Source of the DNA: Terriglobia bacterium
GTDB lineage: Bacteria > Acidobacteriota > Terriglobia > Bryobacterales > Bryobacteraceae
Assembly (NCBI GenBank): GCA_010084195.1
Contig: RGPS01000006.1
Coordinates: forward strand, 1 to 64,000
DNA length: 64,000 nucleotides
Reading direction: 5' to 3'
The notes below the pieces were generated by a model. The model saw nothing but the letters and a program-made list of their open reading frames with translations. It searched no databases and had not been told where the DNA came from. Below are positions 1 through 64,000 of the stretch, piece by piece. The stretch's first letter is position 1; every line of letters begins with the position of its first letter. The position numbers and the translations under genes are program-made.

Positions 1-517
1 CGTATCGTCGGGCGAGCGCAACCAGGTCCAGGCGAGGGGCCACCACCCCGGATGCATGCAGGCCACGCGGCAGCGAAGCGAAGGCAAAGAGCTTGCCGGG
101 CTGGTAAAAATAGCAGAGAGGACGGACGCCCATAATGTCACGAGCGCAACGCAGCCGGCGCTGTCGCGGGTCCCATGCCGCAAGGGCAAAATCTCCGTCG
201 AGATGATCGGGTAAATCGAGTCCCCATTCTTCGAACGCGGCAAATACCGGTGCTTCATTCAGCGTGCGCGGGTGCCGGTCGAGCCGGACGTCCGCTGCAA
301 GCCAGGTCCCGTCCGTGCCGACGGGTAAGGTGGCCGAAAACGTTTCCGATATGGCTGCGTTTGAAAAATCCAGTACCGCGAGGCTGGCCGGCCCCTCCAC
401 CCTCTGACGCACGCGGGGTTCCAGCCCGGGTGACGAAAGAGCCGCGATCATTCGGGCCAGAGTTATCGCATCCGCAGGCGTGCCATCCAGTTGCACCACG
501 CCGCAAATCAGCCGCAT
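1..517 (-). CDS. Lasso peptide cyclase (asparagine synthetase-like, C protein), N-terminal part, cut by window edge
   Basis: Reading the minus strand from an ATG at 517 gives about 172 codons with no stop before the window edge, so the frame continues outside. The translation starts MRLICGVVQLDG and contains HLDGDFALAAWDPRQRRL and ARDIMGVRPLCYF, the signature of the class II glutamine amidotransferase-like domain of asparagine synthetases. The synthetase half with the PP-loop is not visible. In lasso loci such a protein activates the ring Asp/Glu side chain by adenylation and closes the macrolactam. The start overlaps the stop of the B1 gene (TGATG), so the two are probably translationally coupled. 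The assignment to a lasso cyclase rather than an ordinary AsnB rests on the neighbours (B1, B2, kinase, precursors). Confidence 0.85.
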   Translation of the reverse strand, partial: MRLICGVVQLDGTPADAITLARMIAALSSPGLEPRVRQRVEGPASLAVLDFSNAAISETFSATLPVGTDGTWLAADVRLDRHPRTLNEAPVFAAFEEWGLDLPDHLDGDFALAAWDPRQRRLRCARDIMGVRPLCYFYQPGKLFAFASLPRGLHASGVVAPRLDLVALARRY

Positions 518-786
518 CAGGCCACGCCGCCCAGCAATTTGTGATGGCGCAACTCGGCCAGAAATGCTTCCACCTCAGCGCCACAAGTCTCCTCGGTCAC
601 CTCGTATTCGTCGAGCAACTGGGCTATCAGGGCCGCCTGCGTAGTCGGATGTTCCAGCAGTTCCCAGATCCGGGTCGCCATCCCGTTCAGGCTGAAATAC
701 TGCCCCTTCTGTACATCCATCATTAACAACGTCTTCTCGATGTAAGCCGCCGACTGTTCGCCGGTCCGCTGAATCCTTCCGTTCAT
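517..786 (-). CDS. PqqD-like lasso leader-binding protein (RRE, B1), first copy
   Basis: An 89-residue PqqD-family protein: the motif YFSLNGMATRIWELLEH followed by an acidic helix (LLDEYEV) and LLGG at the C terminus is typical of RiPP recognition elements. In lasso biosynthesis the stand-alone RRE (B1) binds the precursor leader, mainly the aromatic-x-x-P-x-L/I motif, and presents it to the B2 peptidase and the C cyclase. Its start overlaps the sulfotransferase stop (ATGA) and its stop overlaps the cyclase start (TGATG). A second homologue lies at 5287-5568. Confidence 0.85.
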   Translation of the reverse strand: MNGRIQRTGEQSAAYIEKTLLMMDVQKGQYFSLNGMATRIWELLEHPTTQAALIAQLLDEYEVTEETCGAEVEAFLAELRHHKLLGGVA

Positions 787-1658
787 GCGATCCCATCCCC
801 CGTATCTGCAAGTTCGTAGCCAAGCCGCGCCATGGTCGCCGCGTGGGCGCCTTCAATCTGACGCACCTGAGCTTTACTCAGGTGTTCTCGCCAGGCTCCT
901 GAGCGGCCCTCGCGAAAGAACATTGCCTGTTTCGCGCCGCGCTCATGGAACCCCTTTTCACTTTCCTGCCGACGGAGTTCGCTGAAATCGGCGTGCCGCA
1001 CCGCCCTGGAGACGGCATCCCGGGCGGCTGCCTCATCGGGAAATTCCGCCCCGAGGAACTCCAGAGAGCGCCGGAACACGCCAGAGGTATCAGCGCGCAA
1101 ATCCTCGTAGCGAATCAGGCAGACCGGCAGATCCGTCTGGTCAAGCCAGCTCCGGACATGGCTGGTCCAGTCGTCCAGCTTCTGCGCAAAATGAAATTGT
1201 CCTGCGGCCAGAAAATTTCCTGGACGGTTCAACCTTTCTATAGTGCGGTCGAATGTATCTGCCTGGTGGAAGGCGAAGGAAACGGCAATATCCCTCGGGT
1301 CGCGCACGAGGTACAGGGCGGCGCGCGCTGCCGCGCCCAGCACCGGTCGGCCGTCGGGCAGGTGGCTCCAGGCGTCGTGAACCTTTACGAAGCGCGCGGT
1401 GGTGAGGGTTGCCGCTCTTGCGTCATGGACGGCGGGCAGTAGCTCTTCGATTTCGTGGGGGCGCAGCAACGAGGAATCCAGCTGAGTGAGCTCCTCAAAA
1501 TCTTCACGATGACAAGCCATCCCGTCACGCAGGGAAAGATTGTTGATGTCCTCCGGAGTCTCGTTACCGGACAGCAGATTGGAGAGCAAAATCCGCATCC
1601 AGGTGTTACCCGATTTCGGATACGAAGCGAGCCATACCTGCCCCGGCGGAAAGATCAT
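783..1658 (-). CDS. Sulfotransferase in the lasso peptide operon
   Basis: A 291-residue PAPS-dependent sulfotransferase-family protein. Near the N terminus YPKSGNTWMR is the 5'-phosphosulfate binding loop, and LVRDPRDIAVSF near residue 117 matches the 3'-phosphate binding motif. FREGRSGAWREHLS close to the C terminus matches the conserved RxGxxGxWK-type region. It overlaps the kinase gene upstream and the B1 gene downstream by ATGA, so it is part of the lasso operon. The likely role is O-sulfation of the peptide, but neither predicted core contains Tyr, so the acceptor would have to be Ser, Thr or another group. Sulfation of something outside the peptide is not excluded. Confidence 0.85.
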   Translation of the reverse strand: MIFPPGQVWLASYPKSGNTWMRILLSNLLSGNETPEDINNLSLRDGMACHREDFEELTQLDSSLLRPHEIEELLPAVHDARAATLTTARFVKVHDAWSHLPDGRPVLGAAARAALYLVRDPRDIAVSFAFHQADTFDRTIERLNRPGNFLAAGQFHFAQKLDDWTSHVRSWLDQTDLPVCLIRYEDLRADTSGVFRRSLEFLGAEFPDEAAARDAVSRAVRHADFSELRRQESEKGFHERGAKQAMFFREGRSGAWREHLSKAQVRQIEGAHAATMARLGYELADTGDGIA

Positions 1659-2608
1659 TGTGGAAGTTCCTGCCAGTGAGCGTGCAGGTCACTCACCGTC
1701 CGGGCCAGCTGGTCCAGGCCAGGGGGGCGGGTCAGGGTGAACACCGGAACATGGCTAACTACGGCGGCTGTTAGTGCGACCTGAGAGCTGCGCCGGACCA
1801 TTGCCAGAGAAACGCGACGCCGATAGCTCTGCCCGTGCAGGGCCTGTGCACTCTCGAGCGGGGAGAGCCGTTCGATCACTGTCGCCCCGGATAATTTGTC
1901 GTTGTTCAGGATGTAGACAGCAGCCAACTGGAGGGGCGTGCCGGCCCCGTGCGGGAGGAGCGCAGGCGGAGCGGGAGGCTCGATATAGCATTTCCCAATT
2001 CCGGACCGCACCGCACCACGGCGCTGTGCTGCCAAATCGAGATGGGTGATGCTGTTTTCAAGGAGCTTCAATTGGCGCCCGTCCGGCCAAATCACTGGGC
2101 TGCCGGCTTCAGCAAGGCTTACGGAGCAGACATCGTCGGTTACAAAATGGGTGCCACTCCGACAGAGAGCTGCGGCGAGGGTGGACTTTCCAATACCGCT
2201 CCTGCCACAGAATACAAAGGCGCGGCCCTGCGCGTCCGCCACCGCAGAACCATGCAGGACGAGGCCCCCGCGCTGCAACAGCACGACGCCAAAACAGGTG
2301 CCAAGCACGAAAGGGAGCGCATCGTTCGGGTCCGTTCCAGGTGCGGGATCGAGGTCCACCGTCTGGCCATCGGTGCACAGCATGCCTCCAATACCAGCCA
2401 GTCGCAGCAGAAAATGACGGGCGCTGAGTTGCCAGCCGGGGCCTTGTTTGACTGGAGAGTCAAGTAGCTCGGGAACGGGGCGCAGGCGGATGAGCACATC
2501 AGGCTGCTTTTGGGGGCCCGGGACCGGATCCACACCGGGCAATTTCAGCTCAGAACCGACTATCAGACCCGAGATCCGGAAAGTCCATTTGTTCATTTGA
2601 AGTTTCAT
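1655..2608 (-). CDS. HPr kinase-like lasso peptide kinase
   Basis: A 317-residue protein with a HprK/P-type nucleotide-binding core: LHGSAVAD, then the Walker A loop FCGRSGIGKSTLAAAL near residue 133, and FVTDDV downstream. Such HprK homologues occur in Proteobacteria and Bacillota lasso clusters, where they phosphorylate the C-terminal Ser hydroxyl of the precursor (PadeK and ThcoK are the studied examples). Both candidate precursors here end in Ser. The gene is the first of the minus-strand operon and is separated by only 54 bp from the divergent precursor A1. A second in-frame ATG four codons in is an alternative start. Confidence 0.85.
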   Translation of the reverse strand: MKLQMNKWTFRISGLIVGSELKLPGVDPVPGPQKQPDVLIRLRPVPELLDSPVKQGPGWQLSARHFLLRLAGIGGMLCTDGQTVDLDPAPGTDPNDALPFVLGTCFGVVLLQRGGLVLHGSAVADAQGRAFVFCGRSGIGKSTLAAALCRSGTHFVTDDVCSVSLAEAGSPVIWPDGRQLKLLENSITHLDLAAQRRGAVRSGIGKCYIEPPAPPALLPHGAGTPLQLAAVYILNNDKLSGATVIERLSPLESAQALHGQSYRRRVSLAMVRRSSQVALTAAVVSHVPVFTLTRPPGLDQLARTVSDLHAHWQELPQ

Positions 2609-2662
2609 GCTAACATGTTGCTAACTGCTGGATGGCGTTGGAGGGAAGGAAATACGCACACG

Positions 2663-2830
2663 ATGAACACGATAGAAAAGAACGACATGGAACGTGGGCC
2701 TGCGGTCGGGATGACTCAGCGGCAACCATGGGAGACACCACGGATCGAAGCTGCGGCGGTCGCATTGTCGACGCAGGTGCTGAAACATCGGCACACGTCT
2801 GAAACCACCACGGGCCAGCCTGGCTCGTAG
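2663..2830 (+). CDS. Candidate lasso peptide precursor A1
   Basis: A 55-residue open frame starting MNTIEKND with a purine-rich site (GGAGGGAAGGAA) ending about 10 bases before the ATG. W23-E-T-P26-R-I28 matches the aromatic-x-x-P-x-L/I motif bound by B1, and T37 sits where the conserved penultimate leader Thr is expected. Cleavage after Q38 would release VLKHRHTSETTTGQPGS, with E47 as core residue 9, which fits a nine-residue macrolactam, and a C-terminal Ser for the kinase. A Val at core position 1 is less common than Gly. It lies between the divergent kinase and the B2 peptidase on the same strand, which supports the call. Confidence 0.68.
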   Translation: MNTIEKNDMERGPAVGMTQRQPWETPRIEAAAVALSTQVLKHRHTSETTTGQPGS

Positions 2831-2864
2831 CTAAACTGGCTTTCATTCCAGCCGCTATAAAAAA

Positions 2865-3350
2865 ATGTATGGTCTGGCGAGAACGGTTCGGCATTTCGTA
2901 TCTTGGCCGGCGTTCGAGCAGATGTTGTTTCCATTCGCTTGGCTTGGTCTGGGTATTAGCAGGCTGGTTGTAATCGCGGTTCCGTTTAGAAGTTTCGCAC
3001 CCTGCTTGGGAGCCTCGCGCGAAGCTTCGTCTTGGATCCCCCTGCTCCATGCCCAAGCTGAACTTCGTGCTCTGTCTATTGGCAAAGTTGTGCGAGTCGC
3101 AGCCCGCTACACGCCGTGGACGACGAACTGTTTCCCGCAGGCGATAACGGCTGCGGCCCTCCTGACTTTGTACCGCGTACCCTACAGTTTGTTTTTGGGA
3201 GTTCAAGGAAACCCCGGCAAACTGAGTGCTCATGCTTGGGTGGCTGCAGGCCGGGTTCGGGTTACCGGTGGCCCCGGCTTCGGTAAGTTGGTCGTGGTAG
3301 GTTGCTTCACCCGCAATGTTCAAACGTCCTCGCTGCCAAGAACTCCCTGA
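2865..3350 (+). CDS. Lasso leader peptidase B2 (transglutaminase-like)
   Basis: A 161-residue protein of the transglutaminase-like cysteine protease family found in lasso clusters (PF13471 type). C89 in TNCFPQAITAAALL and H123 in LSAHAWVAAGRVRV are the expected catalytic Cys and His; the family motif is a Cys-x-x-x-A helix, then LGV, then AHAW. The third catalytic acid is not obvious: the region 10-15 residues after the His reads VTGGPGFGK. It starts 34 bp after the A1 precursor stop and is co-directional with it. Predicted role: cleaving the leader so the core N terminus can be cyclised. It is the only B2 in the window and would have to serve both precursors. Confidence 0.85.
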   Translation: MYGLARTVRHFVSWPAFEQMLFPFAWLGLGISRLVVIAVPFRSFAPCLGASREASSWIPLLHAQAELRALSIGKVVRVAARYTPWTTNCFPQAITAAALLTLYRVPYSLFLGVQGNPGKLSAHAWVAAGRVRVTGGPGFGKLVVVGCFTRNVQTSSLPRTP

Positions 3351-3391
3351 GGGACCGCCGGGCCAGCTAGCTGCGGTCGGACCAACGGACG

Positions 3392-4321
3392 TCACGCCCG
3401 GAAACCCGGAAACTGACGCAAGAAGTTGATCAGGAAGATGTTTGTTGGCACTTTGCGGATCGTATAGCTCTTTTCTGGGTGCAGTGGGTCCCCTTGGCGT
3501 GTTTGTATTGCATCCACCAAGCCGCCAACATCCACCACTTCCCGAACCGGATCGGACTTCCCGATCCCCCGCACAAATTCGCGGACTCCGCTGAGTTGCC
3601 GTTTGTACCTCAAGGCGTAGTCCGGTGACCCTTGCATTTGGTGTCGACGCCACGACAACTCAGCAGGCAGGATCGCCTCGAACGCCTTCCGAACAAGATA
3701 TCTCCCATATCCCTCCCGCGACTTGAAAACCGACGGAATCGCCAGGCAGTATTCGATCAGGTCTTTGTCATTGAGTGGGCAGGAATACCCCATCACATAC
3801 TCCGGCGGGAGGCAGGCGCGAATCGCGCACCTGTCGCTGACGTTCGCCGTTGTCCGAAGTTGCGCCGCACCAGAGTCTGGCCAGAGGGGCGGGTATCGCC
3901 GAGTTCGTTTTGGTGCACCATTTTGGAACGCAGGGTTCAAAAGGAACACCGATCTGTCCAGCGGACGACCGAAATACTCGCGTATCTCGCCCCCAAGCAG
4001 GCGAACTCCCGAGATCCCCCGATTGACCGAGGTTCGTCTCAATTCCCGAGATAGGGTTAACCAACGAAGCCGGGTCAGATGCTCCAGAAACCGGGCTGCG
4101 GGTGTTCCGCTGACACCCATTTCGCCACCACCGCCATGGAGCAGCAACTGTCTTCCGGCGGATGAGGCGGTCTGAAAGACGGAGTCAAAAAGATAGCGCA
4201 GACCAGGCAGCCTGGGAGTCGTCTCAAACAGCATTGGATCCCCAAGGCCATCAAAAGGACCTTTCCCGGCAGAGTCCACGAACGCCAGCTCCACATTGTC
4301 AAAACATCTCAGCTTTTCCAT
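3392..4321 (-). pseudogene. Second lasso cyclase, C-terminal fragment (synthetase domain without PP-loop)
   Basis: A 309-residue frame with features of the C-terminal asparagine synthetase domain: LLLHGGGGEMGVSG (the region usually GxGGDE), then CPLNDKDLIEYCLAIP and GYGRYLVRKAFEAILPAEL. The SGGLDSS PP-loop motif that should lie between the glutaminase-like and this segment is absent. The first residues (MEKLRCFDNVELAFVDSAG) already correspond to a point well inside the domain. It overlaps the upstream N-terminal fragment (stop at 4309) in a different frame, which points to one ancestral gene with an internal deletion that also shifted the frame. I treat both pieces as a broken cyclase. Confidence 0.72.
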
Positions 4322-5001
4322 GTAACAATTAGCTGTCTAACCCGTTCGTAGATCTCCCGTTCGTTGCGCGAAACCAGGTCCGGCCGGATCGTCGGCGTCC
4401 AATAGGAGCGAATCCGCAAGTCGCTTCCGGAAGTCACCAAAATCGAGCCCGGTGGGAGTGCATAAATCCCCTTGTGCAGGCACTCCCCAGCTTCCGCAGG
4501 CAGAGTATCGAAATCCCCAAAGGCACGCAGGGCAGTGACATTTAGCTCACGCGGACACCCTTCGGTCCGCAACATGGTTCGCATGTCTCCAGCCACCACC
4601 AGTGACTGCCCCTGCTGCCGATAAAGCAAGGGCAGTGACCCCAGATGATCGGTACAGGCCAGTACACGCCCCTGTCGGCTGTCCCGCAGCGCGAAAGCGA
4701 ATTGCCCCTCCAGTTGTTGGGGCAGCTTGTCGCCCCATCGTTCGTAGGCGTGCGCAAGCAGCGACAGATCGTGGCAGTTTTCTGCCACAGCCCTCGCAAT
4801 TCCGAGCGAAGTGACAAGTTCCTGGCGGTTGTGCAGTTCCACGGAACCCACAACCGCGATATGCGGCAGCCCGACAGTGGACCGAAGGCTGCTGCAAGCT
4901 GTTCCGCAATCGCGGTCGCGCCCGTAGTCAGTTTCCAGAACTGCCGAGAACGCCTCCCAGGGCCAGCATTTCGACTGCCGCCGGACCGCGTCCCGAACCA
5001 T
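4309..5001 (-). pseudogene. Second lasso cyclase, N-terminal fragment (glutaminase-like domain)
   Basis: A 230-residue frame from an ATG at 5001, eight bases after the A2 precursor stop. AYERWGDKLPQQLEGQFAFA and ACTDHLGSLPLLY are the typical class II amidotransferase-like region of asparagine synthetases; the N-terminal Cys is missing, as tolerated in lasso cyclases. The frame ends IYERVRQLIVTWKS at the point where the PP-loop domain should begin. The remaining synthetase part continues in another frame at 3392-4321. The frame is open further upstream to 5103, but that would overlap the precursor and is unlikely to be used. Confidence 0.75.
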
Positions 5002-5008
5002 ACAGCCC

Positions 5009-5161
5009 CTAACTCGCGGAGCCGTCTTCTTCCGGCAGGGCGACATCAGCGCCCCCTGGGTTCGGCCCTCCCAGAACAAACGACTGCAGGGATCCCAACT
5101 CAATCAACTGCGGAGGTACATAAGACTTGTTTCCACTTCTGGACAAAACGCCGGTCTGCAT
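5009..5161 (-). CDS. Lasso peptide precursor A2
   Basis: A 50-residue frame from ATG 5161, preceded by GAGGTG seven bases upstream; an upstream in-frame ATG at 5212 lacks this. The leader has Y14, P17, L19 and G23, exactly the YxxPxLxxxG pattern bound by B1. The canonical motif places Thr six residues after the Gly; here it is V29. Cleavage after L30 leaves GGPNPGGADVALPEEDGSAS: Gly at position 1, Asp at position 9 (nine-residue ring), an acidic tail and a C-terminal Ser for phosphorylation. This resembles paeninodin-type cores. It sits between B1 (5287-5568) and the broken cyclase. Confidence 0.82.
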   Translation of the reverse strand: MQTGVLSRSGNKSYVPPQLIELGSLQSFVLGGPNPGGADVALPEEDGSAS

Positions 5162-5286
5162 TGGAACCCACCTCAGGAAATTTCTGAAATATGCGGAAAC
5201 GTGCAACCACACGAGGGTTCGCGCGCCAGACAGACAGTTCCACAGCGGGACACGCCGTCGTTTCTAAGGAAGCCCCGGGGACAGTG

Positions 5287-5568
5287 TCAAACGGTTGGGG
5301 AAGTTGCGCGCAACAATCCGGCCTGCAACAGTTCGCCCACCAGGGTTTCCAGATCCGCCTGCAGCGTTGCCGACGGAACTGAGTACTCCTCTTGCAATTG
5401 GGTGACCACTTTAGAAGGCTCCCCGAGTTCCATCAACAATTCCCACATACGCGTACCTGTATCGTTCAGGCCGTAGTACTGCTGGTTGGACATGTTGAGA
5501 AGGACCGCTTCGTCGTTCAGGCGCTGGAGGATGACGGATTCTCCGATTTCAACGCGGGACGGAAGCAT
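5287..5568 (-). CDS. PqqD-like lasso leader-binding protein (RRE, B1), second copy
   Basis: A 93-residue PqqD-family protein starting MLPSRVEIGESVILQ. NMSNQQYYGLNDTGTRMWELL is the characteristic RRE motif and VGELLQAGLL the C-terminal helix. The frame is open upstream to 5682, but that part is the antisense reading of the tRNA-Ala gene, so ATG 5568 is chosen. It is the first gene of the second sub-cluster and lies 125 bp upstream of the A2 precursor start. It probably recognises the A2 leader. Confidence 0.83.
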   Translation of the reverse strand: MLPSRVEIGESVILQRLNDEAVLLNMSNQQYYGLNDTGTRMWELLMELGEPSKVVTQLQEEYSVPSATLQADLETLVGELLQAGLLRATSPTV

Positions 5569-5602
5569 GGGGAGAGTGAGCGAGAAACGCAAATTGTGAA
5601 GT

Positions 5603-5678
5603 TGGTGGACCTGAAGGGATTCGAACCCTTGACCTCTTCCATGCCATGGAAGCGCGCTCCCAACTGCGCCACAGGCCC
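5603..5678 (-). tRNA. tRNA-Ala (anticodon GGC)
   Basis: The minus strand folds as a tRNA: acceptor arm GGGCCTG pairs with CAGGTCC (one G-U), the anticodon stem-loop is CTTCC-ATGGCAT-GGAAG with T33-GGC, and the T arm contains GGTTCGAATCC. The CCA end is encoded. Its 3' end faces the lasso locus, 34 bp from the B1 start. Confidence 0.95.
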
Positions 5679-5813
5679 ACAACGACTCAACGAACTCAGT
5701 GTAACACTACACCTTCAATCGCCCGGGCCGGAACCCACCGACCTCGTAAAACTTGCTAAATTCTCGCCTGCGTGCCATACCCGAGTGCGCTCCCGGCTTA
5801 CAATAAAAGTTTG

Positions 5814-6740
5814 ATGCGCCATTCGCGCCGGGTTGCGCTCGTAGTTTCCACCCTTCTTATCTCGTGTTTCGCCAGTTCGTGCGGCCTGCTCGTGCGCTCC
5901 AGGACCATCCTGCGGCACGGCAAGCCCGTCGTTCAGGGGCAGTCACCCAAGCTCCTGTCCGCTACAAAAACGCAGTTGAACGCCCGTATCACAAATCTCT
6001 ACAATCCAATCAGCTCCTTCCAGGCAACCGTGGACATGACGCCGTCCCTCGGCAGCGTCTACAAGGGCCAGATCAAAGAGATTAAGGACGTTCGCGCTTT
6101 TGTCCTCTACCGTAAGAGCGCCGATATTCGAATCATTGGCCAGACCCCCGTGGTCCGTACCCGGGCCTTCGACATGGTCTCGAACGGCATCGTTTTTCAG
6201 CTTTTCGTCTCATCCAGAAACCTCTTCGTGCAGGGCGACAACAGTGCCCCGGCAACTTCAAAGAATGCCTTGGAAAACCTGCGTCCGGATGCCTTCCTGT
6301 CGTCCATGCTGATTCGGCCCGCCGGCCCGGACGAGACCCTTCTCCTGATGGATGACACCGATGAGGAGAAGGCCGAGTACGCTCTGCTTTTCCTGAAGAA
6401 GGGTCCGACCGGCGAAGATGTGGCATCCAGGAAAATCGTGTTTGACCGGCTCGACCTCAGTATTGCCCGCCAGATCGTTTTTGATGCCGAGGGCGGAATC
6501 ATCAGCGATACACGCTACGCGAAGTGGACCGTCTTTGACAACAATTCTTTCCCTGCCCACATCGACATCAACCGGCCCCAAGACGGCTACGGTGTCGCCA
6601 TGGACGTGATGCAGATGCAGATGAATAAGATCTTTGCCGACAAGGACTTCCTCCTCGAACGCCCGGAGGGCTCGCAATTGCAAATTATAGGAGCAAATGG
6701 CTCCGACGCTAAGCCTGCGTCGCAGCCCCCCCCTAAATGA
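5814..6740 (+). CDS. Predicted lipoprotein, ABC-operon partner
   Basis: The likely start is the Met of MRHSRRVALVVSTLLISCF, which gives a positively charged, hydrophobic signal ending FASSC, an approximate lipobox. The remaining roughly 290 residues look like a beta-rich periplasmic domain with LRPDAFLSSMLIRP and a Pro/Lys-rich tail; I suspect a LolA/DUF4292-like fold but no motif proves it. The stop overlaps the start of the ABC permease (ATGA), so it is in one operon with the permease and ATPase, possibly as a lipid- or lipoprotein-binding partner. Confidence 0.7.
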   Translation: MRHSRRVALVVSTLLISCFASSCGLLVRSRTILRHGKPVVQGQSPKLLSATKTQLNARITNLYNPISSFQATVDMTPSLGSVYKGQIKEIKDVRAFVLYRKSADIRIIGQTPVVRTRAFDMVSNGIVFQLFVSSRNLFVQGDNSAPATSKNALENLRPDAFLSSMLIRPAGPDETLLLMDDTDEEKAEYALLFLKKGPTGEDVASRKIVFDRLDLSIARQIVFDAEGGIISDTRYAKWTVFDNNSFPAHIDINRPQDGYGVAMDVMQMQMNKIFADKDFLLERPEGSQLQIIGANGSDAKPASQPPPK

Positions 6741-7831
6741 TATTTCGCCTCGTTCTTGAAAACGTGCGCCACCGCCCCGTTCGCACCATGCTCAGTGTTC
6801 TGCTGATCGCCGTCCCTGTCACTCTGATACTGGCCCTCATTGGCCTCAGCAATGGCTTCCTGGAGGACTCCCGCAAGCGATCCGCCGGAGTCGGTGCCGA
6901 CATCCTGTTCAAGGCCCCCGGGGGGTCCCTGATGACCTTCAGCACCGGTGCGCTTCCGCAAAAAATCGTCGATGTTCTGATGACGGAACCCCACGTCGTC
7001 CAGGCAACCGGCACCCTTGTCCAGCCTATTGGCGGTTTTGATTCCATCAACGGCATCGATATCGAAGCGTTCGGCAAGATGAGCGGCGGTTTCGTATACG
7101 CAGAAGGGCATGGCTTCCAGACCCCTGACGATGTCCTCGTCGACACCTGGTACGCACAACAGCGCAAGGTACACGCCGGCGGCAAGATCAATCTCCTGAA
7201 TCGCGACTGGAATGTGGCAGGCATTGTGGAACCGGGCAAACTGGCTCACCTCTTCGCCCCTCTGAGCTCCATGCAGGACATTCTCGGCAGCACCGGTAAG
7301 GTCAGCCAGGTTTTCCTCAAACTGGACGACCCGAAAAATGCCGACAAAGTGGCGGCGGCCCTCAAGGTCAAATATGCCGATTACGGCATTTGGTCCATTT
7401 CCGAAATGCAGGCCCTGATCTCGGTCGACAGTATCCCTTTGCTCAAGAACTTCATCAACGTAATTCTCGGCATCGGCGTCATCATCGGGTTCGCGGTGGT
7501 ATCCCTCTCCATGTACATGGCGGTCCTCCAGCGGACGCGGGAAATCGGCATCCTGAAGTCCATGGGGGCCACGAAGAGTTTCATTATGAGCATGATCATG
7601 GCGGAGGCTTTTTGCCTCGGCTTTGGCGGTACCGTCGCCGGCATTCTGTTTAGTTATGCCTCCCGCACCGCCATGCACGCGATTGCCCCGGCCTCCCTGC
7701 CCCAGGCGATTGTCTATGCCTGGTGGCCAATCGCGGGCGCTGTTGCCATGGGAGCCGCTCTTCTGGGGGCGGTCTATCCCGGCATGATGGCCGTCCGTCA
7801 GGACCCGATCGAGGCACTTGCACATGAGTAA
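6737..7831 (+). CDS. ABC transporter permease, MacB/FtsX type
   Basis: A 364-residue membrane protein with one N-terminal membrane helix (TMLSVLLIAVPVTLILALIG), a large MacB-type extracytoplasmic domain, and three C-terminal helices, with the family motif QRTREIGILKSMGATKSFI around residue 260. It overlaps the lipoprotein gene upstream and the ATPase gene downstream. This class (LolE, MacB, FtsX-like) couples ATP hydrolysis to movement of a periplasmic domain rather than to classical import. The substrate cannot be read from the sequence; lipoprotein or antibiotic-peptide handling are family possibilities. Confidence 0.88.
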   Translation: MIFRLVLENVRHRPVRTMLSVLLIAVPVTLILALIGLSNGFLEDSRKRSAGVGADILFKAPGGSLMTFSTGALPQKIVDVLMTEPHVVQATGTLVQPIGGFDSINGIDIEAFGKMSGGFVYAEGHGFQTPDDVLVDTWYAQQRKVHAGGKINLLNRDWNVAGIVEPGKLAHLFAPLSSMQDILGSTGKVSQVFLKLDDPKNADKVAAALKVKYADYGIWSISEMQALISVDSIPLLKNFINVILGIGVIIGFAVVSLSMYMAVLQRTREIGILKSMGATKSFIMSMIMAEAFCLGFGGTVAGILFSYASRTAMHAIAPASLPQAIVYAWWPIAGAVAMGAALLGAVYPGMMAVRQDPIEALAHE

Positions 7832-8555
7832 GGCGGGAACCAATCAACGCGGCGAAATGCCCGACCCCATCATTAAAGTCCGCGACCTGTGGAAGGTCTA
7901 CCAAAGCGGCAGAGTCTCTGTCCAGGCCCTTCGCGGGGTGAATCTGGATGTCCCGCTTGGAGAATTCCTCTCCATCGTGGGGCCCTCCGGTTCGGGCAAG
8001 TCCACCCTGTTCCACATCGTTGGCGGCATGACCCCACCTACTTCCGGAGAAGTCTGGGTCGGCGGCCGGAATCTCTCGGACGTTGGGGATGGCGGCAGAA
8101 CCGAATTGCGCCGCACTACCGTGGGCTTCGTTTTTCAGAAGTTTAATCTGTTGCCCAACCTGACGGCACGGGACAACATCCGCACTGCTCTCCATATTTC
8201 GGGCCAGCCAACCAGTGTTTTTTCCAAAGACTTCCTGGACATCCTCGATCTTCTGGGCATAGCCGGGCGCCTGGATCACAAGCCCAGCGAGATGTCCGGT
8301 GGTGAACAGCAGCGAGTCGCCATCGCCCGCGCCCTGGCCACTCGCCCTGCCATCCTGCTCGCGGACGAGCCAACCGGCAATCTGGATTCGGCTAACTCGC
8401 TGGCCGTTCTGAAGCTGATGAGGGACCTGAACGAGCGCCTCGGGCAGACGATCCTGATGATCACCCACAATGACGAAGCCGCTCAGTACGGCCACCGGAT
8501 CGTCCACATGAGGGACGGCGTCATCGTAGAATCCTCGCTTACCGCTGGCCACTGA
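7824..8555 (+). CDS. ABC transporter ATP-binding protein, LolD/MacB type
   Basis: A 243-residue ATPase: Walker A GPSGSGKST, Q-loop FQKFNLLPNLTA, signature MSGGEQQRVAIARAL, Walker B ILLADEPTGNLD and the H-switch ITHND. The ATG at 7824 overlaps the permease end; an upstream TTG at 7818 is less likely, and an ATG at 7857 is a further alternative. It energises the permease encoded immediately before it. Confidence 0.92.
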   Translation: MSKAGTNQRGEMPDPIIKVRDLWKVYQSGRVSVQALRGVNLDVPLGEFLSIVGPSGSGKSTLFHIVGGMTPPTSGEVWVGGRNLSDVGDGGRTELRRTTVGFVFQKFNLLPNLTARDNIRTALHISGQPTSVFSKDFLDILDLLGIAGRLDHKPSEMSGGEQQRVAIARALATRPAILLADEPTGNLDSANSLAVLKLMRDLNERLGQTILMITHNDEAAQYGHRIVHMRDGVIVESSLTAGH

Positions 8556-8560
8556 GGCCC

Positions 8561-9109
8561 CTACACGGGCTTGCGGCGCCGATTCCGCTCCATGGCCTTC
8601 ATCATGCGCTCCAGGCCCGCCTCCCGGTCGGGGAACAGGTCGATGTACTGCGTCTCGCGCGAGATCCTCGTCGGCACTCGGCAGGCGTCCAGTCGAATCG
8701 GGATCAAAAACACGTCGTCCAGTGGCACACGGCTCGCGCAATCCAGCGCGTAGCGGACTTCCGCCTGGAACCCTCCCCGCTTTCCCACCGAGTTTCTTGA
8801 GAAGCATGCGATGAAGTAATCGGCATTCCCGATCGCTTCCTGTATACGCTGCGGCCAGTTTTGCCCGGGCAACAGCTTCTTGCGGTCCAGCCAGGGTGCG
8901 TACCCATGAGACTCCAGGTCCTGATACAATCTCTCCGCCTTATCAACGTCCTCGATTGCATAGGCGATGAAGACCCTGGTACGATTCGAGTTCCGCAGGG
9001 ATATTCGCCCTCCGTCGTCCTTCCGGAAAACGCCGAGCCCGTCAACTTCGACTCGCCCGCCCCTCTCCAGCGACTGAAAAATGACCAGTGCAAGTTCTTC
9101 AGCGCTCAT
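8561..9109 (-). CDS. TIR-domain protein with N-terminal HU-like segment
   Basis: A 182-residue protein. Residues 1-30 (LSxxERGGRVEVDGLGVFRK) resemble the second helix and first beta strand of HU/IHF, RVxxxGxGxF being the HU hallmark. From residue 45, TRVFIAYAIEDVDKAERL begins a TIR domain, continuing with WLDRKKLLPGQNW and ADYFIACFSRNS; E117 in FQAEVRYAL is where the catalytic Glu of NADase TIR domains lies. It overlaps the upstream half-HU gene by 11 bp. Bacterial TIR proteins often act in NAD+-depleting immunity, but no defence partner is visible here. A DNA-directed TIR function is inference. Confidence 0.75.
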   Translation of the reverse strand: MSAEELALVIFQSLERGGRVEVDGLGVFRKDDGGRISLRNSNRTRVFIAYAIEDVDKAERLYQDLESHGYAPWLDRKKLLPGQNWPQRIQEAIGNADYFIACFSRNSVGKRGGFQAEVRYALDCASRVPLDDVFLIPIRLDACRVPTRISRETQYIDLFPDREAGLERMMKAMERNRRRKPV

Positions 9110-9296
9110 GTTTTTCCTGCCTGAAGGTCCATTTCCTGCCCGGCAGAATGCTGCCGAGGCCGGGCAGATGCGCGGGTTGCCCGCTGCGCAACATCCGGAG
9201 CAAGCGATTCACCGCCGAATCCATCGCGTCCGCAGCGGCCGCAGTTGCCACCCCGGTCTCAAGAGCTATTGTTTTGGCTAGTTCCGGCTTCTTCAT
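9099..9296 (-). CDS. Half-length HU-like DNA-binding protein
   Basis: Starting at MKKPELAKTIALETGV, this 65-residue frame matches the N-terminal half of HU: helices KPELAKTIALETGV and DAMDSAVNRLLRML, then SGQPAHLPGLGSILPGRK in place of the first beta strands. The DNA-binding beta arms and C-terminal helix are missing compared with the usual 90-residue HU. Its stop lies inside the start of the HU-TIR gene, so the two probably form an operon and might pair. An upstream open extension (MWVYRLL) looks unlikely. Confidence 0.65.
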   Translation of the reverse strand: MKKPELAKTIALETGVATAAAADAMDSAVNRLLRMLRSGQPAHLPGLGSILPGRKWTFRQEKHER

Positions 9297-9478
9297 TTGC
9301 CTGGAGGCTAGCACCAGGAGCAACCGATACACCCACAAGTCTTTGAAAATAATTGAACAATTCCTTGTGACTCAATAATGAAGCGAATTTAATCGCCTCT
9401 TAAGGGGTCCTTCATGTAGCTTCAGCTATGATTCTTTCAGGCAGCACATCGCCCAAATTTTACAGGAGAAATACCACA

Positions 9479-9628
9479 ATGAAAAAGCTCATCGCACTCG
9501 CAATCGGCCTCGGCCTCGTCCTCAGCACCGTTTCCTTCGCTCAGGACCACGACAAGAAGGAAGACAAGAAGGCAGAAGGCAAAGGTAAGAAGGGCAAGAA
9601 AAAGGGCGGCGACGACAAGAAGATGTAA
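9479..9628 (+). CDS. Small secreted Lys-rich peptide
   Basis: A 49-residue frame with site CAGGAGAA upstream of ATG 9479. MKKLIALAIGLGLVLSTVSFAQ is a good signal peptide, followed by a 27-residue tail that is mostly Lys, Asp, Glu and Gly. The mature part is low-complexity and highly charged; no family is recognised. A hairpin terminator follows directly. Confidence 0.7.
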   Translation: MKKLIALAIGLGLVLSTVSFAQDHDKKEDKKAEGKGKKGKKKGGDDKKM

Positions 9629-9634
9629 TTCTTC

Positions 9635-9682
9635 GGGCCGGCTTGTTTTCCGGATTTCGGGCGGCCGGCCCACCCTTTCTTT
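9635..9682 (+). terminator. Rho-independent terminator after the Lys-rich peptide gene
   Basis: GGGCCGGC (9635-9642) pairs with GCCGGCCC (9664-9671), an 8-bp stem starting 6 bases after the stop and followed by a pyrimidine run CACCCTTTCTTT. The 21-base spacer and mixed tail make it moderate rather than strong. Confidence 0.55.
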
Positions 9683-9758
9683 CGAGTAGTTCAGTACCCG
9701 TATTTCCCCTCCCGCAACCAAAAAGTACGCCCTCTCCCAGCCTAATTCGCACTGCCCC

Positions 9759-9786
9759 TTGACCTTTCCCTCCCAAACCCTCTAAT
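9759..9786 (+). promoter_or_regulatory. Candidate sigma70-type promoter for the Rrf2-cysK operon
   Basis: TTGACC at 9759-9764 and TCTAAT at 9781-9786 are separated by 16 bases and lie 53 bases before the Rrf2 start. Fit to consensus is good for the -35 and fair for the -10. Confidence 0.45.
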
Positions 9787-9838
9787 CTCTACTTTTGGAT
9801 GGGGATTCCTCTCCTTCCCGGAATGGGTTCGTTTTTTC

Positions 9839-10264
9839 ATGAACGTATCAGTAAAAGGTGAGTACGCTCTGCAGGCCATTTTTGACCTGGCGCTGAACGC
9901 AACAAGCGACCCCGTCCGCATTGCCGACATCGCCAAACGGCAGAACATCCCCCAAAAATTTCTGGAACTGATCCTCGCCAGCCTCAAACAGGGTGGCTTT
10001 GTGGAATCGCGCCGAGGCGCAGAAGGTGGCTATCTGCTCGCCCGCCGGGCCGACGCCATCACGGTAGGTGAGGTGCTCCGTTTCGTGGAGGGCCATCGCG
10101 AGGAAAAATCCCGCAACCGACGCCACGGCACGTCCCCCCTCTCTGACCTGTGGCAGCGCGCCGACGAAGCCCTCGCTGCAGTTCTGGACACCGCTACTTT
10201 TGCGCAACTGGCCCGTGAATGGACCGAGCGCCACAGCCGTTTCGTACCGAATTGGGAGATCTGA
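9839..10264 (+). CDS. Rrf2-family transcriptional regulator, CymR-like
   Basis: A 141-residue Rrf2 winged-helix protein: [17 protein letters not shown], the helix-turn-helix [21 protein letters not shown] region and [28 protein letters not shown]. The three Cys ligands for an Fe-S cluster seen in IscR and NsrR are absent, as in CymR-type regulators that work by binding cysteine synthase. It lies immediately upstream of cysK with a 2-base gap, which supports a role in sulfur/cysteine regulation. Confidence 0.88.
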
Positions 10265-10266
10265 AC

Positions 10267-11223
10267 ATGTACTACAACGACAACTCACTCAGCATTGGTC
10301 GCACCCCTCTCGTGAAGCTCAGCCGGGTCACCGACGGAGCCCCTGCCACCATCCTCGCCAAGATCGAAGGCCGCAATCCCGCCTATTCGGTGAAATGCCG
10401 CATTGGTGCCTCCATGATCTGGGATGCCGAAAAACGGGGCATCCTCAAGCCCGGCAAAGAGATCATCGAACCCACTTCCGGCAACACCGGAATCGCGCTC
10501 GCCTTCGTGGGAGCCTCCCGCGGCTACCCCGTCACGCTGACCATGCCGGAAACCATGTCGATGGAGCGCAGAAAAGTCCTCACGGTCTTCGGGGCCAAAC
10601 TCGAACTGACCGAAGGCGGAAAGGGCATGGGGGGCGCGATTGCCCGGGCCAACGAGATCGTACAGTCCGACCCGGACCGTTACGTCCTTCTCGGCCAGTT
10701 CGACAACCCCGCCAACCCCGAAATCCACGTGCAGACCACGGGCCCGGAAATCTGGAACGATACCGACGGCAACGTCGATATTTTTGTCGCCGGCGTGGGC
10801 ACGGGTGGCACCATCACCGGCGTTTCCCGGTACCTCAAGCACAACATGGGCAAGAAGATTTTGACAGTTGCTGTGGAACCTGCGGCCAGCCCCGTCATCA
10901 GCCAATCTCTGGCCGGCGAACCGCTGAAACCCGGCCCCCATAAGATCCAGGGCATCGGGGCGGGCTTTCTGCCGAAAAATCTGGACCTGTCAATTGTTGA
11001 TGTTGTCGAGCAGGTCACCAATGAGGAGTCCATCGAAATGGCACGCCGTGTAGCGCGGGAAGAGGGGATTCTCTGCGGGATCTCCTGCGGGGCTGCCGTC
11101 GCCGCTGCTGTACGAGTGGCGAAGCGGCCTGAGCACGCAGGGAAGACGATTGTGGTTATCCTCCCCGATTCCGGTGAGCGATACCTCACCAGCGTCCTGT
11201 TTGAAGGCATGTTCGAAGTCTGA
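10267..11223 (+). CDS. cysK: Cysteine synthase A
   Basis: O-acetylserine sulfhydrylase, a PLP enzyme making cysteine from O-acetylserine and sulfide. [11 protein letters not shown] contains the PLP Lys (K43), [11 protein letters not shown] is the substrate loop, and VGTGGTITG binds the phosphate. The frame is 318 residues from ATG 10267; an upstream in-frame start inside the Rrf2 gene is unlikely. It is the second gene of the Rrf2 operon. Confidence 0.95.
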
Positions 11224-11316
11224 GTGCAAGATCGATAGACTTAGTAAACTTTTTTATTGCCGGGTGTAACCTCGCCCCTGAGAAGGTCGCCTACCAATTA
11301 CATCCCCGTTACGACA

Positions 11317-11366
11317 GCGGGCGCAAACACCCTACACCCCGGGGTTGCGCCCGCGTTTCTTTTTCT
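11317..11366 (+). terminator. Strong rho-independent terminator after cysK
   Basis: GCGGGCGCAA (11317-11326) and TTGCGCCCGC (11345-11354) form a perfect 10-bp stem with an 18-base loop, followed by GTTTCTTTTTC. It precedes the cupin gene start at 11383. Confidence 0.8.
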
Positions 11367-11382
11367 GGCACCCTTTAAATAC

Positions 11383-11748
11383 ATGCCGGAAACAATTTCC
11401 CTCCCCCACAAATTCAGCCTCTTCACCGACCACTGGCGACCCAGAGTCGTCGCCCGACTCAACGGTCAGGAAGTTAAGGTGATCAAGGTGAAGGGCGAAT
11501 TCCCCTGGCACACCCACGACGCCGAGGACGAGTTCTTTCTGGTGTGGAAAGGCCACTTCCGGGTAGAGTTTCGCGGCCACATCGCCCACCTCGGCCCGGG
11601 AAATTGTGTTGTTGTTCCGAGAGGCGTGGAACACCGCACCTGTGCCGATGAGGAGGCAGAGATTCTCTGCTTCGAACCCGCCGGGGTATTGAACACCGGC
11701 GACGTGCTGGACCCGATCTTCACCGCACCGCAGGGTGCCGAGATCTAG
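11383..11748 (+). CDS. Small single-domain cupin
   Basis: A 121-residue cupin: WHTHDAEDEFFLVWKGHFRVEF is motif 1 with the metal-binding His/His/Glu, and PGNCVVVPRGVEHRT is motif 2. A start at ATG 11383 is chosen because earlier in-frame codons lie inside the cysK terminator. Function beyond metal-dependent cupin chemistry cannot be assigned. Its convergent neighbour is a sugar isomerase-like protein. Confidence 0.85.
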   Translation: MPETISLPHKFSLFTDHWRPRVVARLNGQEVKVIKVKGEFPWHTHDAEDEFFLVWKGHFRVEFRGHIAHLGPGNCVVVPRGVEHRTCADEEAEILCFEPAGVLNTGDVLDPIFTAPQGAEI

Positions 11749-11763
11749 CCTGGATGGCTCCCC

Positions 11764-12522
11764 TTAGCGCGTCAGTTCCAGCCACAAGGCCCGGTAGTAG
11801 CGCAGAAACCGCTCCGGATCCTTCGATTCCGCGCATTCGCACAGCGTGTAGCGATCGTAGTTCGCCTGCTTCATGAGCGTGAAGAGTTCGCGCCACGGAT
11901 AATCTGCGTTCGCCAGTTCATTGATGTGCGCACTGCGAAGATACGGCTTCAGTAATTCAAAGCTCTGCTTCACCGAACCATTCACCACGTCAGTTGGGTT
12001 CGAGTTCCAGCAGGCACCCACATTACGGTGGTTCGCGGCTTTGAGAATCGCGGCGGCATTGGGTGGATTCTGCGTGTCGCGACCATGGACTTCCATCCAG
12101 ATCTCAACGCCATAACCTTCACCATAAACGCCAATCTCCCGCAGCGATTCGCCAATGGTCCGCAGGGTTGTCTCGGTCGGCACTCCGGCAGGCAAGCCGT
12201 TGGGCCGAACCTTGACGGCCCACGCCCCCGTGTCGTGCGCCAGTTCGATCCACTTTTTCGCCAGGTCAATATTCTTCCGGCGGACAGCGGGGTCAGGCGA
12301 TTGAAACTCGCACGTTGTTCCGTAGCTCACCAGGCGAACCTTGCTCTGCGCAAAACGGGCTTTTACCTTCACCCGCTCCTCTGCAGAGATGGTCGGCTCA
12401 ATCCCATGCTTATGCTCCGTGCGAAGTTCCACAGCTTCAAAGCCAGTGGTCTCCAGCAGTTTTATAATGCCTTCGAGGTCCAGGTCCTTCAGGACGTTGT
12501 AAGTTACGCAGCCAAGGTGCAC
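11764..12522 (-). CDS. Sugar phosphate isomerase/epimerase-like TIM-barrel protein
   Basis: A 252-residue xylose isomerase-like (AP endonuclease family 2) barrel. It starts MHLGCVTYNVLKDLDLEGII; GFEAVELRTEHKHG and IWMEVHGRD carry conserved acidic and His positions that bind metal in the family. The C-terminal region has RSAHINELANADYPW and YTLCECAES. No signal peptide is seen, unlike many Acidobacteria relatives. The substrate is unknown. Gene lies 13 bp after glmU on the same strand. Confidence 0.8.
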   Translation of the reverse strand: MHLGCVTYNVLKDLDLEGIIKLLETTGFEAVELRTEHKHGIEPTISAEERVKVKARFAQSKVRLVSYGTTCEFQSPDPAVRRKNIDLAKKWIELAHDTGAWAVKVRPNGLPAGVPTETTLRTIGESLREIGVYGEGYGVEIWMEVHGRDTQNPPNAAAILKAANHRNVGACWNSNPTDVVNGSVKQSFELLKPYLRSAHINELANADYPWRELFTLMKQANYDRYTLCECAESKDPERFLRYYRALWLELTR

Positions 12523-12535
12523 GGATATATTCTAA

Positions 12536-13909
12536 CTACCTTTTGGGCGTCCAGCCTTCTTTTACTACCTGGCGCGACCGCCCCAGTGCCAAAGAGTTCT
12601 CGGGGACGTTGTAGGTAATGGTGCTGCCGGCTGCGATATAGGCCTCGTCGGCAATGGTCAGAGGTGCCACCAGCGTGGAGTTGCTGCCCACAAAAGCATG
12701 ATTCCCGATCCTGGTCCGATGCTTCTTTTTTCCATCGTAGTTGCAGGTGATGGTCCCGGCTCCGACATTCACCTTGGACCCAATAGTGGAGTCGCCCAGA
12801 TACGCCAGGTGCATAGACTTCGAGCCAGCCCCAAACTCCGTGTTCTTCAACTCGACAAAATTGCCCACGTGCGAGTTTTCATGAAGGTGCGCCCCCATGC
12901 GGATCCGGGCAAACGGCCCCACGTGGACATGGGCATCCAGTTTGCTGGTCGAGATCACCGAGAACGGGTGAATCTGCGCATGGTCGCCAATCTGTGAACT
13001 GTCAATGATGGAAGACGACCCGATGTGGCAACCCTCGCCAATCACCGTATGGCCCTTGATCTGGACGAACGGTTCAATTACGGTGTCCTGTCCAATCACC
13101 ACCTGCGCGTCGATGTTGACCGTCTCGGGCCGCAGAATGGTGACGCCCTCCAGCATCAGGTCACGGGCCTTACGTTCGCGCAGGATTCGATCCGCTTCAG
13201 CAAGCTCAACCTTGTTATTGATGCCCTGGAGTTCACCAGAATCGGCGGCCTTCAAAGCAGTTACGCGATGCCCGGCGCGGATCAGAATTTCCACCATATC
13301 CGTGAGGTAGTACTCGCCCGCCGGGTTGTCGGTACGGATTTCGTGAACGTGCTTCCAGAAAGCTTCGGCATCGAAGCAGTAGAAGCCTGCATTGATTTCC
13401 GGGATGGCCCGCTGCGCGTCTGTCGCGGCCTTATGCTCCACAATGGCCAGAACGTCGCCATTCTCCCCACGAACGATGCGGCCATAACCAGTCGGGTCTG
13501 CCAGATCTGTGGATACCAGAGCGGCCTTCGCACCGGTCTGCTGATACAGGTCTACCAGCGCCTGCAGCGTCTCCGGCCGAACCATCGGACAATCCCCGTT
13601 CACAACCAGCAGCAAGCCGCCGAGGCCAGCCAGTTCACTCTCACCACACATGACAGCGTGGCCCGTCCCCAACTGTTGACGCTGTTCGAAAGAACGCACA
13701 CCTGCTGCGTTGGCGACCGCACCGACAGCCTCCGCCTGATGGCCCACCACCACGAAGACGCGTTCGACCGGTGCAATATGCAGAGCGGTGGAAATCGCGT
13801 GTTCCACCAGCGACTTGCCTCCCGCCCGGTGGAGCACTTTCGCCATCTTTGACTTCATGCGGGTGCCCTGCCCCGCCGCCAGAATTACAATCGCTGCGTC
13901 ATTGACCAT
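12536..13909 (-). CDS. glmU: Bifunctional UDP-GlcNAc pyrophosphorylase / GlcN-1-P acetyltransferase
   Basis: A 457-residue GlmU. The N-terminal uridyltransferase has AAGQGTRMKSKMAKVLH and INAGFYCFDAEAFW; the C-terminal left-handed beta helix has hexapeptide repeats ending in MGAHLHENSHVGNFVELKN and VGAGTITCNYDGKKKHRT. It makes UDP-GlcNAc for peptidoglycan and LPS. The start overlaps the yvcK stop as TAATG, so the two are coupled. Confidence 0.95.
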   Translation of the reverse strand: MVNDAAIVILAAGQGTRMKSKMAKVLHRAGGKSLVEHAISTALHIAPVERVFVVVGHQAEAVGAVANAAGVRSFEQRQQLGTGHAVMCGESELAGLGGLLLVVNGDCPMVRPETLQALVDLYQQTGAKAALVSTDLADPTGYGRIVRGENGDVLAIVEHKAATDAQRAIPEINAGFYCFDAEAFWKHVHEIRTDNPAGEYYLTDMVEILIRAGHRVTALKAADSGELQGINNKVELAEADRILRERKARDLMLEGVTILRPETVNIDAQVVIGQDTVIEPFVQIKGHTVIGEGCHIGSSSIIDSSQIGDHAQIHPFSVISTSKLDAHVHVGPFARIRMGAHLHENSHVGNFVELKNTEFGAGSKSMHLAYLGDSTIGSKVNVGAGTITCNYDGKKKHRTRIGNHAFVGSNSTLVAPLTIADEAYIAAGSTITYNVPENSLALGRSRQVVKEGWTPKR

Positions 13910-14961
13910 TACTTCTTTAGTGTCTCAAGACGATGCGTCGCACGTTGGTGCAGCCTGGCCATCCGGTGCCGGTGGCCCAGCAATGCAAGGCGGTAGGTCA
14001 GAGTCCCGAGGGCAGCTGGCTTGTGACGGACTTTTTCTGACTTCTGCAGGAGATCGGCTTCATAGATCGCCAGCCCCATCGCACGTAGATTATCCAGATC
14101 GTTTTCAACGGGAGACGCTTCTTGCTCCGCGTACCGCACCCGCATGGCAGGCGTGATCTTTGTCACGCTGACGATGGCGCAATCGAGCAGCGGCCCACCC
14201 GCATGGTCGTTGATGGCCTGCACATGGTCGGAGGCCCGGAAATCAATCGTCTCGCCCGGCTGCGACATGAGATTGACGAAATAGGCTTTCATGGCCGGAG
14301 ACTTGCGGATCGCCTTCGCGATACCGGTGACCAGCAGGTTCGGAACCACGCTGGTAAACAGCGACCCTGGGCCAAGGGTGATGAGATCCGCATTGGCAAT
14401 TGCTTCCAGCGTCTCTTTCAGCGGTCGGGCGACGCGGGGAACCAGGCGAATCTCACGAATCGGCTTTTTGCTCCGGCTGATCTTCGATTCACCGCAAACA
14501 ACCCTGCCGCCCTCAAGGACGGCTTCCAGAGAAACATTGGCAGCCGTGGAAGGGTAGATCCTGCCGGCGATGTTCAGGACCTCACACGCCATCTTCACGG
14601 CATCCGGAAAGTCGCCTGTAATCCCGGTCAAGGCAGTCAGAAACAGGTTGCCGAAGCTATGACCTTTCAGGCCGCGCCCGGTCTCGAAGCGGTAACGAAA
14701 CAAGCGCGACAGGAGGGCTTCATCTTCGGATAGCGCCACCATACAACTGCGAATATCGCCGGGCGGCAACACATCGAAGTCGCGACGAAGACGCCCGGAG
14801 CTACCCCCATCGTCGGTGACCGTAACGACGGCCGTTATGTCGAGCAGGGGGTGTTCCGGTGAATGGTCCGGAGACGGGTGTGCATACTTCTTAAGGCCAG
14901 CCAACAAGGAGGAGAGGCCGGTACCTCCCCCGATCGCGACAACTCTAAGCGGTTCAGCCAT
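13909..14961 (-). CDS. YvcK/CofD-like protein, gluconeogenesis factor
   Basis: A 350-residue protein with VVAIGGGTGLSSLLAGLKKY, VTVTDDGGSSGRLRRDF and PGDIRSCMVALSEDE, the nucleotide-sugar binding motifs of YvcK; ITLGPGSLFTSVVPNLLV is also conserved. In Bacillus YvcK binds UDP-GlcNAc and supports cell shape and growth on gluconeogenic carbon. Overlap with glmU, which makes UDP-GlcNAc, is a suggestive pairing. Confidence 0.93.
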   Translation of the reverse strand: MAEPLRVVAIGGGTGLSSLLAGLKKYAHPSPDHSPEHPLLDITAVVTVTDDGGSSGRLRRDFDVLPPGDIRSCMVALSEDEALLSRLFRYRFETGRGLKGHSFGNLFLTALTGITGDFPDAVKMACEVLNIAGRIYPSTAANVSLEAVLEGGRVVCGESKISRSKKPIREIRLVPRVARPLKETLEAIANADLITLGPGSLFTSVVPNLLVTGIAKAIRKSPAMKAYFVNLMSQPGETIDFRASDHVQAINDHAGGPLLDCAIVSVTKITPAMRVRYAEQEASPVENDLDNLRAMGLAIYEADLLQKSEKVRHKPAALGTLTYRLALLGHRHRMARLHQRATHRLETLKK

Positions 14962-14990
14962 TGGCCGTCAAAGATTCCCGGACCCTCGTA

Positions 14991-15563
14991 TCAAGCCACC
15001 AGGAGGTCCCGCAAATTGGGGAAGTGCTCGGCTGCAAGGGTAAAATCAGAGTCCTGCCTGGCATGGACACGATTGCGCGGCTCAATTTCAATCGCAAGTT
15101 TCAGGTTCTCATACGCCCCGGCACCATCGCCAGCCAGAGCGCAGCAAATCCCAAGCGTGTAGAGAACATGCTCGCTCCGTGGCTTAAGTTTGAGAGCGCT
15201 CTCTAAATGCCGACGCGCGTTCCCTGTATCGCGCGTATTGAGCCGCTCAACCGCGTAGTTGTAGTGGTCATCAACGGTGCGGAACTCCAGCGTCTGGCTC
15301 GACAAGCGACGCTCACAAACCTGAATATAGGAACGCGCCCGCTGTGAGACATCCATTGCAGGTCCTTTCGGGACTTCAACGAAGGCGGCCAGAGCTTCAG
15401 AAAAGTTCTGCGCGGCGAAACAGCGCACAGCCTTCTCAAAAGCCTGTACTTGAAGTTGTGCAGGAGTAAGTGCCGACACAACGGGGCGGACCTGCTGAGC
15501 GACCGGTGCCGCCGCAGGTGCCGCAGTTTTCTTGACGGAAGTAACTTTCTTAGCTGTTGCCAT
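14991..15563 (-). CDS. TPR-containing hypothetical protein
   Basis: A 190-residue protein with a Lys/Ala/Pro-rich N terminus (MATAKKVTSVKKTAAPAAAP), an acidic linker, and two tetratricopeptide-like repeats, the clearer one being DHYNYAVERLNTRDTGNARR followed by HLESALKLKPRSEHVLYTLG. It is cytoplasmic by sequence. No enzymatic motif is seen. Confidence 0.75.
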   Translation of the reverse strand: MATAKKVTSVKKTAAPAAAPVAQQVRPVVSALTPAQLQVQAFEKAVRCFAAQNFSEALAAFVEVPKGPAMDVSQRARSYIQVCERRLSSQTLEFRTVDDHYNYAVERLNTRDTGNARRHLESALKLKPRSEHVLYTLGICCALAGDGAGAYENLKLAIEIEPRNRVHARQDSDFTLAAEHFPNLRDLLVA

Positions 15564-15652
15564 GTGGCGGTCCCCCCGTAGGATCGCGTTTTAAATGAGG
15601 AGTCTGAATTTATAACAAACCGGAGGTGGAAACGGCAAGCGACGCGGTTGGA

Positions 15653-16579
15653 CTAGTCTTTTGGTTCGAAGAAGTGAGCGATGTCCTGAAACCCATTCAT
15701 CGCCAGACGACAAGACATTTTGTCGCCCGCAAAGCGAGGCAGGTGGAACCGCCCGCGGGGAGCATAGACGATATCTCCCTCGTCGGCCATAATCTCCGGC
15801 ACGCCTTCCATCCGGTAGCTGACCTTGCCCAGCAGGATGAACCAGAACTCAGCGCATTCTGCATGAAAATGGCCCTTCTCGTTCGGCCCGACCGGAGCCA
15901 GTTTCGCCGGGTCTCCGTAGATGATGTTCGAGACGGCGCGATCATCGGCAATAAAGCGGCCAGCCTTCTCTTTGCCTGCGGCAATCTGGTTGAAGTCGAT
16001 ATAAGGCTTGTTGCCCTGATCCCAGACACCCTTGCTGGCAACGGTCGTCTTTTCGAACTTAAACCCGGCCAGCGCCGGAGGCGTTACATCCACCGGATAC
16101 ATGGTACGAGCCTTCGCGATATTCACTTCGAAGCGAAGCGAGGGCTTGTCGCCAAGCGTTTCCATCGTATAGAAAGTCCGGTAGGGAACCTGCACCAGGA
16201 AACCCTTCTTCGCGACGAACGGCTCTACGCCGTCGATAGTAAAACGGATCTCGCCATCCCAGACCACCCACCATTCCCGGGTATCCGGATGGGCGCGGCG
16301 TGGTGTTTTGTCGCCCGGTGCGGCCTGGATGTACTCGCCATGCAGAAACTCATCGTCCACAATAGGCTCGGTCCACGTTTTCTGACCTTTGTGCGCTGCC
16401 AGAATCCCCGAGAGTTTCCAATGAGGCTTGGCGGGGGCCACCCACGGCGTCAAACTGATCGGCTTGGGAGCCCAGACAAGCTGGCTACCCTTCGTACCCA
16501 TATTCTGAGACCACAGGGCCGTAAGACAAACGCCAGCTAACAGGGTGGCGGAAAGAGATTGTTTGATGAGACGTTGCAT
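15653..16579 (-). CDS. Secreted bicupin protein
   Basis: A 308-residue protein with a signal peptide (QSLSATLLAGVCLTALWSQ). Two cupin-like modules are visible: AHPDTREWWVVWDGEIRF near residue 98 and HFHAECAEFWFILLGKVSY near 237, the second with GDIVYAPRGRFHLPRFAG. Metal-binding His residues appear in both. The specific activity is unknown. Confidence 0.78.
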   Translation of the reverse strand: MQRLIKQSLSATLLAGVCLTALWSQNMGTKGSQLVWAPKPISLTPWVAPAKPHWKLSGILAAHKGQKTWTEPIVDDEFLHGEYIQAAPGDKTPRRAHPDTREWWVVWDGEIRFTIDGVEPFVAKKGFLVQVPYRTFYTMETLGDKPSLRFEVNIAKARTMYPVDVTPPALAGFKFEKTTVASKGVWDQGNKPYIDFNQIAAGKEKAGRFIADDRAVSNIIYGDPAKLAPVGPNEKGHFHAECAEFWFILLGKVSYRMEGVPEIMADEGDIVYAPRGRFHLPRFAGDKMSCRLAMNGFQDIAHFFEPKD

Positions 16580-16632
16580 CGCTGGCCTATGAGAATATCA
16601 CTTGTCAGGCCTGCGTGGATAATGCCCCGCAA

Positions 16633-17520
16633 TTATTCGGCAGGCTTCGTCAGATTCTCCACCAGGATACGGGCTGCATCGGCAATGAAAAGGTACGCCG
16701 GATTGTCGGGCGACCAGTCGATCTTCGGAATATCCCAACAGGTGATGGCAATGGCCACCGGCCCCAGCTTGGAATACACGATACCGACATCACTGCGCAG
16801 GTGGTCGAGCGCACCAGGCTTGTCTGCAACATCCACGTCGAAGCGTCGCGGGAGGCCTTGTCGTCCCTGCTGCTTTTTCATGATGTCGAGGATTTCGGCC
16901 GAAGCAGCGGTGCTCACAAGTTCACCCCGATGGAGGCGTTCCAGCAAGGTCACCATCTCATGCGCAGTGGCGACACCGATGCCGAAGCTCTTATTGGCGG
17001 GGTCCCGCCCGGCGTCGCTAATGCCTTCCGGAATGGTACCCCGCAGAATCTTTCGCAGGGAACGTGTCTCGTGTATGCCAAGCTTTTCCAGGGTTTTGTT
17101 GACACTGTTACCAGGCACGTGGTCGAGGACCATGTTGGTGGCTGAATTGTCGCTCAGCAACATCATGTAGCGAACCAGATCCCGCAGGGGGATTTTGGTC
17201 CCGTCCGACATTTCGTTGAGGACGCCCGAGCCCCCAACTTTGTTTTCTTTGCCCAGTTCCGAGAGATCCGTCCACTTCACGCGACCTTCGGCGATGGCGG
17301 CGTAGACCCCGATGAGAATCGGCAGTTTGATGGTGCTGGCAGTGTTGACGCGGGTGTCGCCCGCCAGACTGTAGGTTGCGCCCGTCTTCAGGTTCTTCGC
17401 GTAGACGGACACCTTGCCATCAAAACGGGCGGCGAGATCCCGAACAGGGTCCTGCGCAAATGCCGTAACCGAGAGGGAAGCAATTAGAAGTGCACGAAAA
17501 CCTACGGGCTTAAAAGACAT
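16633..17520 (-). CDS. Class A beta-lactamase-like serine hydrolase
   Basis: A 295-residue secreted protein of the class A beta-lactamase family. S62-T-I-K65 is the catalytic motif, S123-D-N125 matches the SDN motif, and K234-P-G236 replaces the usual KTG. A Glu166-type general base (RxExxLN) is not apparent, so efficient beta-lactam hydrolysis is doubtful and a peptidoglycan-related role is possible. Its start overlaps the ispF stop by 19 bases. Confidence 0.85.
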   Translation of the reverse strand: MSFKPVGFRALLIASLSVTAFAQDPVRDLAARFDGKVSVYAKNLKTGATYSLAGDTRVNTASTIKLPILIGVYAAIAEGRVKWTDLSELGKENKVGGSGVLNEMSDGTKIPLRDLVRYMMLLSDNSATNMVLDHVPGNSVNKTLEKLGIHETRSLRKILRGTIPEGISDAGRDPANKSFGIGVATAHEMVTLLERLHRGELVSTAASAEILDIMKKQQGRQGLPRRFDVDVADKPGALDHLRSDVGIVYSKLGPVAIAITCWDIPKIDWSPDNPAYLFIADAARILVENLTKPAE

Positions 17521-17981
17521 ACGACAGCCTGCGATTCTGCGGAGCGGCCTTCACCCACCGGACCAACTTTTTCCGCTGTTTTGAATTTCACCGAAACCTG
17601 GTCCAGGGCCAGGCCCATCGTCGCGGCGAGCGACTCGCGGATGGTCAAACGAAAATCCTTCAGCTTTGGCTTTTCCAGAATAACGGTCGAGTCGACATTG
17701 GAGATCGTAAAGCCGGCGTCGGTAGCCAACTTCACTGCGTGCTGCAAGAACTGGAGGCTGCCCGCCCCTTTCCAGCGAGGATCGGTGTCCGGAAAGTGCA
17801 TGCCGATGTCCCCTGCCGCGATGGCCCCGATGATGGCATCGGTAATGGCGTGCGAAAGCACGTCCGCATCAGAATGACCCTCGAGCCCAAAATCCGCAGG
17901 AATCGTGATTCCACCCAGAATCAGAGGACGCCCGATAACGATTCGGTGCGTGTCCCAACCCTGCCCAACCCGAATCTTCAA
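17502..17981 (-). CDS. ispF: 2-C-methyl-D-erythritol 2,4-cyclodiphosphate synthase
   Basis: A 159-residue MEP pathway enzyme. GQGWDTHR holds the metal-binding Asp/His, LEGHSDADVLSHAITDAIIGA and IGMHFPDTDPRWKGA are family signatures, and KFKTAEKVGPVGEG lies near the C terminus. Start overlaps the ispD stop (ATGA). It follows ispD in the isoprenoid precursor pathway. Confidence 0.96.
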   Translation of the reverse strand: MKIRVGQGWDTHRIVIGRPLILGGITIPADFGLEGHSDADVLSHAITDAIIGAIAAGDIGMHFPDTDPRWKGAGSLQFLQHAVKLATDAGFTISNVDSTVILEKPKLKDFRLTIRESLAATMGLALDQVSVKFKTAEKVGPVGEGRSAESQAVVCLLSP

Positions 17982-18721
17982 GACTTCTCCTGGGAAAAGA
18001 GCAGGCGAGCCAGATCCATGTCGGAAGGCCGGGTGATTTTGATATTCCGCTCGCTGCCCATAACGACGCTGACTTCCACCTGGTCGAGACGCTCCACCAG
18101 ACTGGACTCATCCGTCCCCGTAAAGCCGTCGGCTGCAGCCGCTTCATAGGCCCGGCGGAGCAGCTCGGCACGGAATACCTGCGGGGTTTGCGCCAACACC
18201 AAACGTTCCCGGGGAATAGTGGACCGGACCTTCGCTCCGGTCGCCTGCGCGCCGCTGACCTGCTTCACCGTGTCTACCGGCACGATGCCGACTATCGCAG
18301 CCCCATTGGCGACAGCTTCTTCCACCACCTTGCGGATCGTATCGAGTTCGATGAAGGGACGCACGGCGTCGTGAACTGCGACATAGTCGGTGTCCGGATC
18401 CAGCGCGGCGAGCGCATGCTCCACCGACTGCTGGCGAGACTGCCCCCCGGCAACAACCTTGAGGTCACCCAACAGTGACTTCGTTTCGGGTAACAACAGG
18501 TCGCGGACCCAGTCAATATCCTCTTCCCGAACAGCTACGACGATTTCGTAGACCAGGGGTGAGGCGACAAATTTCCGAACCGTATGCACCAGAATCGGCG
18601 CACCTTCCAGAAGCATGAACTGCTTCCGGCTGATCCCGCTGGATTCAGCTGGCGCAGGGACATTCCCCTTAAGCATCCGGGTCCCTAAACCGGCTGCGGG
18701 CAGGATAACCGCTAGTTTCAC
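17978..18721 (-). CDS. ispD: 2-C-methyl-D-erythritol 4-phosphate cytidylyltransferase
   Basis: A 247-residue cytidylyltransferase: LPAAGLGTRM with RKQFMLLEGAPILVHT, VAVHDAVRPF and a C-terminal FTGTDESSLVERLD with NIKITRPSD. The loop after the nucleotide-binding motif is slightly long (LKGNVPAPAESSGISRKQ). It abuts the PIN-TRAM gene (1 bp gap) and overlaps ispF. Confidence 0.95.
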   Translation of the reverse strand: MKLAVILPAAGLGTRMLKGNVPAPAESSGISRKQFMLLEGAPILVHTVRKFVASPLVYEIVVAVREEDIDWVRDLLLPETKSLLGDLKVVAGGQSRQQSVEHALAALDPDTDYVAVHDAVRPFIELDTIRKVVEEAVANGAAIVGIVPVDTVKQVSGAQATGAKVRSTIPRERLVLAQTPQVFRAELLRRAYEAAAADGFTGTDESSLVERLDQVEVSVVMGSERNIKITRPSDMDLARLLFSQEKS

Positions 18722-19789
18722 TTATTCTCCGACGGCCTGAGCCCGAACGGGAGCGCGTTCCTGGCGCTCCGCAACTGGTACCGGGTGGACAGCGTGACTT
18801 CGCTCATCGTACTTGCCGAAAATCATCTTTCCGGCGGTTGTTTGCAGGACACTGGTCACCGAAATATCAATTGTCCTGGAGATCATACGCCGAGCGTTGT
18901 CCACTACCACCATGGTACCGTCATCCAGGTAAGCTACCCCCTGGCTATGCTCTTTGCCTTCCTTCAAAATGAAGACGCGCATCAGTTCGCCGGGGAGTAC
19001 GATTGGTCGCACTGAATTCGTCAATTCATTGATGTTGAGGACCCTCACGCCCCGAACGTGAGCCACCTTGTTCAGATTGAAATCGTTGGTGACGATGCTG
19101 CATCCATAAATTGTCGCCAGCTCGATTAACTTCATATCCACATCTTTGACGGTCGGGAAGTCCTGCTGGACTACTTCGATGGTCAGATGTGTCATCTTTT
19201 GCAGACGCTGGAGGATGTCCAGGCCACGGCGGCCACGAGTCCGCTTCATGCTGTCTGAGGAGTCCGCCACCATCTGTAATTCATGGAGAACGAATTGCGG
19301 GACCACCAGAACTCCATCCAGGAAACCGGTCTCCGCAATGTCCGCAATGCGTCCATCGATAATGACGCTGGTGTCCAGGATCTTGTAGTTTTGCCGCGCG
19401 GCATTCTCACCCGCGAAGACTTCACCAAGCGCCGAGAGGTTCAACAGGTCACCCTTGGCTGCCCCGAGTACAGCTCCAAACCAGCCAAACAGCACCAGAC
19501 TGAAGATCTCGACAAGACGCAGGCCGGGGTGAGAATCGAGGCCCAGCCTCCCGAGTACCACGCTGGCCAGAGCCGCGCAGCAGAGGCCAACGAGCAGCCC
19601 GACCGCTGTTCCCAGAAGCCGTTTCAGGGATGTCTTGCGGAGGCGTAACTCCACCAGGATCGCAATACAGGCGACCAGCGCGCCGACACCTGCCGCCGCC
19701 CACAACGGAGTGGACGCAGGTCGAAACCAGGCTGCAGCTGCTGCCAGGGTTGTGATGAACAATGCCCGAATCAATAGAAAATCAATCAC
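18722..19789 (-). CDS. PIN-TRAM membrane protein, YacL-like
   Basis: A 355-residue protein with four membrane helices in the first 115 residues, then a PIN domain (LDTSVIIDGRIADI ... VVPQFVLHELQMVADS ... RRGLDIL ... TNDFNLNKVA) and a C-terminal TRAM segment (VRPIVLPGELMRVFILKEGKEHSQGVAYLDDGTMVVVD). PIN acidic residues suggest RNA cleavage. This gene commonly precedes ispD-ispF, as here. Confidence 0.93.
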   Translation of the reverse strand: MIDFLLIRALFITTLAAAAAWFRPASTPLWAAAGVGALVACIAILVELRLRKTSLKRLLGTAVGLLVGLCCAALASVVLGRLGLDSHPGLRLVEIFSLVLFGWFGAVLGAAKGDLLNLSALGEVFAGENAARQNYKILDTSVIIDGRIADIAETGFLDGVLVVPQFVLHELQMVADSSDSMKRTRGRRGLDILQRLQKMTHLTIEVVQQDFPTVKDVDMKLIELATIYGCSIVTNDFNLNKVAHVRGVRVLNINELTNSVRPIVLPGELMRVFILKEGKEHSQGVAYLDDGTMVVVDNARRMISRTIDISVTSVLQTTAGKMIFGKYDERSHAVHPVPVAERQERAPVRAQAVGE

Positions 19790-19894
19790 TTAGGCCGCCT
19801 TTAGGGACTGCGAGAGATTCTACCATCGGGTACAGTCATGTTGTTACTGGCGCTGCCCGAGATAAGCAAAATGATCCGGGTAGGACGATTCGAC

Positions 19895-20749
19895 CTACGG
19901 TTTTACCGGTGGAATCGGGTACTCGTTGGGGATCGCCCCCAGCGAATAGTACGCGTGATTCACGACCGTCCCCTTCAGTTCGCCGAGTCGAATCCCGGAG
20001 CCTTCCGGGCCCAGCGACTTCCCGGCCGGACCGCTGGTGACCATCTCCAGTTCACCATCTTTGCCGAACGAATTCCGGTGGTAATGGCCAGCGAAGACGT
20101 AATGAACTCCGTACCTCTTCAGGAGGGCGAGAACCCGGCGGCGGGTTTCCATCGGGATGTTGAAGTACTGATCCGGCTCGTCCGCCTTTTCGAGGAAGAA
20201 TGAGATGTGCTGGAAGACCACCGGTATCGCCCCGGCCACCTGCGCCTTCTTCAGTTCCACCTCCAGCCAGAGCTCCTGCTTTGCCGCTTCGGCCGTGACT
20301 TTGGCAGGAGCCTTGAATAGGCTGGAATCCAGAACGATGCCGTAGAGGGAACCCTCGCGGAAGGAATAATAATCCGGGCCGTAGGCCTTTCGGTACGCTG
20401 CCAGAGTCTCCGGCGTCGGGTCGTTGGCCACATCGTGGTTCCCCGGTACGCTGTGGAGTTTGATGGCAGGGTCCAGCTTCTTACTGATGCGCTGGTACTC
20501 GGCAATCTGGTCGGCGTTTCCTTCCTGATTGGTCAGATCGCCGGTCACCACCAGGAAGGCGGGTCGCAGACGGTTCACGTTTGCGACCACGAACTCCCAG
20601 TTAGCGGTTTCCTGGCGAAAGTCCTTGTTATTGGTGAACATGCCGAATTGAGGGTCAGAAGCATGAACCCAGAACAGGGGGGCCTGAGCGAAGACCGGAA
20701 CGACGACGAGAAAAAACGAAGCCAAACGACGCATGATTTTGTTTGACAT
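19895..20749 (-). CDS. Secreted metallophosphoesterase, CPPED1-like
   Basis: A 284-residue protein with a signal peptide (RRLASFFLVVVPVFAQ). Calcineurin-like motifs: HASDPQFG, VVTGDLTNQ, VPGNHDV, VFQHISFF and AGHYHRN coordinate two metals. ATG 20749 overlaps the oxidoreductase stop (TGATG). The substrate is unknown; phosphoesters of a scavenged compound are plausible. Confidence 0.85.
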   Translation of the reverse strand: MSNKIMRRLASFFLVVVPVFAQAPLFWVHASDPQFGMFTNNKDFRQETANWEFVVANVNRLRPAFLVVTGDLTNQEGNADQIAEYQRISKKLDPAIKLHSVPGNHDVANDPTPETLAAYRKAYGPDYYSFREGSLYGIVLDSSLFKAPAKVTAEAAKQELWLEVELKKAQVAGAIPVVFQHISFFLEKADEPDQYFNIPMETRRRVLALLKRYGVHYVFAGHYHRNSFGKDGELEMVTSGPAGKSLGPEGSGIRLGELKGTVVNHAYYSLGAIPNEYPIPPVKP

Positions 20750-22095
20750 CAGACTTTTAACTCCCACGGCTTCCGATACTTACGCTCCAGATAGGGCTTC
20801 GCCTGCGGCTGAGCGGCAACTTCTTTCTCGGCATTCCAGTCGAGACGAAGCCCAGTCCGAAGCGCGATATTTCCCAGCAACGCGGTGGAGGTGGAACGGT
20901 GGCCATTCTCAATGTCGCTGACCGGCTTATTCCTGGTCTTGATGCAATCGAGGAAGTTGCGCCAGTGATCCCGCCCGTGGTTGTTTGAACTCAGCACCGT
21001 CGTTTCGGTCAGGGAACTACCTTTCTCCGGCAAAAGAACATAGCTGGCACGATCCACAAAGAGAGTACCTTTGTCGCCATGGAAGATGGTCCCGTAGGTC
21101 CGGCCGGCGAGCGGCCCACCATACAGCGCATTCCCGTTGAACATCCGGTTCTCATAGGTGGCGATCATGCCGTTCGGGTATTCGTACGTTACCTGGAGCG
21201 TGTCCGGAGTGTCGCGGTTGTCTTTGATAACGTACTTGCCGCCGATGGCGGTGACAGATTTCGGCGCGAGTTCGTCAAACGCCATTTGCGCAATATCCAG
21301 AACGTGGACACCCCAGTCCGTCATCATGCCGCCCGCATAGTCCCAGAACCAGCGGAAATGCGAGAAGGCGTTGGGGTCCACCCCGAAGCGGTTCTTGTTG
21401 AACGGGCGTTCCGGCGCGGGCCCGAGCCACATCTGCCAGTCCAGATCGGACGGTGCCGCCGCGTCAGCGGGGTTCCCGATACCTTCCGGCGAACCATTGC
21501 CGTAATTAAAGGTCCGGATAAAGGTGACTTTGCCGATGGCACCCTCTTTCACCAGTTGGGTGGCCTTCTGAAAGTGAACCCCGGAGCGCTGTTGGGTGCC
21601 AACCTGCACGACGCGGTTGTACTTACGGGCGGCCTGCACCATTTTGCGACCTTCGTCCACGGCTACCGAGATGGGCTTCTCGACGTAAACATCCTTGCCG
21701 GCTTTGCAGGCTTCAACGGACATGTAGGCATGCCAGTGGTCCGGGCTGGCGATGCAAACCGCGTCAATCGACTTATCGGCCAGGACCTCACGGAAGTCCT
21801 TGACGCCTTTGGCTGGCTGACGAGCTCCAGGTTCACCATTCGGGCCCCGGGCGCTGCGGGCCTGCGCTTTCTCCAGGTTCGGCTGGTAAATATCGCAGAC
21901 GGAGGCGACCTCAACTTCCGGATGCGCCATGGCGGAGCCCATGTTGCCCTGGCCCTGGCGACCGGTGCCGATAAATGATACGCGAATACGATCATTGGCA
22001 CCTTTTACGTTCCCGGTAAAGATGGCTGTGGTGAACGCGGCGGCCCCTAACTTGATCAGGTCACGGCGTTCAAAATTCAGGCGGCTGTCAGGCAT
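20749..22095 (-). CDS. Gfo/Idh/MocA-family oxidoreductase with Tat signal
   Basis: A 448-residue protein beginning MPDSRLNFERRDLIKLGAAAF, a twin-arginine signal. RVSFIGTGRQGQGNMG is the Rossmann nucleotide loop, VEKPISVAVDEGRKMV the conserved EKP motif, and DYAGGMMTDWGVHVLDIAQ follows. Periplasmic relatives reduce or oxidise sugars and glycosides with tightly bound NAD(P). GGAGGG is 6 bases before ATG 22095, better than the ATG at 22113. The SD can pair with upstream repeats (see 22097-22149). It is followed by a metallophosphoesterase in one operon. Confidence 0.88.
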   Translation of the reverse strand: MPDSRLNFERRDLIKLGAAAFTTAIFTGNVKGANDRIRVSFIGTGRQGQGNMGSAMAHPEVEVASVCDIYQPNLEKAQARSARGPNGEPGARQPAKGVKDFREVLADKSIDAVCIASPDHWHAYMSVEACKAGKDVYVEKPISVAVDEGRKMVQAARKYNRVVQVGTQQRSGVHFQKATQLVKEGAIGKVTFIRTFNYGNGSPEGIGNPADAAAPSDLDWQMWLGPAPERPFNKNRFGVDPNAFSHFRWFWDYAGGMMTDWGVHVLDIAQMAFDELAPKSVTAIGGKYVIKDNRDTPDTLQVTYEYPNGMIATYENRMFNGNALYGGPLAGRTYGTIFHGDKGTLFVDRASYVLLPEKGSSLTETTVLSSNNHGRDHWRNFLDCIKTRNKPVSDIENGHRSTSTALLGNIALRTGLRLDWNAEKEVAAQPQAKPYLERKYRKPWELKV

Positions 22096-22096
22096 A

Positions 22097-22149
22097 ATAC
22101 CCTCCACTGGCAATTATCCACCCGGAGGGTATCGGCCGGAGGGTATCGG
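22097..22149 (-). promoter_or_regulatory. SD with two tandem anti-SD copies before the Gfo/Idh oxidoreductase
   Basis: On the minus strand, ATACCCTCC occurs twice (22146-22138 and 22132-22124), as part of a perfect 14-bp tandem repeat (22122-22135, 22136-22149). The Shine-Dalgarno stretch GGAGGGTAT (22105-22097) is the exact 9-base complement of both copies. Either could sequester the ribosome binding site in the transcript. No known riboswitch class is recognised. Confidence 0.5.
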
Positions 22150-22156
22150 TTCGGCT

Positions 22157-23779
22157 TTAGCCTGCCGACCGCGCCTGTCGATAGCGTTCAATCAAGGCGT
22201 TCGTCGAACTGTCGTGCTGCAATTGCGAATCGCCGGTCAACTCGGGTTGAATGCGGACCGCCAGAACTTTGCCGAGTTCCACGCCCCATTGATCGAAGGA
22301 ATCCACCTGCCAGATCACACCCTGGACGAAGACATTGTGCTCGTAGAGCGCCACCAGTTTGCCCAGCATCTCGGGGGTCAACCTGTCAGCAAGCAACATG
22401 TTTGAGGGGCGATTGCCTTCGAAGACCCGGTGGGGCACCAGCCATTCTTCGTTCCCTTCCGCCCGAACTTCGGCCGCAGTCTTGCCGAACGCGAGCGCCT
22501 CGGCCTGGGCGAAGAGGTTGGCGATCAGAATGTCATGGTGGGGGCCATGCGGATTCAGGGAATTAACGAAGCCAATAAAGTCACACGGGATGAGCTTAGT
22601 GCCCTGGTGAATCATTTGATAAAAAGAGTGCTGCCCGTTGGTGCCCGGTTCACCCCAGTAGACAGGACTGGTTTCCCAGTTTGCCCGTTCGCCGGAGAGC
22701 GTTACGTACTTCCCGTTGCTCTCCATAGTGAGCTGCTGGAGGTAAGCCGGGAAGCGCTTCAGGTATTGATCATAGGGCAGGACGGCGAGGGCCTGGGCTT
22801 CAAAAAAGTTGTTGTACCAGATAGTAAGCAGCGCCATCAGGACGGGCAGGTTCTGGTGAAACGGGGCGGTCCGGAAGTGCTCATCCATGGCGTGGAAGCC
22901 GGCCAGCATGGCCCGGAAGTTGTCCGGCCCCACGGCAATCATCGTGGACAGCCCAATCGCCGAATCCATGGAATAGCGGCCGCCGACCCAATCCCAAAAA
23001 CCGAACATGTTGGCGGTGTCGATACCAAACTCCGCGACTCTCCCGGCGTGGGTAGAAACCGCAACGAAGTGGCTGGCAACTGCTTTTTCATCACCCAGAA
23101 GGGCTAACGCCCAAGCGCGGGCAGACCGCGCATTCGTCATGGTTTCCAGAGTCCCGAAGGTCTTCGAAGCCACGATGAAGAGCGTTTCCTCGGGGTTCAG
23201 ATCCTGAATCGCCTCGGCAAAATCGGTACCGTCCACATTGGAAACAAACCGCAGGATGAGATCACGTTGGGAATAGTGGCGCAGGGCCTCATACGCCATC
23301 ACGGGCCCCAGATCGGAGCCGCCGATGCCGATGTTCACCACATTCCGGATACGCTTGCCCGTGAAACCACGCCATTCACCGGAACGAACACGATTGGCAA
23401 ACGCGCTCATCTGGTCCAGAACTTCGTGGACTCCATCGACGACATTGACTCCGTCCACCATGACGGAACTGCCTTTGGGCGCCCGAAGCGCAGTGTGCAG
23501 GACCGGACGCTTCTCGGTGATGTTGATGCGATCGCCTCGGAACATCGCCTCAATGGCTCCAGGCAGGTTGGACGCCTGCGCCAGTTCCGTCAGCAACCCG
23601 ACCGTTTCAGAAGTGATGCGGTTCTTGGAATAATCGAGAAGAATCCCTTCCGCCTCCAGTGAAAAACGTTGCGCCCGGCCGGGGTCGGTGGCGAACAGGT
23701 CCCGCAAATGCAGGGGCTTTACCTGCGCCGAGTGACGCTCCAGCGCCTGCCAGGCAGGAAGGGAAGTGAGTGGATCCAT
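22157..23779 (-). CDS. pgi: Glucose-6-phosphate isomerase
   Basis: A 540-residue Pgi. [33 protein letters not shown], the [12 protein letters not shown] motif, FEGNRPSN and QWGVELGK are the conserved substrate sites. It interconverts glucose 6-phosphate and fructose 6-phosphate. It is followed by the Gfo/Idh gene with 61 bp between. It is divergent to the serine hydrolase-NamZ gene. Confidence 0.97.
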
Positions 23780-24065
23780 CTTTACCTAAACTACCGCAAA
23801 CAAGCTAAACTCCTGTTAACCGATTTTCACGACTGCCGAGTGAAGCCTCCCGCTTACCCGACCCGGGCCGGCCGGACGGCATGTCCCTGTGGCACTCGCA
23901 ACGCGGTCACGGCACTTTTTTCACGGGCTGGTGAATTAAAAAGTACGCACGTTTTCTGCACAAGCAACGCACAACGATACTGCTGAGGCGAAGAGTTTGG
24001 ACGCCGCAGCCGGAGCGAAAACTATTCACCCGGAGTCGGGTGCCGGTTGGGATACCATTCGGATA

Positions 24066-26345
24066 ATGAAGCTGAAGCCAGCGGTGGCGATCACACTCGT
24101 CACCATTTTCGCCCAAACTCTCTGCGCCCAAACCTTTGGTGCCCAGACTTTCCCTGCGGCCGCCGAACTCGACACCGTCATCGGGGATGCCATCCGTGAG
24201 GACCGAATTCCCGGTGCCGTTTTGCTGATCGGCCATCAGGGGAAAGTGGTTTACCGGAAGGCCTACGGGAACCGTTCGCTTTCGCCGACGCGGGAGCCGA
24301 TGACGGCGGACACCATTTTCGATGTGGCGTCGCTAACTAAGGTTGTCGCCACCACTTCCTGCATGATGAAGCTTGTGGAACAGGGCAAAGTCGGCGTGGA
24401 CGAACCTGTGACGAAGTACCTGCCGGAGTTTCAGGGCGGGAAGAGTGCCATTACGATCCGGGACCTGATGACTCACTTTTCGGGATTCCGCCCGGACGTG
24501 GACCTTGTCCCGGTCTGGAGTGGGTACGACACCGGGATCCGCCTGGCACTGAACGACAAGCCCGCCAACCCTCGTCTGACGAAGTTCGTCTATAGCGACA
24601 TCAATTTCATTCTGTTAGGTGAAATCGTCCGTCGCGTAGGGGGCGCTCCGGAAAACGAGTATGTGAAGAAGATCCTGCTGGACCCTTTGGGGATGAAAGA
24701 CTCCGGCTTCCTGCCGCCAGCGAGCGCCAAAACTCGCATTGCGCCCACGGAGATGCAGAAGGATGGCTCTATTTTGCGCGGCGTCGTCCATGACCCGACA
24801 ACACGTTATATGGATGGAGTCGCCGGACATGCCGGGCTTTTTTCGACGGCTGACGATCTGGCAAAGTTCTGCCAGATGTTACTCGACGGAGGCAAGGGAG
24901 TATTTTCCCCCGCCATCATTAAGGAATTCACCACCCCTCACACCCCGGCGGATCAGAAAATCCAGAGGGGCCTTGGCTGGGATATTGATTCGCCCTATTC
25001 GGGAAATCGGGGAGACCTGTTCCCCATAGGATCATTTGGGCACACCGGCTTTACCGGAACTTCCATCTGGCTTGACCCGGCGTCGAAAAGCTACGTAATC
25101 CTGCTGGCAAATTCTGTGCACCCGCATCAGCGGAAACCGATTACTCCGCTGCGCCGCCAGGTGGCGACGCTTGCGGCGAAGGCCCTGGGATATGCGCCAA
25201 CGAAAGCAACCGCGGCTCCGATAGGCACACAAACGGGCCTCGATGTTCTGGTGGCCGCCAACTTTGCACCCTTTCAGGGCAAGAAGATCGGCCTGATCAC
25301 CAACCACTCCGGGATTGACCGCCAGGGGCGCCGCAACATTGACCTGATGAAGCAGGCCGGAGTACAGATCACAGCCATTTTCTCACCCGAGCATGGTTTT
25401 GCCGGGGTTGAGGATCGGGAAGGAATCGGTAACACCGAAGATAAATTGACGGGCATTCGGGTGTGGAGCCTGTACGGAAAAACGCTTCGCCCTACTCCGG
25501 AAATGCTGAAAGGGGTCGATATTCTGGTGTTCGACATCCAGGATATTGGCGCACGCTTTTACACCTACTCTTCCACAATGCTCTACGCCATGGAGGAGGT
25601 CTCCAAAACAAAGATCCCATTTTATGTTCTGGATCGCCCCAATCCTCTTACGGGTCTGCACCCGGAAGGCCCGATGCTGGACCCGGACAAAACCTCTTTT
25701 GTGGGTGCATTTCCGCTTCCGTTGCGTCACGGCATGACGCTTGGTGAGCTGGCAAAGCTGGAAAATGGCGAAAAACACCTGGGGGCCGACCTTCACGTGG
25801 TTGAACTCTCCGGCTGGAAGCGTTCGGACTGGTTTGACGAAACCGGGCAGAAGTGGGTCAACCCGTCGCCGAATATCCGCAGCCTGACGACCGCGATCCT
25901 GTATCCGGGAGTAGCCTTGCTGGAGTATTCCACCAACTATTCGGTGGGAAGAGGTACGGATGCACCTTTTGAGGCAGTTGGAGCGGAGTGGATTCGAGGG
26001 GCAGAACTGGCGGGCAAACTCAATTCGCGAGAGATTCCGGGAGTTAAGTTCTACCCGGTGACGATGAAACCAACGTCATCGCACCTGGCAGGCAAAACAA
26101 TTGAAGGGGTTGGGTTCGTTCTGACAAATCGAGACACGTTCGCCGCAGGCCGATTCGGGCTGGAGTTGGCAAGTGCGATGGCGAGGCTATATCCCGGAAA
26201 AATTGACTTCAGTGCTAACTGGAAACTAATTGGAAACGCGGGTGTGATTGAAGCACTAAAGGCGAGTTCCGACACACAGGAAGCCGGCAGCCGCGGCCTG
26301 GCCGACTTCCTGAAGGTGCGCGAGAAGTACCTCTTGTATCGTTAA
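24066..26345 (+). CDS. Class C beta-lactamase-like hydrolase fused to NamZ (DUF1343)
   Basis: A 759-residue secreted protein from ATG 24066 (signal LKPAVAITLVTIFAQTLCAQ). The N-terminal part (about 50-370) is a class C beta-lactamase/esterase fold: SLTK holds the nucleophile, YSDIN the Tyr, and FGHTGFTGT the HxG-type motif. The C-terminal part (about 390-759) is DUF1343: FQGKKIGLITNHSGID, FSPEHGFAG, DIQDIGARFYTY, VLDRPNPL, NYSVGRGTD. DUF1343 includes NamZ, an exo-beta-N-acetylmuramidase. Fusion suggests combined cleavage of cell wall fragments: MurNAc release and a D-Ala-type peptide hydrolase. This arrangement is inference from domains. Confidence 0.85.
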   Translation: MKLKPAVAITLVTIFAQTLCAQTFGAQTFPAAAELDTVIGDAIREDRIPGAVLLIGHQGKVVYRKAYGNRSLSPTREPMTADTIFDVASLTKVVATTSCMMKLVEQGKVGVDEPVTKYLPEFQGGKSAITIRDLMTHFSGFRPDVDLVPVWSGYDTGIRLALNDKPANPRLTKFVYSDINFILLGEIVRRVGGAPENEYVKKILLDPLGMKDSGFLPPASAKTRIAPTEMQKDGSILRGVVHDPTTRYMDGVAGHAGLFSTADDLAKFCQMLLDGGKGVFSPAIIKEFTTPHTPADQKIQRGLGWDIDSPYSGNRGDLFPIGSFGHTGFTGTSIWLDPASKSYVILLANSVHPHQRKPITPLRRQVATLAAKALGYAPTKATAAPIGTQTGLDVLVAANFAPFQGKKIGLITNHSGIDRQGRRNIDLMKQAGVQITAIFSPEHGFAGVEDREGIGNTEDKLTGIRVWSLYGKTLRPTPEMLKGVDILVFDIQDIGARFYTYSSTMLYAMEEVSKTKIPFYVLDRPNPLTGLHPEGPMLDPDKTSFVGAFPLPLRHGMTLGELAKLENGEKHLGADLHVVELSGWKRSDWFDETGQKWVNPSPNIRSLTTAILYPGVALLEYSTNYSVGRGTDAPFEAVGAEWIRGAELAGKLNSREIPGVKFYPVTMKPTSSHLAGKTIEGVGFVLTNRDTFAAGRFGLELASAMARLYPGKIDFSANWKLIGNAGVIEALKASSDTQEAGSRGLADFLKVREKYLLYR

Positions 26346-26357
26346 GCCCTTGAATCG

Positions 26358-26570
26358 TTAAACAGCCTGCGCTGCCAAGGCTGCCTTTTGGGGGGCTGTC
26401 TTATTCTTGCTTCCGGGGGGACGACCGCGCTTCTTTGCCTCCGACATCCATGTCGGCGGCCTTCCGCGGCGACGACCGCGCCCGCTTGCGAGGCGTTCCA
26501 GACTCATGATCACCGCCTCCAACTGTGCCCGTTCCTGACGCAATTCGTTCAGGGTCCTGGTTACGTCCAT
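26358..26570 (-). CDS. Small AT-hook protein
   Basis: A 70-residue protein with AGGAG six bases before ATG 26570. An N-terminal helix (LNELRQERAQLEAVIMSLERL) looks like a short coiled coil, followed by two AT-hook-like motifs: GRRRGRPP near residue 36 and KKRGRPPGSKNK near 46. It probably dimerises and binds the minor groove of AT-rich DNA. It follows an AT-rich 200-bp intergenic region. Confidence 0.7.
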   Translation of the reverse strand: MDVTRTLNELRQERAQLEAVIMSLERLASGRGRRRGRPPTWMSEAKKRGRPPGSKNKTAPQKAALAAQAV

Positions 26571-26780
26571 CGGTAACTCCTGGTGATTAGGGTTCAGCCT
26601 GGCGAAATTGGCTTCCAGCCGTTGGTTCCGGATCGGGAACGAAAGCAGCAAAATACTAACCAAGCCTGGATAAATTTTAATCGCAAAAATAAACGCATTG
26701 CAAGCGCTTTTTTTCGCGAATAGAACTAAATTTAATTATCCGGTACCGGAACCAGGAACAACAGAACGTGAAGAAAGAAG

Positions 26781-28118
26781 CTAAACGGCCTTCTGCGCAC
26801 GCTTTCGCCAGTAAAAATAGAGCGGCAAACCGAGCAGCATCAGGGCAATGCCCAACAACGCCTGCGTGGGTTTGTCGCGCAAAGTCTGGACTTCCAGAAT
26901 GGTGGCCCCAACTAGAAATAGTCCGGGAACAACAGGATAGCCGAGGGTTTTGTAGGGCCGTTCCAGATCCGGGCGTTTCCTGCGCAGAACAAAAACGGAC
27001 GCGGTAGCCATCGCGTAGAGGATCCAGCTCCCGAAGATGACGAAGTTGTACAGGTCGTCATATTTGCCGGAAAGAACGAGAAGTCCGGACCAACCGGTCA
27101 GCATGATGATTGAGACGCCCGGCGTTTGGAAAACGGGGTGGACCCGGGCGGCAGACTGGAAGAAGAGACCGTCCCGGGCTGCCGCGTAGGGAACACGGGC
27201 ACCTGAAAGGATGGAGCCATTCAGGGCGGCAAAAATGGAGATCATGGCGGCAATGGAGACGGCGGCTGCGCCGGTGGGCCCCTGCACGCGGAGCATCATC
27301 TCGGCCGCGACTAGTTTGTGCGAGGCGACTTCAGCGGGAGTCAGAACCCGAAAATAGGCCCAATTCGCCAGCATATAGATGGCGATGACAAGAACCGTGC
27401 CCCCGATTAGGGCCAGAGGGAGGTTGCGTTTTGGATTTTTGACCTCAGATGCGACCATGCCGACGTTGTTCCAGCCGTCATAGGCCCAGAGGGCGGCCAC
27501 GAGGGCGGCGATAAACCCGGTACGAAGTGGTGGGATATCTGCCAGCGGGGTACTTACAGCGGGGTGGGAATAGAACAACCCCGCCGCGATGACGAAAGCT
27601 ATCAGGGCGACTTTCAGGACGGTGACAGCAACCTGGACGCCTCCACCGATGCGAACTCCAACGTAATTCACGCCGCCAAGGGCCAAAATGAGACCGAGAG
27701 CAAAAATCTGCCCATACTTGATGGGCAATGGGCCGATTGAGAACCAAACTCGCTCAAACTCGGGAATAAAGTGTGCCGTGTACTCAAAAAAGGCCGTAGC
27801 CAGCGTGGCAATCGAGCCGCTTTTGGCGACCGACAACTGAGTCCAGCTGTAGAGATAGCCCCAGACGGGGCCATACGCCTCCGTGAGATAGACGTATTCG
27901 CCGCCGGCGCCAGGCAAGGCGGCTGCCAGTTCGGCGTAGGTCAGGGCGCCGGCAAGCGTCAGGGCACCACCGACCACCCAAACAAGGAAAACCATCTCCA
28001 CCGACCCGACATTTTGGATCATGGTCTGGGGAACCCGGAAGATTCCACTGCCGATTACAGTTCCCACGACGATAGAAAGGGCTGCGGCCAGCCCCAAAGC
28101 TCTGCGTAGTTCGGTCAT
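26781..28118 (-). CDS. Amino acid permease, APC family
   Basis: A 445-residue membrane protein of the amino acid-polyamine-organocation family with 12 helices: ALSIVVGTVIGSGIFRVP is the conserved first helix with GSGIF, and AYDGWNNVGMVASEVKNPKRNLPLAL the central motif. ATG 28118 overlaps the stop of the sodium symporter (ATGA), so both are co-transcribed. Exact substrate is unknown. Confidence 0.9.
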   Translation of the reverse strand: MTELRRALGLAAALSIVVGTVIGSGIFRVPQTMIQNVGSVEMVFLVWVVGGALTLAGALTYAELAAALPGAGGEYVYLTEAYGPVWGYLYSWTQLSVAKSGSIATLATAFFEYTAHFIPEFERVWFSIGPLPIKYGQIFALGLILALGGVNYVGVRIGGGVQVAVTVLKVALIAFVIAAGLFYSHPAVSTPLADIPPLRTGFIAALVAALWAYDGWNNVGMVASEVKNPKRNLPLALIGGTVLVIAIYMLANWAYFRVLTPAEVASHKLVAAEMMLRVQGPTGAAAVSIAAMISIFAALNGSILSGARVPYAAARDGLFFQSAARVHPVFQTPGVSIIMLTGWSGLLVLSGKYDDLYNFVIFGSWILYAMATASVFVLRRKRPDLERPYKTLGYPVVPGLFLVGATILEVQTLRDKPTQALLGIALMLLGLPLYFYWRKRAQKAV

Positions 28119-29542
28119 ACACGTTTTCTCCAGCCAAAAAGGATACTGGCGACGTACCCGGTCGCAAATGTTGTGGTGCTGCCAATCATTACCCACCAGG
28201 TGAACGGGATTTTGGTGCCCAGTTTCACGAAGAGCATCATGATGGCCCCGGCGATTACACCCGCAATTGCGGCCCGCTCATCGGGTCGACGGGTGAGCAC
28301 GCCGAGCAGAAACACGCCCAGCAGAATTCCAAGTGTCACTGAGGCGATGGAAAGGCCGGATTCGAGGACGGAGCCCCATTGGCTGGCAACCAGCGCGATC
28401 GCGATAAGGACTGCACCCCAGGCTACCGTGGCCAGGCGGGAGATTTTAAGGTAGTGCGCGGGGGAATGGCGGTCGTGCGTCATGGGCTGATAGAAATCGA
28501 TCACCGTGGCAGAAGCCAGCGAATTGAGGGCAGCCGAGAGATTCGCCATCGCAGCGGCAATGATGGCCGCCATGGCAAGCCCGGCGATCCCGACCGGCAA
28601 CGCCTCCCAGATAAAGGTGGGGTAAAGGCGGTCCATGGGCCCGGCAGGGGCCTTGCCTTCCTTCAGCACCCAAAGCAGGACACCAATGGTGAGAAACAGG
28701 CAGAACTGAACGAAGATGACGCCCCAGCTGGAAAGCAGAGCGAGACGGCTTTCGCGTTGATTTTTGGCACTGAGCAGGCGTTGGACCACCAGTTGATCGG
28801 TGCCGTGGCTGGCAGTGGTCAGGAAACAGCCGCCGACAAGGCCCGCCCAGAATGTGTAGGGCGTGGTCCAGGACCAGTGGAAATCGAAAACCTGGAACTT
28901 ACCGGCTGCCGCAACCGTGTCCAGGGCCGAGCCAATCCCGCCCGGCAGTTTGTCACCCAGAACAATCAGGCTGACGACGGCACCGAGGACGTACATGCCC
29001 ATCTGCAGGACATCTGTCCAGATGACGGCCGTCATCCCCCCTTCAAAGGTGTAAAACAGTGTCAGGCAAACGATCACCACAATGGATGTGAGGCCCCCGG
29101 TATGGAGAATGATTCCGATCACAATGGAGATGGCGAAGACCCGGACACCTTCCGCAAGCGAACGAGTGATGAGGAAAATTCCGGCCGTTACCTTCCGCAC
29201 ATTGGGGCCAAACCGGCGCTGCATCAGTTCGTAGGCCGTAAAAAACTGCCCGGAAAAGTACTGGGGGAGAAAAATAGTGGAGATGACAACCCTGGCCAGG
29301 AGATAGCCGAAGACCACCTGGAGGAAGACGTAGCTGCCCCCGAAGGCCAGCGGCGGAGTTCCAATAATGGTGAGAGTACTGGTCTCCGCGGAGACGATGG
29401 AGAGCGCAATCGCCCACCAGGGAGCATTTTGGCCTCCCAGGAAGTAGTCTTTCAGGGTCTTCTGGGATTCTTTGAAGCGCGCGCCGAACCAGGTTACACC
29501 AAGAAGGTAGGCGGCAATTATGGCTAGATCTATCAGTCGCAA
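28115..29542 (-). CDS. Sodium:solute symporter, SSS family
   Basis: A 475-residue protein with about 13 membrane helices. LIDLAIIAAYLLGVTWFGARF and LSIVSAETSTLTIIGTP, the sodium-binding unwound region, are typical of SSS proteins. AAIIAAAMANLSAALNSLA lies in the conserved helix 8-9 region. It pairs with the APC permease in an operon; perhaps both import related amino compounds. Confidence 0.88.
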   Translation of the reverse strand: MRLIDLAIIAAYLLGVTWFGARFKESQKTLKDYFLGGQNAPWWAIALSIVSAETSTLTIIGTPPLAFGGSYVFLQVVFGYLLARVVISTIFLPQYFSGQFFTAYELMQRRFGPNVRKVTAGIFLITRSLAEGVRVFAISIVIGIILHTGGLTSIVVIVCLTLFYTFEGGMTAVIWTDVLQMGMYVLGAVVSLIVLGDKLPGGIGSALDTVAAAGKFQVFDFHWSWTTPYTFWAGLVGGCFLTTASHGTDQLVVQRLLSAKNQRESRLALLSSWGVIFVQFCLFLTIGVLLWVLKEGKAPAGPMDRLYPTFIWEALPVGIAGLAMAAIIAAAMANLSAALNSLASATVIDFYQPMTHDRHSPAHYLKISRLATVAWGAVLIAIALVASQWGSVLESGLSIASVTLGILLGVFLLGVLTRRPDERAAIAGVIAGAIMMLFVKLGTKIPFTWWVMIGSTTTFATGYVASILFGWRKRV

Positions 29543-29787
29543 GGGCTTCCGGCGATTGTAACAACAAGCTCAGGAACTTCTGTAGCGACGCCAACGTCCA
29601 AAACGGCGTGGGCAGGTTTTACCCGGCAGCATTTTACCCGGCAAAGACGGGAACGATTGCCCGGAGCGGAACGTGTTCGATATACTCCGGTTTTGCCATG
29701 TGTCTTGATGTATTCTTTTAAGACTGGTGAAATTCGTGGGACACGGTTTCTCAGTGAATGGCTCATAGCAGCGGGAGGCAATGGAAA

Positions 29788-31032
29788 GTGGATTTTCGTC
29801 TAGTTAGAACAGCATTGGTGGCAGCGGTGCTCGCCGCTTTACCGTCGACCGTTTTGGGCCAGTATAAGGACCAGGCGGAGAGCGATGTCGCCCAGGCCGC
29901 GGGCAAGGAAACGGATCTTCAGAAAAAGATCGACAAGCTGAAGGAATGGGAACAAAAATACCCGGACAGCCAGCTCAAGGGCCAGCGCACGCTCATGGTT
30001 GCCCAAGCCCTGCTCGGTCTCACCACGCCTGCATATGGCAAGGCCGGCCCTGCCGAGCTCCTCGATGGGTCTGAGAAGGCTGGCAGACAGTTGGCAGACA
30101 ACCTGGATAACTTTTTCGCAACGAGCAACAAGCCGGCTGCCGTGACGGATCAACAGTGGGCCGATGCCAAGAAGCAGTTCGGCATGGGCGTCCACTCCTC
30201 ACTCGGCTGGATCTACTACACCCAGAAGAAGAACCCCCAGGCGGAAACCGAATTCAAAGCTGTGCTGGGCATGGATCAGAATCAGGCACAGGTTTCTTAT
30301 TGGCTGGGAAGCGCGATCATCCGCCAGAACAAACCGGAGCGGTACTCGGAAGCTCTTTACTCCTTCGCGCGCTCGATCTCAGTGACGGGCGCAAGCGCCC
30401 TGGCTCCGGCTGCGGCTACGGCTGCGGACGCCTTTCTGAAGAAAGCCTACGTGGGTTATCACGGGGACGACTCTGACCTGGACAAGCTGAAGGCTGCCGT
30501 CGCCGCCGGTCCGCTTCCAGCCGCGGACTATCACATCCGTAGTATTGAAGAAATCGAAAAAGAGAAGTTCGCCAACGAAGATGAGTTCAACAAGGCGCAT
30601 CCCGATGTTGCCCTGTGGCGCCAGCTTCGCGGTGCACTGAAGGCTGACGGGGGAGATGCTTACTTCGCGAACGTGAAGGAAACGCAGATTCCCCCCGATG
30701 CGATCGGGATGTTCAAGGGCAAGATTGTCGCCGTGAACGACAAAGACCTTGTGATCAATGTTGATTCCGCCGCAGGCGATGCGACGTTGAAATTTGACAA
30801 AACGGTAAACGTCAACAAAGCGGTAATCAACGTTGGCGACGCCATTGAGTTCAAGGCCGTGGTGGATGCCTTTGCCAAGGACCCTTACATGCTGACCATG
30901 TTGGTGGACGAGCCGAAGGACAGCATTAAGGGTCTGGCCGATAACGCGTTCGCAGCTCCGGTTAGTGCGAAAAAGCCGGCGGTCAAGAAGGCTGTGGTCA
31001 AAGCCGGCCCGAAGGGACCCGCCAAGAAGTAA
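29788..31032 (+). CDS. Secreted TPR-like hypothetical protein with Lys/Ala-rich tail
   Basis: The GTG at 29788 is chosen because GGGAGG lies nine bases upstream and it directly opens a signal peptide (VDFRLVRTALVAAVLAALPSTVLGQ); an ATG at 29758 lacks a ribosome binding site. The protein has TPR-like helices in the middle (SLGWIYYTQKKNPQAETEFK) and an AKKPAVKKAVVKAGPKG tail. It contains a small OB-like region (FKGKIVAVNDKDLVINVD). No known family. Periplasmic or outer membrane-associated by signal. Confidence 0.72.
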   Translation: MDFRLVRTALVAAVLAALPSTVLGQYKDQAESDVAQAAGKETDLQKKIDKLKEWEQKYPDSQLKGQRTLMVAQALLGLTTPAYGKAGPAELLDGSEKAGRQLADNLDNFFATSNKPAAVTDQQWADAKKQFGMGVHSSLGWIYYTQKKNPQAETEFKAVLGMDQNQAQVSYWLGSAIIRQNKPERYSEALYSFARSISVTGASALAPAAATAADAFLKKAYVGYHGDDSDLDKLKAAVAAGPLPAADYHIRSIEEIEKEKFANEDEFNKAHPDVALWRQLRGALKADGGDAYFANVKETQIPPDAIGMFKGKIVAVNDKDLVINVDSAAGDATLKFDKTVNVNKAVINVGDAIEFKAVVDAFAKDPYMLTMLVDEPKDSIKGLADNAFAAPVSAKKPAVKKAVVKAGPKGPAKK

Positions 31033-31060
31033 ACCGTACCTTACCTCAGGAGAAGATTAC

Positions 31061-31104
31061 CCGCCGCCGGACGCGCCTCCCGCTTCCGGCGGCGGTTCCT
31101 GTTT
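31061..31104 (+). terminator. Rho-independent terminator after the TPR-like gene
   Basis: CCGCCGCCGGA (31061-31071) and TCCGGCGGCGG (31085-31095) form a perfect 11-bp stem with a 13-base loop, followed by TTCCTGTTT. It lies 28 bases after the stop and just before the next gene start. Confidence 0.65.
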
Positions 31105-31109
31105 CAGCC

Positions 31110-32141
31110 ATGCCACTTAACGAAACTTTCCTGCATAACCGCCTTGTCGTCCGGCTGGAGAACGACCAGATTCGCGTCAGCGTCACGGTTGAGGGCGGCC
31201 ACATTGCCGAGATCCTCGACAAGGCCACCGGGGTCAACCCGATGTGGCTGCCACCCTGGCCCACCATCGAGATCAGTCAGTGGTCGCCGGAAACGTATCC
31301 CGAGTACGGCAACGACTCGGAAAGTAAGCTGCTGGCGGGCATCATGGGGCATAATTTGTGCCTTGATATGTTCGGTCCACCTTCGGAAGAGGAAGCGCGC
31401 GCAGGGATGGTGGCACACGCCGAAGCCGGGATCGTTACATGGAAGTTTACCGCCACAGACGACGGCGTGAGCGGGCGCTGTGTGCTGCCTGCATCCCAGC
31501 TGGCGTGCACGCGGACGCTGCGCCTGGAGGGCCGCAGGGTCTGTATCCAGGAAACAATCGAGAATTTGTGTGCGCTGGACCGACCGATTGCGTGGACGCA
31601 GCACGTGACGCTGGGGCCTCCTTTTGTGGCCAACGGGAAGACCGAATTCCGCCTGCCTGGGACAAAGTCCAGAGGCATTGGGGAGACCACCGATTTTGAA
31701 TGGCCGATGCACCCAATGGCTGACGGCAGCGTGCGAGATCTCCGGGTTTATCCAGAGGCCGCCTCATCTTCCAGTTTCACGACACACCTGATGGACCCGA
31801 AGGCGGATAACGCCTGGTTCGTTGCCTGGTCGCCCGAGTCGAATGTGGCGCTTGGATACGTGTGGAGCCGGGCCGATTTCCCGTGGCTCGGGATATGGGA
31901 GGAGAACTGCAACCGCCCCCATGCGCCATGGCTCGGCCGGACAAAGACGCGGGGCATGGAATTCGGCGTCTCGCCATTTCCGGAGACCCGCAGGCAAATG
32001 CTGGAACGCGGCACGATGTACGGGGAAGCAGGCTACCGCTGGATACCGGCGGGAGGTCGCCTGACGGCGCAGTACTACGCCGCCATTACCCCGGCAGCGG
32101 CTATTCCGGAGTCGCTGGAGGCTTTCGAAGCCTTGCTCTAA
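31110..32141 (+). CDS. Aldose 1-epimerase-like (galactose mutarotase fold) protein
   Basis: A 343-residue cytoplasmic beta-sandwich protein. VRLENDQIRVSVTVEGGHIAEI is like the first strands of aldose epimerase-fold proteins, and WTQHVTLGPPFV and LGIWEENCNRPHAPW fit the central ligand cavity of this fold. The catalytic His/Glu pair is not securely placed, and some members bind but do not turn over sugar. Substrate is unknown. Confidence 0.68.
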   Translation: MPLNETFLHNRLVVRLENDQIRVSVTVEGGHIAEILDKATGVNPMWLPPWPTIEISQWSPETYPEYGNDSESKLLAGIMGHNLCLDMFGPPSEEEARAGMVAHAEAGIVTWKFTATDDGVSGRCVLPASQLACTRTLRLEGRRVCIQETIENLCALDRPIAWTQHVTLGPPFVANGKTEFRLPGTKSRGIGETTDFEWPMHPMADGSVRDLRVYPEAASSSSFTTHLMDPKADNAWFVAWSPESNVALGYVWSRADFPWLGIWEENCNRPHAPWLGRTKTRGMEFGVSPFPETRRQMLERGTMYGEAGYRWIPAGGRLTAQYYAAITPAAAIPESLEAFEALL

Positions 32142-32200
32142 GGCCCACGCCCCCCCAAGAGCGCACCCGCGTGGGGCCCTATCATCTAATTCGGCAGCTA

Positions 32201-34297
32201 ATGACAACAACCTCCAACCCAACCGGCACAACCCCAACGCATACCAGGTGGGACGCATGGCTCTACGCGCTGACCATCTTCATCTCCGCGTTCCTGTTGT
32301 TCCAGGTGCAACCGATGATCGCCAAGATGATTCTGCCGTGGTTTGGCGGTACCTCGGCTGTCTGGAGCACCTGCATGCTGTTCTTCCAGATGGCATTGTT
32401 GTTGGGCTATGTCTACGCGCACTGGCTGCACGCCCTGCCCCCGCGACGCCAGGCCATTGTCCACTCGTGCCTGCTGGTTCTGAGTCTGGCGGTGCTGCCG
32501 GTATTGCCCAACGCGACATGGAAGCCAACGGACGCCAGCGACCCGTCGTGGCTGATTCTGGGCCTGCTCAGCGTCACGATCGGCTTGCCGTACCTCGCGC
32601 TTTCGACGACCAGCCCCCTTTTGCAGTCGTGGTACGCGCGGCGCGCCGGTTCAGTGCCCTACCGCCTGTTTGCGCTGTCCAATTTCGCGTCCATGCTGGC
32701 GCTGCTCAGCTATCCGATTCTGATTGAACCAGCGTTCACTGTTCGAACGCAGAGCTGGGCCTGGTCCACCGGGTACGCGGTCTTCACCATCTCCTGCGCT
32801 GCGGCGGCCTGGATCGCAGCTCGCGGGCAGGATTCGACACGAAAAAACGAACCGAGAGTGACAGTACCTGAGGGCCCCGCCCCCACAGCAGCGCTTCGCA
32901 CCCTCTGGATCGCACTGGCCGCCTGTGCCTCCACCTTGCTGCTGGCTGTCACGACATTCCTGACCTCGGACATCGCGGCGATTCCGTTCCTCTGGGTCTT
33001 GCCGCTGGCCGTCTACCTGATTACCTTCATCCTGTGCTTTGAATCGAATAAGATTTATCACCGGGGTGTTTTTTATCCCCTGCTGGTGGGGGCCCTCGGG
33101 TGCTTCGCTTATTTCCTGGATGACGATTCCATGGGCTCGAACATGGTTCTTATCATCGCCCTGCTGGCGCTGTCGCTCTTCGTCTGCTGCATGGTCTGTC
33201 ACGGTGAGCTGGCGAGGCTGAAGCCGCATCCCAGTCGCCTGACGGGCTATTACGTGATGATCTCGATCGGCGGGGCAATCGGAGGTCTCTTCGTGGGGCT
33301 GCTGGCCCCGAATGTATTCAACGGATACCACGAATTTCCCTTGTCACTGGGGCTTTGTGCCGGCCTCGCGGCCTATTTGCTGTTTCGGGACTGGGACAAT
33401 GTCGGCCCGGCGAAGTATCGCCAGGCAGTGGCGTTTGTCCTGATCACGGCGGTTGTCGGCTATGCAACCTACGTGGTGAAGGTGGAGCGCTATAAAATCA
33501 GTGGTTACAAGGCCATCGCCCGGAACTTCTATGGTCAGCTTCGCGTGGAAGACGACGGTAAAGTAACCGAACCGGACGCATACCGAAAACTGCTGCATGG
33601 GCGTATCGATCATGGGATCCAGATGCACGACCCCAAGTTGCGGCGAACTCCCGTGGCGTATTTCTGCGAAGCGAGTGGCATTGGCCATGCGATGCAGGCT
33701 CGTCCGGTCGGGGTACCGTGGAAGGTGGGCATTGTGGGCCTCGGGGCCGGAGCCCTGGCACCCTACGGCAAGCCCGGCGACACGTTCCGGATCTATGAGA
33801 TCAACCCTTTGGTACTCGACATGGCCAATGAGTGGTTCACGTACCTGAAAGACACGCCGGCCAAGGTTGAGGTGGCGCTGGGTGACGGTCGTCTGGTGCT
33901 GGAGCGGGAACCCTCCCAGCAGTTCGACCTGCTGGTAATGGATGCCTTCTCCGGAGATTCGGTCCCGGTTCATCTGATCACGAAAGAGGCTTTCGACACC
34001 TACTTCCGCCACCTGAAGCCGGGTGGAATCCTGGCCGTGAACACCAGCAATCGGTACCTGGACCTGCAACCAGTGATGGAACGGGCGGCGACGGCGTTCG
34101 GCAAGAAGGCGATTAACTTCGATTATTGGGCTAAGGATGACGAACTCCTGTGCAGTTCTTCGTCCTGGGTACTTCTGGTGGACGGCAGCCTGGCGGCGTC
34201 ATCGGAAGCCCTCAAGACAGGAAAAGTTCTGACTCCGTTCACAAAGTTCCGGATGTGGACTGACGATTTTTCCAACATGTTGAGCATCCTGCAATAG
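32201..34297 (+). CDS. Membrane-anchored spermidine synthase-like protein
   Basis: A 698-residue protein from ATG 32201. About 480 N-terminal residues carry roughly 11-12 membrane helices (YALTIFISAFLLFQVQPMIA first), followed by a C-terminal spermidine synthase-like Rossmann domain: GIVGLGAGALAPYGKPGDTF, YEINPLVLDMANEWF, LGDGRLVLE and VMDAFSGDSVPVHLITKEAF. The expected polyamine-binding sequence is not clear, so activity as an aminopropyltransferase is uncertain; a different S-adenosyl-type substrate is possible. Stands alone here. Confidence 0.75.
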   Translation: MTTTSNPTGTTPTHTRWDAWLYALTIFISAFLLFQVQPMIAKMILPWFGGTSAVWSTCMLFFQMALLLGYVYAHWLHALPPRRQAIVHSCLLVLSLAVLPVLPNATWKPTDASDPSWLILGLLSVTIGLPYLALSTTSPLLQSWYARRAGSVPYRLFALSNFASMLALLSYPILIEPAFTVRTQSWAWSTGYAVFTISCAAAAWIAARGQDSTRKNEPRVTVPEGPAPTAALRTLWIALAACASTLLLAVTTFLTSDIAAIPFLWVLPLAVYLITFILCFESNKIYHRGVFYPLLVGALGCFAYFLDDDSMGSNMVLIIALLALSLFVCCMVCHGELARLKPHPSRLTGYYVMISIGGAIGGLFVGLLAPNVFNGYHEFPLSLGLCAGLAAYLLFRDWDNVGPAKYRQAVAFVLITAVVGYATYVVKVERYKISGYKAIARNFYGQLRVEDDGKVTEPDAYRKLLHGRIDHGIQMHDPKLRRTPVAYFCEASGIGHAMQARPVGVPWKVGIVGLGAGALAPYGKPGDTFRIYEINPLVLDMANEWFTYLKDTPAKVEVALGDGRLVLEREPSQQFDLLVMDAFSGDSVPVHLITKEAFDTYFRHLKPGGILAVNTSNRYLDLQPVMERAATAFGKKAINFDYWAKDDELLCSSSSWVLLVDGSLAASSEALKTGKVLTPFTKFRMWTDDFSNMLSILQ

Positions 34298-34329
34298 CGC
34301 TCGCGGGGGCTTGCCGTTATCCTAATAGC

Positions 34330-35271
34330 TTGATCGTTACCCTGACCATGAATCCGGCGATGGACCGGACCATCAGCGTGGATCGTCTTGCCTTTGACGA
34401 CCGCGCGTATATTCTGTCGAGCAATGATTCGCCGGGAGGCCGCGGGATCAATGCTTCCTGTGTGATTCATTCGTTCGGAGGCTCAACCCTGGCCATCATC
34501 CCGACCGGAGGGGACCATGGGGAACGCTTCGAGCATTCGCTGAATAGCTGTGGCTTCCAGGTGGCCACCGTTCCGATTCGGAATGACATCCGCCTGAATC
34601 TGACCATCACAGACCGCCACGGCCTGACCATCAAATTGAACGAAATTGGACCACGCATGGCCCAACTGGAGATTGACGACGTTGAAAAAGCGGTGGTCAG
34701 CCGGCTGGATCAGGCTGAGTGGCTGGCTCTCTGCGGCAGCCTGCCACCGGGTGTGCCTTCTGATTTTTACGCGCGGCTGATTGCACGGGCAAAGGCAAAG
34801 GGGGTGAAAACACTGCTCGATACCGACGGTGAAGCCCTCTCGCAGGGAATTGAGGCCGGGCCCACCATTGTTACGCCGAACCAGCAGGAAACCGAGCGGT
34901 TGCTGAACACCGTTTTGCTGACCAAAACGTCGGCGATCGCGGCAGCGAAGCGCATCCACACGCTGGGGGCCTCGACAGTAGTCATTTCCTTGGGGAGCCG
35001 AGGGGCTATTGGCCTGATGTCAGAACCCGGCCTCGCCATGTGGGAAGCGATACCACCCCGGATCGATGCTATTTCGCCGATCGGAGCGGGTGACGCGATG
35101 GCTGCTGCCATCCTTTGGTCGTTAGCGAAGAAAGATGAGTTCGCAGATGCGTTGCGTTGGGGAGTCGCCGCAGGTACAGCCTCAGCGAAACTACCCGGAA
35201 TGAGCTTTGCTTCGCTCGAACAAACCGGCGAGGTCTACCAGGAAGTAGACGTCAGGCAGATTCAGCTGTAG
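34330..35271 (+). CDS. PfkB-family kinase, 1-phosphofructokinase-like
   Basis: A 313-residue ribokinase-fold enzyme starting at TTG 34330 (MIVTLTMNPAMDRTISVDRL). NDSPGGRGINASCVIHSFGG binds the sugar, LALCGSLPPGVPSDFYARLI is the hydroxyl/phosphate loop and ISPIGAGDAMAAAIL holds the catalytic Asp. It resembles FruK, LacC or PfkB; the substrate within that group is not certain. Confidence 0.85.
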   Translation: MIVTLTMNPAMDRTISVDRLAFDDRAYILSSNDSPGGRGINASCVIHSFGGSTLAIIPTGGDHGERFEHSLNSCGFQVATVPIRNDIRLNLTITDRHGLTIKLNEIGPRMAQLEIDDVEKAVVSRLDQAEWLALCGSLPPGVPSDFYARLIARAKAKGVKTLLDTDGEALSQGIEAGPTIVTPNQQETERLLNTVLLTKTSAIAAAKRIHTLGASTVVISLGSRGAIGLMSEPGLAMWEAIPPRIDAISPIGAGDAMAAAILWSLAKKDEFADALRWGVAAGTASAKLPGMSFASLEQTGEVYQEVDVRQIQL

Positions 35272-35289
35272 CGGCGCACGTGCCGTAAC

Positions 35290-35751
35290 TTACTCGGCGA
35301 TCTCGTCTTTCAGCTCGTTGTATACGCAGGCGGCTTCGGCGTCGTCGTGTGTCTTCTGCGCGTCAACTACCTGCAGCCACTGGCCGAGAAGCTTGGCAGG
35401 GTCACCGGCGAGGTCGATCCGAATGGAGTTCCGGACTTCATTTTTTTCAAGAAAAACGGCGTCTATGCCGGTAGCGGTAGGCCGCAGATCGAGGCGTTGA
35501 CTGAGGGCTTCGAGACGAAGGGACGCCCCCAGCCAGAAAAGGCCAATGCGAACGCGGCGCTGGTGGCCGGCGACCGCGGCCTGACGCATCAGTTTGGCCG
35601 TCCAGTCGGCGGTCTTCAGCTTTTCAGCCCAGGGAGCAGCTGCACGTTCATCGTTCCTGCGCGCAGTTCTTTGATTCGAGTCTTCAAACCCCGAACCCTC
35701 GTTACCCTCAAGGGCTTTTAGGTTATTCTCCAGATTGTCGAGGAAGCTCAT
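35290..35751 (-). CDS. Hypothetical protein
   Basis: A 153-residue protein (MSFLDNLENNLKALEG at the N terminus) with an acidic C terminus. The central region MRQAAVAGHQRRVRIGLFWLG and VFLEKNEVRNSIRIDLAGDP look like mixed alpha/beta with no signal peptide or known motif. It lies alone between the PfkB gene and a decayed region. Confidence 0.5.
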   Translation of the reverse strand: MSFLDNLENNLKALEGNEGSGFEDSNQRTARRNDERAAAPWAEKLKTADWTAKLMRQAAVAGHQRRVRIGLFWLGASLRLEALSQRLDLRPTATGIDAVFLEKNEVRNSIRIDLAGDPAKLLGQWLQVVDAQKTHDDAEAACVYNELKDEIAE

Positions 35752-35894
35752 CAGTTAAACCATTGTCTCGCGTCGCCTTGTGCGGCAGCAGGATTCTGTG
35801 CGATGTGGAATAAACACCCGATGTCGTTCCATCTGGCATTGATGCGCGACGACTGACAGCAGAGGGCACACCGGGGGCTGAGGGCTCTGGACGA

Positions 35895-36268
35895 TTCGCG
35901 CCGTTGTTCCGGATCTGACGAACGGCAAGACCTGTCCTCCGACAGCTCAGCACGCCATTCGACAGGGTAAGATTGTGGCCAGGAACATCGCAGCAACAAT
36001 CGATGGCCTGCCGCTGAAGCCGTTTGGTTTCAAAATGTTGGGAATGCTGGCGGCAATTGGACGACGGACCGGCGTGGCACAGATCCTCGGCTTCCGATTC
36101 TCCGGCTTGATTGCCTGGTTCCTCTGGCGGACTCTACCTGGCTAAACTACCGAGAATGGAGAAGAAGGTCAGGGTAGCTCTGGACCGGACCCTGGATCTG
36201 TTCTTCAGCAAGGACATTGTGCAATTTCAAACACGGCGTTTGGACGGAGGCCATACTGTGGGACAGAC
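35895..36268 (+). pseudogene. NDH-2 NADH dehydrogenase, C-terminal relic
   Basis: Without a start codon, the + strand reads PPTAQHAIRQGKIVARNIAA, FGFKMLGMLAAIGRRTGVAQ and FSGLIAWFLWRT, then, after a frame change at about 36132, YLAKLPRMEKKVRVALDRTL and DLFFSKDIVQF. This is the conserved C-terminal end of type II NADH:quinone oxidoreductases. The upstream FAD/NAD domains are absent. So it is a 5'-truncated and frameshifted gene remnant. Confidence 0.82.
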
Positions 36269-36449
36269 CGGTGGGACAACCGACCAAACTGTGTCATCGT
36301 GACACAGGCCCGGGCAACAGCGCTACGCCGGGAAGATTGCAGGCGAGTTACTTCCATTTGGAATCAATTACTTACAGACTACGCAACTTGGCTAGCCATT
36401 TGCTACTGTAGAAGGCGAATCGTTTGAAGTACTTACAACCTGCCCTCTT
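36269..36449. other. Intergenic stretch without a recognised gene
   Basis: No coding frame with family features or a ribosome binding site was found between the NDH-2 relic and the inverted repeat at 36450. The sequence is less GC-rich than the genes around it, consistent with decay. Confidence 0.4.
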
Positions 36450-36549
36450 CTGCAACACGCTGGTGCCAGGGATAGTGAACGTGATTATGGGCTTTCGGGA
36501 GCACATAGTCGAACAAAGCGCCACTATCCCCCATCTGATGGTGTTGCAG
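36450..36549. repeat. Imperfect inverted repeat
   Basis: The arms 36450-36477 and 36522-36549 (28 bases each) share perfect 9-base ends (CTGCAACAC/GTGTTGCAG and GGGATAGTG/CACTATCCC) around a 10-base mismatched centre, with a 44-base spacer. Could be a hairpin RNA or the ends of a small mobile element. No transposase is visible. Confidence 0.5.
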
Positions 36550-36561
36550 TGAGAGGGGTTT

Positions 36562-37440
36562 TTATTTACTGCGACGATAAATGCCGTCAAAGAGCGGCGT
36601 CCACGTCTTACCTTCATCCGCTGAACTCTCCCAGAGCTGACGAATTGTGCCATCTGAATTTGGCGTGAAGCTCATCCGGGTGCGGGTTCCAGGCGGGGCA
36701 GATCCGGGCATACTGGTGAACCGCATGGCTCCGTCTTTGATTTCCCCCTCCAGCTTTGCCAGCTTGCCGGCACTCATCCAGGTCTGCTCCCATTTTCCCG
36801 TAGTCTGATTGAGGACATTCCAGCTCTTGCCAGGCGGCGCGGCCAGAGGCATCCAGTTTTCCAGGATGATGCAGCCATCCGCCAGGCTCTGGATACTGCT
36901 GTGAGCGATTTTGGCTCCGGCTGACTCGACGTCCCATTGGCCCAGCCAGAAATCAAATTGCCGGAAGATGGGCATGGCGATGCAGGGTTTGGAATTGAGT
37001 TCCACGCGGCTTCGGATTGCCACGAACCAGGGTTCGGTACGGAGGGGAGCAAAGGCAGCGTCGGTGTCGAGAATGGTCCCTTGGGCGAAGCGTGCAGTGG
37101 CGGCCTTCTCCATATATTCCTGAGCGTGCTCCAGAACGTGTTCCTCTGCGAATTCCCGCCCGATCAACATCTGGGCAAAGGGGACCTGGAAACCATTCGA
37201 GGCGGCCTTTCCGAGAGCGTCACGGGACTCGGCGTGGCGATACTGCCAGTGGAGACTGCCCGCCAGCCGAAACCAGGAACGGCCATCTGCCGAGTTGGAA
37301 GCGATGGCGTTACGGTACGCAGCTTCGGCCTCCGTCCACTTCGCGGCGGCGAAGAAAGCATCGGCTTCAGGCGTCGGGGACTGGGCAACTGCGAAGGAGG
37401 CGAGAGCAAGGAAACAGACGAGTCGGGTCACGATAACCAA
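36562..37440 (-). CDS. Secreted TPR protein with C-terminal beta-barrel-like domain
   Basis: A 292-residue frame from TTG 37440 (a GTG at 37431 is an alternative). LVCFLALASFAVAQ is the signal peptide, then a TPR-like region (AKWTEAEAAYRNAIASNSAD and WRLAGSLHWQ-type repeats), and from residue ~165 FRQFDFWLGQWDVESAG, the start of a lipocalin-like or DUF1579-type barrel ending TWTPLFDGIYRR. The start codon lies in a perfect hairpin (37422-37452). It follows the RND efflux operon. Confidence 0.7.
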   Translation of the reverse strand: MVIVTRLVCFLALASFAVAQSPTPEADAFFAAAKWTEAEAAYRNAIASNSADGRSWFRLAGSLHWQYRHAESRDALGKAASNGFQVPFAQMLIGREFAEEHVLEHAQEYMEKAATARFAQGTILDTDAAFAPLRTEPWFVAIRSRVELNSKPCIAMPIFRQFDFWLGQWDVESAGAKIAHSSIQSLADGCIILENWMPLAAPPGKSWNVLNQTTGKWEQTWMSAGKLAKLEGEIKDGAMRFTSMPGSAPPGTRTRMSFTPNSDGTIRQLWESSADEGKTWTPLFDGIYRRSK

Positions 37441-37452
37441 GCGTGACCCGAC
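37422..37452 (-). promoter_or_regulatory. Perfect 11-bp hairpin over the start codon region
   Basis: GTCGGGTCACG (37422-37432) and CGTGACCCGAC (37442-37452) are exact complements with a 9-base loop. On the minus strand the loop contains the TTG start and the 3' arm holds the alternative GTG. It may end transcription of the efflux operon, or occlude translation of the following gene. It lacks a clean U-tract. Confidence 0.5.
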
Positions 37453-37466
37453 TTACCCTCTGGCTG

Positions 37467-38558
37467 TCAAGGTTTTTGGGGCAAGCCGGGCATCCGGGTG
37501 CCATCGCGCATTTCATCGGTGGCGCGTCGGACCACCATATCTCCGGCGTGGAGGTCGCCGGCGACTTCGAGGAGATCACCATCGGCCACGCTTTTCTTCA
37601 CATTCACCCATTCGACGCGACCATCTTTGTTGCGGATGACAAACGTCCGCTCAGTAGTAGTCACCACTGCGGTTTTTGGAACGAAAAGCAGGGGGCGGGG
37701 GCGCTTCACCGGCCATTTCACAGCGGGGTACATGCCGGGGGAGAGGGCGGAATCACGATTTTGGACGTCGAGTTCCACCGGCATGGTGCGGGTCTTTGGG
37801 TCGAGAGAATGGGCGTTGCGGGCAACTGTACCGGCGAAGGTTCGCTCCGGATATGCAGGGACGTGGAATTCCACGCGGGTTCCCATCGCAATTCCGGCGA
37901 TGTCTGTTTCGGGGACCGCGACCACCAGGCGGAGTTGAGAGATTTGCTGGATGACGAGCAGGGCGGGGGCGGAGCCGGTGCCGACAAGCGCTCCGGGGTG
38001 GGCCAAACGGTCCGTTACTACGCCATCAAACGGCGCTGATATGTGCAAGTAAGCCTGGAGCTCCTGCTGCGCCTTGACGACGGCTTCCGCAACCAGACCG
38101 GCCTTCTGTTTCGCCTGAATCAGCGCCTGCAGAGAGGCCACATGCTTCTGCGCCTGAATGACTTCGTTACCGGCCACGGCACCCGGGGTTTCGGCAGCCT
38201 TCGCGAGCCGATCTGCCAGGCTTTGGGCTCCGGCCAGTTGAGCCTCTACCTGAAGGCGCTCACTTTCTGCAGCCTGGACCTTCGCCTGGGCCTCGGCCAG
38301 TTGCGCCTTCATTTCGGGCGCGGACAGTTCAGCCAGAAGCTGGCCTTGTTTCACGATACTGCCACGGTCTACGAGGATTTTTTCTACATAGCCCCGAACC
38401 CTGGCATGAATCAGAACGCTTTGCATGGGCTGGAATTCGCCGGGCAGTTCGATGGTTCGCGAACTCAGTTTGGAGACTACGGCAACCATATCCGGAGCTT
38501 GTGCCCATACGGACGTGGCGAGGAAGAAGGCGGTGGCCAGGATCTTATTGGGCTTCAT
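37467..38558 (-). CDS. RND efflux membrane fusion (periplasmic adaptor) protein
   Basis: A 363-residue secreted adaptor with signal KILATAFFLATSVWAQ. VLIHARVRGYVEKILVDRGSIVKQGQLLAELS is the first lipoyl half, a long coiled-coil hairpin (about 95-165) follows, and the second lipoyl half and beta-barrel (ISAPFDGVVTDRLAHPGALVG) complete the layout. It overlaps the RND transporter by 14 bp and connects it to the TolC-type channel. Confidence 0.9.
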   Translation of the reverse strand: MKPNKILATAFFLATSVWAQAPDMVAVVSKLSSRTIELPGEFQPMQSVLIHARVRGYVEKILVDRGSIVKQGQLLAELSAPEMKAQLAEAQAKVQAAESERLQVEAQLAGAQSLADRLAKAAETPGAVAGNEVIQAQKHVASLQALIQAKQKAGLVAEAVVKAQQELQAYLHISAPFDGVVTDRLAHPGALVGTGSAPALLVIQQISQLRLVVAVPETDIAGIAMGTRVEFHVPAYPERTFAGTVARNAHSLDPKTRTMPVELDVQNRDSALSPGMYPAVKWPVKRPRPLLFVPKTAVVTTTERTFVIRNKDGRVEWVNVKKSVADGDLLEVAGDLHAGDMVVRRATDEMRDGTRMPGLPQKP

Positions 38559-41500
38559 AGTATCGGCTTTCCGGATCTCCAGGATTTAACGAGGAAGAGG
38601 TAACAGAGGCCCGCGCCTGCAGGATGGCGTAGATAGCGGGCAGGATGGTGAGGGTCGTAAAAGTAGAAACGAGCAGGCCTCCAATGACGGCACGGCCCAG
38701 AGGTGCCGCTCCTGTTTCGGAGGTACCGAGCGCCATGGGAATCATGCCGAAGATCATAGCCGCTGCGGTCATCAGAATGGCGCGGAGGCGTCCGGAGGCG
38801 CCATCGGCGGCAGACGTGAGGGCGGTGCCACCCTCTTTGCGCGCCTGTTCCGCAAAGGTGACCAGCAGGATGGAGTTGGCCACTGCGATGCCGATCGCCA
38901 TGATGGCCCCCATGAAGGACTGTACGTTCAGAGTGGTGCCGGTGACCAGCAGCATCCCGAGAACGCCGCAGATTACGGAAGGAATGGTCAGGATGATGGC
39001 GACAGCCAGGCGCAGGGACTCAAAGTTGGCAGCCAGCAGCAGGAAAATAACCAGAACGGCCAGCGCCAGACCGGTCCGGAGACCGTCGAGTGTTTGGATG
39101 AGTGGAGGAATCTCGCCACGCAGTTTCACGCTCAGGCCGGTTGGTGGTGCCCCCGCGGCTTTTATGGCGTCCTGTAGTTTGGTGGCAGCTTCGCCGAGCG
39201 TGATGCCGTGGAGGTTGGCAGTCATGCTGACGATGTGCTGGCCGTTGTAGCGTTCAATCAGGCCGGGCATGGTGCCGGGCTTAAAGGTTGCAATGTCGGT
39301 CAGGCGAGGCTGGGATGCGCCGCCCTGCATGACGGGCAGATCGCCGACAGCCTCGACCGTCTGCATCTGATTTTGGGGCAGCTGGACCTGGATCTGGAAG
39401 GCGTTGCCGGAGGCAGGGTCGCGCCAGTAGTTGGGCTGGGTGAAGCGCGATGAGGAAGTGGCCGGGACGACCGAACGTGCGACATCAGCCATGGTGAGCC
39501 CGAACTGGCCAGCGCGTTCACGGTCAATATTGATATCAAGAGTGGGAAAATCGCCGGCCTGCGCGACTTGCAGATCGCGGAGAAAGGGAAGTTTGGCCAT
39601 CTCGGCCTGGACTTTTTTCGCGAAGGCGTAGTCGTCGTTGAGGCTGACACCCTGGACGGCTACCTCGATGGGAGTGGGAGAGCCGAAGCTCATCACCTGG
39701 GAGACGATGTCGGCGGCTTCAAAGGAGATTTTGACGCCAGGAAGCGCGGTGGTCAGTTTCGCACGGAGTTTTTCGCGAAGGGCCTCGCCGTGTTCGGAAC
39801 CCGGCTTCATGGCAATCTGGATGACCGCTTCCTGCGGCCCACTGGTGAACAGGTGGATCAGGTTGACGGGATAGCTGGACGCGACTACGCCGACGAAGTC
39901 ACTGGTCAGCGTGATGTTATTGCTGCCTGCTTCCTGCCGAATCAGGTCGAGGGCCCGGAGGACGATGCGCTCGGTTTCTTCAATGCGGGTCCCCGTTGGG
40001 GCGCGGAGGCGCAGCCGGACCAGCGGGACATTGGAATCCGGGAAGATTTCGGTGCCAAGTTTCGGGAGCAGAACCGTGACGCAGCCGACCGCGGTAACCA
40101 GGTAGATCAACACCAGGGGCCAGCGGAGGCGCAGCGTCACTGCCAGATAACCCTCGTAGGTGGTCCGCAGCCAGCCTTTGGCGGCTTCTTTGTGACCGGG
40201 ACGCATCAGCCAGGTTGTAAAGACCGGCACCAGCGTACTGGAAAGAATAAACGAAGCCATCATGGAAAACCCAACGGCCAGGGCCAGGGGTACGAACAAC
40301 TGGCGCCCCACGCCAACCATGAAGAATGAAGGCACGAAGACGGCCAGCACGCACAACATAGAAAGCAGGCGGGCGGTGGCGGTACGGCGGCAGGCTTCCA
40401 GCACGGCTGCGGCGCGGGAAACACCGGGCACCATCCGGGTATGGATATTCTCGATCTCGACGGTGGCTTCGTCCACCAGAACACCGACGGCGAGCGCCAA
40501 ACCGCCCAGCGTCATGATGTTGAGGGTTTGGCCTGTCGCCCAGAGGGCTACCACCGCAGCCAGCAGCGCGAACGGGATGTTCAGGACGACGATCAAGGCG
40601 GCGCGCCAATCCCGCAGGAAGAGGAGAACCATCAGGCCGGTGAGCGCTGCACCGAGCAGGCCTTCGTTGACCAGGCCCCGAATGGCATTACTCACGTTAG
40701 GGGATTGGTCGAATTCGAGGCGGACATCGACATCCGGCGGGAGAACCTTCTTAAACTCCGGGATGGCGGCCTTCACGGCGTTGATGACGTCGAGGGTACC
40801 GGCGTCAGCCCGTTTGGTCACCGGAATGTAGACGGTGCGCTTGCCATCGACGTGGGCGTAGGCGGTCACAATGTCGGTAGCACTTTCGATGGTGCCGATA
40901 TCGCGAAGATAGACCGTGGTGCCGGAGCCGGGTCGGATGGGCGTACTGAGGAGTTCCGGCAGGTTACCGCCCAGCGCGGCATTGGTGCGGGTGATGCGCG
41001 AAAGCGTGCCCGAAGACATGAGGCCGGAAGGCATCACCAGGGTGGCCTTGTTGACGGCTGAGATGGCCTCATCCGGAGACACGCGATACTGGCGAAGTTT
41101 GTCGGGATTCAGGGTCACGACGATGGTGCGCTGGTTGCCGCCCAGGGGTGGTGGGGCAGAGACACCAGGCAGCGTAGCGAACAGGGGACGAACGCGGTTC
41201 AGCGCGAAATCCTGAAGTTCGCCCTGGGTTCGCGTAGCCGAGTTGAAAACTAATTGCCCGATGGCTACGCTGCCGCCGTCGAAGCGCGTGATGAACGGGG
41301 GCACGGCTCCCGGGGGCATGAAAGCGCGAGCCCGATTGACGTAGCCGACAGTTTCGGCCATCGCCTGGCTCAGGTTTGTCCCCTCATGGAAGACGAGCTT
41401 CATGAGAGCGGCACCCGGGATACTTTTGCTCTCTACATGGTCAATGCCGTTGATGTAGAGGAAATGATACTCGTAGTAGTAAGTGAGGTAGCCCTCCATC

Positions 41501-41673
41501 TGAGCGGGGTCCATGCCGCCGTAGGGCTGGGCCACGTAGATGGCTGGTTCGCCGACCTGCGGGAAGATGTCGACGGGCATGCGCTTTACCGCGAGGATGG
41601 CACAAAGGGCAACGCTGATGAGCGCGACAAGGACGGTGATGGGGCGGGAGAGAGCGGCCAGGACCAGCTTCAT
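38545..41673 (-). CDS. RND efflux transporter, inner membrane
   Basis: A 1042-residue resistance-nodulation-division transporter: AVKRMPVDIFPQVGEPAIYVAQPYGGMDP near the N terminus, then 12 helices, with GLALAVGVLVDEATVEIENI in helix 4 where most relatives have VDDAIV. Large periplasmic porter domains occupy 40-330 and 560-870. The class (hydrophobe or metal) is not clear; the helix 4 acid pattern is atypical of AcrB. Overlaps the TolC-type gene (ATGA) and the adaptor. Confidence 0.92.
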   Translation of the reverse strand: MKLVLAALSRPITVLVALISVALCAILAVKRMPVDIFPQVGEPAIYVAQPYGGMDPAQMEGYLTYYYEYHFLYINGIDHVESKSIPGAALMKLVFHEGTNLSQAMAETVGYVNRARAFMPPGAVPPFITRFDGGSVAIGQLVFNSATRTQGELQDFALNRVRPLFATLPGVSAPPPLGGNQRTIVVTLNPDKLRQYRVSPDEAISAVNKATLVMPSGLMSSGTLSRITRTNAALGGNLPELLSTPIRPGSGTTVYLRDIGTIESATDIVTAYAHVDGKRTVYIPVTKRADAGTLDVINAVKAAIPEFKKVLPPDVDVRLEFDQSPNVSNAIRGLVNEGLLGAALTGLMVLLFLRDWRAALIVVLNIPFALLAAVVALWATGQTLNIMTLGGLALAVGVLVDEATVEIENIHTRMVPGVSRAAAVLEACRRTATARLLSMLCVLAVFVPSFFMVGVGRQLFVPLALAVGFSMMASFILSSTLVPVFTTWLMRPGHKEAAKGWLRTTYEGYLAVTLRLRWPLVLIYLVTAVGCVTVLLPKLGTEIFPDSNVPLVRLRLRAPTGTRIEETERIVLRALDLIRQEAGSNNITLTSDFVGVVASSYPVNLIHLFTSGPQEAVIQIAMKPGSEHGEALREKLRAKLTTALPGVKISFEAADIVSQVMSFGSPTPIEVAVQGVSLNDDYAFAKKVQAEMAKLPFLRDLQVAQAGDFPTLDINIDRERAGQFGLTMADVARSVVPATSSSRFTQPNYWRDPASGNAFQIQVQLPQNQMQTVEAVGDLPVMQGGASQPRLTDIATFKPGTMPGLIERYNGQHIVSMTANLHGITLGEAATKLQDAIKAAGAPPTGLSVKLRGEIPPLIQTLDGLRTGLALAVLVIFLLLAANFESLRLAVAIILTIPSVICGVLGMLLVTGTTLNVQSFMGAIMAIGIAVANSILLVTFAEQARKEGGTALTSAADGASGRLRAILMTAAAMIFGMIPMALGTSETGAAPLGRAVIGGLLVSTFTTLTILPAIYAILQARASVTSSSLNPGDPESRYYEAQ

Positions 41674-43085
41674 TTGGCCACCGTTTCCGCGATAAAGGGC
41701 TGAATGTCACCCGCCGCAGTCGCCACGGCCAACAAGCCGCGCCAGACGCTGAGCTTCGAGAGAGACTCGTCAATTTCCGCCTGAGTCAGCAGGCGCTGCG
41801 CTTCGGCAACTTCACTGAAGTTTCCAAGACCTGCCTGATACCGTGCGGTGGCCTGCTGCACGGCGGTGCGGGCTGCGGCTACCTGAACGGGCAAGTTTGC
41901 GGCGATGCGGCGTGCCCCGCCCAGGTTCGCCACCGCCCGATTCCACTGCGCCCGGAGTTCAAGGGCGAGTTGTTCCGAGCGGGCTTTTTGGGCTCGAATG
42001 GACGCCCCCTGTGCCGCTTCTCTGGCCCGAAGGGAGGGCAGGTCGGCGACAGGGAACGTCATGCTGAACCCGACACCATAGTTCTGCGTATTGGGGGCCA
42101 GGCCATTCAGCCCGCCGAGGCGTCCACCGTTGATTTCGGCACCCGAACCTCTGGCATAGGCCGCGCCCTGCAGGTAAAATTTGGGAAAGTAAGACCGCTC
42201 CAAAACCCGGAGTTGCGCCTGCGCCTGTTCCACGGCGGCTGCCTGTTCCTGCGCTAGAGGATTGGCGGTAGTGCCGGCGAGAGGTGATGCATCGGGGGGC
42301 ACTTGCAACAACTTGCCCGGCTGAAGTGCCAGCTGTCCGGGTTCTCCCCCGGCGAACTGTGCCAGCGTAGCTCTGGCCACATCGGCGGCCTGTTGGGTCT
42401 GAAATAGCTGGGTCCGGGCAGCGGCGAGTTCGGCCTCGGCGCGGGACTGATCGGCCCCCGGCCGCAGTTGCGCGTCCACCTGAGCGGCGATGATTTTGCC
42501 CAGAGCTGCGGCACGGTCAACACCCGCCTGTGCCGCTTTGATGGCCTCTTCCGAAGCGACGAGCGTGAGATAGCTGTCGGCAGTATTCACTGCGACTTCG
42601 AATTGTGCGCGCCGCAGCGAGGCTTCGGACTGCGCCTTTGTCGCATCCGCTACCGCTACATTCGCGTTGCGGAGGCCGAAATCAAAGGGCTCCCACGAGA
42701 CCAGCACGCCAATGCCACTACCCCAGACACTGCCGAAGTTGTTGGTGCCGATCACGGGCCCGGAGATGGAGGGCAGGGTACTTTGGGGCATGATCATGCC
42801 GAAGACGTTGTTGCGGGTACCGCGGTCCACCTGGGCTGTCGCATCCACTTTGGGAAGGTAGGCGGTTCGGGCGAGGCGAATACTTGCACTTGCTGCATTG
42901 ATCTGTTCCTGGGAAACCCGAATCGCCGGGTAGTTGTGGAGAGCCTGGTCGACCGCCCGAGACAGCGTTAACGGTTGTTGCGCCAGGGCCGGCATGGCGA
43001 CCCAAATAATCATGAAGTACATCACAGCTTGTGGCAGAAGTGCCGGGACCCGTGCGACGACCCACGGGATGGAGTTTACGGGCAC
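41670..43085 (-). CDS. TolC-family outer membrane efflux protein
   Basis: The GTG at 43085 (GAGG seven bases upstream) gives a signal peptide with positive charge ending AMPALAQ, so it is chosen over ATG 43022. TLSRAVDQALHNYPAIRVSQEQI is the first TolC repeat, and APNTQNYGVGFSMTFPVADLPSLRAREAAQG the second, with a coiled-coil core. It is the first gene of the RND operon; order TolC-RND-adaptor on the minus strand. Confidence 0.9.
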   Translation of the reverse strand: MPVNSIPWVVARVPALLPQAVMYFMIIWVAMPALAQQPLTLSRAVDQALHNYPAIRVSQEQINAASASIRLARTAYLPKVDATAQVDRGTRNNVFGMIMPQSTLPSISGPVIGTNNFGSVWGSGIGVLVSWEPFDFGLRNANVAVADATKAQSEASLRRAQFEVAVNTADSYLTLVASEEAIKAAQAGVDRAAALGKIIAAQVDAQLRPGADQSRAEAELAAARTQLFQTQQAADVARATLAQFAGGEPGQLALQPGKLLQVPPDASPLAGTTANPLAQEQAAAVEQAQAQLRVLERSYFPKFYLQGAAYARGSGAEINGGRLGGLNGLAPNTQNYGVGFSMTFPVADLPSLRAREAAQGASIRAQKARSEQLALELRAQWNRAVANLGGARRIAANLPVQVAAARTAVQQATARYQAGLGNFSEVAEAQRLLTQAEIDESLSKLSVWRGLLAVATAAGDIQPFIAETVAK

Positions 43086-43167
43086 GCCGACACCTCGTCC
43101 CTCGGGTTGCGACGGCAGGGCACCGTGGCGCTCGCAACACGACCCACGCCGCTTTTGGCACAGACTA

Positions 43168-44175
43168 TTAAGCACAGATTTGTGCCGCCACACGGCTGAT
43201 GGTTTCCGGAGCCAGCAGAATCCCGTTGCGGTAATGGCCGTAGGCCGCCCAGACACTACTTTCACCCAACTGCCCGACAAAAGGCATCTCGCCCTCCACC
43301 CAGGGGCGGAACCCATTCCAGCGTTCTGTGGGAACTTGACCCGCAAGCGTCGGCAATAGTTCGCCCGCACAGGCCTGCAGGGAGGCAACAGCAGCTTCAT
43401 CCAGGGTCCGGTCAAAACCGACGTGTTCTTTCGTGGCTCCTGCCAGCAGAACTCCCGAGCGGCGCTGTAACAGGTAGGTGGAACGGTGCCGGAGGATAGG
43501 CTCGATCAGCCCAGGACGCAAGTGCCAGGCTACCAGGTGGCCGCGCACCGGAACCACGGGGGGAAAGTTGCCGGGGAGCCCAGCCAGGAGTTGCGAACTC
43601 CAGGCGCCTGCCGTAACCAGCGTCAGGCTTCCGTCGTGGACGCCCCCGGCAGTCCAGACCCTTCCATCAGCAGAGATCTTTGTTACCTGTTCGTCTTCGA
43701 GGAGGCTCACACCGCGTCGCTGGCAGGCTCGCCGCAGCGCACGCGTCAAGTCACGGGGATCAACCATGGCGTCATCGGGAAAGAACCGCGCTGGCCGACC
43801 TTCGTGGATGCAGGCTTCAGAAGGGATCCCGCAGGTCGCCTGAGCCGCAGTCCGAACTTCCAGCGCGCAGGCTTCTTCCTCGGAATACGCAACCTCAATA
43901 GCACCAGAACGGCGGAAGTCGATGGTGACGCCGGACTCCTCTTCGAGTTCCCGGATGAAGCCGCCGTACATGTCGAGGCTGCGAAGTGCGAGAGTGGCCA
44001 GCGCGGAGGGTCCGAAGAACTCCCCCCCGGGGGCCAGCATACCGGCCGCAGCCCAGCTGGCCTCGCGTCCGGCGTCGCGGGCATCAATCGCCAGAACATT
44101 CACGCCCCGCTGCGCCAAACGCCAAGCGCAACCGAGGCCGATGATGCCTGCGCCAACAATGTTGATGCGTTCCAC
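43168..44175 (-). CDS. thiO: Glycine oxidase, thiamine thiazole synthesis
   Basis: A 335-residue FAD protein starting at GTG 44175 (VERINIVGAGIIGLGCAWRLA) with the Rossmann FAD loop GAGIIGLG, SWAAAGMLAPG and the C-terminal VWAAYGHYRNGILLAPETI of glycine oxidases. The frame is open further to 44271, but this part is the RNase P RNA gene, so the later start is chosen. It forms iminoglycine for the thiazole ring of thiamine. No other thi genes are near. Confidence 0.88.
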   Translation of the reverse strand: MERINIVGAGIIGLGCAWRLAQRGVNVLAIDARDAGREASWAAAGMLAPGGEFFGPSALATLALRSLDMYGGFIRELEEESGVTIDFRRSGAIEVAYSEEEACALEVRTAAQATCGIPSEACIHEGRPARFFPDDAMVDPRDLTRALRRACQRRGVSLLEDEQVTKISADGRVWTAGGVHDGSLTLVTAGAWSSQLLAGLPGNFPPVVPVRGHLVAWHLRPGLIEPILRHRSTYLLQRRSGVLLAGATKEHVGFDRTLDEAAVASLQACAGELLPTLAGQVPTERWNGFRPWVEGEMPFVGQLGESSVWAAYGHYRNGILLAPETISRVAAQICA

Positions 44176-44190
44176 TACTCTTAAGATTAC

Positions 44191-44602
44191 GGCAGACGCC
44201 GGATTATAAGCCGGTTTCTGTACTCCTGTCCCCTTGCGGGAACAAAAGCGATAGCCATTCATCCAGGCCACACATTACTATGTGGCTCCAGCGACCTACC
44301 CGGAAGTATGACGGAGCGAGCCGCTCCTCCTCCCCTATTTGGTCTTGCTCCGCGTGGGGTTTGCCCTGCCAGCCGAATTACTCCGACCGCGGTGCGCTTT
44401 TACCGCACCATTTCACCCTTACCTCCGAACCCTTACGAATCCGGCGGCGGTATATTTTCTGTGGCACTTTCCGTAAAGACCCCTTATGAGAGGTCCCCCC
44501 CGGTCGTTAACCGGCACGCTGCTCTGCGGAGACCGGACTTTCCTCTCGCCCCCACTCTGTCGAAACAGAGTCAGGCCAGCGGCTATCCATCCGACGCCTG
44601 CC
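44191..44602 (-). ncRNA. rnpB: RNase P RNA, bacterial type A
   Basis: The minus strand carries the conserved 5' core GGGCGAGAGGAAAGTCCGG, GGGCAAACCCCAC, and the 3' ACAGAAACCGGCTTAT. Ends are set by P1: GGCAGGCGTCGGAT at the 5' end pairs over 14 bp (some G-U) with ATCCGGCGTCTGCC at the 3' end. About 412 nt, as in other bacteria. It lies just upstream of thiO on the same strand. Confidence 0.95.
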
Positions 44603-44635
44603 AACTTCAGTGTTACATGTGCTAGCCTCTCCCCC

Positions 44636-46114
44636 ATGCGGTACATTTCTTGCCTCTGTCTTTGCGGAGCTTTATTTGCCACTGAACCCAATGCGGCGAC
44701 GAAAAACTGGTGGGTTCACACCACGGCACTTTCCAATGATTCGATGAAAGGACGCGAGGCGGGCACGGAGGAGTATCAGCGTGCGGCCCGATATGTAGCC
44801 ACACAGTTCGAGAAAGCAGGTTTGAAGCCTGCCGGGGAGAAAGGCTACTTTCAAGGCGTACCGCTCCATCAGGTCCGCTTCGACCCGGGTGTCTCTACGG
44901 CAGAATTGATTCGGGCTGGTTCAGCTACAAAGCTGAAATGGCTGCAGCAGATCGCGTTTCGGATGCAGGAGCAACTTCCCGGAGGCCTGGAAGCACCCTT
45001 GGTATTCGCGGGGACCGGTGAAGCTCCTGTTGGATTTCAGGCGACAGGAAAGATTATTGTTCAATTGACGGGGCACACCTCGCGAGCGGTGCCAGGTGGC
45101 GCAGTGGCAATGCTTGGGATCGATAACCCCGATGCCGCCGAAACGCCCCGCTGGCCGGTTCAATATCTGGTTTCAATGCGTCTTGCGGAGAACAAGGCAG
45201 CCGCCCCTTCGGCGATGGCATTCCGGTTTAACCCAGCGGAGGCGGAGGTCTTGTTTGCGGGCTCCGGCCACACATACAAAGAGCTTCTGGAAGCCGCGCG
45301 CGCGGACAGGCCCCTACCCTGGTTCGAACTACCCTCCCGGTTGAAAGTCAGCCTGGCAACAAAAGCTTCGGACGTGTCTTCTGACAATGTTCTGGCAGTG
45401 CTGCCCGGTTCCGATCCGGCACTTTCGAATGAGTATGTGGCGATCTCAGCGCACCTGGATGGCTACGGTCTGGGTGAAGCCTGGGGCAAAGACAATATCT
45501 ACAACGGCTCTTTCGACGACGCGGCCTACGTGGCGACATTGATCGATTTTGCCGAGAAACTAAAGGCCGCCGGAAGAGTGACCAGGCGCTCGATTCTGTT
45601 CGTGGTGGTGACAGCGGAGGAGAAGGGCATGCTTGGGTCCAGCTACTACGCCCGCCATCTCACAGTCCCGAAAGATCACATCGTGGCGAACGTCAACCTG
45701 GACCAGCTTCGCCCGATTTTCCCGCTGAAGACCCTCACGATGCTGGCGCTGAACGAGTCGACACTAGGGGAGACGGCGCGGCGGGTTGCCGGGACAATGG
45801 GCATTCAGATTCGCGCCGATCTGGAGCCGGCGCGCAACCTGTTGCGGCGCTCCGATCACTGGAATTTCATGCAGATCGGAGTCCCGGCTGCGGGATTCAT
45901 CTTCGGCTATGAAAAAGGAACTCCGGATGAGGCCGCTTACCGGGAATGGTATGCCAAACGCTATCATTCACCGCTCGACGACCTGAATCAGCCCTGGCTC
46001 CCGGAGGCCGCTGACAAGTTCAATATGTTCTTCGGCGCGCTGGTGGAAGACATCGCGAACGCGCAGGAAAAACCCAAATGGTTGCCAGGAAGTTCATTCA
46101 CCGGGAAACAGTGA
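44636..46114 (+). CDS. Secreted M28 zinc aminopeptidase
   Basis: A 492-residue protein starting at ATG 44636 (RYISCLCLCGALFA signal). After an N-terminal region, a PA-type insert (GQVTGHTSRAVPGG) may be present; VAISAHLDGYGLGEAWGKDN, NGSFDDAAYVATL and VVVTAEEKGMLGSSYYA hold the His, Asp and Glu ligands of the two-zinc M28 site. Extracytoplasmic peptide degradation is likely. An earlier in-frame start lies inside the rnpB antisense. Confidence 0.88.
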   Translation: MRYISCLCLCGALFATEPNAATKNWWVHTTALSNDSMKGREAGTEEYQRAARYVATQFEKAGLKPAGEKGYFQGVPLHQVRFDPGVSTAELIRAGSATKLKWLQQIAFRMQEQLPGGLEAPLVFAGTGEAPVGFQATGKIIVQLTGHTSRAVPGGAVAMLGIDNPDAAETPRWPVQYLVSMRLAENKAAAPSAMAFRFNPAEAEVLFAGSGHTYKELLEAARADRPLPWFELPSRLKVSLATKASDVSSDNVLAVLPGSDPALSNEYVAISAHLDGYGLGEAWGKDNIYNGSFDDAAYVATLIDFAEKLKAAGRVTRRSILFVVVTAEEKGMLGSSYYARHLTVPKDHIVANVNLDQLRPIFPLKTLTMLALNESTLGETARRVAGTMGIQIRADLEPARNLLRRSDHWNFMQIGVPAAGFIFGYEKGTPDEAAYREWYAKRYHSPLDDLNQPWLPEAADKFNMFFGALVEDIANAQEKPKWLPGSSFTGKQ

Positions 46115-46143
46115 GCGAAGCAGCAGTGATAAAATATTTTTAG

Positions 46144-46220
46144 GGCGGGGTAGCTCAGCTGGCTAGAGCGACGGTCTCATAATCCGTAGGTCGGGAGTTC
46201 GAGTCTCCCTCCCGCCACCA
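46144..46220 (+). tRNA. tRNA-Met (anticodon CAT, elongator type)
   Basis: 77 nt: acceptor GGCGGGG pairs with a CTCCCGCC-type 3' strand, D arm AGCTCAGCTGGCTAGAGC, anticodon loop CTCATAA with T33-CAT, T arm GGGAGTTCGAGTCTCCC and encoded CCA. A T-T mismatch closes the anticodon stem. A tRNA-Ile with lysidine at C34 would share CAT, but the body is like elongator Met. Confidence 0.93.
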
Positions 46221-46288
46221 AATTCTTCCTTCGATTTTCTCGAACACTCGTGTTCCCGTCCAAAGCCGGTTTGCGACATGCTGGGAGC

Positions 46289-46783
46289 ATGAGAAAGTTT
46301 GCCTTACCGACGGCAGCAATCCTGCTGCTGGTGTCCCTAACTCCCGAAGTCCAGGCTGCCCGAAAACCCTTGGAACTCAGGTGGAGCGAACTCGCAAACA
46401 TGGTCGTTGGACACAAGGTGGCCGTTACGCTCACGGATGATCTGATCGTGGGTGGTGAAGTTGCTTCGGTTCGGGACGAATCCATCGTGCTGGATGTGAC
46501 GGCACCCACGAAGGGCTTTCCACAGGGTAATGGCGTCGTCCCACGGGCGACAATCAAGCTGATCAGCCTGGAAACGATGACGGGCTCGGTTGGTCGGGCT
46601 GTGGGGACAACACTCGGCGTGCTGATGGGGATGCCGCTGGGAGCTTTGGCGGCTGACAAAGTCGGGGGTACTGGCCCGCGACTGACGGCTTTCTTTCTGG
46701 TCGCGGGCGCGACCAGCACAACCGGCTATTACCTCGGGCGCGAGTTGGGCCGTCGCATCACTCAGATCAAAATCATTCCGTAG
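46289..46783 (+). CDS. Secreted hypothetical protein
   Basis: A 164-residue protein from ATG 46289 with signal KFALPTAAILLLVSLTPEVQA. The first half has SELANMVVGHKVAVTLTDDLIVGGEVASV, like a small SH3/LSm-type beta barrel; the second has a hydrophobic Gly-rich stretch (VGTTLGVLMGMPLGALAADKVG) that may insert in a membrane. The function is not known. Confidence 0.68.
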   Translation: MRKFALPTAAILLLVSLTPEVQAARKPLELRWSELANMVVGHKVAVTLTDDLIVGGEVASVRDESIVLDVTAPTKGFPQGNGVVPRATIKLISLETMTGSVGRAVGTTLGVLMGMPLGALAADKVGGTGPRLTAFFLVAGATSTTGYYLGRELGRRITQIKIIP

Positions 46784-46799
46784 CCCAGCCAAACTCATA

Positions 46800-46805
46800 T
46801 ATAAT
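46800..46805 (+). promoter_or_regulatory. Candidate -10 element before the FG-GAP operon
   Basis: TATAAT, within TATATAAT, lies 31 bases before the start of the FG-GAP gene. A good -35 is not seen at the usual spacing. An AAGGAGAT ribosome binding site follows. Confidence 0.4.
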
Positions 46806-46836
46806 TCGAAGCGCCTACCTAAAGGAGATCTGTCTC

Positions 46837-48717
46837 ATGTTCCTATGCGCTTCGCGTTTCTCGATTGCAGTTGCCCTCGTGGCCTTGCCGGCCCTGGCTG
46901 CCGGACCCACGTTTGTCCCCGATTACACGTTCAAAGGTGCTGCTCTGACCGGCTGGCACACTTCCGGGGCCGCCACCTGGAAGGCGCAGGATGGTGAGAT
47001 TACCGGGACCCCTTCGGCGGCCGCCGGGGGATGGCTCACCCTCGACAAGTCATTTCAGGACGTGGGCGTCTATGCGTCGTTCAAGTGTCCGGCGGGCTGC
47101 AAGGCCGGGATTCTGGTCCGCGCGGAAAAGACACCCACTGGGATGAAGGGGCAGTTTGTTTCGCTCACCGAAGGCGACCAGGCCATCTACAACGTCACCC
47201 TCGACGCGAACGGCAACGAAACATCTCGTGAAAAAGTGAAGCCGGTGGCTTCCATGGTCCGCGTAGCTGTGACGCCTCCGGCACCTCCGGCAGGCGCGGC
47301 GGGTCGGGGAGCAGGACGTAGTCCCGGCGGTCGCGGTGGCTATCGACCGGGGGAATGGAATTCTGCCCAGGTGATTGTGGATGCCGACATTGTGCGGGCG
47401 AATCTGAATTCCGTCAACGGCGCACTGGGTTCCGGGGCCACAGAAGACAAGATGGAAGGCTTCGGCCCCATCGCGCTCTATTCGGGCGGCACTGCGGCCG
47501 TTTCGTACAAGGAAGTCGGGTACAAGGATCTCGGCGTTCGGGTGGCACCTCCCGAGGTGACCTCGACGAAGTTCCGCATGCAGCGGATCGACGAGTTTTA
47601 CTACTCGTGGGGCGTTTCTGCAGCGGATATTAACCACGACGGAGTGCTCGATGTCGTTGCCGGACCCTACTACTACCTGGGACCGAACTTTACAGAGAAG
47701 CGCGAGATTTACATGGCATCCACCGTGTCGCCGTCGGTTCAGTACTCGGCGACGATGGTGAACTTCTCGCACGATTTCACCGGCGACGGCTGGCCCGATG
47801 TGATCACGACGACCGCCGGCAAACCCGTCATGCTGTACGTAAACCCAAAGGGCGAAGCCAGACGCTGGAGCAAGTACCAGGTAGTGCCGACGATTATGAC
47901 GGAAATCTGCCAACTGCGGGACATGGATGGCGACGGGATGCCGGATTTGATCACCGGGGTCGGCGGCGTTCTGTCGTGGGCAACACCGGACAAGGCGAAT
48001 CCAACCGGGCCGTGGGTTATCCATAAGATCTCGGGGCCTGCCGGCGTGGTGGCGCACGGCATGGGTGTTGGGGACGTTAATGGTGATGGAAAACCGGATG
48101 CGCTGTCGAGTCTGGGGTGGTATGAGCAACCTGCGAATGCGGCTGCGGCAACCGAACCGTGGAAATTCCACGAACAGACGTTCGGTACCGGTGGCGCGGA
48201 AATGGCCGTCTACGACGTGAACGGCGATGGAAAAAATGATGTAGTGACAGCTCTGGCCGCACACGGCTACGGCCTGGCGTGGTTCGAGCAGAAGAGGGAC
48301 AGCTCTGAATCAACAGGAGCGGGCCGGATCTTCTTTGAACAGCACATGATCATGGGCGACCTGTCCGACAAGAATGCCGGCGGCGTGACTTTCACCGAAC
48401 CGCACGGGGCAACGTCCGGCGATATGGACGGCGATGGTGTGCCGGACTTCGTGGTGGGCAAGCGATACTGGTCCCACGAAGACAGCTATACGGACCCTGA
48501 TCCGTTTGGCCCACCGGTGCTCTATAGCTACAAGACAGTTCGGAACAAGACGGCACCAGGCGGGGCGGAATTCGTGCCCGAGCTGATCAACAATCGCTCC
48601 GGAGCTGGTTCTCAACTTCTCGCAACGGACCTGAACAAGGACGGCGCGGTTGATATCGTAACCTCGAATAATCGTGGCACCTTCATTTTCTGGGGTACCG
48701 CAAAGAAGAAAAAATGA
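46837..48717 (+). CDS. Secreted FG-GAP/VCBS repeat protein with N-terminal DUF1080-like domain
   Basis: A 626-residue protein with a signal peptide (SIAVALVALPALAAG). Residues ~25-210 form a concanavalin-like domain (FKGAALTGWHTSGAATWKAQ), followed by a beta-propeller with Asp-rich Ca-binding FG-GAP motifs: DINHDGVLDVV, DFTGDGWPDVI, DMDGDGMPDLI, DVNGDGKPDAL, DVNGDGKNDVV, DMDGDGVPDFV and DLNKDGAVDIV. The site is preceded by AAGGAGAT. It overlaps the ThuA gene (ATGA). A role in binding or hydrolysis of exopolymers is likely for this group. Confidence 0.85.
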   Translation: MFLCASRFSIAVALVALPALAAGPTFVPDYTFKGAALTGWHTSGAATWKAQDGEITGTPSAAAGGWLTLDKSFQDVGVYASFKCPAGCKAGILVRAEKTPTGMKGQFVSLTEGDQAIYNVTLDANGNETSREKVKPVASMVRVAVTPPAPPAGAAGRGAGRSPGGRGGYRPGEWNSAQVIVDADIVRANLNSVNGALGSGATEDKMEGFGPIALYSGGTAAVSYKEVGYKDLGVRVAPPEVTSTKFRMQRIDEFYYSWGVSAADINHDGVLDVVAGPYYYLGPNFTEKREIYMASTVSPSVQYSATMVNFSHDFTGDGWPDVITTTAGKPVMLYVNPKGEARRWSKYQVVPTIMTEICQLRDMDGDGMPDLITGVGGVLSWATPDKANPTGPWVIHKISGPAGVVAHGMGVGDVNGDGKPDALSSLGWYEQPANAAAATEPWKFHEQTFGTGGAEMAVYDVNGDGKNDVVTALAAHGYGLAWFEQKRDSSESTGAGRIFFEQHMIMGDLSDKNAGGVTFTEPHGATSGDMDGDGVPDFVVGKRYWSHEDSYTDPDPFGPPVLYSYKTVRNKTAPGGAEFVPELINNRSGAGSQLLATDLNKDGAVDIVTSNNRGTFIFWGTAKKKK

Positions 48718-49679
48718 CGACTCGACGTATTTTCACCGCTGCGGCCTTTGCCGCCCTTCTCATTGCACCTGCCACCGTACCTGCAGCCACGCCGATCAAA
48801 GTCATGCTGCTGGATGGAGAGAGCGGTGGTCCGTACCACAAATGGCAGATTGTGACGCCGGTACTGAAGAAGCAACTGGAAGATACCGGGTTGTTTCAGG
48901 TAGATGTGGTGACTGCTCCGAAGGCTGGCGAAGATTTCAGCAACTTCCACCCGGACTTCGGGAAGTACAAAGCGGTGGTGGCGAACTACGATGCGGCCGA
49001 ATGGCCTGCGGACCTCAAGGCCAGCCTGGATACCTATATGAAGAATGGTGGAGGCTTGTCGATTGTTCATGCAGCTGACAATGCGTTCGGCCAGTGGACC
49101 GAGTGGAACAAGATGATCGGCGTGGGTGGCTGGCGCGGACGGACGGAGAAGGAAGGCCCTCGCTGGTTCTTTAAGAACGGCAAGCTGGACAAGGACCCGT
49201 CCCCGGGCCGAGCGGGCGCGCATGGTCGGCGGGTTCCGTATCAGGTGGTGAATCGGGATACGAATCACCCGATTACCAAGGGCCTGCCCGCGCAATGGAT
49301 GCATCAGGGCGATGAACTCTACAATTCGCTGCGTGGCCCCGGCGAGAACATGACGGTGCTGGCCACCGCATTTTCAGACCCCGCCAACGCCGGAACGGGC
49401 CGTGATGAGCCCGTGCTGATGGTGGTGAATTACGGCAAGGGTCGGGTCTTCCACACGATTATGGGACACGATATTGTGGCGTTGAGTTGCGAAGGCTTTG
49501 TGGCAACATTCCAGCGCGGGACTGAGTGGGCTGCGACCGGCAAGGTAACGCAGAAGGTGCCGGCCACTTTCCCGACGGCGACTTCGGTGACGTACCGAAC
49601 CGACTACGCGACCATGGACCCCGGGTTTAAGAATGGCCTGAACGGTTTGGATGCTCAACCGGCTGGTCGGGGCAGATAG
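48714..49679 (+). CDS. Secreted ThuA-like protein
   Basis: A 321-residue protein with signal RIFTAAAFAALLIAPATVPAA. KVMLLDGESGGPYHKW, KAVVANYDAAEWPADLKASL, LSIVHAADNAFGQW and GKGRVFHTIMGHD are typical of ThuA, which resembles class I glutamine amidotransferases and acts on sugar metabolites. It shares a promoter with the FG-GAP protein through a 4-bp overlap. Confidence 0.85.
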   Translation: MTTRRIFTAAAFAALLIAPATVPAATPIKVMLLDGESGGPYHKWQIVTPVLKKQLEDTGLFQVDVVTAPKAGEDFSNFHPDFGKYKAVVANYDAAEWPADLKASLDTYMKNGGGLSIVHAADNAFGQWTEWNKMIGVGGWRGRTEKEGPRWFFKNGKLDKDPSPGRAGAHGRRVPYQVVNRDTNHPITKGLPAQWMHQGDELYNSLRGPGENMTVLATAFSDPANAGTGRDEPVLMVVNYGKGRVFHTIMGHDIVALSCEGFVATFQRGTEWAATGKVTQKVPATFPTATSVTYRTDYATMDPGFKNGLNGLDAQPAGRGR

Positions 49680-49759
49680 CGCAGGGCGTCTTTTAGATTC
49701 GTAACAATTTCTTCGAATCCCCAAGGCGAGCGCAGGGCGTCCAACATAGTAAGAACCCC

Positions 49760-51160
49760 ATGCGAATAACCTCTGCCCTGTTGGCCCTGTTGTCTTTGGC
49801 GACTTTACTTCTTCCGGCTCAAACACCGTCGGCCAGGCGGGCAAGCGCCGTACTTTCTGATTTCAGCTCCGCGCTGGAAGAGCTTTGTGCCGCCGTCAGC
49901 CCGGCAGTGGTCGAGATTGAGGTCCGGTCCAGGACGCAGATTGAGAGCAGTGACGGCAGCCGCGCTGGATTTTTCGCGCAGCGTTCGGGTAATGGCTCAG
50001 GCGTTATTGTGGACCCCTCGGGCTACATCGTCACCAATGCGCACGTCATCGCGGGATCGCGGGACATTGACGTGAGTATTGTGAACCCCGCTCTCGGTGG
50101 CGGGCGGGCGGCGCACAAACACTACCCGGCACGGGTGATTGGCATCGACAAAGAAACGGATCTGGCGGTCCTCAAGATTGAGGCAACCGGCTTGCCAACG
50201 CTTTCGTTTCGGGACTCGGACAAACTCCGACAAGGCCAGATTGTGCTGGCGCTGGGTAGTCCGCTTGGCCTCGAAAATACTCTGACGGTGGGGCATGTGT
50301 CCGCAACTTCGCGCCAGCTGAAGCCGGAAAAGCCTATCTTTTACGTGCAGACCGATGCCCCCATCAACCCGGGCAACAGCGGCGGCCCGCTTTTGGATAC
50401 GGACGGCAAGATTGTGGGAATCAACACGCTGATCCTTTCGCAATCCGGAGGCAGCGAAGGTATCGGCTTCGCGATTCCGGCAAACCTGGCGCGCCGTATC
50501 TACGAGCAACTGCGTAAGGACGGCCATATTTCCAGGGGAACTATCGGCGTCATCGCGCAAGACATCACCGCCGTGATGTCCCAGGCTCTGGCCCTGAATC
50601 GCCACCCCGGGGTGATCATCTCCGATGCAGTCCCAGGAGGGGCTGCATCGACAGCAGGTCTGGAACCAAATGATATTGTGCTGACTCTGAACGGACGCGC
50701 GGTTATTGAGGCGCGCAACGTACAAGAAACCGTGCTTAATGGAAGTGCCGGCGAAAAGCTGGTGTTCACCGTTCTGCGCGGAGGGGAGACGCTGGAAAAA
50801 ACAGTCACGATTCAGGCCCGGCCGCAGCAAACCCTGCCGCTGGAAGATTTGGTGAATCTGGAGTCCAATCTGGTGCGTGAGTTGGGAATTCTGGCCCTCA
50901 CGCTGGATGAGAAATTCTCCCCCAGCATGCCCCACGCACGGGGCAAAGCGGGCGTGGTAGTGGCAGCGATCCCTGCCGAGTTTGCCGCCCTGAATCCTGG
51001 GCTGCAAGCCGGGGACATCATTTACGCGCTGAATACAACGACGGTCCACACGCTGGAAGAACTCCGAAATGCGCTGAAAAACATTCACCCGGGCGATCCG
51101 GTAGCGCTTCTGACGGAACACGAGTCCACGCTGGGGTACGTAACGTTTATTTTCGAATAA
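49760..51160 (+). CDS. HtrA/DegP-like serine protease with PDZ domains
   Basis: A 466-residue secreted protease. Catalytic triad: H95 (VTNAHVI), D134 (KETDLAVLKI) and S207 (NPGNSGGPL). One PDZ domain (LEPNDIVLTLNGRAV) follows, and a second, less typical one (LNPGLQAGDIIYALNTT) ends the protein. It belongs to periplasmic protein quality control. A signal peptide covers the first 21 residues. Confidence 0.92.
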   Translation: MRITSALLALLSLATLLLPAQTPSARRASAVLSDFSSALEELCAAVSPAVVEIEVRSRTQIESSDGSRAGFFAQRSGNGSGVIVDPSGYIVTNAHVIAGSRDIDVSIVNPALGGGRAAHKHYPARVIGIDKETDLAVLKIEATGLPTLSFRDSDKLRQGQIVLALGSPLGLENTLTVGHVSATSRQLKPEKPIFYVQTDAPINPGNSGGPLLDTDGKIVGINTLILSQSGGSEGIGFAIPANLARRIYEQLRKDGHISRGTIGVIAQDITAVMSQALALNRHPGVIISDAVPGGAASTAGLEPNDIVLTLNGRAVIEARNVQETVLNGSAGEKLVFTVLRGGETLEKTVTIQARPQQTLPLEDLVNLESNLVRELGILALTLDEKFSPSMPHARGKAGVVVAAIPAEFAALNPGLQAGDIIYALNTTTVHTLEELRNALKNIHPGDPVALLTEHESTLGYVTFIFE

Positions 51161-51198
51161 GCCAACCAGAGCAACCGGGGCTGTACTCTGGCGCATCT

Positions 51199-51590
51199 CT
51201 ATTTTTTAGTGGTACTCTGGCTGCCAACGGAAGCCACTACGGTCCCACCCTCGGCAGCGGATTCGTGGAACTTCGCGCCGTTCTTCCCCAGTACCAGAAC
51301 GTAGACACTCTGTTCTTTTGTTTGGCGGTGAAACTCCAGGTGGAACCGTTCGGCGAGCAACGCGTGGAGCATGACACGAAATGCGGCTTCGGTGGTCGGT
51401 GTGACGGCCTGCCCCTGGATATCAAATCGCTCCGTTGCCAGCCAACCGGGACCAGAACTCTGCGATTCCATCACTTCCCAGGCCCCGCGGATGCAGGATT
51501 TCAGAGTGGCGTTTTGCGAATGGAGGCGGTGTCGAAAGTGGCGGCCAGGGCGGGGAGCGTGCTGAGAACCAGAACGCCGCAGTCATTACA
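51199..51590 (-). pseudogene. TIGR03435-family relic
   Basis: The longest frame (91 residues) contains WLATERFDIQG and LLAERFHLEFHRQTKEQ, the core of the TIGR03435 family expanded in Candidatus Solibacter. Upstream, in another frame, a signal-like LVLSTLPALAATFDTASIR is the family's N terminus (FxVASIK), after which a segment is missing. So the gene has an internal deletion and frame change. The function of the intact family is unknown. Confidence 0.7.
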
Positions 51591-51602
51591 GAGAATTGGG
51601 GA

Positions 51603-53009
51603 TCAGGTGCCGAGGCCGGGAACTTCGAGACCTTTGGTGGCCAGGTAGCCGTCGCGCACGTCGAAGATGCCGGGGTAGCGTTTTTCCCAGCCCTTGCTGG
51701 CCGCGGGAACGTATTCGCGGGCATTCGCTTCCAGCGCGGACGTGCCGGGAATCCAGGCTGCGATCCCGACGGAATGGACCAGCGCAGCTCCGGGGCAGGT
51801 TAGGTCCTGCACGCAGCGGAACATCTTGTATTTCTGGGCCGCAGCGGCAAGCAGCAGAGTTTGCGAGTGGCCTTTGCAGGCCTTGAGCGCGACGCCCGTG
51901 TAGCCCATCTCGCGCGCGGTCAGAAGGGCATCAAGGCCGGTCAGGGATTCGTCAATCACCACTGGTCGCAGTTTCGCCACCTCAAACATTGTGTTGGCGC
52001 GATTGGCGTTCAGATCGCGGGCAGTCGGCTGTTCGATGTACTGGACTCGTGAGAAGGCTGTGGGCGCGATCTGCTTCAGGCGCAGTGTGAAATCCAGAAC
52101 ATGTTTGGCGCTGGGGCAGCGCTCGTTAAAGTCGAGAGAGTAGACCCAGGCCTTGAAGCCTCGGGCAGCCTGGGCTCGGGTGGTTACCCTGTCGATTTCG
52201 GCGACACGATCTGAGTCCCAAACCAGGTCAGCACCGTTGAGTTTGATCTTGATGGCGGTGATGCCGGAGTAGGGGATCCAGGCTTCGAGGGTTTCCGGCA
52301 GGCCGTCATTGAGGCTGGTGTGGGCATCGGCGGCCGATAAGGGATCGGAAGCGCCCACCGAGTGGTACATGCGAACGCGGGGGATCGGGCGGCGAGCCAC
52401 GTACTTATCGAGAAACTCGCCGCGAAACTCGGGGTTATCCAGATAGTAGGCCAGATCGTGACGGACGAAGTCGCGGCCAGAGGTGAGGAAGGCATTGCGA
52501 CCGTGGAGCTTTCCAAAAGCGTCGTGGATCGCGGCGTCAATTGGGCTGGCGGTGACCAGAGTGCACAGTTTTGGAATCGGCGTGGTGAGGCTGAGTTCGC
52601 GGGAGACTTCGGCGGCAGCTTTCAGCCAGGCAGGTTCCAGGTCGTGGTTGATATCGAGGGGGTGTGCGTAGCTGCGGTAGTCGCGGGTGAGGGTGGCAAG
52701 CCTGGCGGCAAGGACCTTCATGGCGTTCAGCGTTATGTCATAGGGCAGGCCGGGAAAAGCCCATATGTTGCCCATGGACATGGATGCAGAACCCTCGGCT
52801 GACTTACCCGCTTGGGTGGAAAGGCGACAGCGGACATTGAGCATGGTGACGCGATCGACCTCCCTGCCCCCGAATTTGTAGGGGGTCCGGTAGAGGAAGT
52901 CCTCAAAGGAGAGGGTGAGGTCTTCGATGCGGGCGTCGGTGGAGGGTATCGCTGCCAGAACCGCAGGGGCGGCGGCTAAGCAGAGGAATTCGCGGCGTGG
53001 AAGGGTCAT
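51603..53009 (-). CDS. Enolase-superfamily (mandelate racemase-like) protein, secreted
   Basis: A 468-residue protein starting MTLPRREFLCLAAAPAVLA, a Tat-like signal. AIKIKLNGADLVWDSDRVAEI, VYSLDFNERC, YIEQPTARD and VVIDESLTG follow the barrel order of metal ligands (Asp, Glu, Asp/Glu) in enolase-superfamily enzymes, and GVALKACKGHSQTLLLAA holds a Lys near the end. Probably acts on an acid-sugar or dipeptide, which the sequence does not decide. Confidence 0.8.
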   Translation of the reverse strand: MTLPRREFLCLAAAPAVLAAIPSTDARIEDLTLSFEDFLYRTPYKFGGREVDRVTMLNVRCRLSTQAGKSAEGSASMSMGNIWAFPGLPYDITLNAMKVLAARLATLTRDYRSYAHPLDINHDLEPAWLKAAAEVSRELSLTTPIPKLCTLVTASPIDAAIHDAFGKLHGRNAFLTSGRDFVRHDLAYYLDNPEFRGEFLDKYVARRPIPRVRMYHSVGASDPLSAADAHTSLNDGLPETLEAWIPYSGITAIKIKLNGADLVWDSDRVAEIDRVTTRAQAARGFKAWVYSLDFNERCPSAKHVLDFTLRLKQIAPTAFSRVQYIEQPTARDLNANRANTMFEVAKLRPVVIDESLTGLDALLTAREMGYTGVALKACKGHSQTLLLAAAAQKYKMFRCVQDLTCPGAALVHSVGIAAWIPGTSALEANAREYVPAASKGWEKRYPGIFDVRDGYLATKGLEVPGLGT

Positions 53010-53134
53010 ATTCGGGAAATTCCTGCCAACAAGAGAGCAAAAGGGTCGCATCGGTTGCGTCCCATCATTATTTGGCGTATTTTTGAAAGATTAGCAAACG
53101 TGGAGTCCGGCGTCCACGATGGAGGAACTTTTCG

Positions 53135-53878
53135 ATGATCACCCTGAGCAGACCGAGAACAACGTGGACCGTCGGCGCACTGATGCTGTGCGCGGCAGCA
53201 GTTGCACAGGCCGGAAGCGTGGGAAGCTATGCTGCATGCGGCAATGCCAGTTTTGGGACTTATGCCGCGTCGGGCTACCGCTGCACCTTGGGCGCGGTTG
53301 ATGTCTTCAATTTCGAGTTGTACACGGTAGACGCCGCAGGGACTCCAACGGTGGCGGGCAGCGGCCTGCTGAATACCATCTTTGTGGATCCGACCTGGAG
53401 CGCCAGCACTGGTATTGCGCAGGTGATTGTGGCCGGCTTCACGGGAATGGTGGTGGACAGGTTTACAACGGAGGCCTGGATGATTCGGTTTACGATTGAT
53501 CCGCCTCCTGTTGTATCCGGCGAAGACATGTCACTGGACCCACCGTTCGGCATAATTCAGGGAACCCAAAGCTATTGCGCCGATGGCCTGTTTAACACCT
53601 CCGGAGTTTGCAGTTCCGGAACGGGGGGGCTGGCCACGTTTGGTATTGGAACCCCGGCACAATTGAGATTCACTTCTCCGCTGGCAACCCTCGACACAAT
53701 GACGACAATCCGCCTGAATCCGGGCCTGAACACGCCTTCCGGGTTTGACGGCGTGGTCTTCGACATCTACACGACGCAGGGCACTATCCCGGAACCGGGG
53801 ACCTGGCTGATGATGGCCACAGGCCTGGGCCTCGCCGGGCTCGGCCGATCTTTGCGGACAAGGGCGTCGGAACGGTAG
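53135..53878 (+). CDS. PEP-CTERM sorting protein
   Basis: A 247-residue protein with an N-terminal signal (RTTWTVGALMLCAAAVAQAG) and a C-terminal sorting tail: IPEPGTWLMMATGLGLAGLG followed by basic residues. The central region is beta-rich, with paired Cys and no recognised motif. GGAGGAAC precedes the ATG. Export and anchoring via the exosortase system are inferred from the tail. Confidence 0.85.
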   Translation: MITLSRPRTTWTVGALMLCAAAVAQAGSVGSYAACGNASFGTYAASGYRCTLGAVDVFNFELYTVDAAGTPTVAGSGLLNTIFVDPTWSASTGIAQVIVAGFTGMVVDRFTTEAWMIRFTIDPPPVVSGEDMSLDPPFGIIQGTQSYCADGLFNTSGVCSSGTGGLATFGIGTPAQLRFTSPLATLDTMTTIRLNPGLNTPSGFDGVVFDIYTTQGTIPEPGTWLMMATGLGLAGLGRSLRTRASER

Positions 53879-53895
53879 TTCTGCGCGCTGCCCCG

Positions 53896-55206
53896 ATGCA
53901 TTACACCCGCATCTGGCGGCTGGTAGTCCTGAGCGCCTCACTAACCGTTGGAAGCGTGTGCCAAACAAGTCTCCCCGGGAGCGATGAGTCCGGCCCTCCC
54001 CTGATTCGGAACTTCACCCCGAAGAGCTACCACGCCTCTCCCCAAAATTGGGCAGTAGTTCAGGACAGGCGGGGCGTTGTCTATGTCGCCAACACCGATT
54101 GCGTGTTGGAATACGACGGGGTATCCTGGCGACGGATTCCTATAGGTAACAACCTGGTTACCCGATCCCTCGCTGTAGACAGAGCGGGCCGCGTCTTCGT
54201 CGGGGCACAGGGAGACTTCGGCTATCTGGAGCCGGGCTCCGCTGGCACCACCCAATACCATTCCCTGACGAACCAGATACCCGCAACTTCCCGCAAGTTC
54301 AGCGATGTCTGGAGCGTAATCCCCACCGATGGCGGTGTCTACTTCGGCACTTATCAGGGAATTTTCCTTTGGCTGAACCCCAAAGAGAGCATCCGCGTGT
54401 GGAAGCCAAAAGGGCGTTTTGGCCGCTTGATGGCGGCGGGCACTCGACTCTACGTCACCACCGAAGGTACCGGCTTGCATTGGCTCCACGGCGAGAACCT
54501 GGAACCAGTGCCCGGGGGGGGCGAACTGGAGCGAGGCGAAGTCCGCAACATCATGGAAACCCCTGACGGCCTCATGATCGCGACCCAAAAGGGTCTGGTG
54601 ACCATCGAAAACGGAACTGCCCGGAGGCTCGACGGCGGGCTGAAAGACGCTCTCGGGGGCGGCGCAATTTACTCCGCGGCCAGTCTCCGCAGTGGGATGA
54701 TAGCCGTGGCCACTACCCTGTCGGGAATCCTGTTTGCAGATGGCCGGGGAACTCTCCTGCGAAGTATCGGGCAGAACAACGGCCTTCTGGGTAATTCCAC
54801 GACAAGTCTTTATGAAGACCGCGAAGGCGGACTTTGGATCTCCTCCAGTGCAGGCATTGATCGGGCGGATCTGGCAATGACGCGCTTCGCTTCGGGTGAA
54901 GGTCTGGCCGGAGCTGCCTACGGGGTGGTTCGGAATGCGGGAACAGTCTATGCCGGGACAAGCCAGGGGCTGTTTGCTCTCGCCAACAGAAAGGGAGTTC
55001 CGGGGTTCGAGCCGGTAAGAGGCATTCAGGACCCGCTCTTTGCGACACTCCCAACAGCAAACGGACTCGTTGCAGGTGGACAGCGGGGGCTCTACCAGGT
55101 TGCCGGCCAGACGGCGAAGCTGGTGCCGCCAATCACCCATGTTTACGATCTGGCGATGTCGCGAGGCAGTACCGAGCTGCTCTATGCCGCCAGCCGGGGG
55201 GGCTGA
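53896..55206 (+). CDS. Beta-propeller sensor half of a broken adenylate cyclase
   Basis: A 436-residue frame with a signal peptide (RLVVLSASLTVGSVCQ) and repeated Reg_prop-type blades (GVVYVANTDCVLEYDGVSWR, GGVYFGTYQGIF, GGLWISSSAGIDR). The frame ends after a run of seven G (55196-55202); with one extra G it would continue as GLNSFRWKGSGWVPDRSYPSSG, i.e. straight into the next frame. So this is the N-terminal part of one 1000-residue sensor. Confidence 0.82.
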   Translation: MHYTRIWRLVVLSASLTVGSVCQTSLPGSDESGPPLIRNFTPKSYHASPQNWAVVQDRRGVVYVANTDCVLEYDGVSWRRIPIGNNLVTRSLAVDRAGRVFVGAQGDFGYLEPGSAGTTQYHSLTNQIPATSRKFSDVWSVIPTDGGVYFGTYQGIFLWLNPKESIRVWKPKGRFGRLMAAGTRLYVTTEGTGLHWLHGENLEPVPGGGELERGEVRNIMETPDGLMIATQKGLVTIENGTARRLDGGLKDALGGGAIYSAASLRSGMIAVATTLSGILFADGRGTLLRSIGQNNGLLGNSTTSLYEDREGGLWISSSAGIDRADLAMTRFASGEGLAGAAYGVVRNAGTVYAGTSQGLFALANRKGVPGFEPVRGIQDPLFATLPTANGLVAGGQRGLYQVAGQTAKLVPPITHVYDLAMSRGSTELLYAASRGG

Positions 55207-55235
55207 ATTCATTCCGGTGGAAAGGTTCGGGTTGG

Positions 55236-57008
55236 GTGCCTGACCGCTCCTACCCCAGTTCCGGCGAAGAGTTCCGTTCGGTCCTTGAAGATGCGGATGG
55301 GCGAATCTGGGTGGCCACCCCCAAAGACATCCTCCGGATCGACTGGCGACAAGCCGAGGGTCTGGTGCAGAGTTTCGGGATCCCTGCGGGCGTTCCGGCA
55401 GGCTTCAAGAACATTTATCGAATTCGCGGGGAGGTTGTTTTCGCTACTCCGAAAGGCTTGCTGAAGTTTGATCCGGCTGCAGCCAGGTTCGTTCCCTGGA
55501 CCGTCCTCGGGAAGCAGTTCGCCGACGGGTCCCGCCCTGTATCGATCCTTCGTGAGGTGGCCGATGGCCGAGTCTGGATCACCGGCGAGGGGTATCACGG
55601 GGAGTTGCGACCCAGGGCGTCGGGCGGTTGGGATTGGAGATCCATGCCCCTCGGGCGTGCGGATCTGGCTGAATTGTATGCGGTACTACCGGAGGCTGAC
55701 GGTACGGTCTGGGCTGCCGGAACGGATGGGTTTCTGGTACGCTACTCGCCTGCGCAACAACCTCCACCGGTTCCTTTCGGCGCTCTGGTCCGGCGGGTGC
55801 AATCCCAGGCGGGACCGATCGTGTTCGACGGCCTGGGCGCATTGAGGCTGCCACCCGCTGTCAGCTACGAGAATAACTCACTGCGTTTTGAGTTCGCCGC
55901 ACCCTATCTTCAGGACCCTTCAAAAGTGGAGTATCAGGTAAAGCTCGAGGGCGCGGACTCGGCCTGGTCGGCATGGAGTATAGAGGCGCAGAAGGACTAT
56001 ACACACTTATTTGAGAGCGGCTATCGCTTTCTGGTGCGGGCCCGAAATCCGGCGGGAGTCCTGAGTCAGGAAGTTGGCTTCGCTTTTTCTATTCGTCCCC
56101 CGTGGTACCGAACGTGGGTGGCCTATGCCATTTACCTGCTGACGGCGCTCGGGTCGATTTGGGGTCTCTTCAAGTGGCGGATCAACAAGCTGGAAGCGGA
56201 GAAGGCAGAACTGGAGCAGATTGTTGAGGAGCGCACCGTTGAAATCCGTGAACAACGGGACCAAATTCAGGTGGAGCAGGAGAAATCAGAGACGCTGTTG
56301 CTGAATATTCTTCCGACTTCGGTAGCCGAGGAGTTGAAGGTGAGCGGCACGGTGCAGGCGCAGCACTATGACGAGGTCACGGTCTGTTTTACGGATTTCG
56401 CCGGCTTCACGCTGTCGAGTGAGTCGCTGCCAGCCGGGCAACTGGTGTCGGCGTTGCACGAGTATTTCACCTCCTTCGACGAGATTGTGGAAGAGTTCGG
56501 GCTGGAAAAGCTGAAGACGATCGGCGATGCCTACATGCTGGTCAGCGGCTTGCCGAAGCCCCGGGCCGCACATGCGGTGGATGCTGTCCTGGCGGCCCTC
56601 AAGATGGTGGACGTGGTGGAGGAACTGGCCGGGCGCGGGGAGGGTCCTGTGTGGCAGGTTCGGATTGGACTGCACAGCGGACCGGTGGCCGCGGGAGTGG
56701 TGGGGGTGAGGAAGTTTGCCTTCGATATTTGGGGCAACACCGTAAACCTGGCCTCCCGCATGGAATCTTCAGGCTCGGTTGGCCGGGTGAATCTGTCGGA
56801 AAGTACCTGGGCGCTGGTGAAGGATTTCATTGAGTGCGAACCGCGCGGCCATGTGCAAACCAAGGACAAGCGGGATCTACAGATGTATTTCGCGGTCGGG
56901 CTGAAGCCCGAACTGGCGGAAGCCGAGGTATTTGTCCAAAGGTATCGGACTCGATTCGGAGCAGCGCCAGGCTACACGGTTCCAGCCACGAAAAAAGTGG
57001 TACTCTGA
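55236..57008 (+). CDS. Adenylate/guanylate cyclase (class III), C-terminal half
   Basis: A 590-residue frame from GTG 55236. It has further propeller blades, a Y_Y_Y-type Ig domain (SVYENNSLRFEFAAPYLQ region), one membrane helix (YAIYLLTALGSIWGLF), a coiled coil (KLEAEKAELEQIVEERTVEI), and a class III cyclase domain: CFTDFAGFT with the first metal Asp, KTIGDAYMLVSG with the second, and FDIWGNTVNLASRMES with the adenine/ribose-phosphate residues. A signal-linked second messenger output is expected. It is the continuation of 53896-55206. Confidence 0.85.
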   Translation: MPDRSYPSSGEEFRSVLEDADGRIWVATPKDILRIDWRQAEGLVQSFGIPAGVPAGFKNIYRIRGEVVFATPKGLLKFDPAAARFVPWTVLGKQFADGSRPVSILREVADGRVWITGEGYHGELRPRASGGWDWRSMPLGRADLAELYAVLPEADGTVWAAGTDGFLVRYSPAQQPPPVPFGALVRRVQSQAGPIVFDGLGALRLPPAVSYENNSLRFEFAAPYLQDPSKVEYQVKLEGADSAWSAWSIEAQKDYTHLFESGYRFLVRARNPAGVLSQEVGFAFSIRPPWYRTWVAYAIYLLTALGSIWGLFKWRINKLEAEKAELEQIVEERTVEIREQRDQIQVEQEKSETLLLNILPTSVAEELKVSGTVQAQHYDEVTVCFTDFAGFTLSSESLPAGQLVSALHEYFTSFDEIVEEFGLEKLKTIGDAYMLVSGLPKPRAAHAVDAVLAALKMVDVVEELAGRGEGPVWQVRIGLHSGPVAAGVVGVRKFAFDIWGNTVNLASRMESSGSVGRVNLSESTWALVKDFIECEPRGHVQTKDKRDLQMYFAVGLKPELAEAEVFVQRYRTRFGAAPGYTVPATKKVVL

Positions 57009-57026
57009 GTTCACGGAGAAGAGAAG

Positions 57027-57710
57027 ATGAGGATTCTGGCTGCATTATTCACCCTTCTGCCCGTGGCAGCGCTCGCGCAGTCGCGCGGTCCCGGCCTCCC
57101 ACCTCCGGTTGCAGTTCGCTCCGCAGGGGCTTTGGGCGGTAGTTATGCGGGCCAAGGCAGCAGCCGACCGCTGGGGGGCATCGCTCCACCGTCGTACCAG
57201 AGCGGGGCACGACCAGCGCCGACACCGACCCCGAATGGTGGGTATCGCTACTACGGTCCCGTTTACTATGTCCCGAATGTGATTGATGTGGAAAGTGCAG
57301 ATACCTCGCATTCCGCAAACGCCGCCTACCATCCGGCGCGTGAACCTGTGCAGCCTGCGTCATTGGGACGGGCAACTTCGGCGGTCCAGTTCAGTGGTGT
57401 TGCCCCGGCGGCACAACCCCAGACCGTGATTGTGAATCAGTATTTCGGTAAAGACGGTCCGGAGAATACGACAAAGGTGAGTGCCAGCACCTCCACTGGA
57501 GAGGCTTCGGTGGCTCGCGAGTACTACATGATTGCCTACCGGAACCGCAATGTCGTTACGGCGCTGGCTTACTGGCTGGATGGCGACACGCTGCACTACG
57601 TAACGGCTGAGAATGCCCACAACCAGTCCTCGCTGGCCCTGATTGATCTGGAGATGACGACCAGGCTCAATGCGGATCGTGAAGTGCCATTTATAGCCCC
57701 AGGTAAGTAA
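57027..57710 (+). CDS. Secreted Pro/Gly-rich hypothetical protein
   Basis: A 227-residue protein with signal RILAALFTLLPVAALAQ. A Pro/Gly/Ser-rich section (about 20-85) leads to YRYYGPVYYVPNVI, and the C terminus (YYMIAYRNRNVVTALAYWLDGDTLHYVT) looks like a small beta domain common in this phylum. No catalytic site. It starts 18 bp after the cyclase stop. Confidence 0.65.
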   Translation: MRILAALFTLLPVAALAQSRGPGLPPPVAVRSAGALGGSYAGQGSSRPLGGIAPPSYQSGARPAPTPTPNGGYRYYGPVYYVPNVIDVESADTSHSANAAYHPAREPVQPASLGRATSAVQFSGVAPAAQPQTVIVNQYFGKDGPENTTKVSASTSTGEASVAREYYMIAYRNRNVVTALAYWLDGDTLHYVTAENAHNQSSLALIDLEMTTRLNADREVPFIAPGK

Positions 57711-57711
57711 T

Positions 57712-58029
57712 TTACCTTGTCGGCATGGAATCCGCCGCAAGCATTTCCACCGCGTTCCCGGCGGGATCGTAAATATAGCAGGATCTTGTGCCATCGCGGT
57801 GGGTCTTCAGTTCGCCATATTTTTCCGCGTCGTCGGTGACAAAACCAAGATGGCCGGGGTGTTGGCCGGGCATCACAAGCGCGATCCCGGTGTTGGCGAA
57901 TTTCAACATGGCCCAACTGGCGTCCTGATACGTTACCTCGCACCTCATGTTGGTGGTGTACCAATCGACGGCTGCAGCGATATCGGGGACAACAACAGCG
58001 ACATGATCCAGCCGATCCAGTTCGTTCAT
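57712..58029 (-). CDS. VOC-family (glyoxalase-like) protein
   Basis: A 105-residue vicinal oxygen chelate module: LDHVAVVVPDIAAAVDWYTTN, IALVMPGQHPGHLGFVTDD and IYDPAGNAVEML. H9 and a C-terminal Glu are the expected metal ligands of the fold. The short length suggests it dimerises to make an active site. Substrate is unknown. Confidence 0.8.
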   Translation of the reverse strand: MNELDRLDHVAVVVPDIAAAVDWYTTNMRCEVTYQDASWAMLKFANTGIALVMPGQHPGHLGFVTDDAEKYGELKTHRDGTRSCYIYDPAGNAVEMLAADSMPTR

Positions 58030-58050
58030 ACTTCCATCTTAGAGCCGTTG

Positions 58051-58509
58051 TCAAGCCACATAGTGCGCGAACTCACGCCAGGACCCGGCTTTGTTCCGGA
58101 CGAAATCGGCAATCTCGACTTCGCCACCGGTGCGGACACTATAGACGGACTTTCCGATGGGCACGCCAGGCTGCCCCCACTCCACGACGATGTTGTCGCC
58201 GTCCGCCGTCCAGGTTATCGAATAGACCGCTCCGTTGGTGTCGTGCCAGGTCCCCTGCCCCGCTGGGTACATGGCGTGACCGGCGAACAAACTCTTTCGG
58301 GAATCGGGGTCGCTGACCTCGAAGTCGAGCGAGACGAATTTCCCGGCCAGGGTGCGTTTCCATTGCAGTTGAATAGCTGCGGGCTTGCCCCAAAGCGTGC
58401 CGGAACCAGCCCACATACCGAGGAATGGGTCAAAGGCGGTAAGTTCGGCGGTGATGGCGGGCTGGGCGGCAAGCAGGCAGAACATGACGGCAGGCAGAAG
58501 GTGATTCAC
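58051..58509 (-). CDS. Secreted lipocalin-like hypothetical protein
   Basis: A 152-residue protein with signal LLPAVMFCLLAAQPAITA and AFDPFLGMWAGSGTLWGKP, typical of a DUF1579-like beta barrel. Its start overlaps the end of the decayed sigma factor gene. The ligand is unknown. Confidence 0.65.
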   Translation of the reverse strand: MNHLLPAVMFCLLAAQPAITAELTAFDPFLGMWAGSGTLWGKPAAIQLQWKRTLAGKFVSLDFEVSDPDSRKSLFAGHAMYPAGQGTWHDTNGAVYSITWTADGDNIVVEWGQPGVPIGKSVYSVRTGGEVEIADFVRNKAGSWREFAHYVA

Positions 58510-59695
58510 AGGTCCTTTCGTAGTGCTTCGAGGCGGTTCCTGAGGTAGGAGGCCTCCACGGGGTTGGTCACGAGCGCCAGCGCCCGGGTGTAGGCAGTGG
58601 CGGCATTTTCCACTTCCTGCAGCCGACAGAACAGATCTGCGCGAGCCGCATGGAACAGGTAGTATTCGTCGAGCCCCTGAATCCCGTCCATCAGGTCCAG
58701 CCCGGCACGCGGTCCGTTGGCCATGGCAACCGCGGCGGCGCGGTTGAGTTCTACCACCGGGGTTGACTGCAGTTGTCCATAGAGCACCGCGATGGCGTCT
58801 CAGTCTGTTGCCTCAGGGGTAAGAGCGCGCGCGTACTGCGCGGCAATTCGGGCTTCGATTTCATAGCGCCCGGTGGCCGGAAGCCGGGCCACCAAAGCGA
58901 CCCCTTCTGCCATCTGAGCATGGTTCCAGAGCATACGGTCCTGGTGATCAAGCGTGATCAGCTCGCCATCGGGTCCCAGCCGGGCGGCACGACGGGAGTC
59001 CTGCAACAAAAGGAGCGCGAGCAGAGCGCAATTGCCGGAATCCTGTGGCATGAGCCGGGAGAGAATGCGGGCCAGTCGGATCGCTTCTGCGCACAGATCC
59101 CCCCGAATGAGCCCCGGATGAGTGGAAGAAGAATAGCCTTCGGTGAAGATCAGGTAGATGACCGATTGCACGGAGGCAAGACGCTCGGGCGGCATTTCCA
59201 GAGGGGGAACCCGGCAGGGGATACCTGCATCGCGAATCTTGCGCTTCGCCCGAACCAGGCGCGGGGCCAGAGTAGCCTCGGGAAGCAGGAAGGCGCGCGC
59301 AATCTCGGGAGTGGTGAGGCCCCCAGTGTGCGGAGAGTCAGGGCAATGCGGGCATCCTGATTCAGCACCGGGTGGCAGCAGGTAAAGAGGAGTCTCAGAC
59401 GGTCATCGGGCATGGACTCCTCTTCTGCAAGGGCAGGCTCAGAAACTGCGGGGATGATGTTTTCTACAGCTGGAGGCAACAACTCTGTAAAGCTCGCACG
59501 GCGGCGGGCATCGATAGCCTGCCGCCGCGCGACCGTCGCCAGCCACGCTCCGGGATTCCTGGGGATACCGGTCTGGGGCCAGACCTTCAGCGCCTTCAGG
59601 AACGCATCCTGGAGAACCTCTTCGGCGGCTTCAAATGAACCGGAGATCGGGATCATGGAGGCGAGTACGCGCCCGGACTCTTCCCGGAAGACAGT
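58506..59695 (-). pseudogene. ECF sigma factor (ECF42/SigJ-like), decayed
   Basis: Homology starts at TVFREESGRVLASMIPISGS (sigma2), continues to LLFTCCHPVLNQDARIALTL, then needs a frame change at a C5/G5 run (59320-59324) to read GGLTTPEIARAFLLPEATLA, and passes an in-frame TGA at 58800 where a Trp is expected (ATD-stop-DAIAVLYGQLQ). The TPR tail (AADLFCRLQEVENAATAYTR) is intact. The N-terminal part is missing as well. These are several independent lesions. Confidence 0.78.
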
Positions 59696-59701
59696 CTAGA
59701 T

Positions 59702-60011
59702 CGCAAGCGCCGGGAATCTTCGCTGCCAGCGAGATGGCTTCATCCAGGTCCTTGCAGTTCAGAAGATAGAAGCCACCCAGCTGCTCCCTGGTTTCGGCGA
59801 AAGGACCATCAGTAGTCAATGTGGCGCCATCCCGAACACGAACGGTGGTGGCGGTTTGGGTAGGCTGCAGAGGTGCCCACGTGACGTAATTGCCGCCGGT
59901 CTTCACGCCCTCAGTGAATGTATAGTACTCGCCCATCACGGCTTTCATCTCGGCGGGGGGCAGCTACGCTTCCGGCACCTCATCGGTATAAATCAACATT
60001 GCGTATTGCAT
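59702..60011 (-). pseudogene. YCII/DGPF-domain protein, decayed
   Basis: The frame begins MQYAMLIYTDEVPEA, then an in-frame TAG, and continues KAVMGEYYTFTEGVKTGG with the hallmark TTDGPFAETREQLGGFYLLN. It loses its C terminus where the sigma factor relic begins. Such proteins pair with ECF42 sigma factors; here both are broken. Confidence 0.78.
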
Positions 60012-60079
60012 CGAATAGGTGATCCTTTCACTCTTACGACGAACGAGACTCGCAAAATCGACAGGCGGCGAAAAATATT

Positions 60080-60913
60080 TTAGAGAACGGCGACGAAGCC
60101 TTCCCAGGCGGCAATGGCGTTTTCGAAGTGCATGCGGGCATCTTCGGCGATACGCATCATGGCCTGGTCATCGTGAACCGGGTCGTGGTGGAAGAGGAAC
60201 AAGCGACGGGCACCGGCTTCTCTCGCTACCTGGACTGCATTGAGCCACGTGCTGTGGCCCCAGCCTCGATGGGTCTCATATTCCGCCGGGGTGTACTGGG
60301 AGTCGCAGATCAGAATATCGGCCCCCTCAGCAGCTTTGCGCAGATTTTCATCGCACCTTGGGTCGCCGTGTTCGTAATCCGTGGCATAAACGATAACGGC
60401 ATCGCCTACTTCCACTCGGTAACCAGTCGCCCCCTGGGGGTGGTTCAGGTCGAAGGGAATGATGCGGGCCGAACCCAACTCAATCACTTCATTCCGGTTG
60501 ATGGTGCGGAAGTTTCGCTGGGCAGCCACCTGATCGAACTTCACCGGGAAATATGGTTGAGCCATCTGGCCTTCCAGAGTTTCCTGCAGGGGCCGCCCCT
60601 GAATGCCGGAGTAGAACGACAACTCGTTTTTCGGGCCATAAATGGGCGCAAAGAAGGGAATACCCTGGATATGGTCCCAGTGGAAGTGAGTGAGGAAGAT
60701 GTGAGCCTGAATGTTTTTGCCTTCCGCTTCCTTCATCAGGTTCTGGCCCAGATTACGGATGCCGCTGCCGGCATCCAGAATAATGCACTGGTCGTCGGCA
60801 GTGCGGATTTCGACGCAGGAAGTGTTGCCACCGAAAGTCAGGTTTTCAATAGTTGGGGTCGGGGTAGAACCACGGACGCCCCAGAATCGGAGTCGAGCAC
60901 TTGCGTCAGCCAT
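60080..60913 (-). CDS. MBL-fold metallo-hydrolase
   Basis: A 277-residue cytoplasmic protein with the metallo-beta-lactamase motif THFHWDH, an upstream ILDAGSGIRNLG and downstream DLNHPQGATGYRVEVGD, YATDYEHGDPRC and GWGHSTWLNAVQVA. The layout is like phosphodiesterase-type MBL proteins (PhnP-like or RNase Z-like). Its start overlaps the caspase-TPR stop (TGATG). Confidence 0.88.
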   Translation of the reverse strand: MADASARLRFWGVRGSTPTPTIENLTFGGNTSCVEIRTADDQCIILDAGSGIRNLGQNLMKEAEGKNIQAHIFLTHFHWDHIQGIPFFAPIYGPKNELSFYSGIQGRPLQETLEGQMAQPYFPVKFDQVAAQRNFRTINRNEVIELGSARIIPFDLNHPQGATGYRVEVGDAVIVYATDYEHGDPRCDENLRKAAEGADILICDSQYTPAEYETHRGWGHSTWLNAVQVAREAGARRLFLFHHDPVHDDQAMMRIAEDARMHFENAIAAWEGFVAVL

Positions 60914-63699
60914 CAGAATGCCATTTTCGCCCGAATACGCTTGCGGGCGGCCTTATCTTCCTCTAGTTTGAGCGCTTCGGTATAAGCCGTGCGCGATTGA
61001 TCGGACTGTTTCAGGGCCCGGTGCGCGTCACCGGCTTGTTCCCATAATGACCCGTTACCTGATTCTACCTTGAGCGCTGCCTGTAATTGCTCCAGGCCCG
61101 CTTCAGGCTGGTTCGCCTTCAGGAATTGTGCGGCGAGAGCGATTCTGGCGCCGATGTACTCGGGGCGGGCTGCAATCACCATGCGGTACTCGGCGATGGC
61201 GCCGGCGGCATCGCCACGCTTGCCAAGAAGTTCAGCCAGCGCGAGGCGGGACGGCAGAAAATCAGGTTTTTCGGCCAGATTTTGCTTCCACAGCGGAATC
61301 GCTTCGGCGTCGCGATCTTTGATTCCGGAGAGCAGCAGGGCCAGATTGTGGCGCGTCGGTACAGGGTTGGAATTCTTCGCCAGAGCCCCACGGTAGAGCT
61401 TTTCAGCATCGGCAATACGCCCCTGCTGGGATTTCAGCGAGCCGAGAGCGTTGAGAGGTTCGGGGGAGTCCGGCGCCAGTTCTGCGGCGCGGCGGTAAGC
61501 AACTTCAGCCTCCCGGCGGCGATTGGTCCGCTGGTAGATGAGGCCGAGGTTATAGGGGAGGTACGCATACTGCGGCGTGACCTTCATGGCCTGCTGGTAC
61601 GCACGAACGGCACCTTCGGTATCGCCCGATTCCACGTAGGCCAGAGCCAGGTTGTGCAGAGGGTAAGACCAGTTCGGGGCCAGACGCGCGGCATCCTGGA
61701 ACGCAGGAATGGATTTTGTGAATGCAGCCTGTTCGAGGTAGGCGATGCCGAGAGCGTTGTAGCCATAGGCCTCACCTGGATCAATACGGACCGATTTTTC
61801 CAGAAGGTCGGCTGCACCCACGAAGTTCTTGTCGAAGAGCATGGCGCGTCCGGCGAAGAAATTGTCGCGTCCCTGCAGATAGAGCGACTCCGGGGTCAGG
61901 CGCATCGCAGCTTCCATATAGCTGGAGCCGGAGTCGAAGTCGGTCTTGGTTTGGGGATTCTGGTCGCCTGCCAGATAGCGGAGCAGCACCTGCTGTGCCA
62001 TGTTTTCGAGCGCGACACGGAGGGAATTTTCCTGCATCTGGGCCAGTGAGGGCGTCATTTCGCCACGAAGCTTGCCGAGCATATCGAAAGCGCTGCCCTG
62101 GTCACCAGGCAGAAGTTTCTTGTCGCGAATGGCCGCCTGAAAGGTTTCGATGTCCCGTCTCGCTTCGTCGCTCAGGGGAAGGTCATCGGCGGCGGAGGCA
62201 ATGAAAAGGGGGCCACCATTCCGGGAGTCATACAGGGATTTGAAGCGGGTGATATTGATACCGGCACGGGAAACGTCAGACAACTTCGTGGCGTTTTCCA
62301 TGTTGCCAAAATCGCGGGGGTGCTGCTTGTTGCCGGACTTGCCGGGAACGTCGGTGCGCACGAAGTCGATCAATTCCCCCGCGGAGACGGATTTGTCTTT
62401 GTTTTCATCACCCTGGCCTCCGAGGGCTTGGAGGATCGAGTAAGTAAACGCTCCGTGACCGCCACCAAACTGGGTTCCTTCAGCAGAAACTTCCTTCGGG
62501 CGGGTGGCCATCAAGCCGAGCATTTCACCCGGTGCTTCACCGAGTTTTTCGACGACGGCAGCCATCGAAGCTGGTTTCGTGTTGCCGATGGTGGTGGCGC
62601 GGCAGACATCGGCCAGCAGGACGACGCGGCCCACCTGGGAAAGCTCTTCTTCCACCAGCTTTTGGAGTTCGGCCATGGGGAGCGCGGTAGTGGAAAGGTC
62701 CTGGGGGTCGCTGTCGTAGGTGACGAGATAGGCCCCACGAGTATCGACCGTGCCATGCCCCGCAAGGAGGATGAAAACGGTATCTTTCTTACCCGGACGG
62801 GATTTCAGGAAGGTCTGAAAGGCGTTGCGAAGAGCTGCGGTAGTGGCCTGTTCATCGCTGAGGATCATCATCTGGTCAGGCGGCACCGCACCGCCGGCTT
62901 TGCTGGCGAGGAAATCACCGAAGGACTTGGCGTCGGCACCAGGGAACTGGAGCCAGAGATCCTGGGGCAGCTTCTGGTACTTGCCGATACCGACAATCAT
63001 GGCAAAAGTTTTGGCGTCCGGCGAAATGGCGGCAGCTTTGATGGCAGCTTCAGTAGCCAGGTGCTCTTCGAGTTCAAAGATGCGACCACGGATCCAGACG
63101 GCATCGGCCCAAATGACGGAGGCCTTACGGTAGGCGAGGAGCGCGTTGGATTCCAGCTTGGCACGCTCGAAGACGGTCGCTTCTTCAACCCAGGCCTGAG
63201 CGTCGTTCGGGTCGGCCTTCAGCGCAGCTTCGAGGGGGGCCAGTTGGGCCTTGACGGCGTCCGGCAGCTGGTCAAAAGCGATGACATCTCCTTCCGGCTT
63301 GGCGAGGCCGCGCGTCATGCTGACCCCGTAGTGTTGCTGCGAAGCGACGGCCACACGGACGACGGTGGGGAGGAAGCAGGTATTGATAGGTTTTGCGACG
63401 CCGGTCTTGCCGCTGCGGACCTTGAGAGCTTTGGTGTCGAGCAGAACATCACTGCCCGCTTCGAGGGTGTTCGAGGTCTTGGTGGGGCAGTACAGGAAAG
63501 ACGCAGTTGCGCCTTCGGACTTCAGGGAGTCGCCCGAGAAAAGGATGTCTCCCGAACGGGCGGCAAGCGGGGTCGCGGTCTTCGCACGGAGGACTTTACT
63601 GCCACCTGCGGCGAGGATTAACCCAACGGGTTCCTCTTTCGGAGTATCGGCGCTCAGTGATAACGCGGCCAGAGCGATTCCAACGACTACTTTTCTCAT
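60913..63699 (-). CDS. Secreted caspase-like (C14) protease with TPR tail
   Basis: A 928-residue protein with signal VVVGIALAALSLSA. Residues 30-105 look like a FecR-type sensory barrel. From ~230 a caspase fold begins (FAMIVGIGKYQKLPQ) with His315 in LLAGHGT and Cys366 in LADVCRA. ENKDKSVSAGEL is an EF-hand-like loop. The C-terminal third is TPR: LGIAYLEQAAFTKSIPAFQ and LGLIYQRTNRRREAEVAYR. It could act as a secreted regulatory protease. It is translationally coupled to the MBL hydrolase. Confidence 0.85.
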   Translation of the reverse strand: MRKVVVGIALAALSLSADTPKEEPVGLILAAGGSKVLRAKTATPLAARSGDILFSGDSLKSEGATASFLYCPTKTSNTLEAGSDVLLDTKALKVRSGKTGVAKPINTCFLPTVVRVAVASQQHYGVSMTRGLAKPEGDVIAFDQLPDAVKAQLAPLEAALKADPNDAQAWVEEATVFERAKLESNALLAYRKASVIWADAVWIRGRIFELEEHLATEAAIKAAAISPDAKTFAMIVGIGKYQKLPQDLWLQFPGADAKSFGDFLASKAGGAVPPDQMMILSDEQATTAALRNAFQTFLKSRPGKKDTVFILLAGHGTVDTRGAYLVTYDSDPQDLSTTALPMAELQKLVEEELSQVGRVVLLADVCRATTIGNTKPASMAAVVEKLGEAPGEMLGLMATRPKEVSAEGTQFGGGHGAFTYSILQALGGQGDENKDKSVSAGELIDFVRTDVPGKSGNKQHPRDFGNMENATKLSDVSRAGINITRFKSLYDSRNGGPLFIASAADDLPLSDEARRDIETFQAAIRDKKLLPGDQGSAFDMLGKLRGEMTPSLAQMQENSLRVALENMAQQVLLRYLAGDQNPQTKTDFDSGSSYMEAAMRLTPESLYLQGRDNFFAGRAMLFDKNFVGAADLLEKSVRIDPGEAYGYNALGIAYLEQAAFTKSIPAFQDAARLAPNWSYPLHNLALAYVESGDTEGAVRAYQQAMKVTPQYAYLPYNLGLIYQRTNRRREAEVAYRRAAELAPDSPEPLNALGSLKSQQGRIADAEKLYRGALAKNSNPVPTRHNLALLLSGIKDRDAEAIPLWKQNLAEKPDFLPSRLALAELLGKRGDAAGAIAEYRMVIAARPEYIGARIALAAQFLKANQPEAGLEQLQAALKVESGNGSLWEQAGDAHRALKQSDQSRTAYTEALKLEEDKAARKRIRAKMAF

Positions 63700-63729
63700 G
63701 ATCCTCCCCGCTTCAATTCCCAGTGTCGC

Positions 63730-64000
63730 TTAAGGGGCGACATATTTCGCCCGAGCCGCTGCAATCATGGCTTTGTTCTTCGCCTGCTGCTCAGGATACT
63801 GCGCGTTCAGTTCGGCGTTACGCTGTTCGTCGAACAGCCCAGGGGACGAAAATATCTTCATCAGATCAGTTTTGCCCTTCACAGGGACGGCCCCTACGTA
63901 GATAGTGTCGATTTGGCCGTATAACATTTCATTGGCCTCCTCACTCAGTAACATTCTTGCGTGGGCCTCTTTGTTTAGGCTTTCCAGACGAGAGGCCATG
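63730..64000 (-). CDS. Adenylate/guanylate cyclase (class III), C-terminal end, cut by window edge
   Basis: The last 89 residues begin ASRLESLNKEAHARMLLSEE, the NLASRLES region of class III cyclases, and VPVKGKTDLMKIFSS matches the VKGK-type end. The rest lies outside the window. An ATG near the edge is internal. Confidence 0.75.
   Translation of the reverse strand, partial: MASRLESLNKEAHARMLLSEEANEMLYGQIDTIYVGAVPVKGKTDLMKIFSSPGLFDEQRNAELNAQYPEQQAKNKAMIAAARAKYVAP

Follow-up and report, generated by a model that had tools for sequence, protein, structure and literature searches.

Genes at the locus

The locus belongs to a soil acidobacterium of the family Bryobacteraceae and occupies positions 1–5568 of the window, i.e., the entire 64,000-nucleotide stretch of DNA that was analyzed, which starts at a contig edge (contig C446). 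Encoded here are two RREs, a B2 peptidase, an HprK-type kinase, a PAPS-type sulfotransferase, two conserved precursors and two lasso cyclases, one truncated by the contig edge and the other broken. Profile searches matched every gene that a preliminary description, made from the sequence alone, had listed for this region, and the overlaps of 1–4 bases that it reported are present (2608..1655 / 1658..783 / 786..517 / 517..). No ABC exporter gene was recognized inside the locus. We assign the genes to two pathways, termed 1 and 2.

The overlapping minus-strand run belongs to pathway 1. Its kinase (K, 1655–2608(-)) matched HprK_rel_A at E = 1.5e-8 and Hpr_kinase_C at E = 2e-5, the latter under the Pfam cutoff, and carries the residues of an HprK-type lasso-tailoring enzyme, namely H119, the Walker A motif GRSGIGKS at 135–142 and D158-D159. 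The sulfotransferase (783–1658(-); PF00685, E = 5e-28) has the features of a PAPS-dependent enzyme: YPKSGNTW (5'-PSB), YLVRDPRD...S (3'-PB), KVHD with the catalytic His, and FFREGRSGAW in the GxxGxW region. In an alignment of seven lasso-locus homologues, the regions YPKSGNTW, RDPRD, K92-x-H94-D95 and FFRxGxxGxW are largely invariant. RRE1 (B1, 517–786(-)) matched PF05402 (PqqD) at E = 9e-21 and lasso_PqqD_Bac at E = 2.7e-17, which is under the strict cutoff of that profile; it is 80–85% identical to its counterparts in the sister genomes G179 (Bryobacterales RE-9nov16-157) and G194, with a dN/dS of 0.12. The sulfotransferase of G179 contains an in-frame TAG, and we considered whether it is a pseudogene; this was rejected, as the TAG lies at the extreme C-terminus.

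On the plus strand, precursor A1 (2663–2830(+), 55 aa, MNTIEKNDMERGPAVGMTQRQPWETPRIEAAAVALSTQ-VLKHRHTSETTTGQPGS) is followed by B2 (2865–3350(+)), which scored 81.5 bits against NF033537 (lasso_biosyn_B2; cutoff 33), is 63–65% identical to its G179 and G194 relatives and has the catalytic residues C89 and H123 as first described. A1 presents the leader motif W-x-x-P-x-I (WETPRI), T(-2) (STQ), a candidate ring residue E9 and a C-terminal Ser; if cleavage occurs after VL, the alternative ring is K1-E7.

The remaining genes belong to pathway 2. Cyclase 2 (3392–5001(-)) is broken into an N-part (4309–5001) and a C-part (3392–4321), assigned by PF00733/GATase_7, by a match to lass_lactam_cya and by alignment to the intact G179 orthologue. 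Precursor A2 (5009–5161(-), MQTGVLSRSGNKSYVPPQLIELGSLQSFVL-GGPNPGGADVALPEEDGSAS), best read from the ATG at 5161, shows ...YVPPQL...SFVL-GGPN, with V(-2), a D9 ring and a C-terminal Ser, and matched lasso_leader_L3 weakly (E = 0.03). RRE2 (B1, 5287–5568(-)) matched PqqD at E = 1.5e-17 and lasso_PqqD_Strm at E = 1.3e-14; its start was corrected to the ATG at 5568, since the longer frame reaches into a tRNA-Ala(GGC) (5603–5678(-), ARAGORN). This tRNA marks the right-hand boundary of the locus, and rightward lipoprotein/permease genes follow on its side in the window as well as in G179. No protein is better conserved than RRE2 (90% to G179, dN/dS 0.10); dN/dS values range from 0.10 to 0.25 for the enzymes and from 0.24 to 0.65 for the precursors.

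Conservation of both small frames had been set beforehand as a test of the preliminary description, and relatives of both were found. Those of A1 are in G179 and, as two copies, in G194 (51–54% identity, E 1e-9 to 1e-12), while those of A2 are in G179, in G171 and on contig C125 of the same genome. All four A1 sequences have Gly-Ser at the end of the core, and every precursor-like frame recognized beside a kinase-sulfotransferase pair in Bryobacteraceae has a C-terminal Ser; these are direct counts, and it should be noted that control windows also contain precursors and are Ser-rich. As precursors beside such pairs in Chloroflexota and Burkholderiales end otherwise, a C-terminal Ser is not required in general.

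The two cyclases

Cyclase 1 (C, 2–517(-); lass_lactam_cya E = 1e-21, GATase_7 E = 3e-15) is cut by the contig edge and only residues 1–172 lie in the window. The gene resumes at G000:C125:42724-43845(-), with about 55 residues missing between the parts. Whether the PP-loop exists past the window edge had likewise been set in advance as a test, and it was found intact on C125 (SHLSGGLDSSAV), in a part that lies at the contig end; the complete cyclase 1 genes of G179 and G194 both contain SGGLDSS. The window part is 77–80% identical to the intact G194 cyclase 1 and the second half 78%, and the break points of the halves on C446 and C125 match, from which we infer that the two contigs join. The C125 end carries about 900 bp of unrelated sequence with 47% GC, which is probably a chimeric end.

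Pathway 1 thus contains a PqqD-like RRE, a transglutaminase-like B2 peptidase that has its catalytic Cys and His, an Asn-synthetase-like cyclase (N-part in the window, SGGLDSS part on C125) and a precursor with a leader motif, T(-2) and an acidic residue at core position 7–9, as a lasso pathway with split B1/B2 should.

Cyclase 2 differs from its intact 595-aa G179 orthologue by the loss of 181 nt, which removes the SGGLDSS PP-loop and shifts the frame, and the window copy of pathway 2 therefore lacks a functional cyclase with a PP-loop. The reading of this gene as a natural PP-loop-less variant was rejected, as the G179 orthologue has the loop and the gap is out of frame. The deletion could be an assembly error.

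A probable interleaving of two pathways

We consider that two lasso pathways are interleaved here, with pathway 1 lying inside pathway 2, and give this explanation as a whole a probability of about 0.78. Pathway 1 comprises A1, B2, the kinase, the sulfotransferase, RRE1, cyclase 1 and, on the adjoining contig, an ATP-grasp gene (PF14397). Pathway 2 comprises RRE2, A2, cyclase 2, A2', cyclase 2', a second kinase, a PF14907 nucleotidyltransferase and a divergent B2'. The nested order is read from synteny, and on both sides of pathway 1 in this genome the 3' end of cyclase 2 is present as a direct repeat: the 3' fragment on C125 has 91% DNA identity to the window copy, while the window copy and G179 share 80%. 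G179 has the same two-module layout with an intact cyclase 2. G194 (with the two A1 copies) and G124 have pathway 1 but not pathway 2, and G203 carries part of pathway 1 (kinase-sulfotransferase-RRE1-cyclase 1). G171 has only pathway 2, as pieced together from two contigs, one with RRE-A2-cyc2-A2'-cyc2' up to the contig end and the other with cyc2'-KIN2-B2'-NTase. The second kinase and the nucleotidyltransferase are found in this genome, G179 and G171.

In the mechanism that we propose for pathway 1, RRE1 would hold the A1 leader through W-x-x-P-x-I, the kinase would phosphorylate the C-terminal Ser, and the sulfotransferase would place a sulfate on a Ser/Thr hydroxyl of the peptide. B2 would cleave after the T-x pair, and cyclase 1 would form a ring of either 7 residues (K1-E7) or 9 (V1-E9) that encircles a tail with Gly-Ser at its end. 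The expected product of pathway 2 is a Val/Ile(-2) lasso peptide of a known acidobacterial type, made with the B2', kinase and nucleotidyltransferase that belong to this pathway. In this genome, only cyclase 2' and A2' could serve pathway 2, presumably together with RRE2.

Two other readings of the arrangement need to be considered. The frameshifting 181-nt deletion that cost cyclase 2 its PP-loop, together with the extra cyclase-2 fragment on C125, would fit pathway 2 of the window being decaying debris, with A2 and RRE2 as remnants and pathway 1 alone functional. We regard this as unlikely, as decay does not agree with the strong conservation of RRE2, and as cyclase 2' (601 aa, SGGLDSS), A2', the second kinase and B2' are all intact on C125. 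Less likely still is the single two-headed operon of the preliminary description, in which two lasso peptides share one B2 and the kinase and sulfotransferase act on either. Two RREs and both precursors do lie within 5.6 kb, and only one B2 is present in the window and in G179 contig C82. However, cyclase-2-type loci of five genomes (this one, on C125, G179, G171, G205 and G200) come with the divergent B2', and once this was found the single shared B2 was rejected. In addition, the modules are found separately in G171 and G194, the A1 pathway also occurring alone, and the PP-loop is absent from cyclase 2 of the window, so that the locus probably does not make two peptides with one common B2.

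The interleaved arrangement is a clear example of a RiPP pathway placed within another, where the stand-alone state of each survives in sister genomes; the succession of events, and how specific the paired RRE/B2 sets are, can thus be tested.

The kinase-sulfotransferase tandem and known systems

In Bryobacteraceae, the sulfotransferase has 17 close relatives, each with an HprK-like match next to it. Among 80 loci found with the sulfotransferase across many phyla, 73 have the kinase within 400 bp upstream, and within 8 kb there is an RRE in 61, a cyclase in 56 and a B2 in 45. The tandem is thus general and widespread among bacteria, in lasso-type loci of Acidobacteriota, Sphingomonadales, Bacteroidota, Chloroflexota, Verrucomicrobiota and others. 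That the sulfotransferase is linked by chance and acts on another small molecule, e.g., a polysaccharide or lipid, would suit our finding no sulfated lasso peptide in the literature searched, but is very improbable given the retention of the tandem in 73 of 80 loci and the position of the window gene inside an operon with 4-bp overlaps.

The kinase and sulfotransferase are part of the A1 pathway, which is also found alone, and it is a reasonable inference that at least one product would be phosphorylated and sulfated. In lasso precursors, the C-terminal Ser is the published target of HprK homologues (PMC8498205, PMC9266682), whereas the lasso kinase BsfK phosphorylates Ser3 and not the C-terminus (PMC10368454), which makes the site uncertain here. 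Precursors inspected by eye showed no shared sulfation site beyond the C-terminal Ser that holds across loci, and the literature contained no report that we could find of a product of the kinase-sulfotransferase pair. More tentatively, the tandem, with the ATP-grasp ligase in one branch, might define a large, chemically uncharacterized lasso class with phosphate and sulfate, perhaps with a ligated group, in many phyla, with one such cluster inserted into another in this lineage to give a composite locus. The breadth of the tandem makes its chemistry directly testable in isolates such as Sphingomonas sp. QA11, Ancylobacter rudongensis and Novosphingobium subterraneum.

To hold that nothing like this system was known would be too strong, as kinase-type lasso clusters and Val/Ile(-2) precursors have been described for Acidobacteriaceae (PMC10368454), and Firmicutes have been reported to carry a putative sulfotransferase in such clusters (PMC8498205). 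According to the latter source, which cites Zhu 2016c, a putative sulfotransferase stands at the start of kinase-type lasso clusters of Firmicutes. On that account the present locus is a variant of these clusters, with the sulfotransferase in tight tandem after the kinase; the function is unreported in both. As summarized in PMC8498205 and PMC9266682, the paeninodin, ThcoK and SyanK clusters (A, K, B1, B2, C; Zhu et al. 2016) share with our locus the HprK-type kinase with its H/Walker/DD residues, split B1/B2, an Asn-synthetase-like cyclase and a precursor ending in Ser. Compared with these accounts, our locus adds the sulfotransferase directly behind the kinase and the ATP-grasp gene, has no recognized ABC exporter gene inside it, and is hosted by Bryobacteraceae rather than Firmicutes or Sphingomonads.

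Pathway 2 resembles bsf of Bradymonas sediminis and the Ile/Val(-2) precursors of Acidobacteriaceae (PMC10368454). As in the phosphorylated lasso peptides of that type, we find V/I(-2), YxxPxL and a kinase in the cluster (the second kinase on C125), with a nucleotidyltransferase beside B1/B2/C. It differs in its core sequences, in being interrupted by a second lasso cluster and in the last residue of its precursors, which is mostly Ser; BsfA, phosphorylated at Ser3, has Asp there. The acidobacterial lasso BGC 482.1 (PMC9064862) has an aminoglycoside-phosphotransferase-type kinase, one cyclase and no listed sulfotransferase, but is similar in combining B1, B2, C and a kinase-like gene with two precursors (two A genes).

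Gene content at the contig edge

The window begins at base 1 of contig C446, so its left end is a contig edge. The genes listed for 1-5568 in the preliminary description were borne out by open reading frames and by profiles. On the minus strand, an HprK-type kinase (2608-1655), a sulfotransferase (1658-783), a PqqD-like B1 protein (RRE1, 786-517) and cyclase 1 (from 517 into the contig edge) are chained by overlaps of 1-4 bases. Precursor A1 (2663-2830) and the leader peptidase B2 (2865-3350, with C89 and H123 both present, as described) lie on the plus strand, while RRE2 (5568-5287), precursor A2 (5161-5009) and a broken cyclase 2 (5001-3392) are on the minus strand. A minus-strand tRNA-Ala (5678-5603) forms the outer boundary. 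Directly past it, at 5772-8555, are genes named by eye from their translations as a LolA-like lipoprotein, an FtsX-type permease and an ABC ATPase, the first two being kept in the sister genome Bryobacterales RE-9nov16-157 (G179); these genes might serve product export or housekeeping.

When the intact cyclase 1 of a relative (G194) was used as query against the source genome, residues 1-172 matched C446:2-517 and residues 228-601 matched a second contig (C125:42724-43845). The two contig ends are thus most likely halves of a single gene, with about 55 residues absent between them. Synteny supports this join, as a PF14397 ATP-grasp gene comes next after cyclase 1 in G179, G194 and on C125. The C125 half carries GAGGDE and SHLSGGLDSSAV, the PP-loop that was to be sought past the window edge. 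Beyond the break, about 900 bp of unrelated sequence is probably a chimeric contig end; this stretch (L035 14830-15735, the right end of C125) has 47% GC, against 64% just inside, and encodes the beginning of a frame that resembles outer-membrane proteins and has no relation to the locus.

G179 has a complete cyclase 2 (595 aa) at the corresponding place, and in alignment with it the window gene lacks 181 nt, including SGGLDSS, and is shifted in frame. As both flanking parts show dN/dS of ~0.2 against G179, the loss is either recent or an assembly error. Cyclase-2-type proteins in two other stretches (L034 9717-11501, L035 9752-11554) retain SGGLDSS, with GGEM or WGEH in place of the lasso-cyclase GGDE.

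Two nested pathways

Over C446 and C125, the gene order is RRE2-A2-cyclase 2, then B2-A1-kinase-sulfotransferase-RRE1-cyclase 1-ATP-grasp (pathway 1), then a cyclase 2 3' fragment-A2'-cyclase 2'-kinase 2-PEP-CTERM protein-nucleotidyltransferase (PF14907)-B2', the outer blocks forming pathway 2. The PEP-CTERM protein gene has this position in two genomes (L034 1454-2542, L035 7595-8680). In G179 the order matches but for the absence of A2'-cyclase 2', and contig C190 of that genome ends with a B2'. Only pathway 1 is present in G194. Another relative, G171, lacks the sulfotransferase set but has an A2-type pathway spread over two contigs: RRE, A2, cyclase 2, A2' and the first part of cyclase 2' are on one, and the remainder of a cyclase 2' is on the other, together with a second kinase, B2' and a PF14907 nucleotidyltransferase. 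This layout is most simply explained by pathway 1 having come to sit within pathway 2, followed by a duplication. Since the cyclase 2 fragment shares 91% DNA identity with the window copy, against 80% between window and G179, the direct repeats flanking pathway 1 look younger than the G179 split.

The preliminary description had both peptides sharing a single B2. This is unlikely, as B2', with 38-66% identity between its copies in five genomes, forms a branch of its own and is hardly similar to B2.

Precursors and proposed modifications

Both small frames are conserved: homologues of A1 are present in G179 and, in two copies, in G194, and those of A2 in G179, C125 and G171. W-E-T-P-x-I is common to the A1-family leaders, which are followed by an S-T-[QH] junction and a core with Gly-Ser at its end in every case. 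Reading T(-2) gives K1..E7 in the G179 and G194 relatives and V1..E9 in the window, where a cut two residues later gives K1..E7 with V(-2)L(-1); the window core may be either. A2 belongs to the V/I(-2) type (SFVL-GGPNPGGAD...), published for Acidobacteriaceae (PMC10368454).

The pathway 1 kinase has H119, GRSGIGKS and D158-D159, residue types of demonstrated importance in lasso kinases (PMC10368454), and the sulfotransferase retains PAPS-binding and catalytic motifs. Beyond this observed gene content, with its motifs, conservation and order, the chemistry is proposed by analogy. Published HprK homologues add phosphate to the linear precursor at its C-terminal Ser (PMC8498205, PMC9266682), in one case assisted by B1 (PMC10368454), and the kinase here would do the same. 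The sulfotransferase would put sulfate on A1, probably likewise ahead of threading, and the ATP-grasp could attach a further group. In the literature searched, a putative sulfotransferase is mentioned for Firmicutes kinase-type lasso clusters (PMC8498205), and no sulfated lasso peptide was found.

Spread of the kinase-sulfotransferase pair

Bryobacteraceae hold 17 close sulfotransferase relatives (14 of 237 genomes), all 17 adjoined by an HprK-like match, two of these matches being weak or truncated at a contig end. For a wider set, named species were scanned with the sulfotransferase alignment and 80 loci were retained, with hosts including Sphingomonas, Ancylobacter, Falsiroseomonas, Novosphingobium, Bacteroidales, Chloroflexota, Verrucomicrobiota, Cyanobacteria and Zetaproteobacteria. 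In 73/80, a same-strand kinase lies no more than 400 bp upstream. Within 8 kb of the sulfotransferase, many contigs being short, there is an RRE in 61/80, a cyclase in 56/80, a B2 in 45/80 and all three in 36/80. The ATP-grasp also occurs at the Ancylobacter, Falsiroseomonas and Novosphingobium loci, whose precursors (W..P.IED..., ...LKPGS) are A1-like, and at one more alphaproteobacterial locus. Next to the pair in Bryobacteraceae, all recognised precursor-like frames have a C-terminal Ser, which some of those in Chloroflexota and Burkholderiales lack. In another Bryobacteraceae genus (L043 8817-9776), a kinase-sulfotransferase locus has five tandem precursors, most of which carry D/E as core residue 9 and a short Ser-ending tail.
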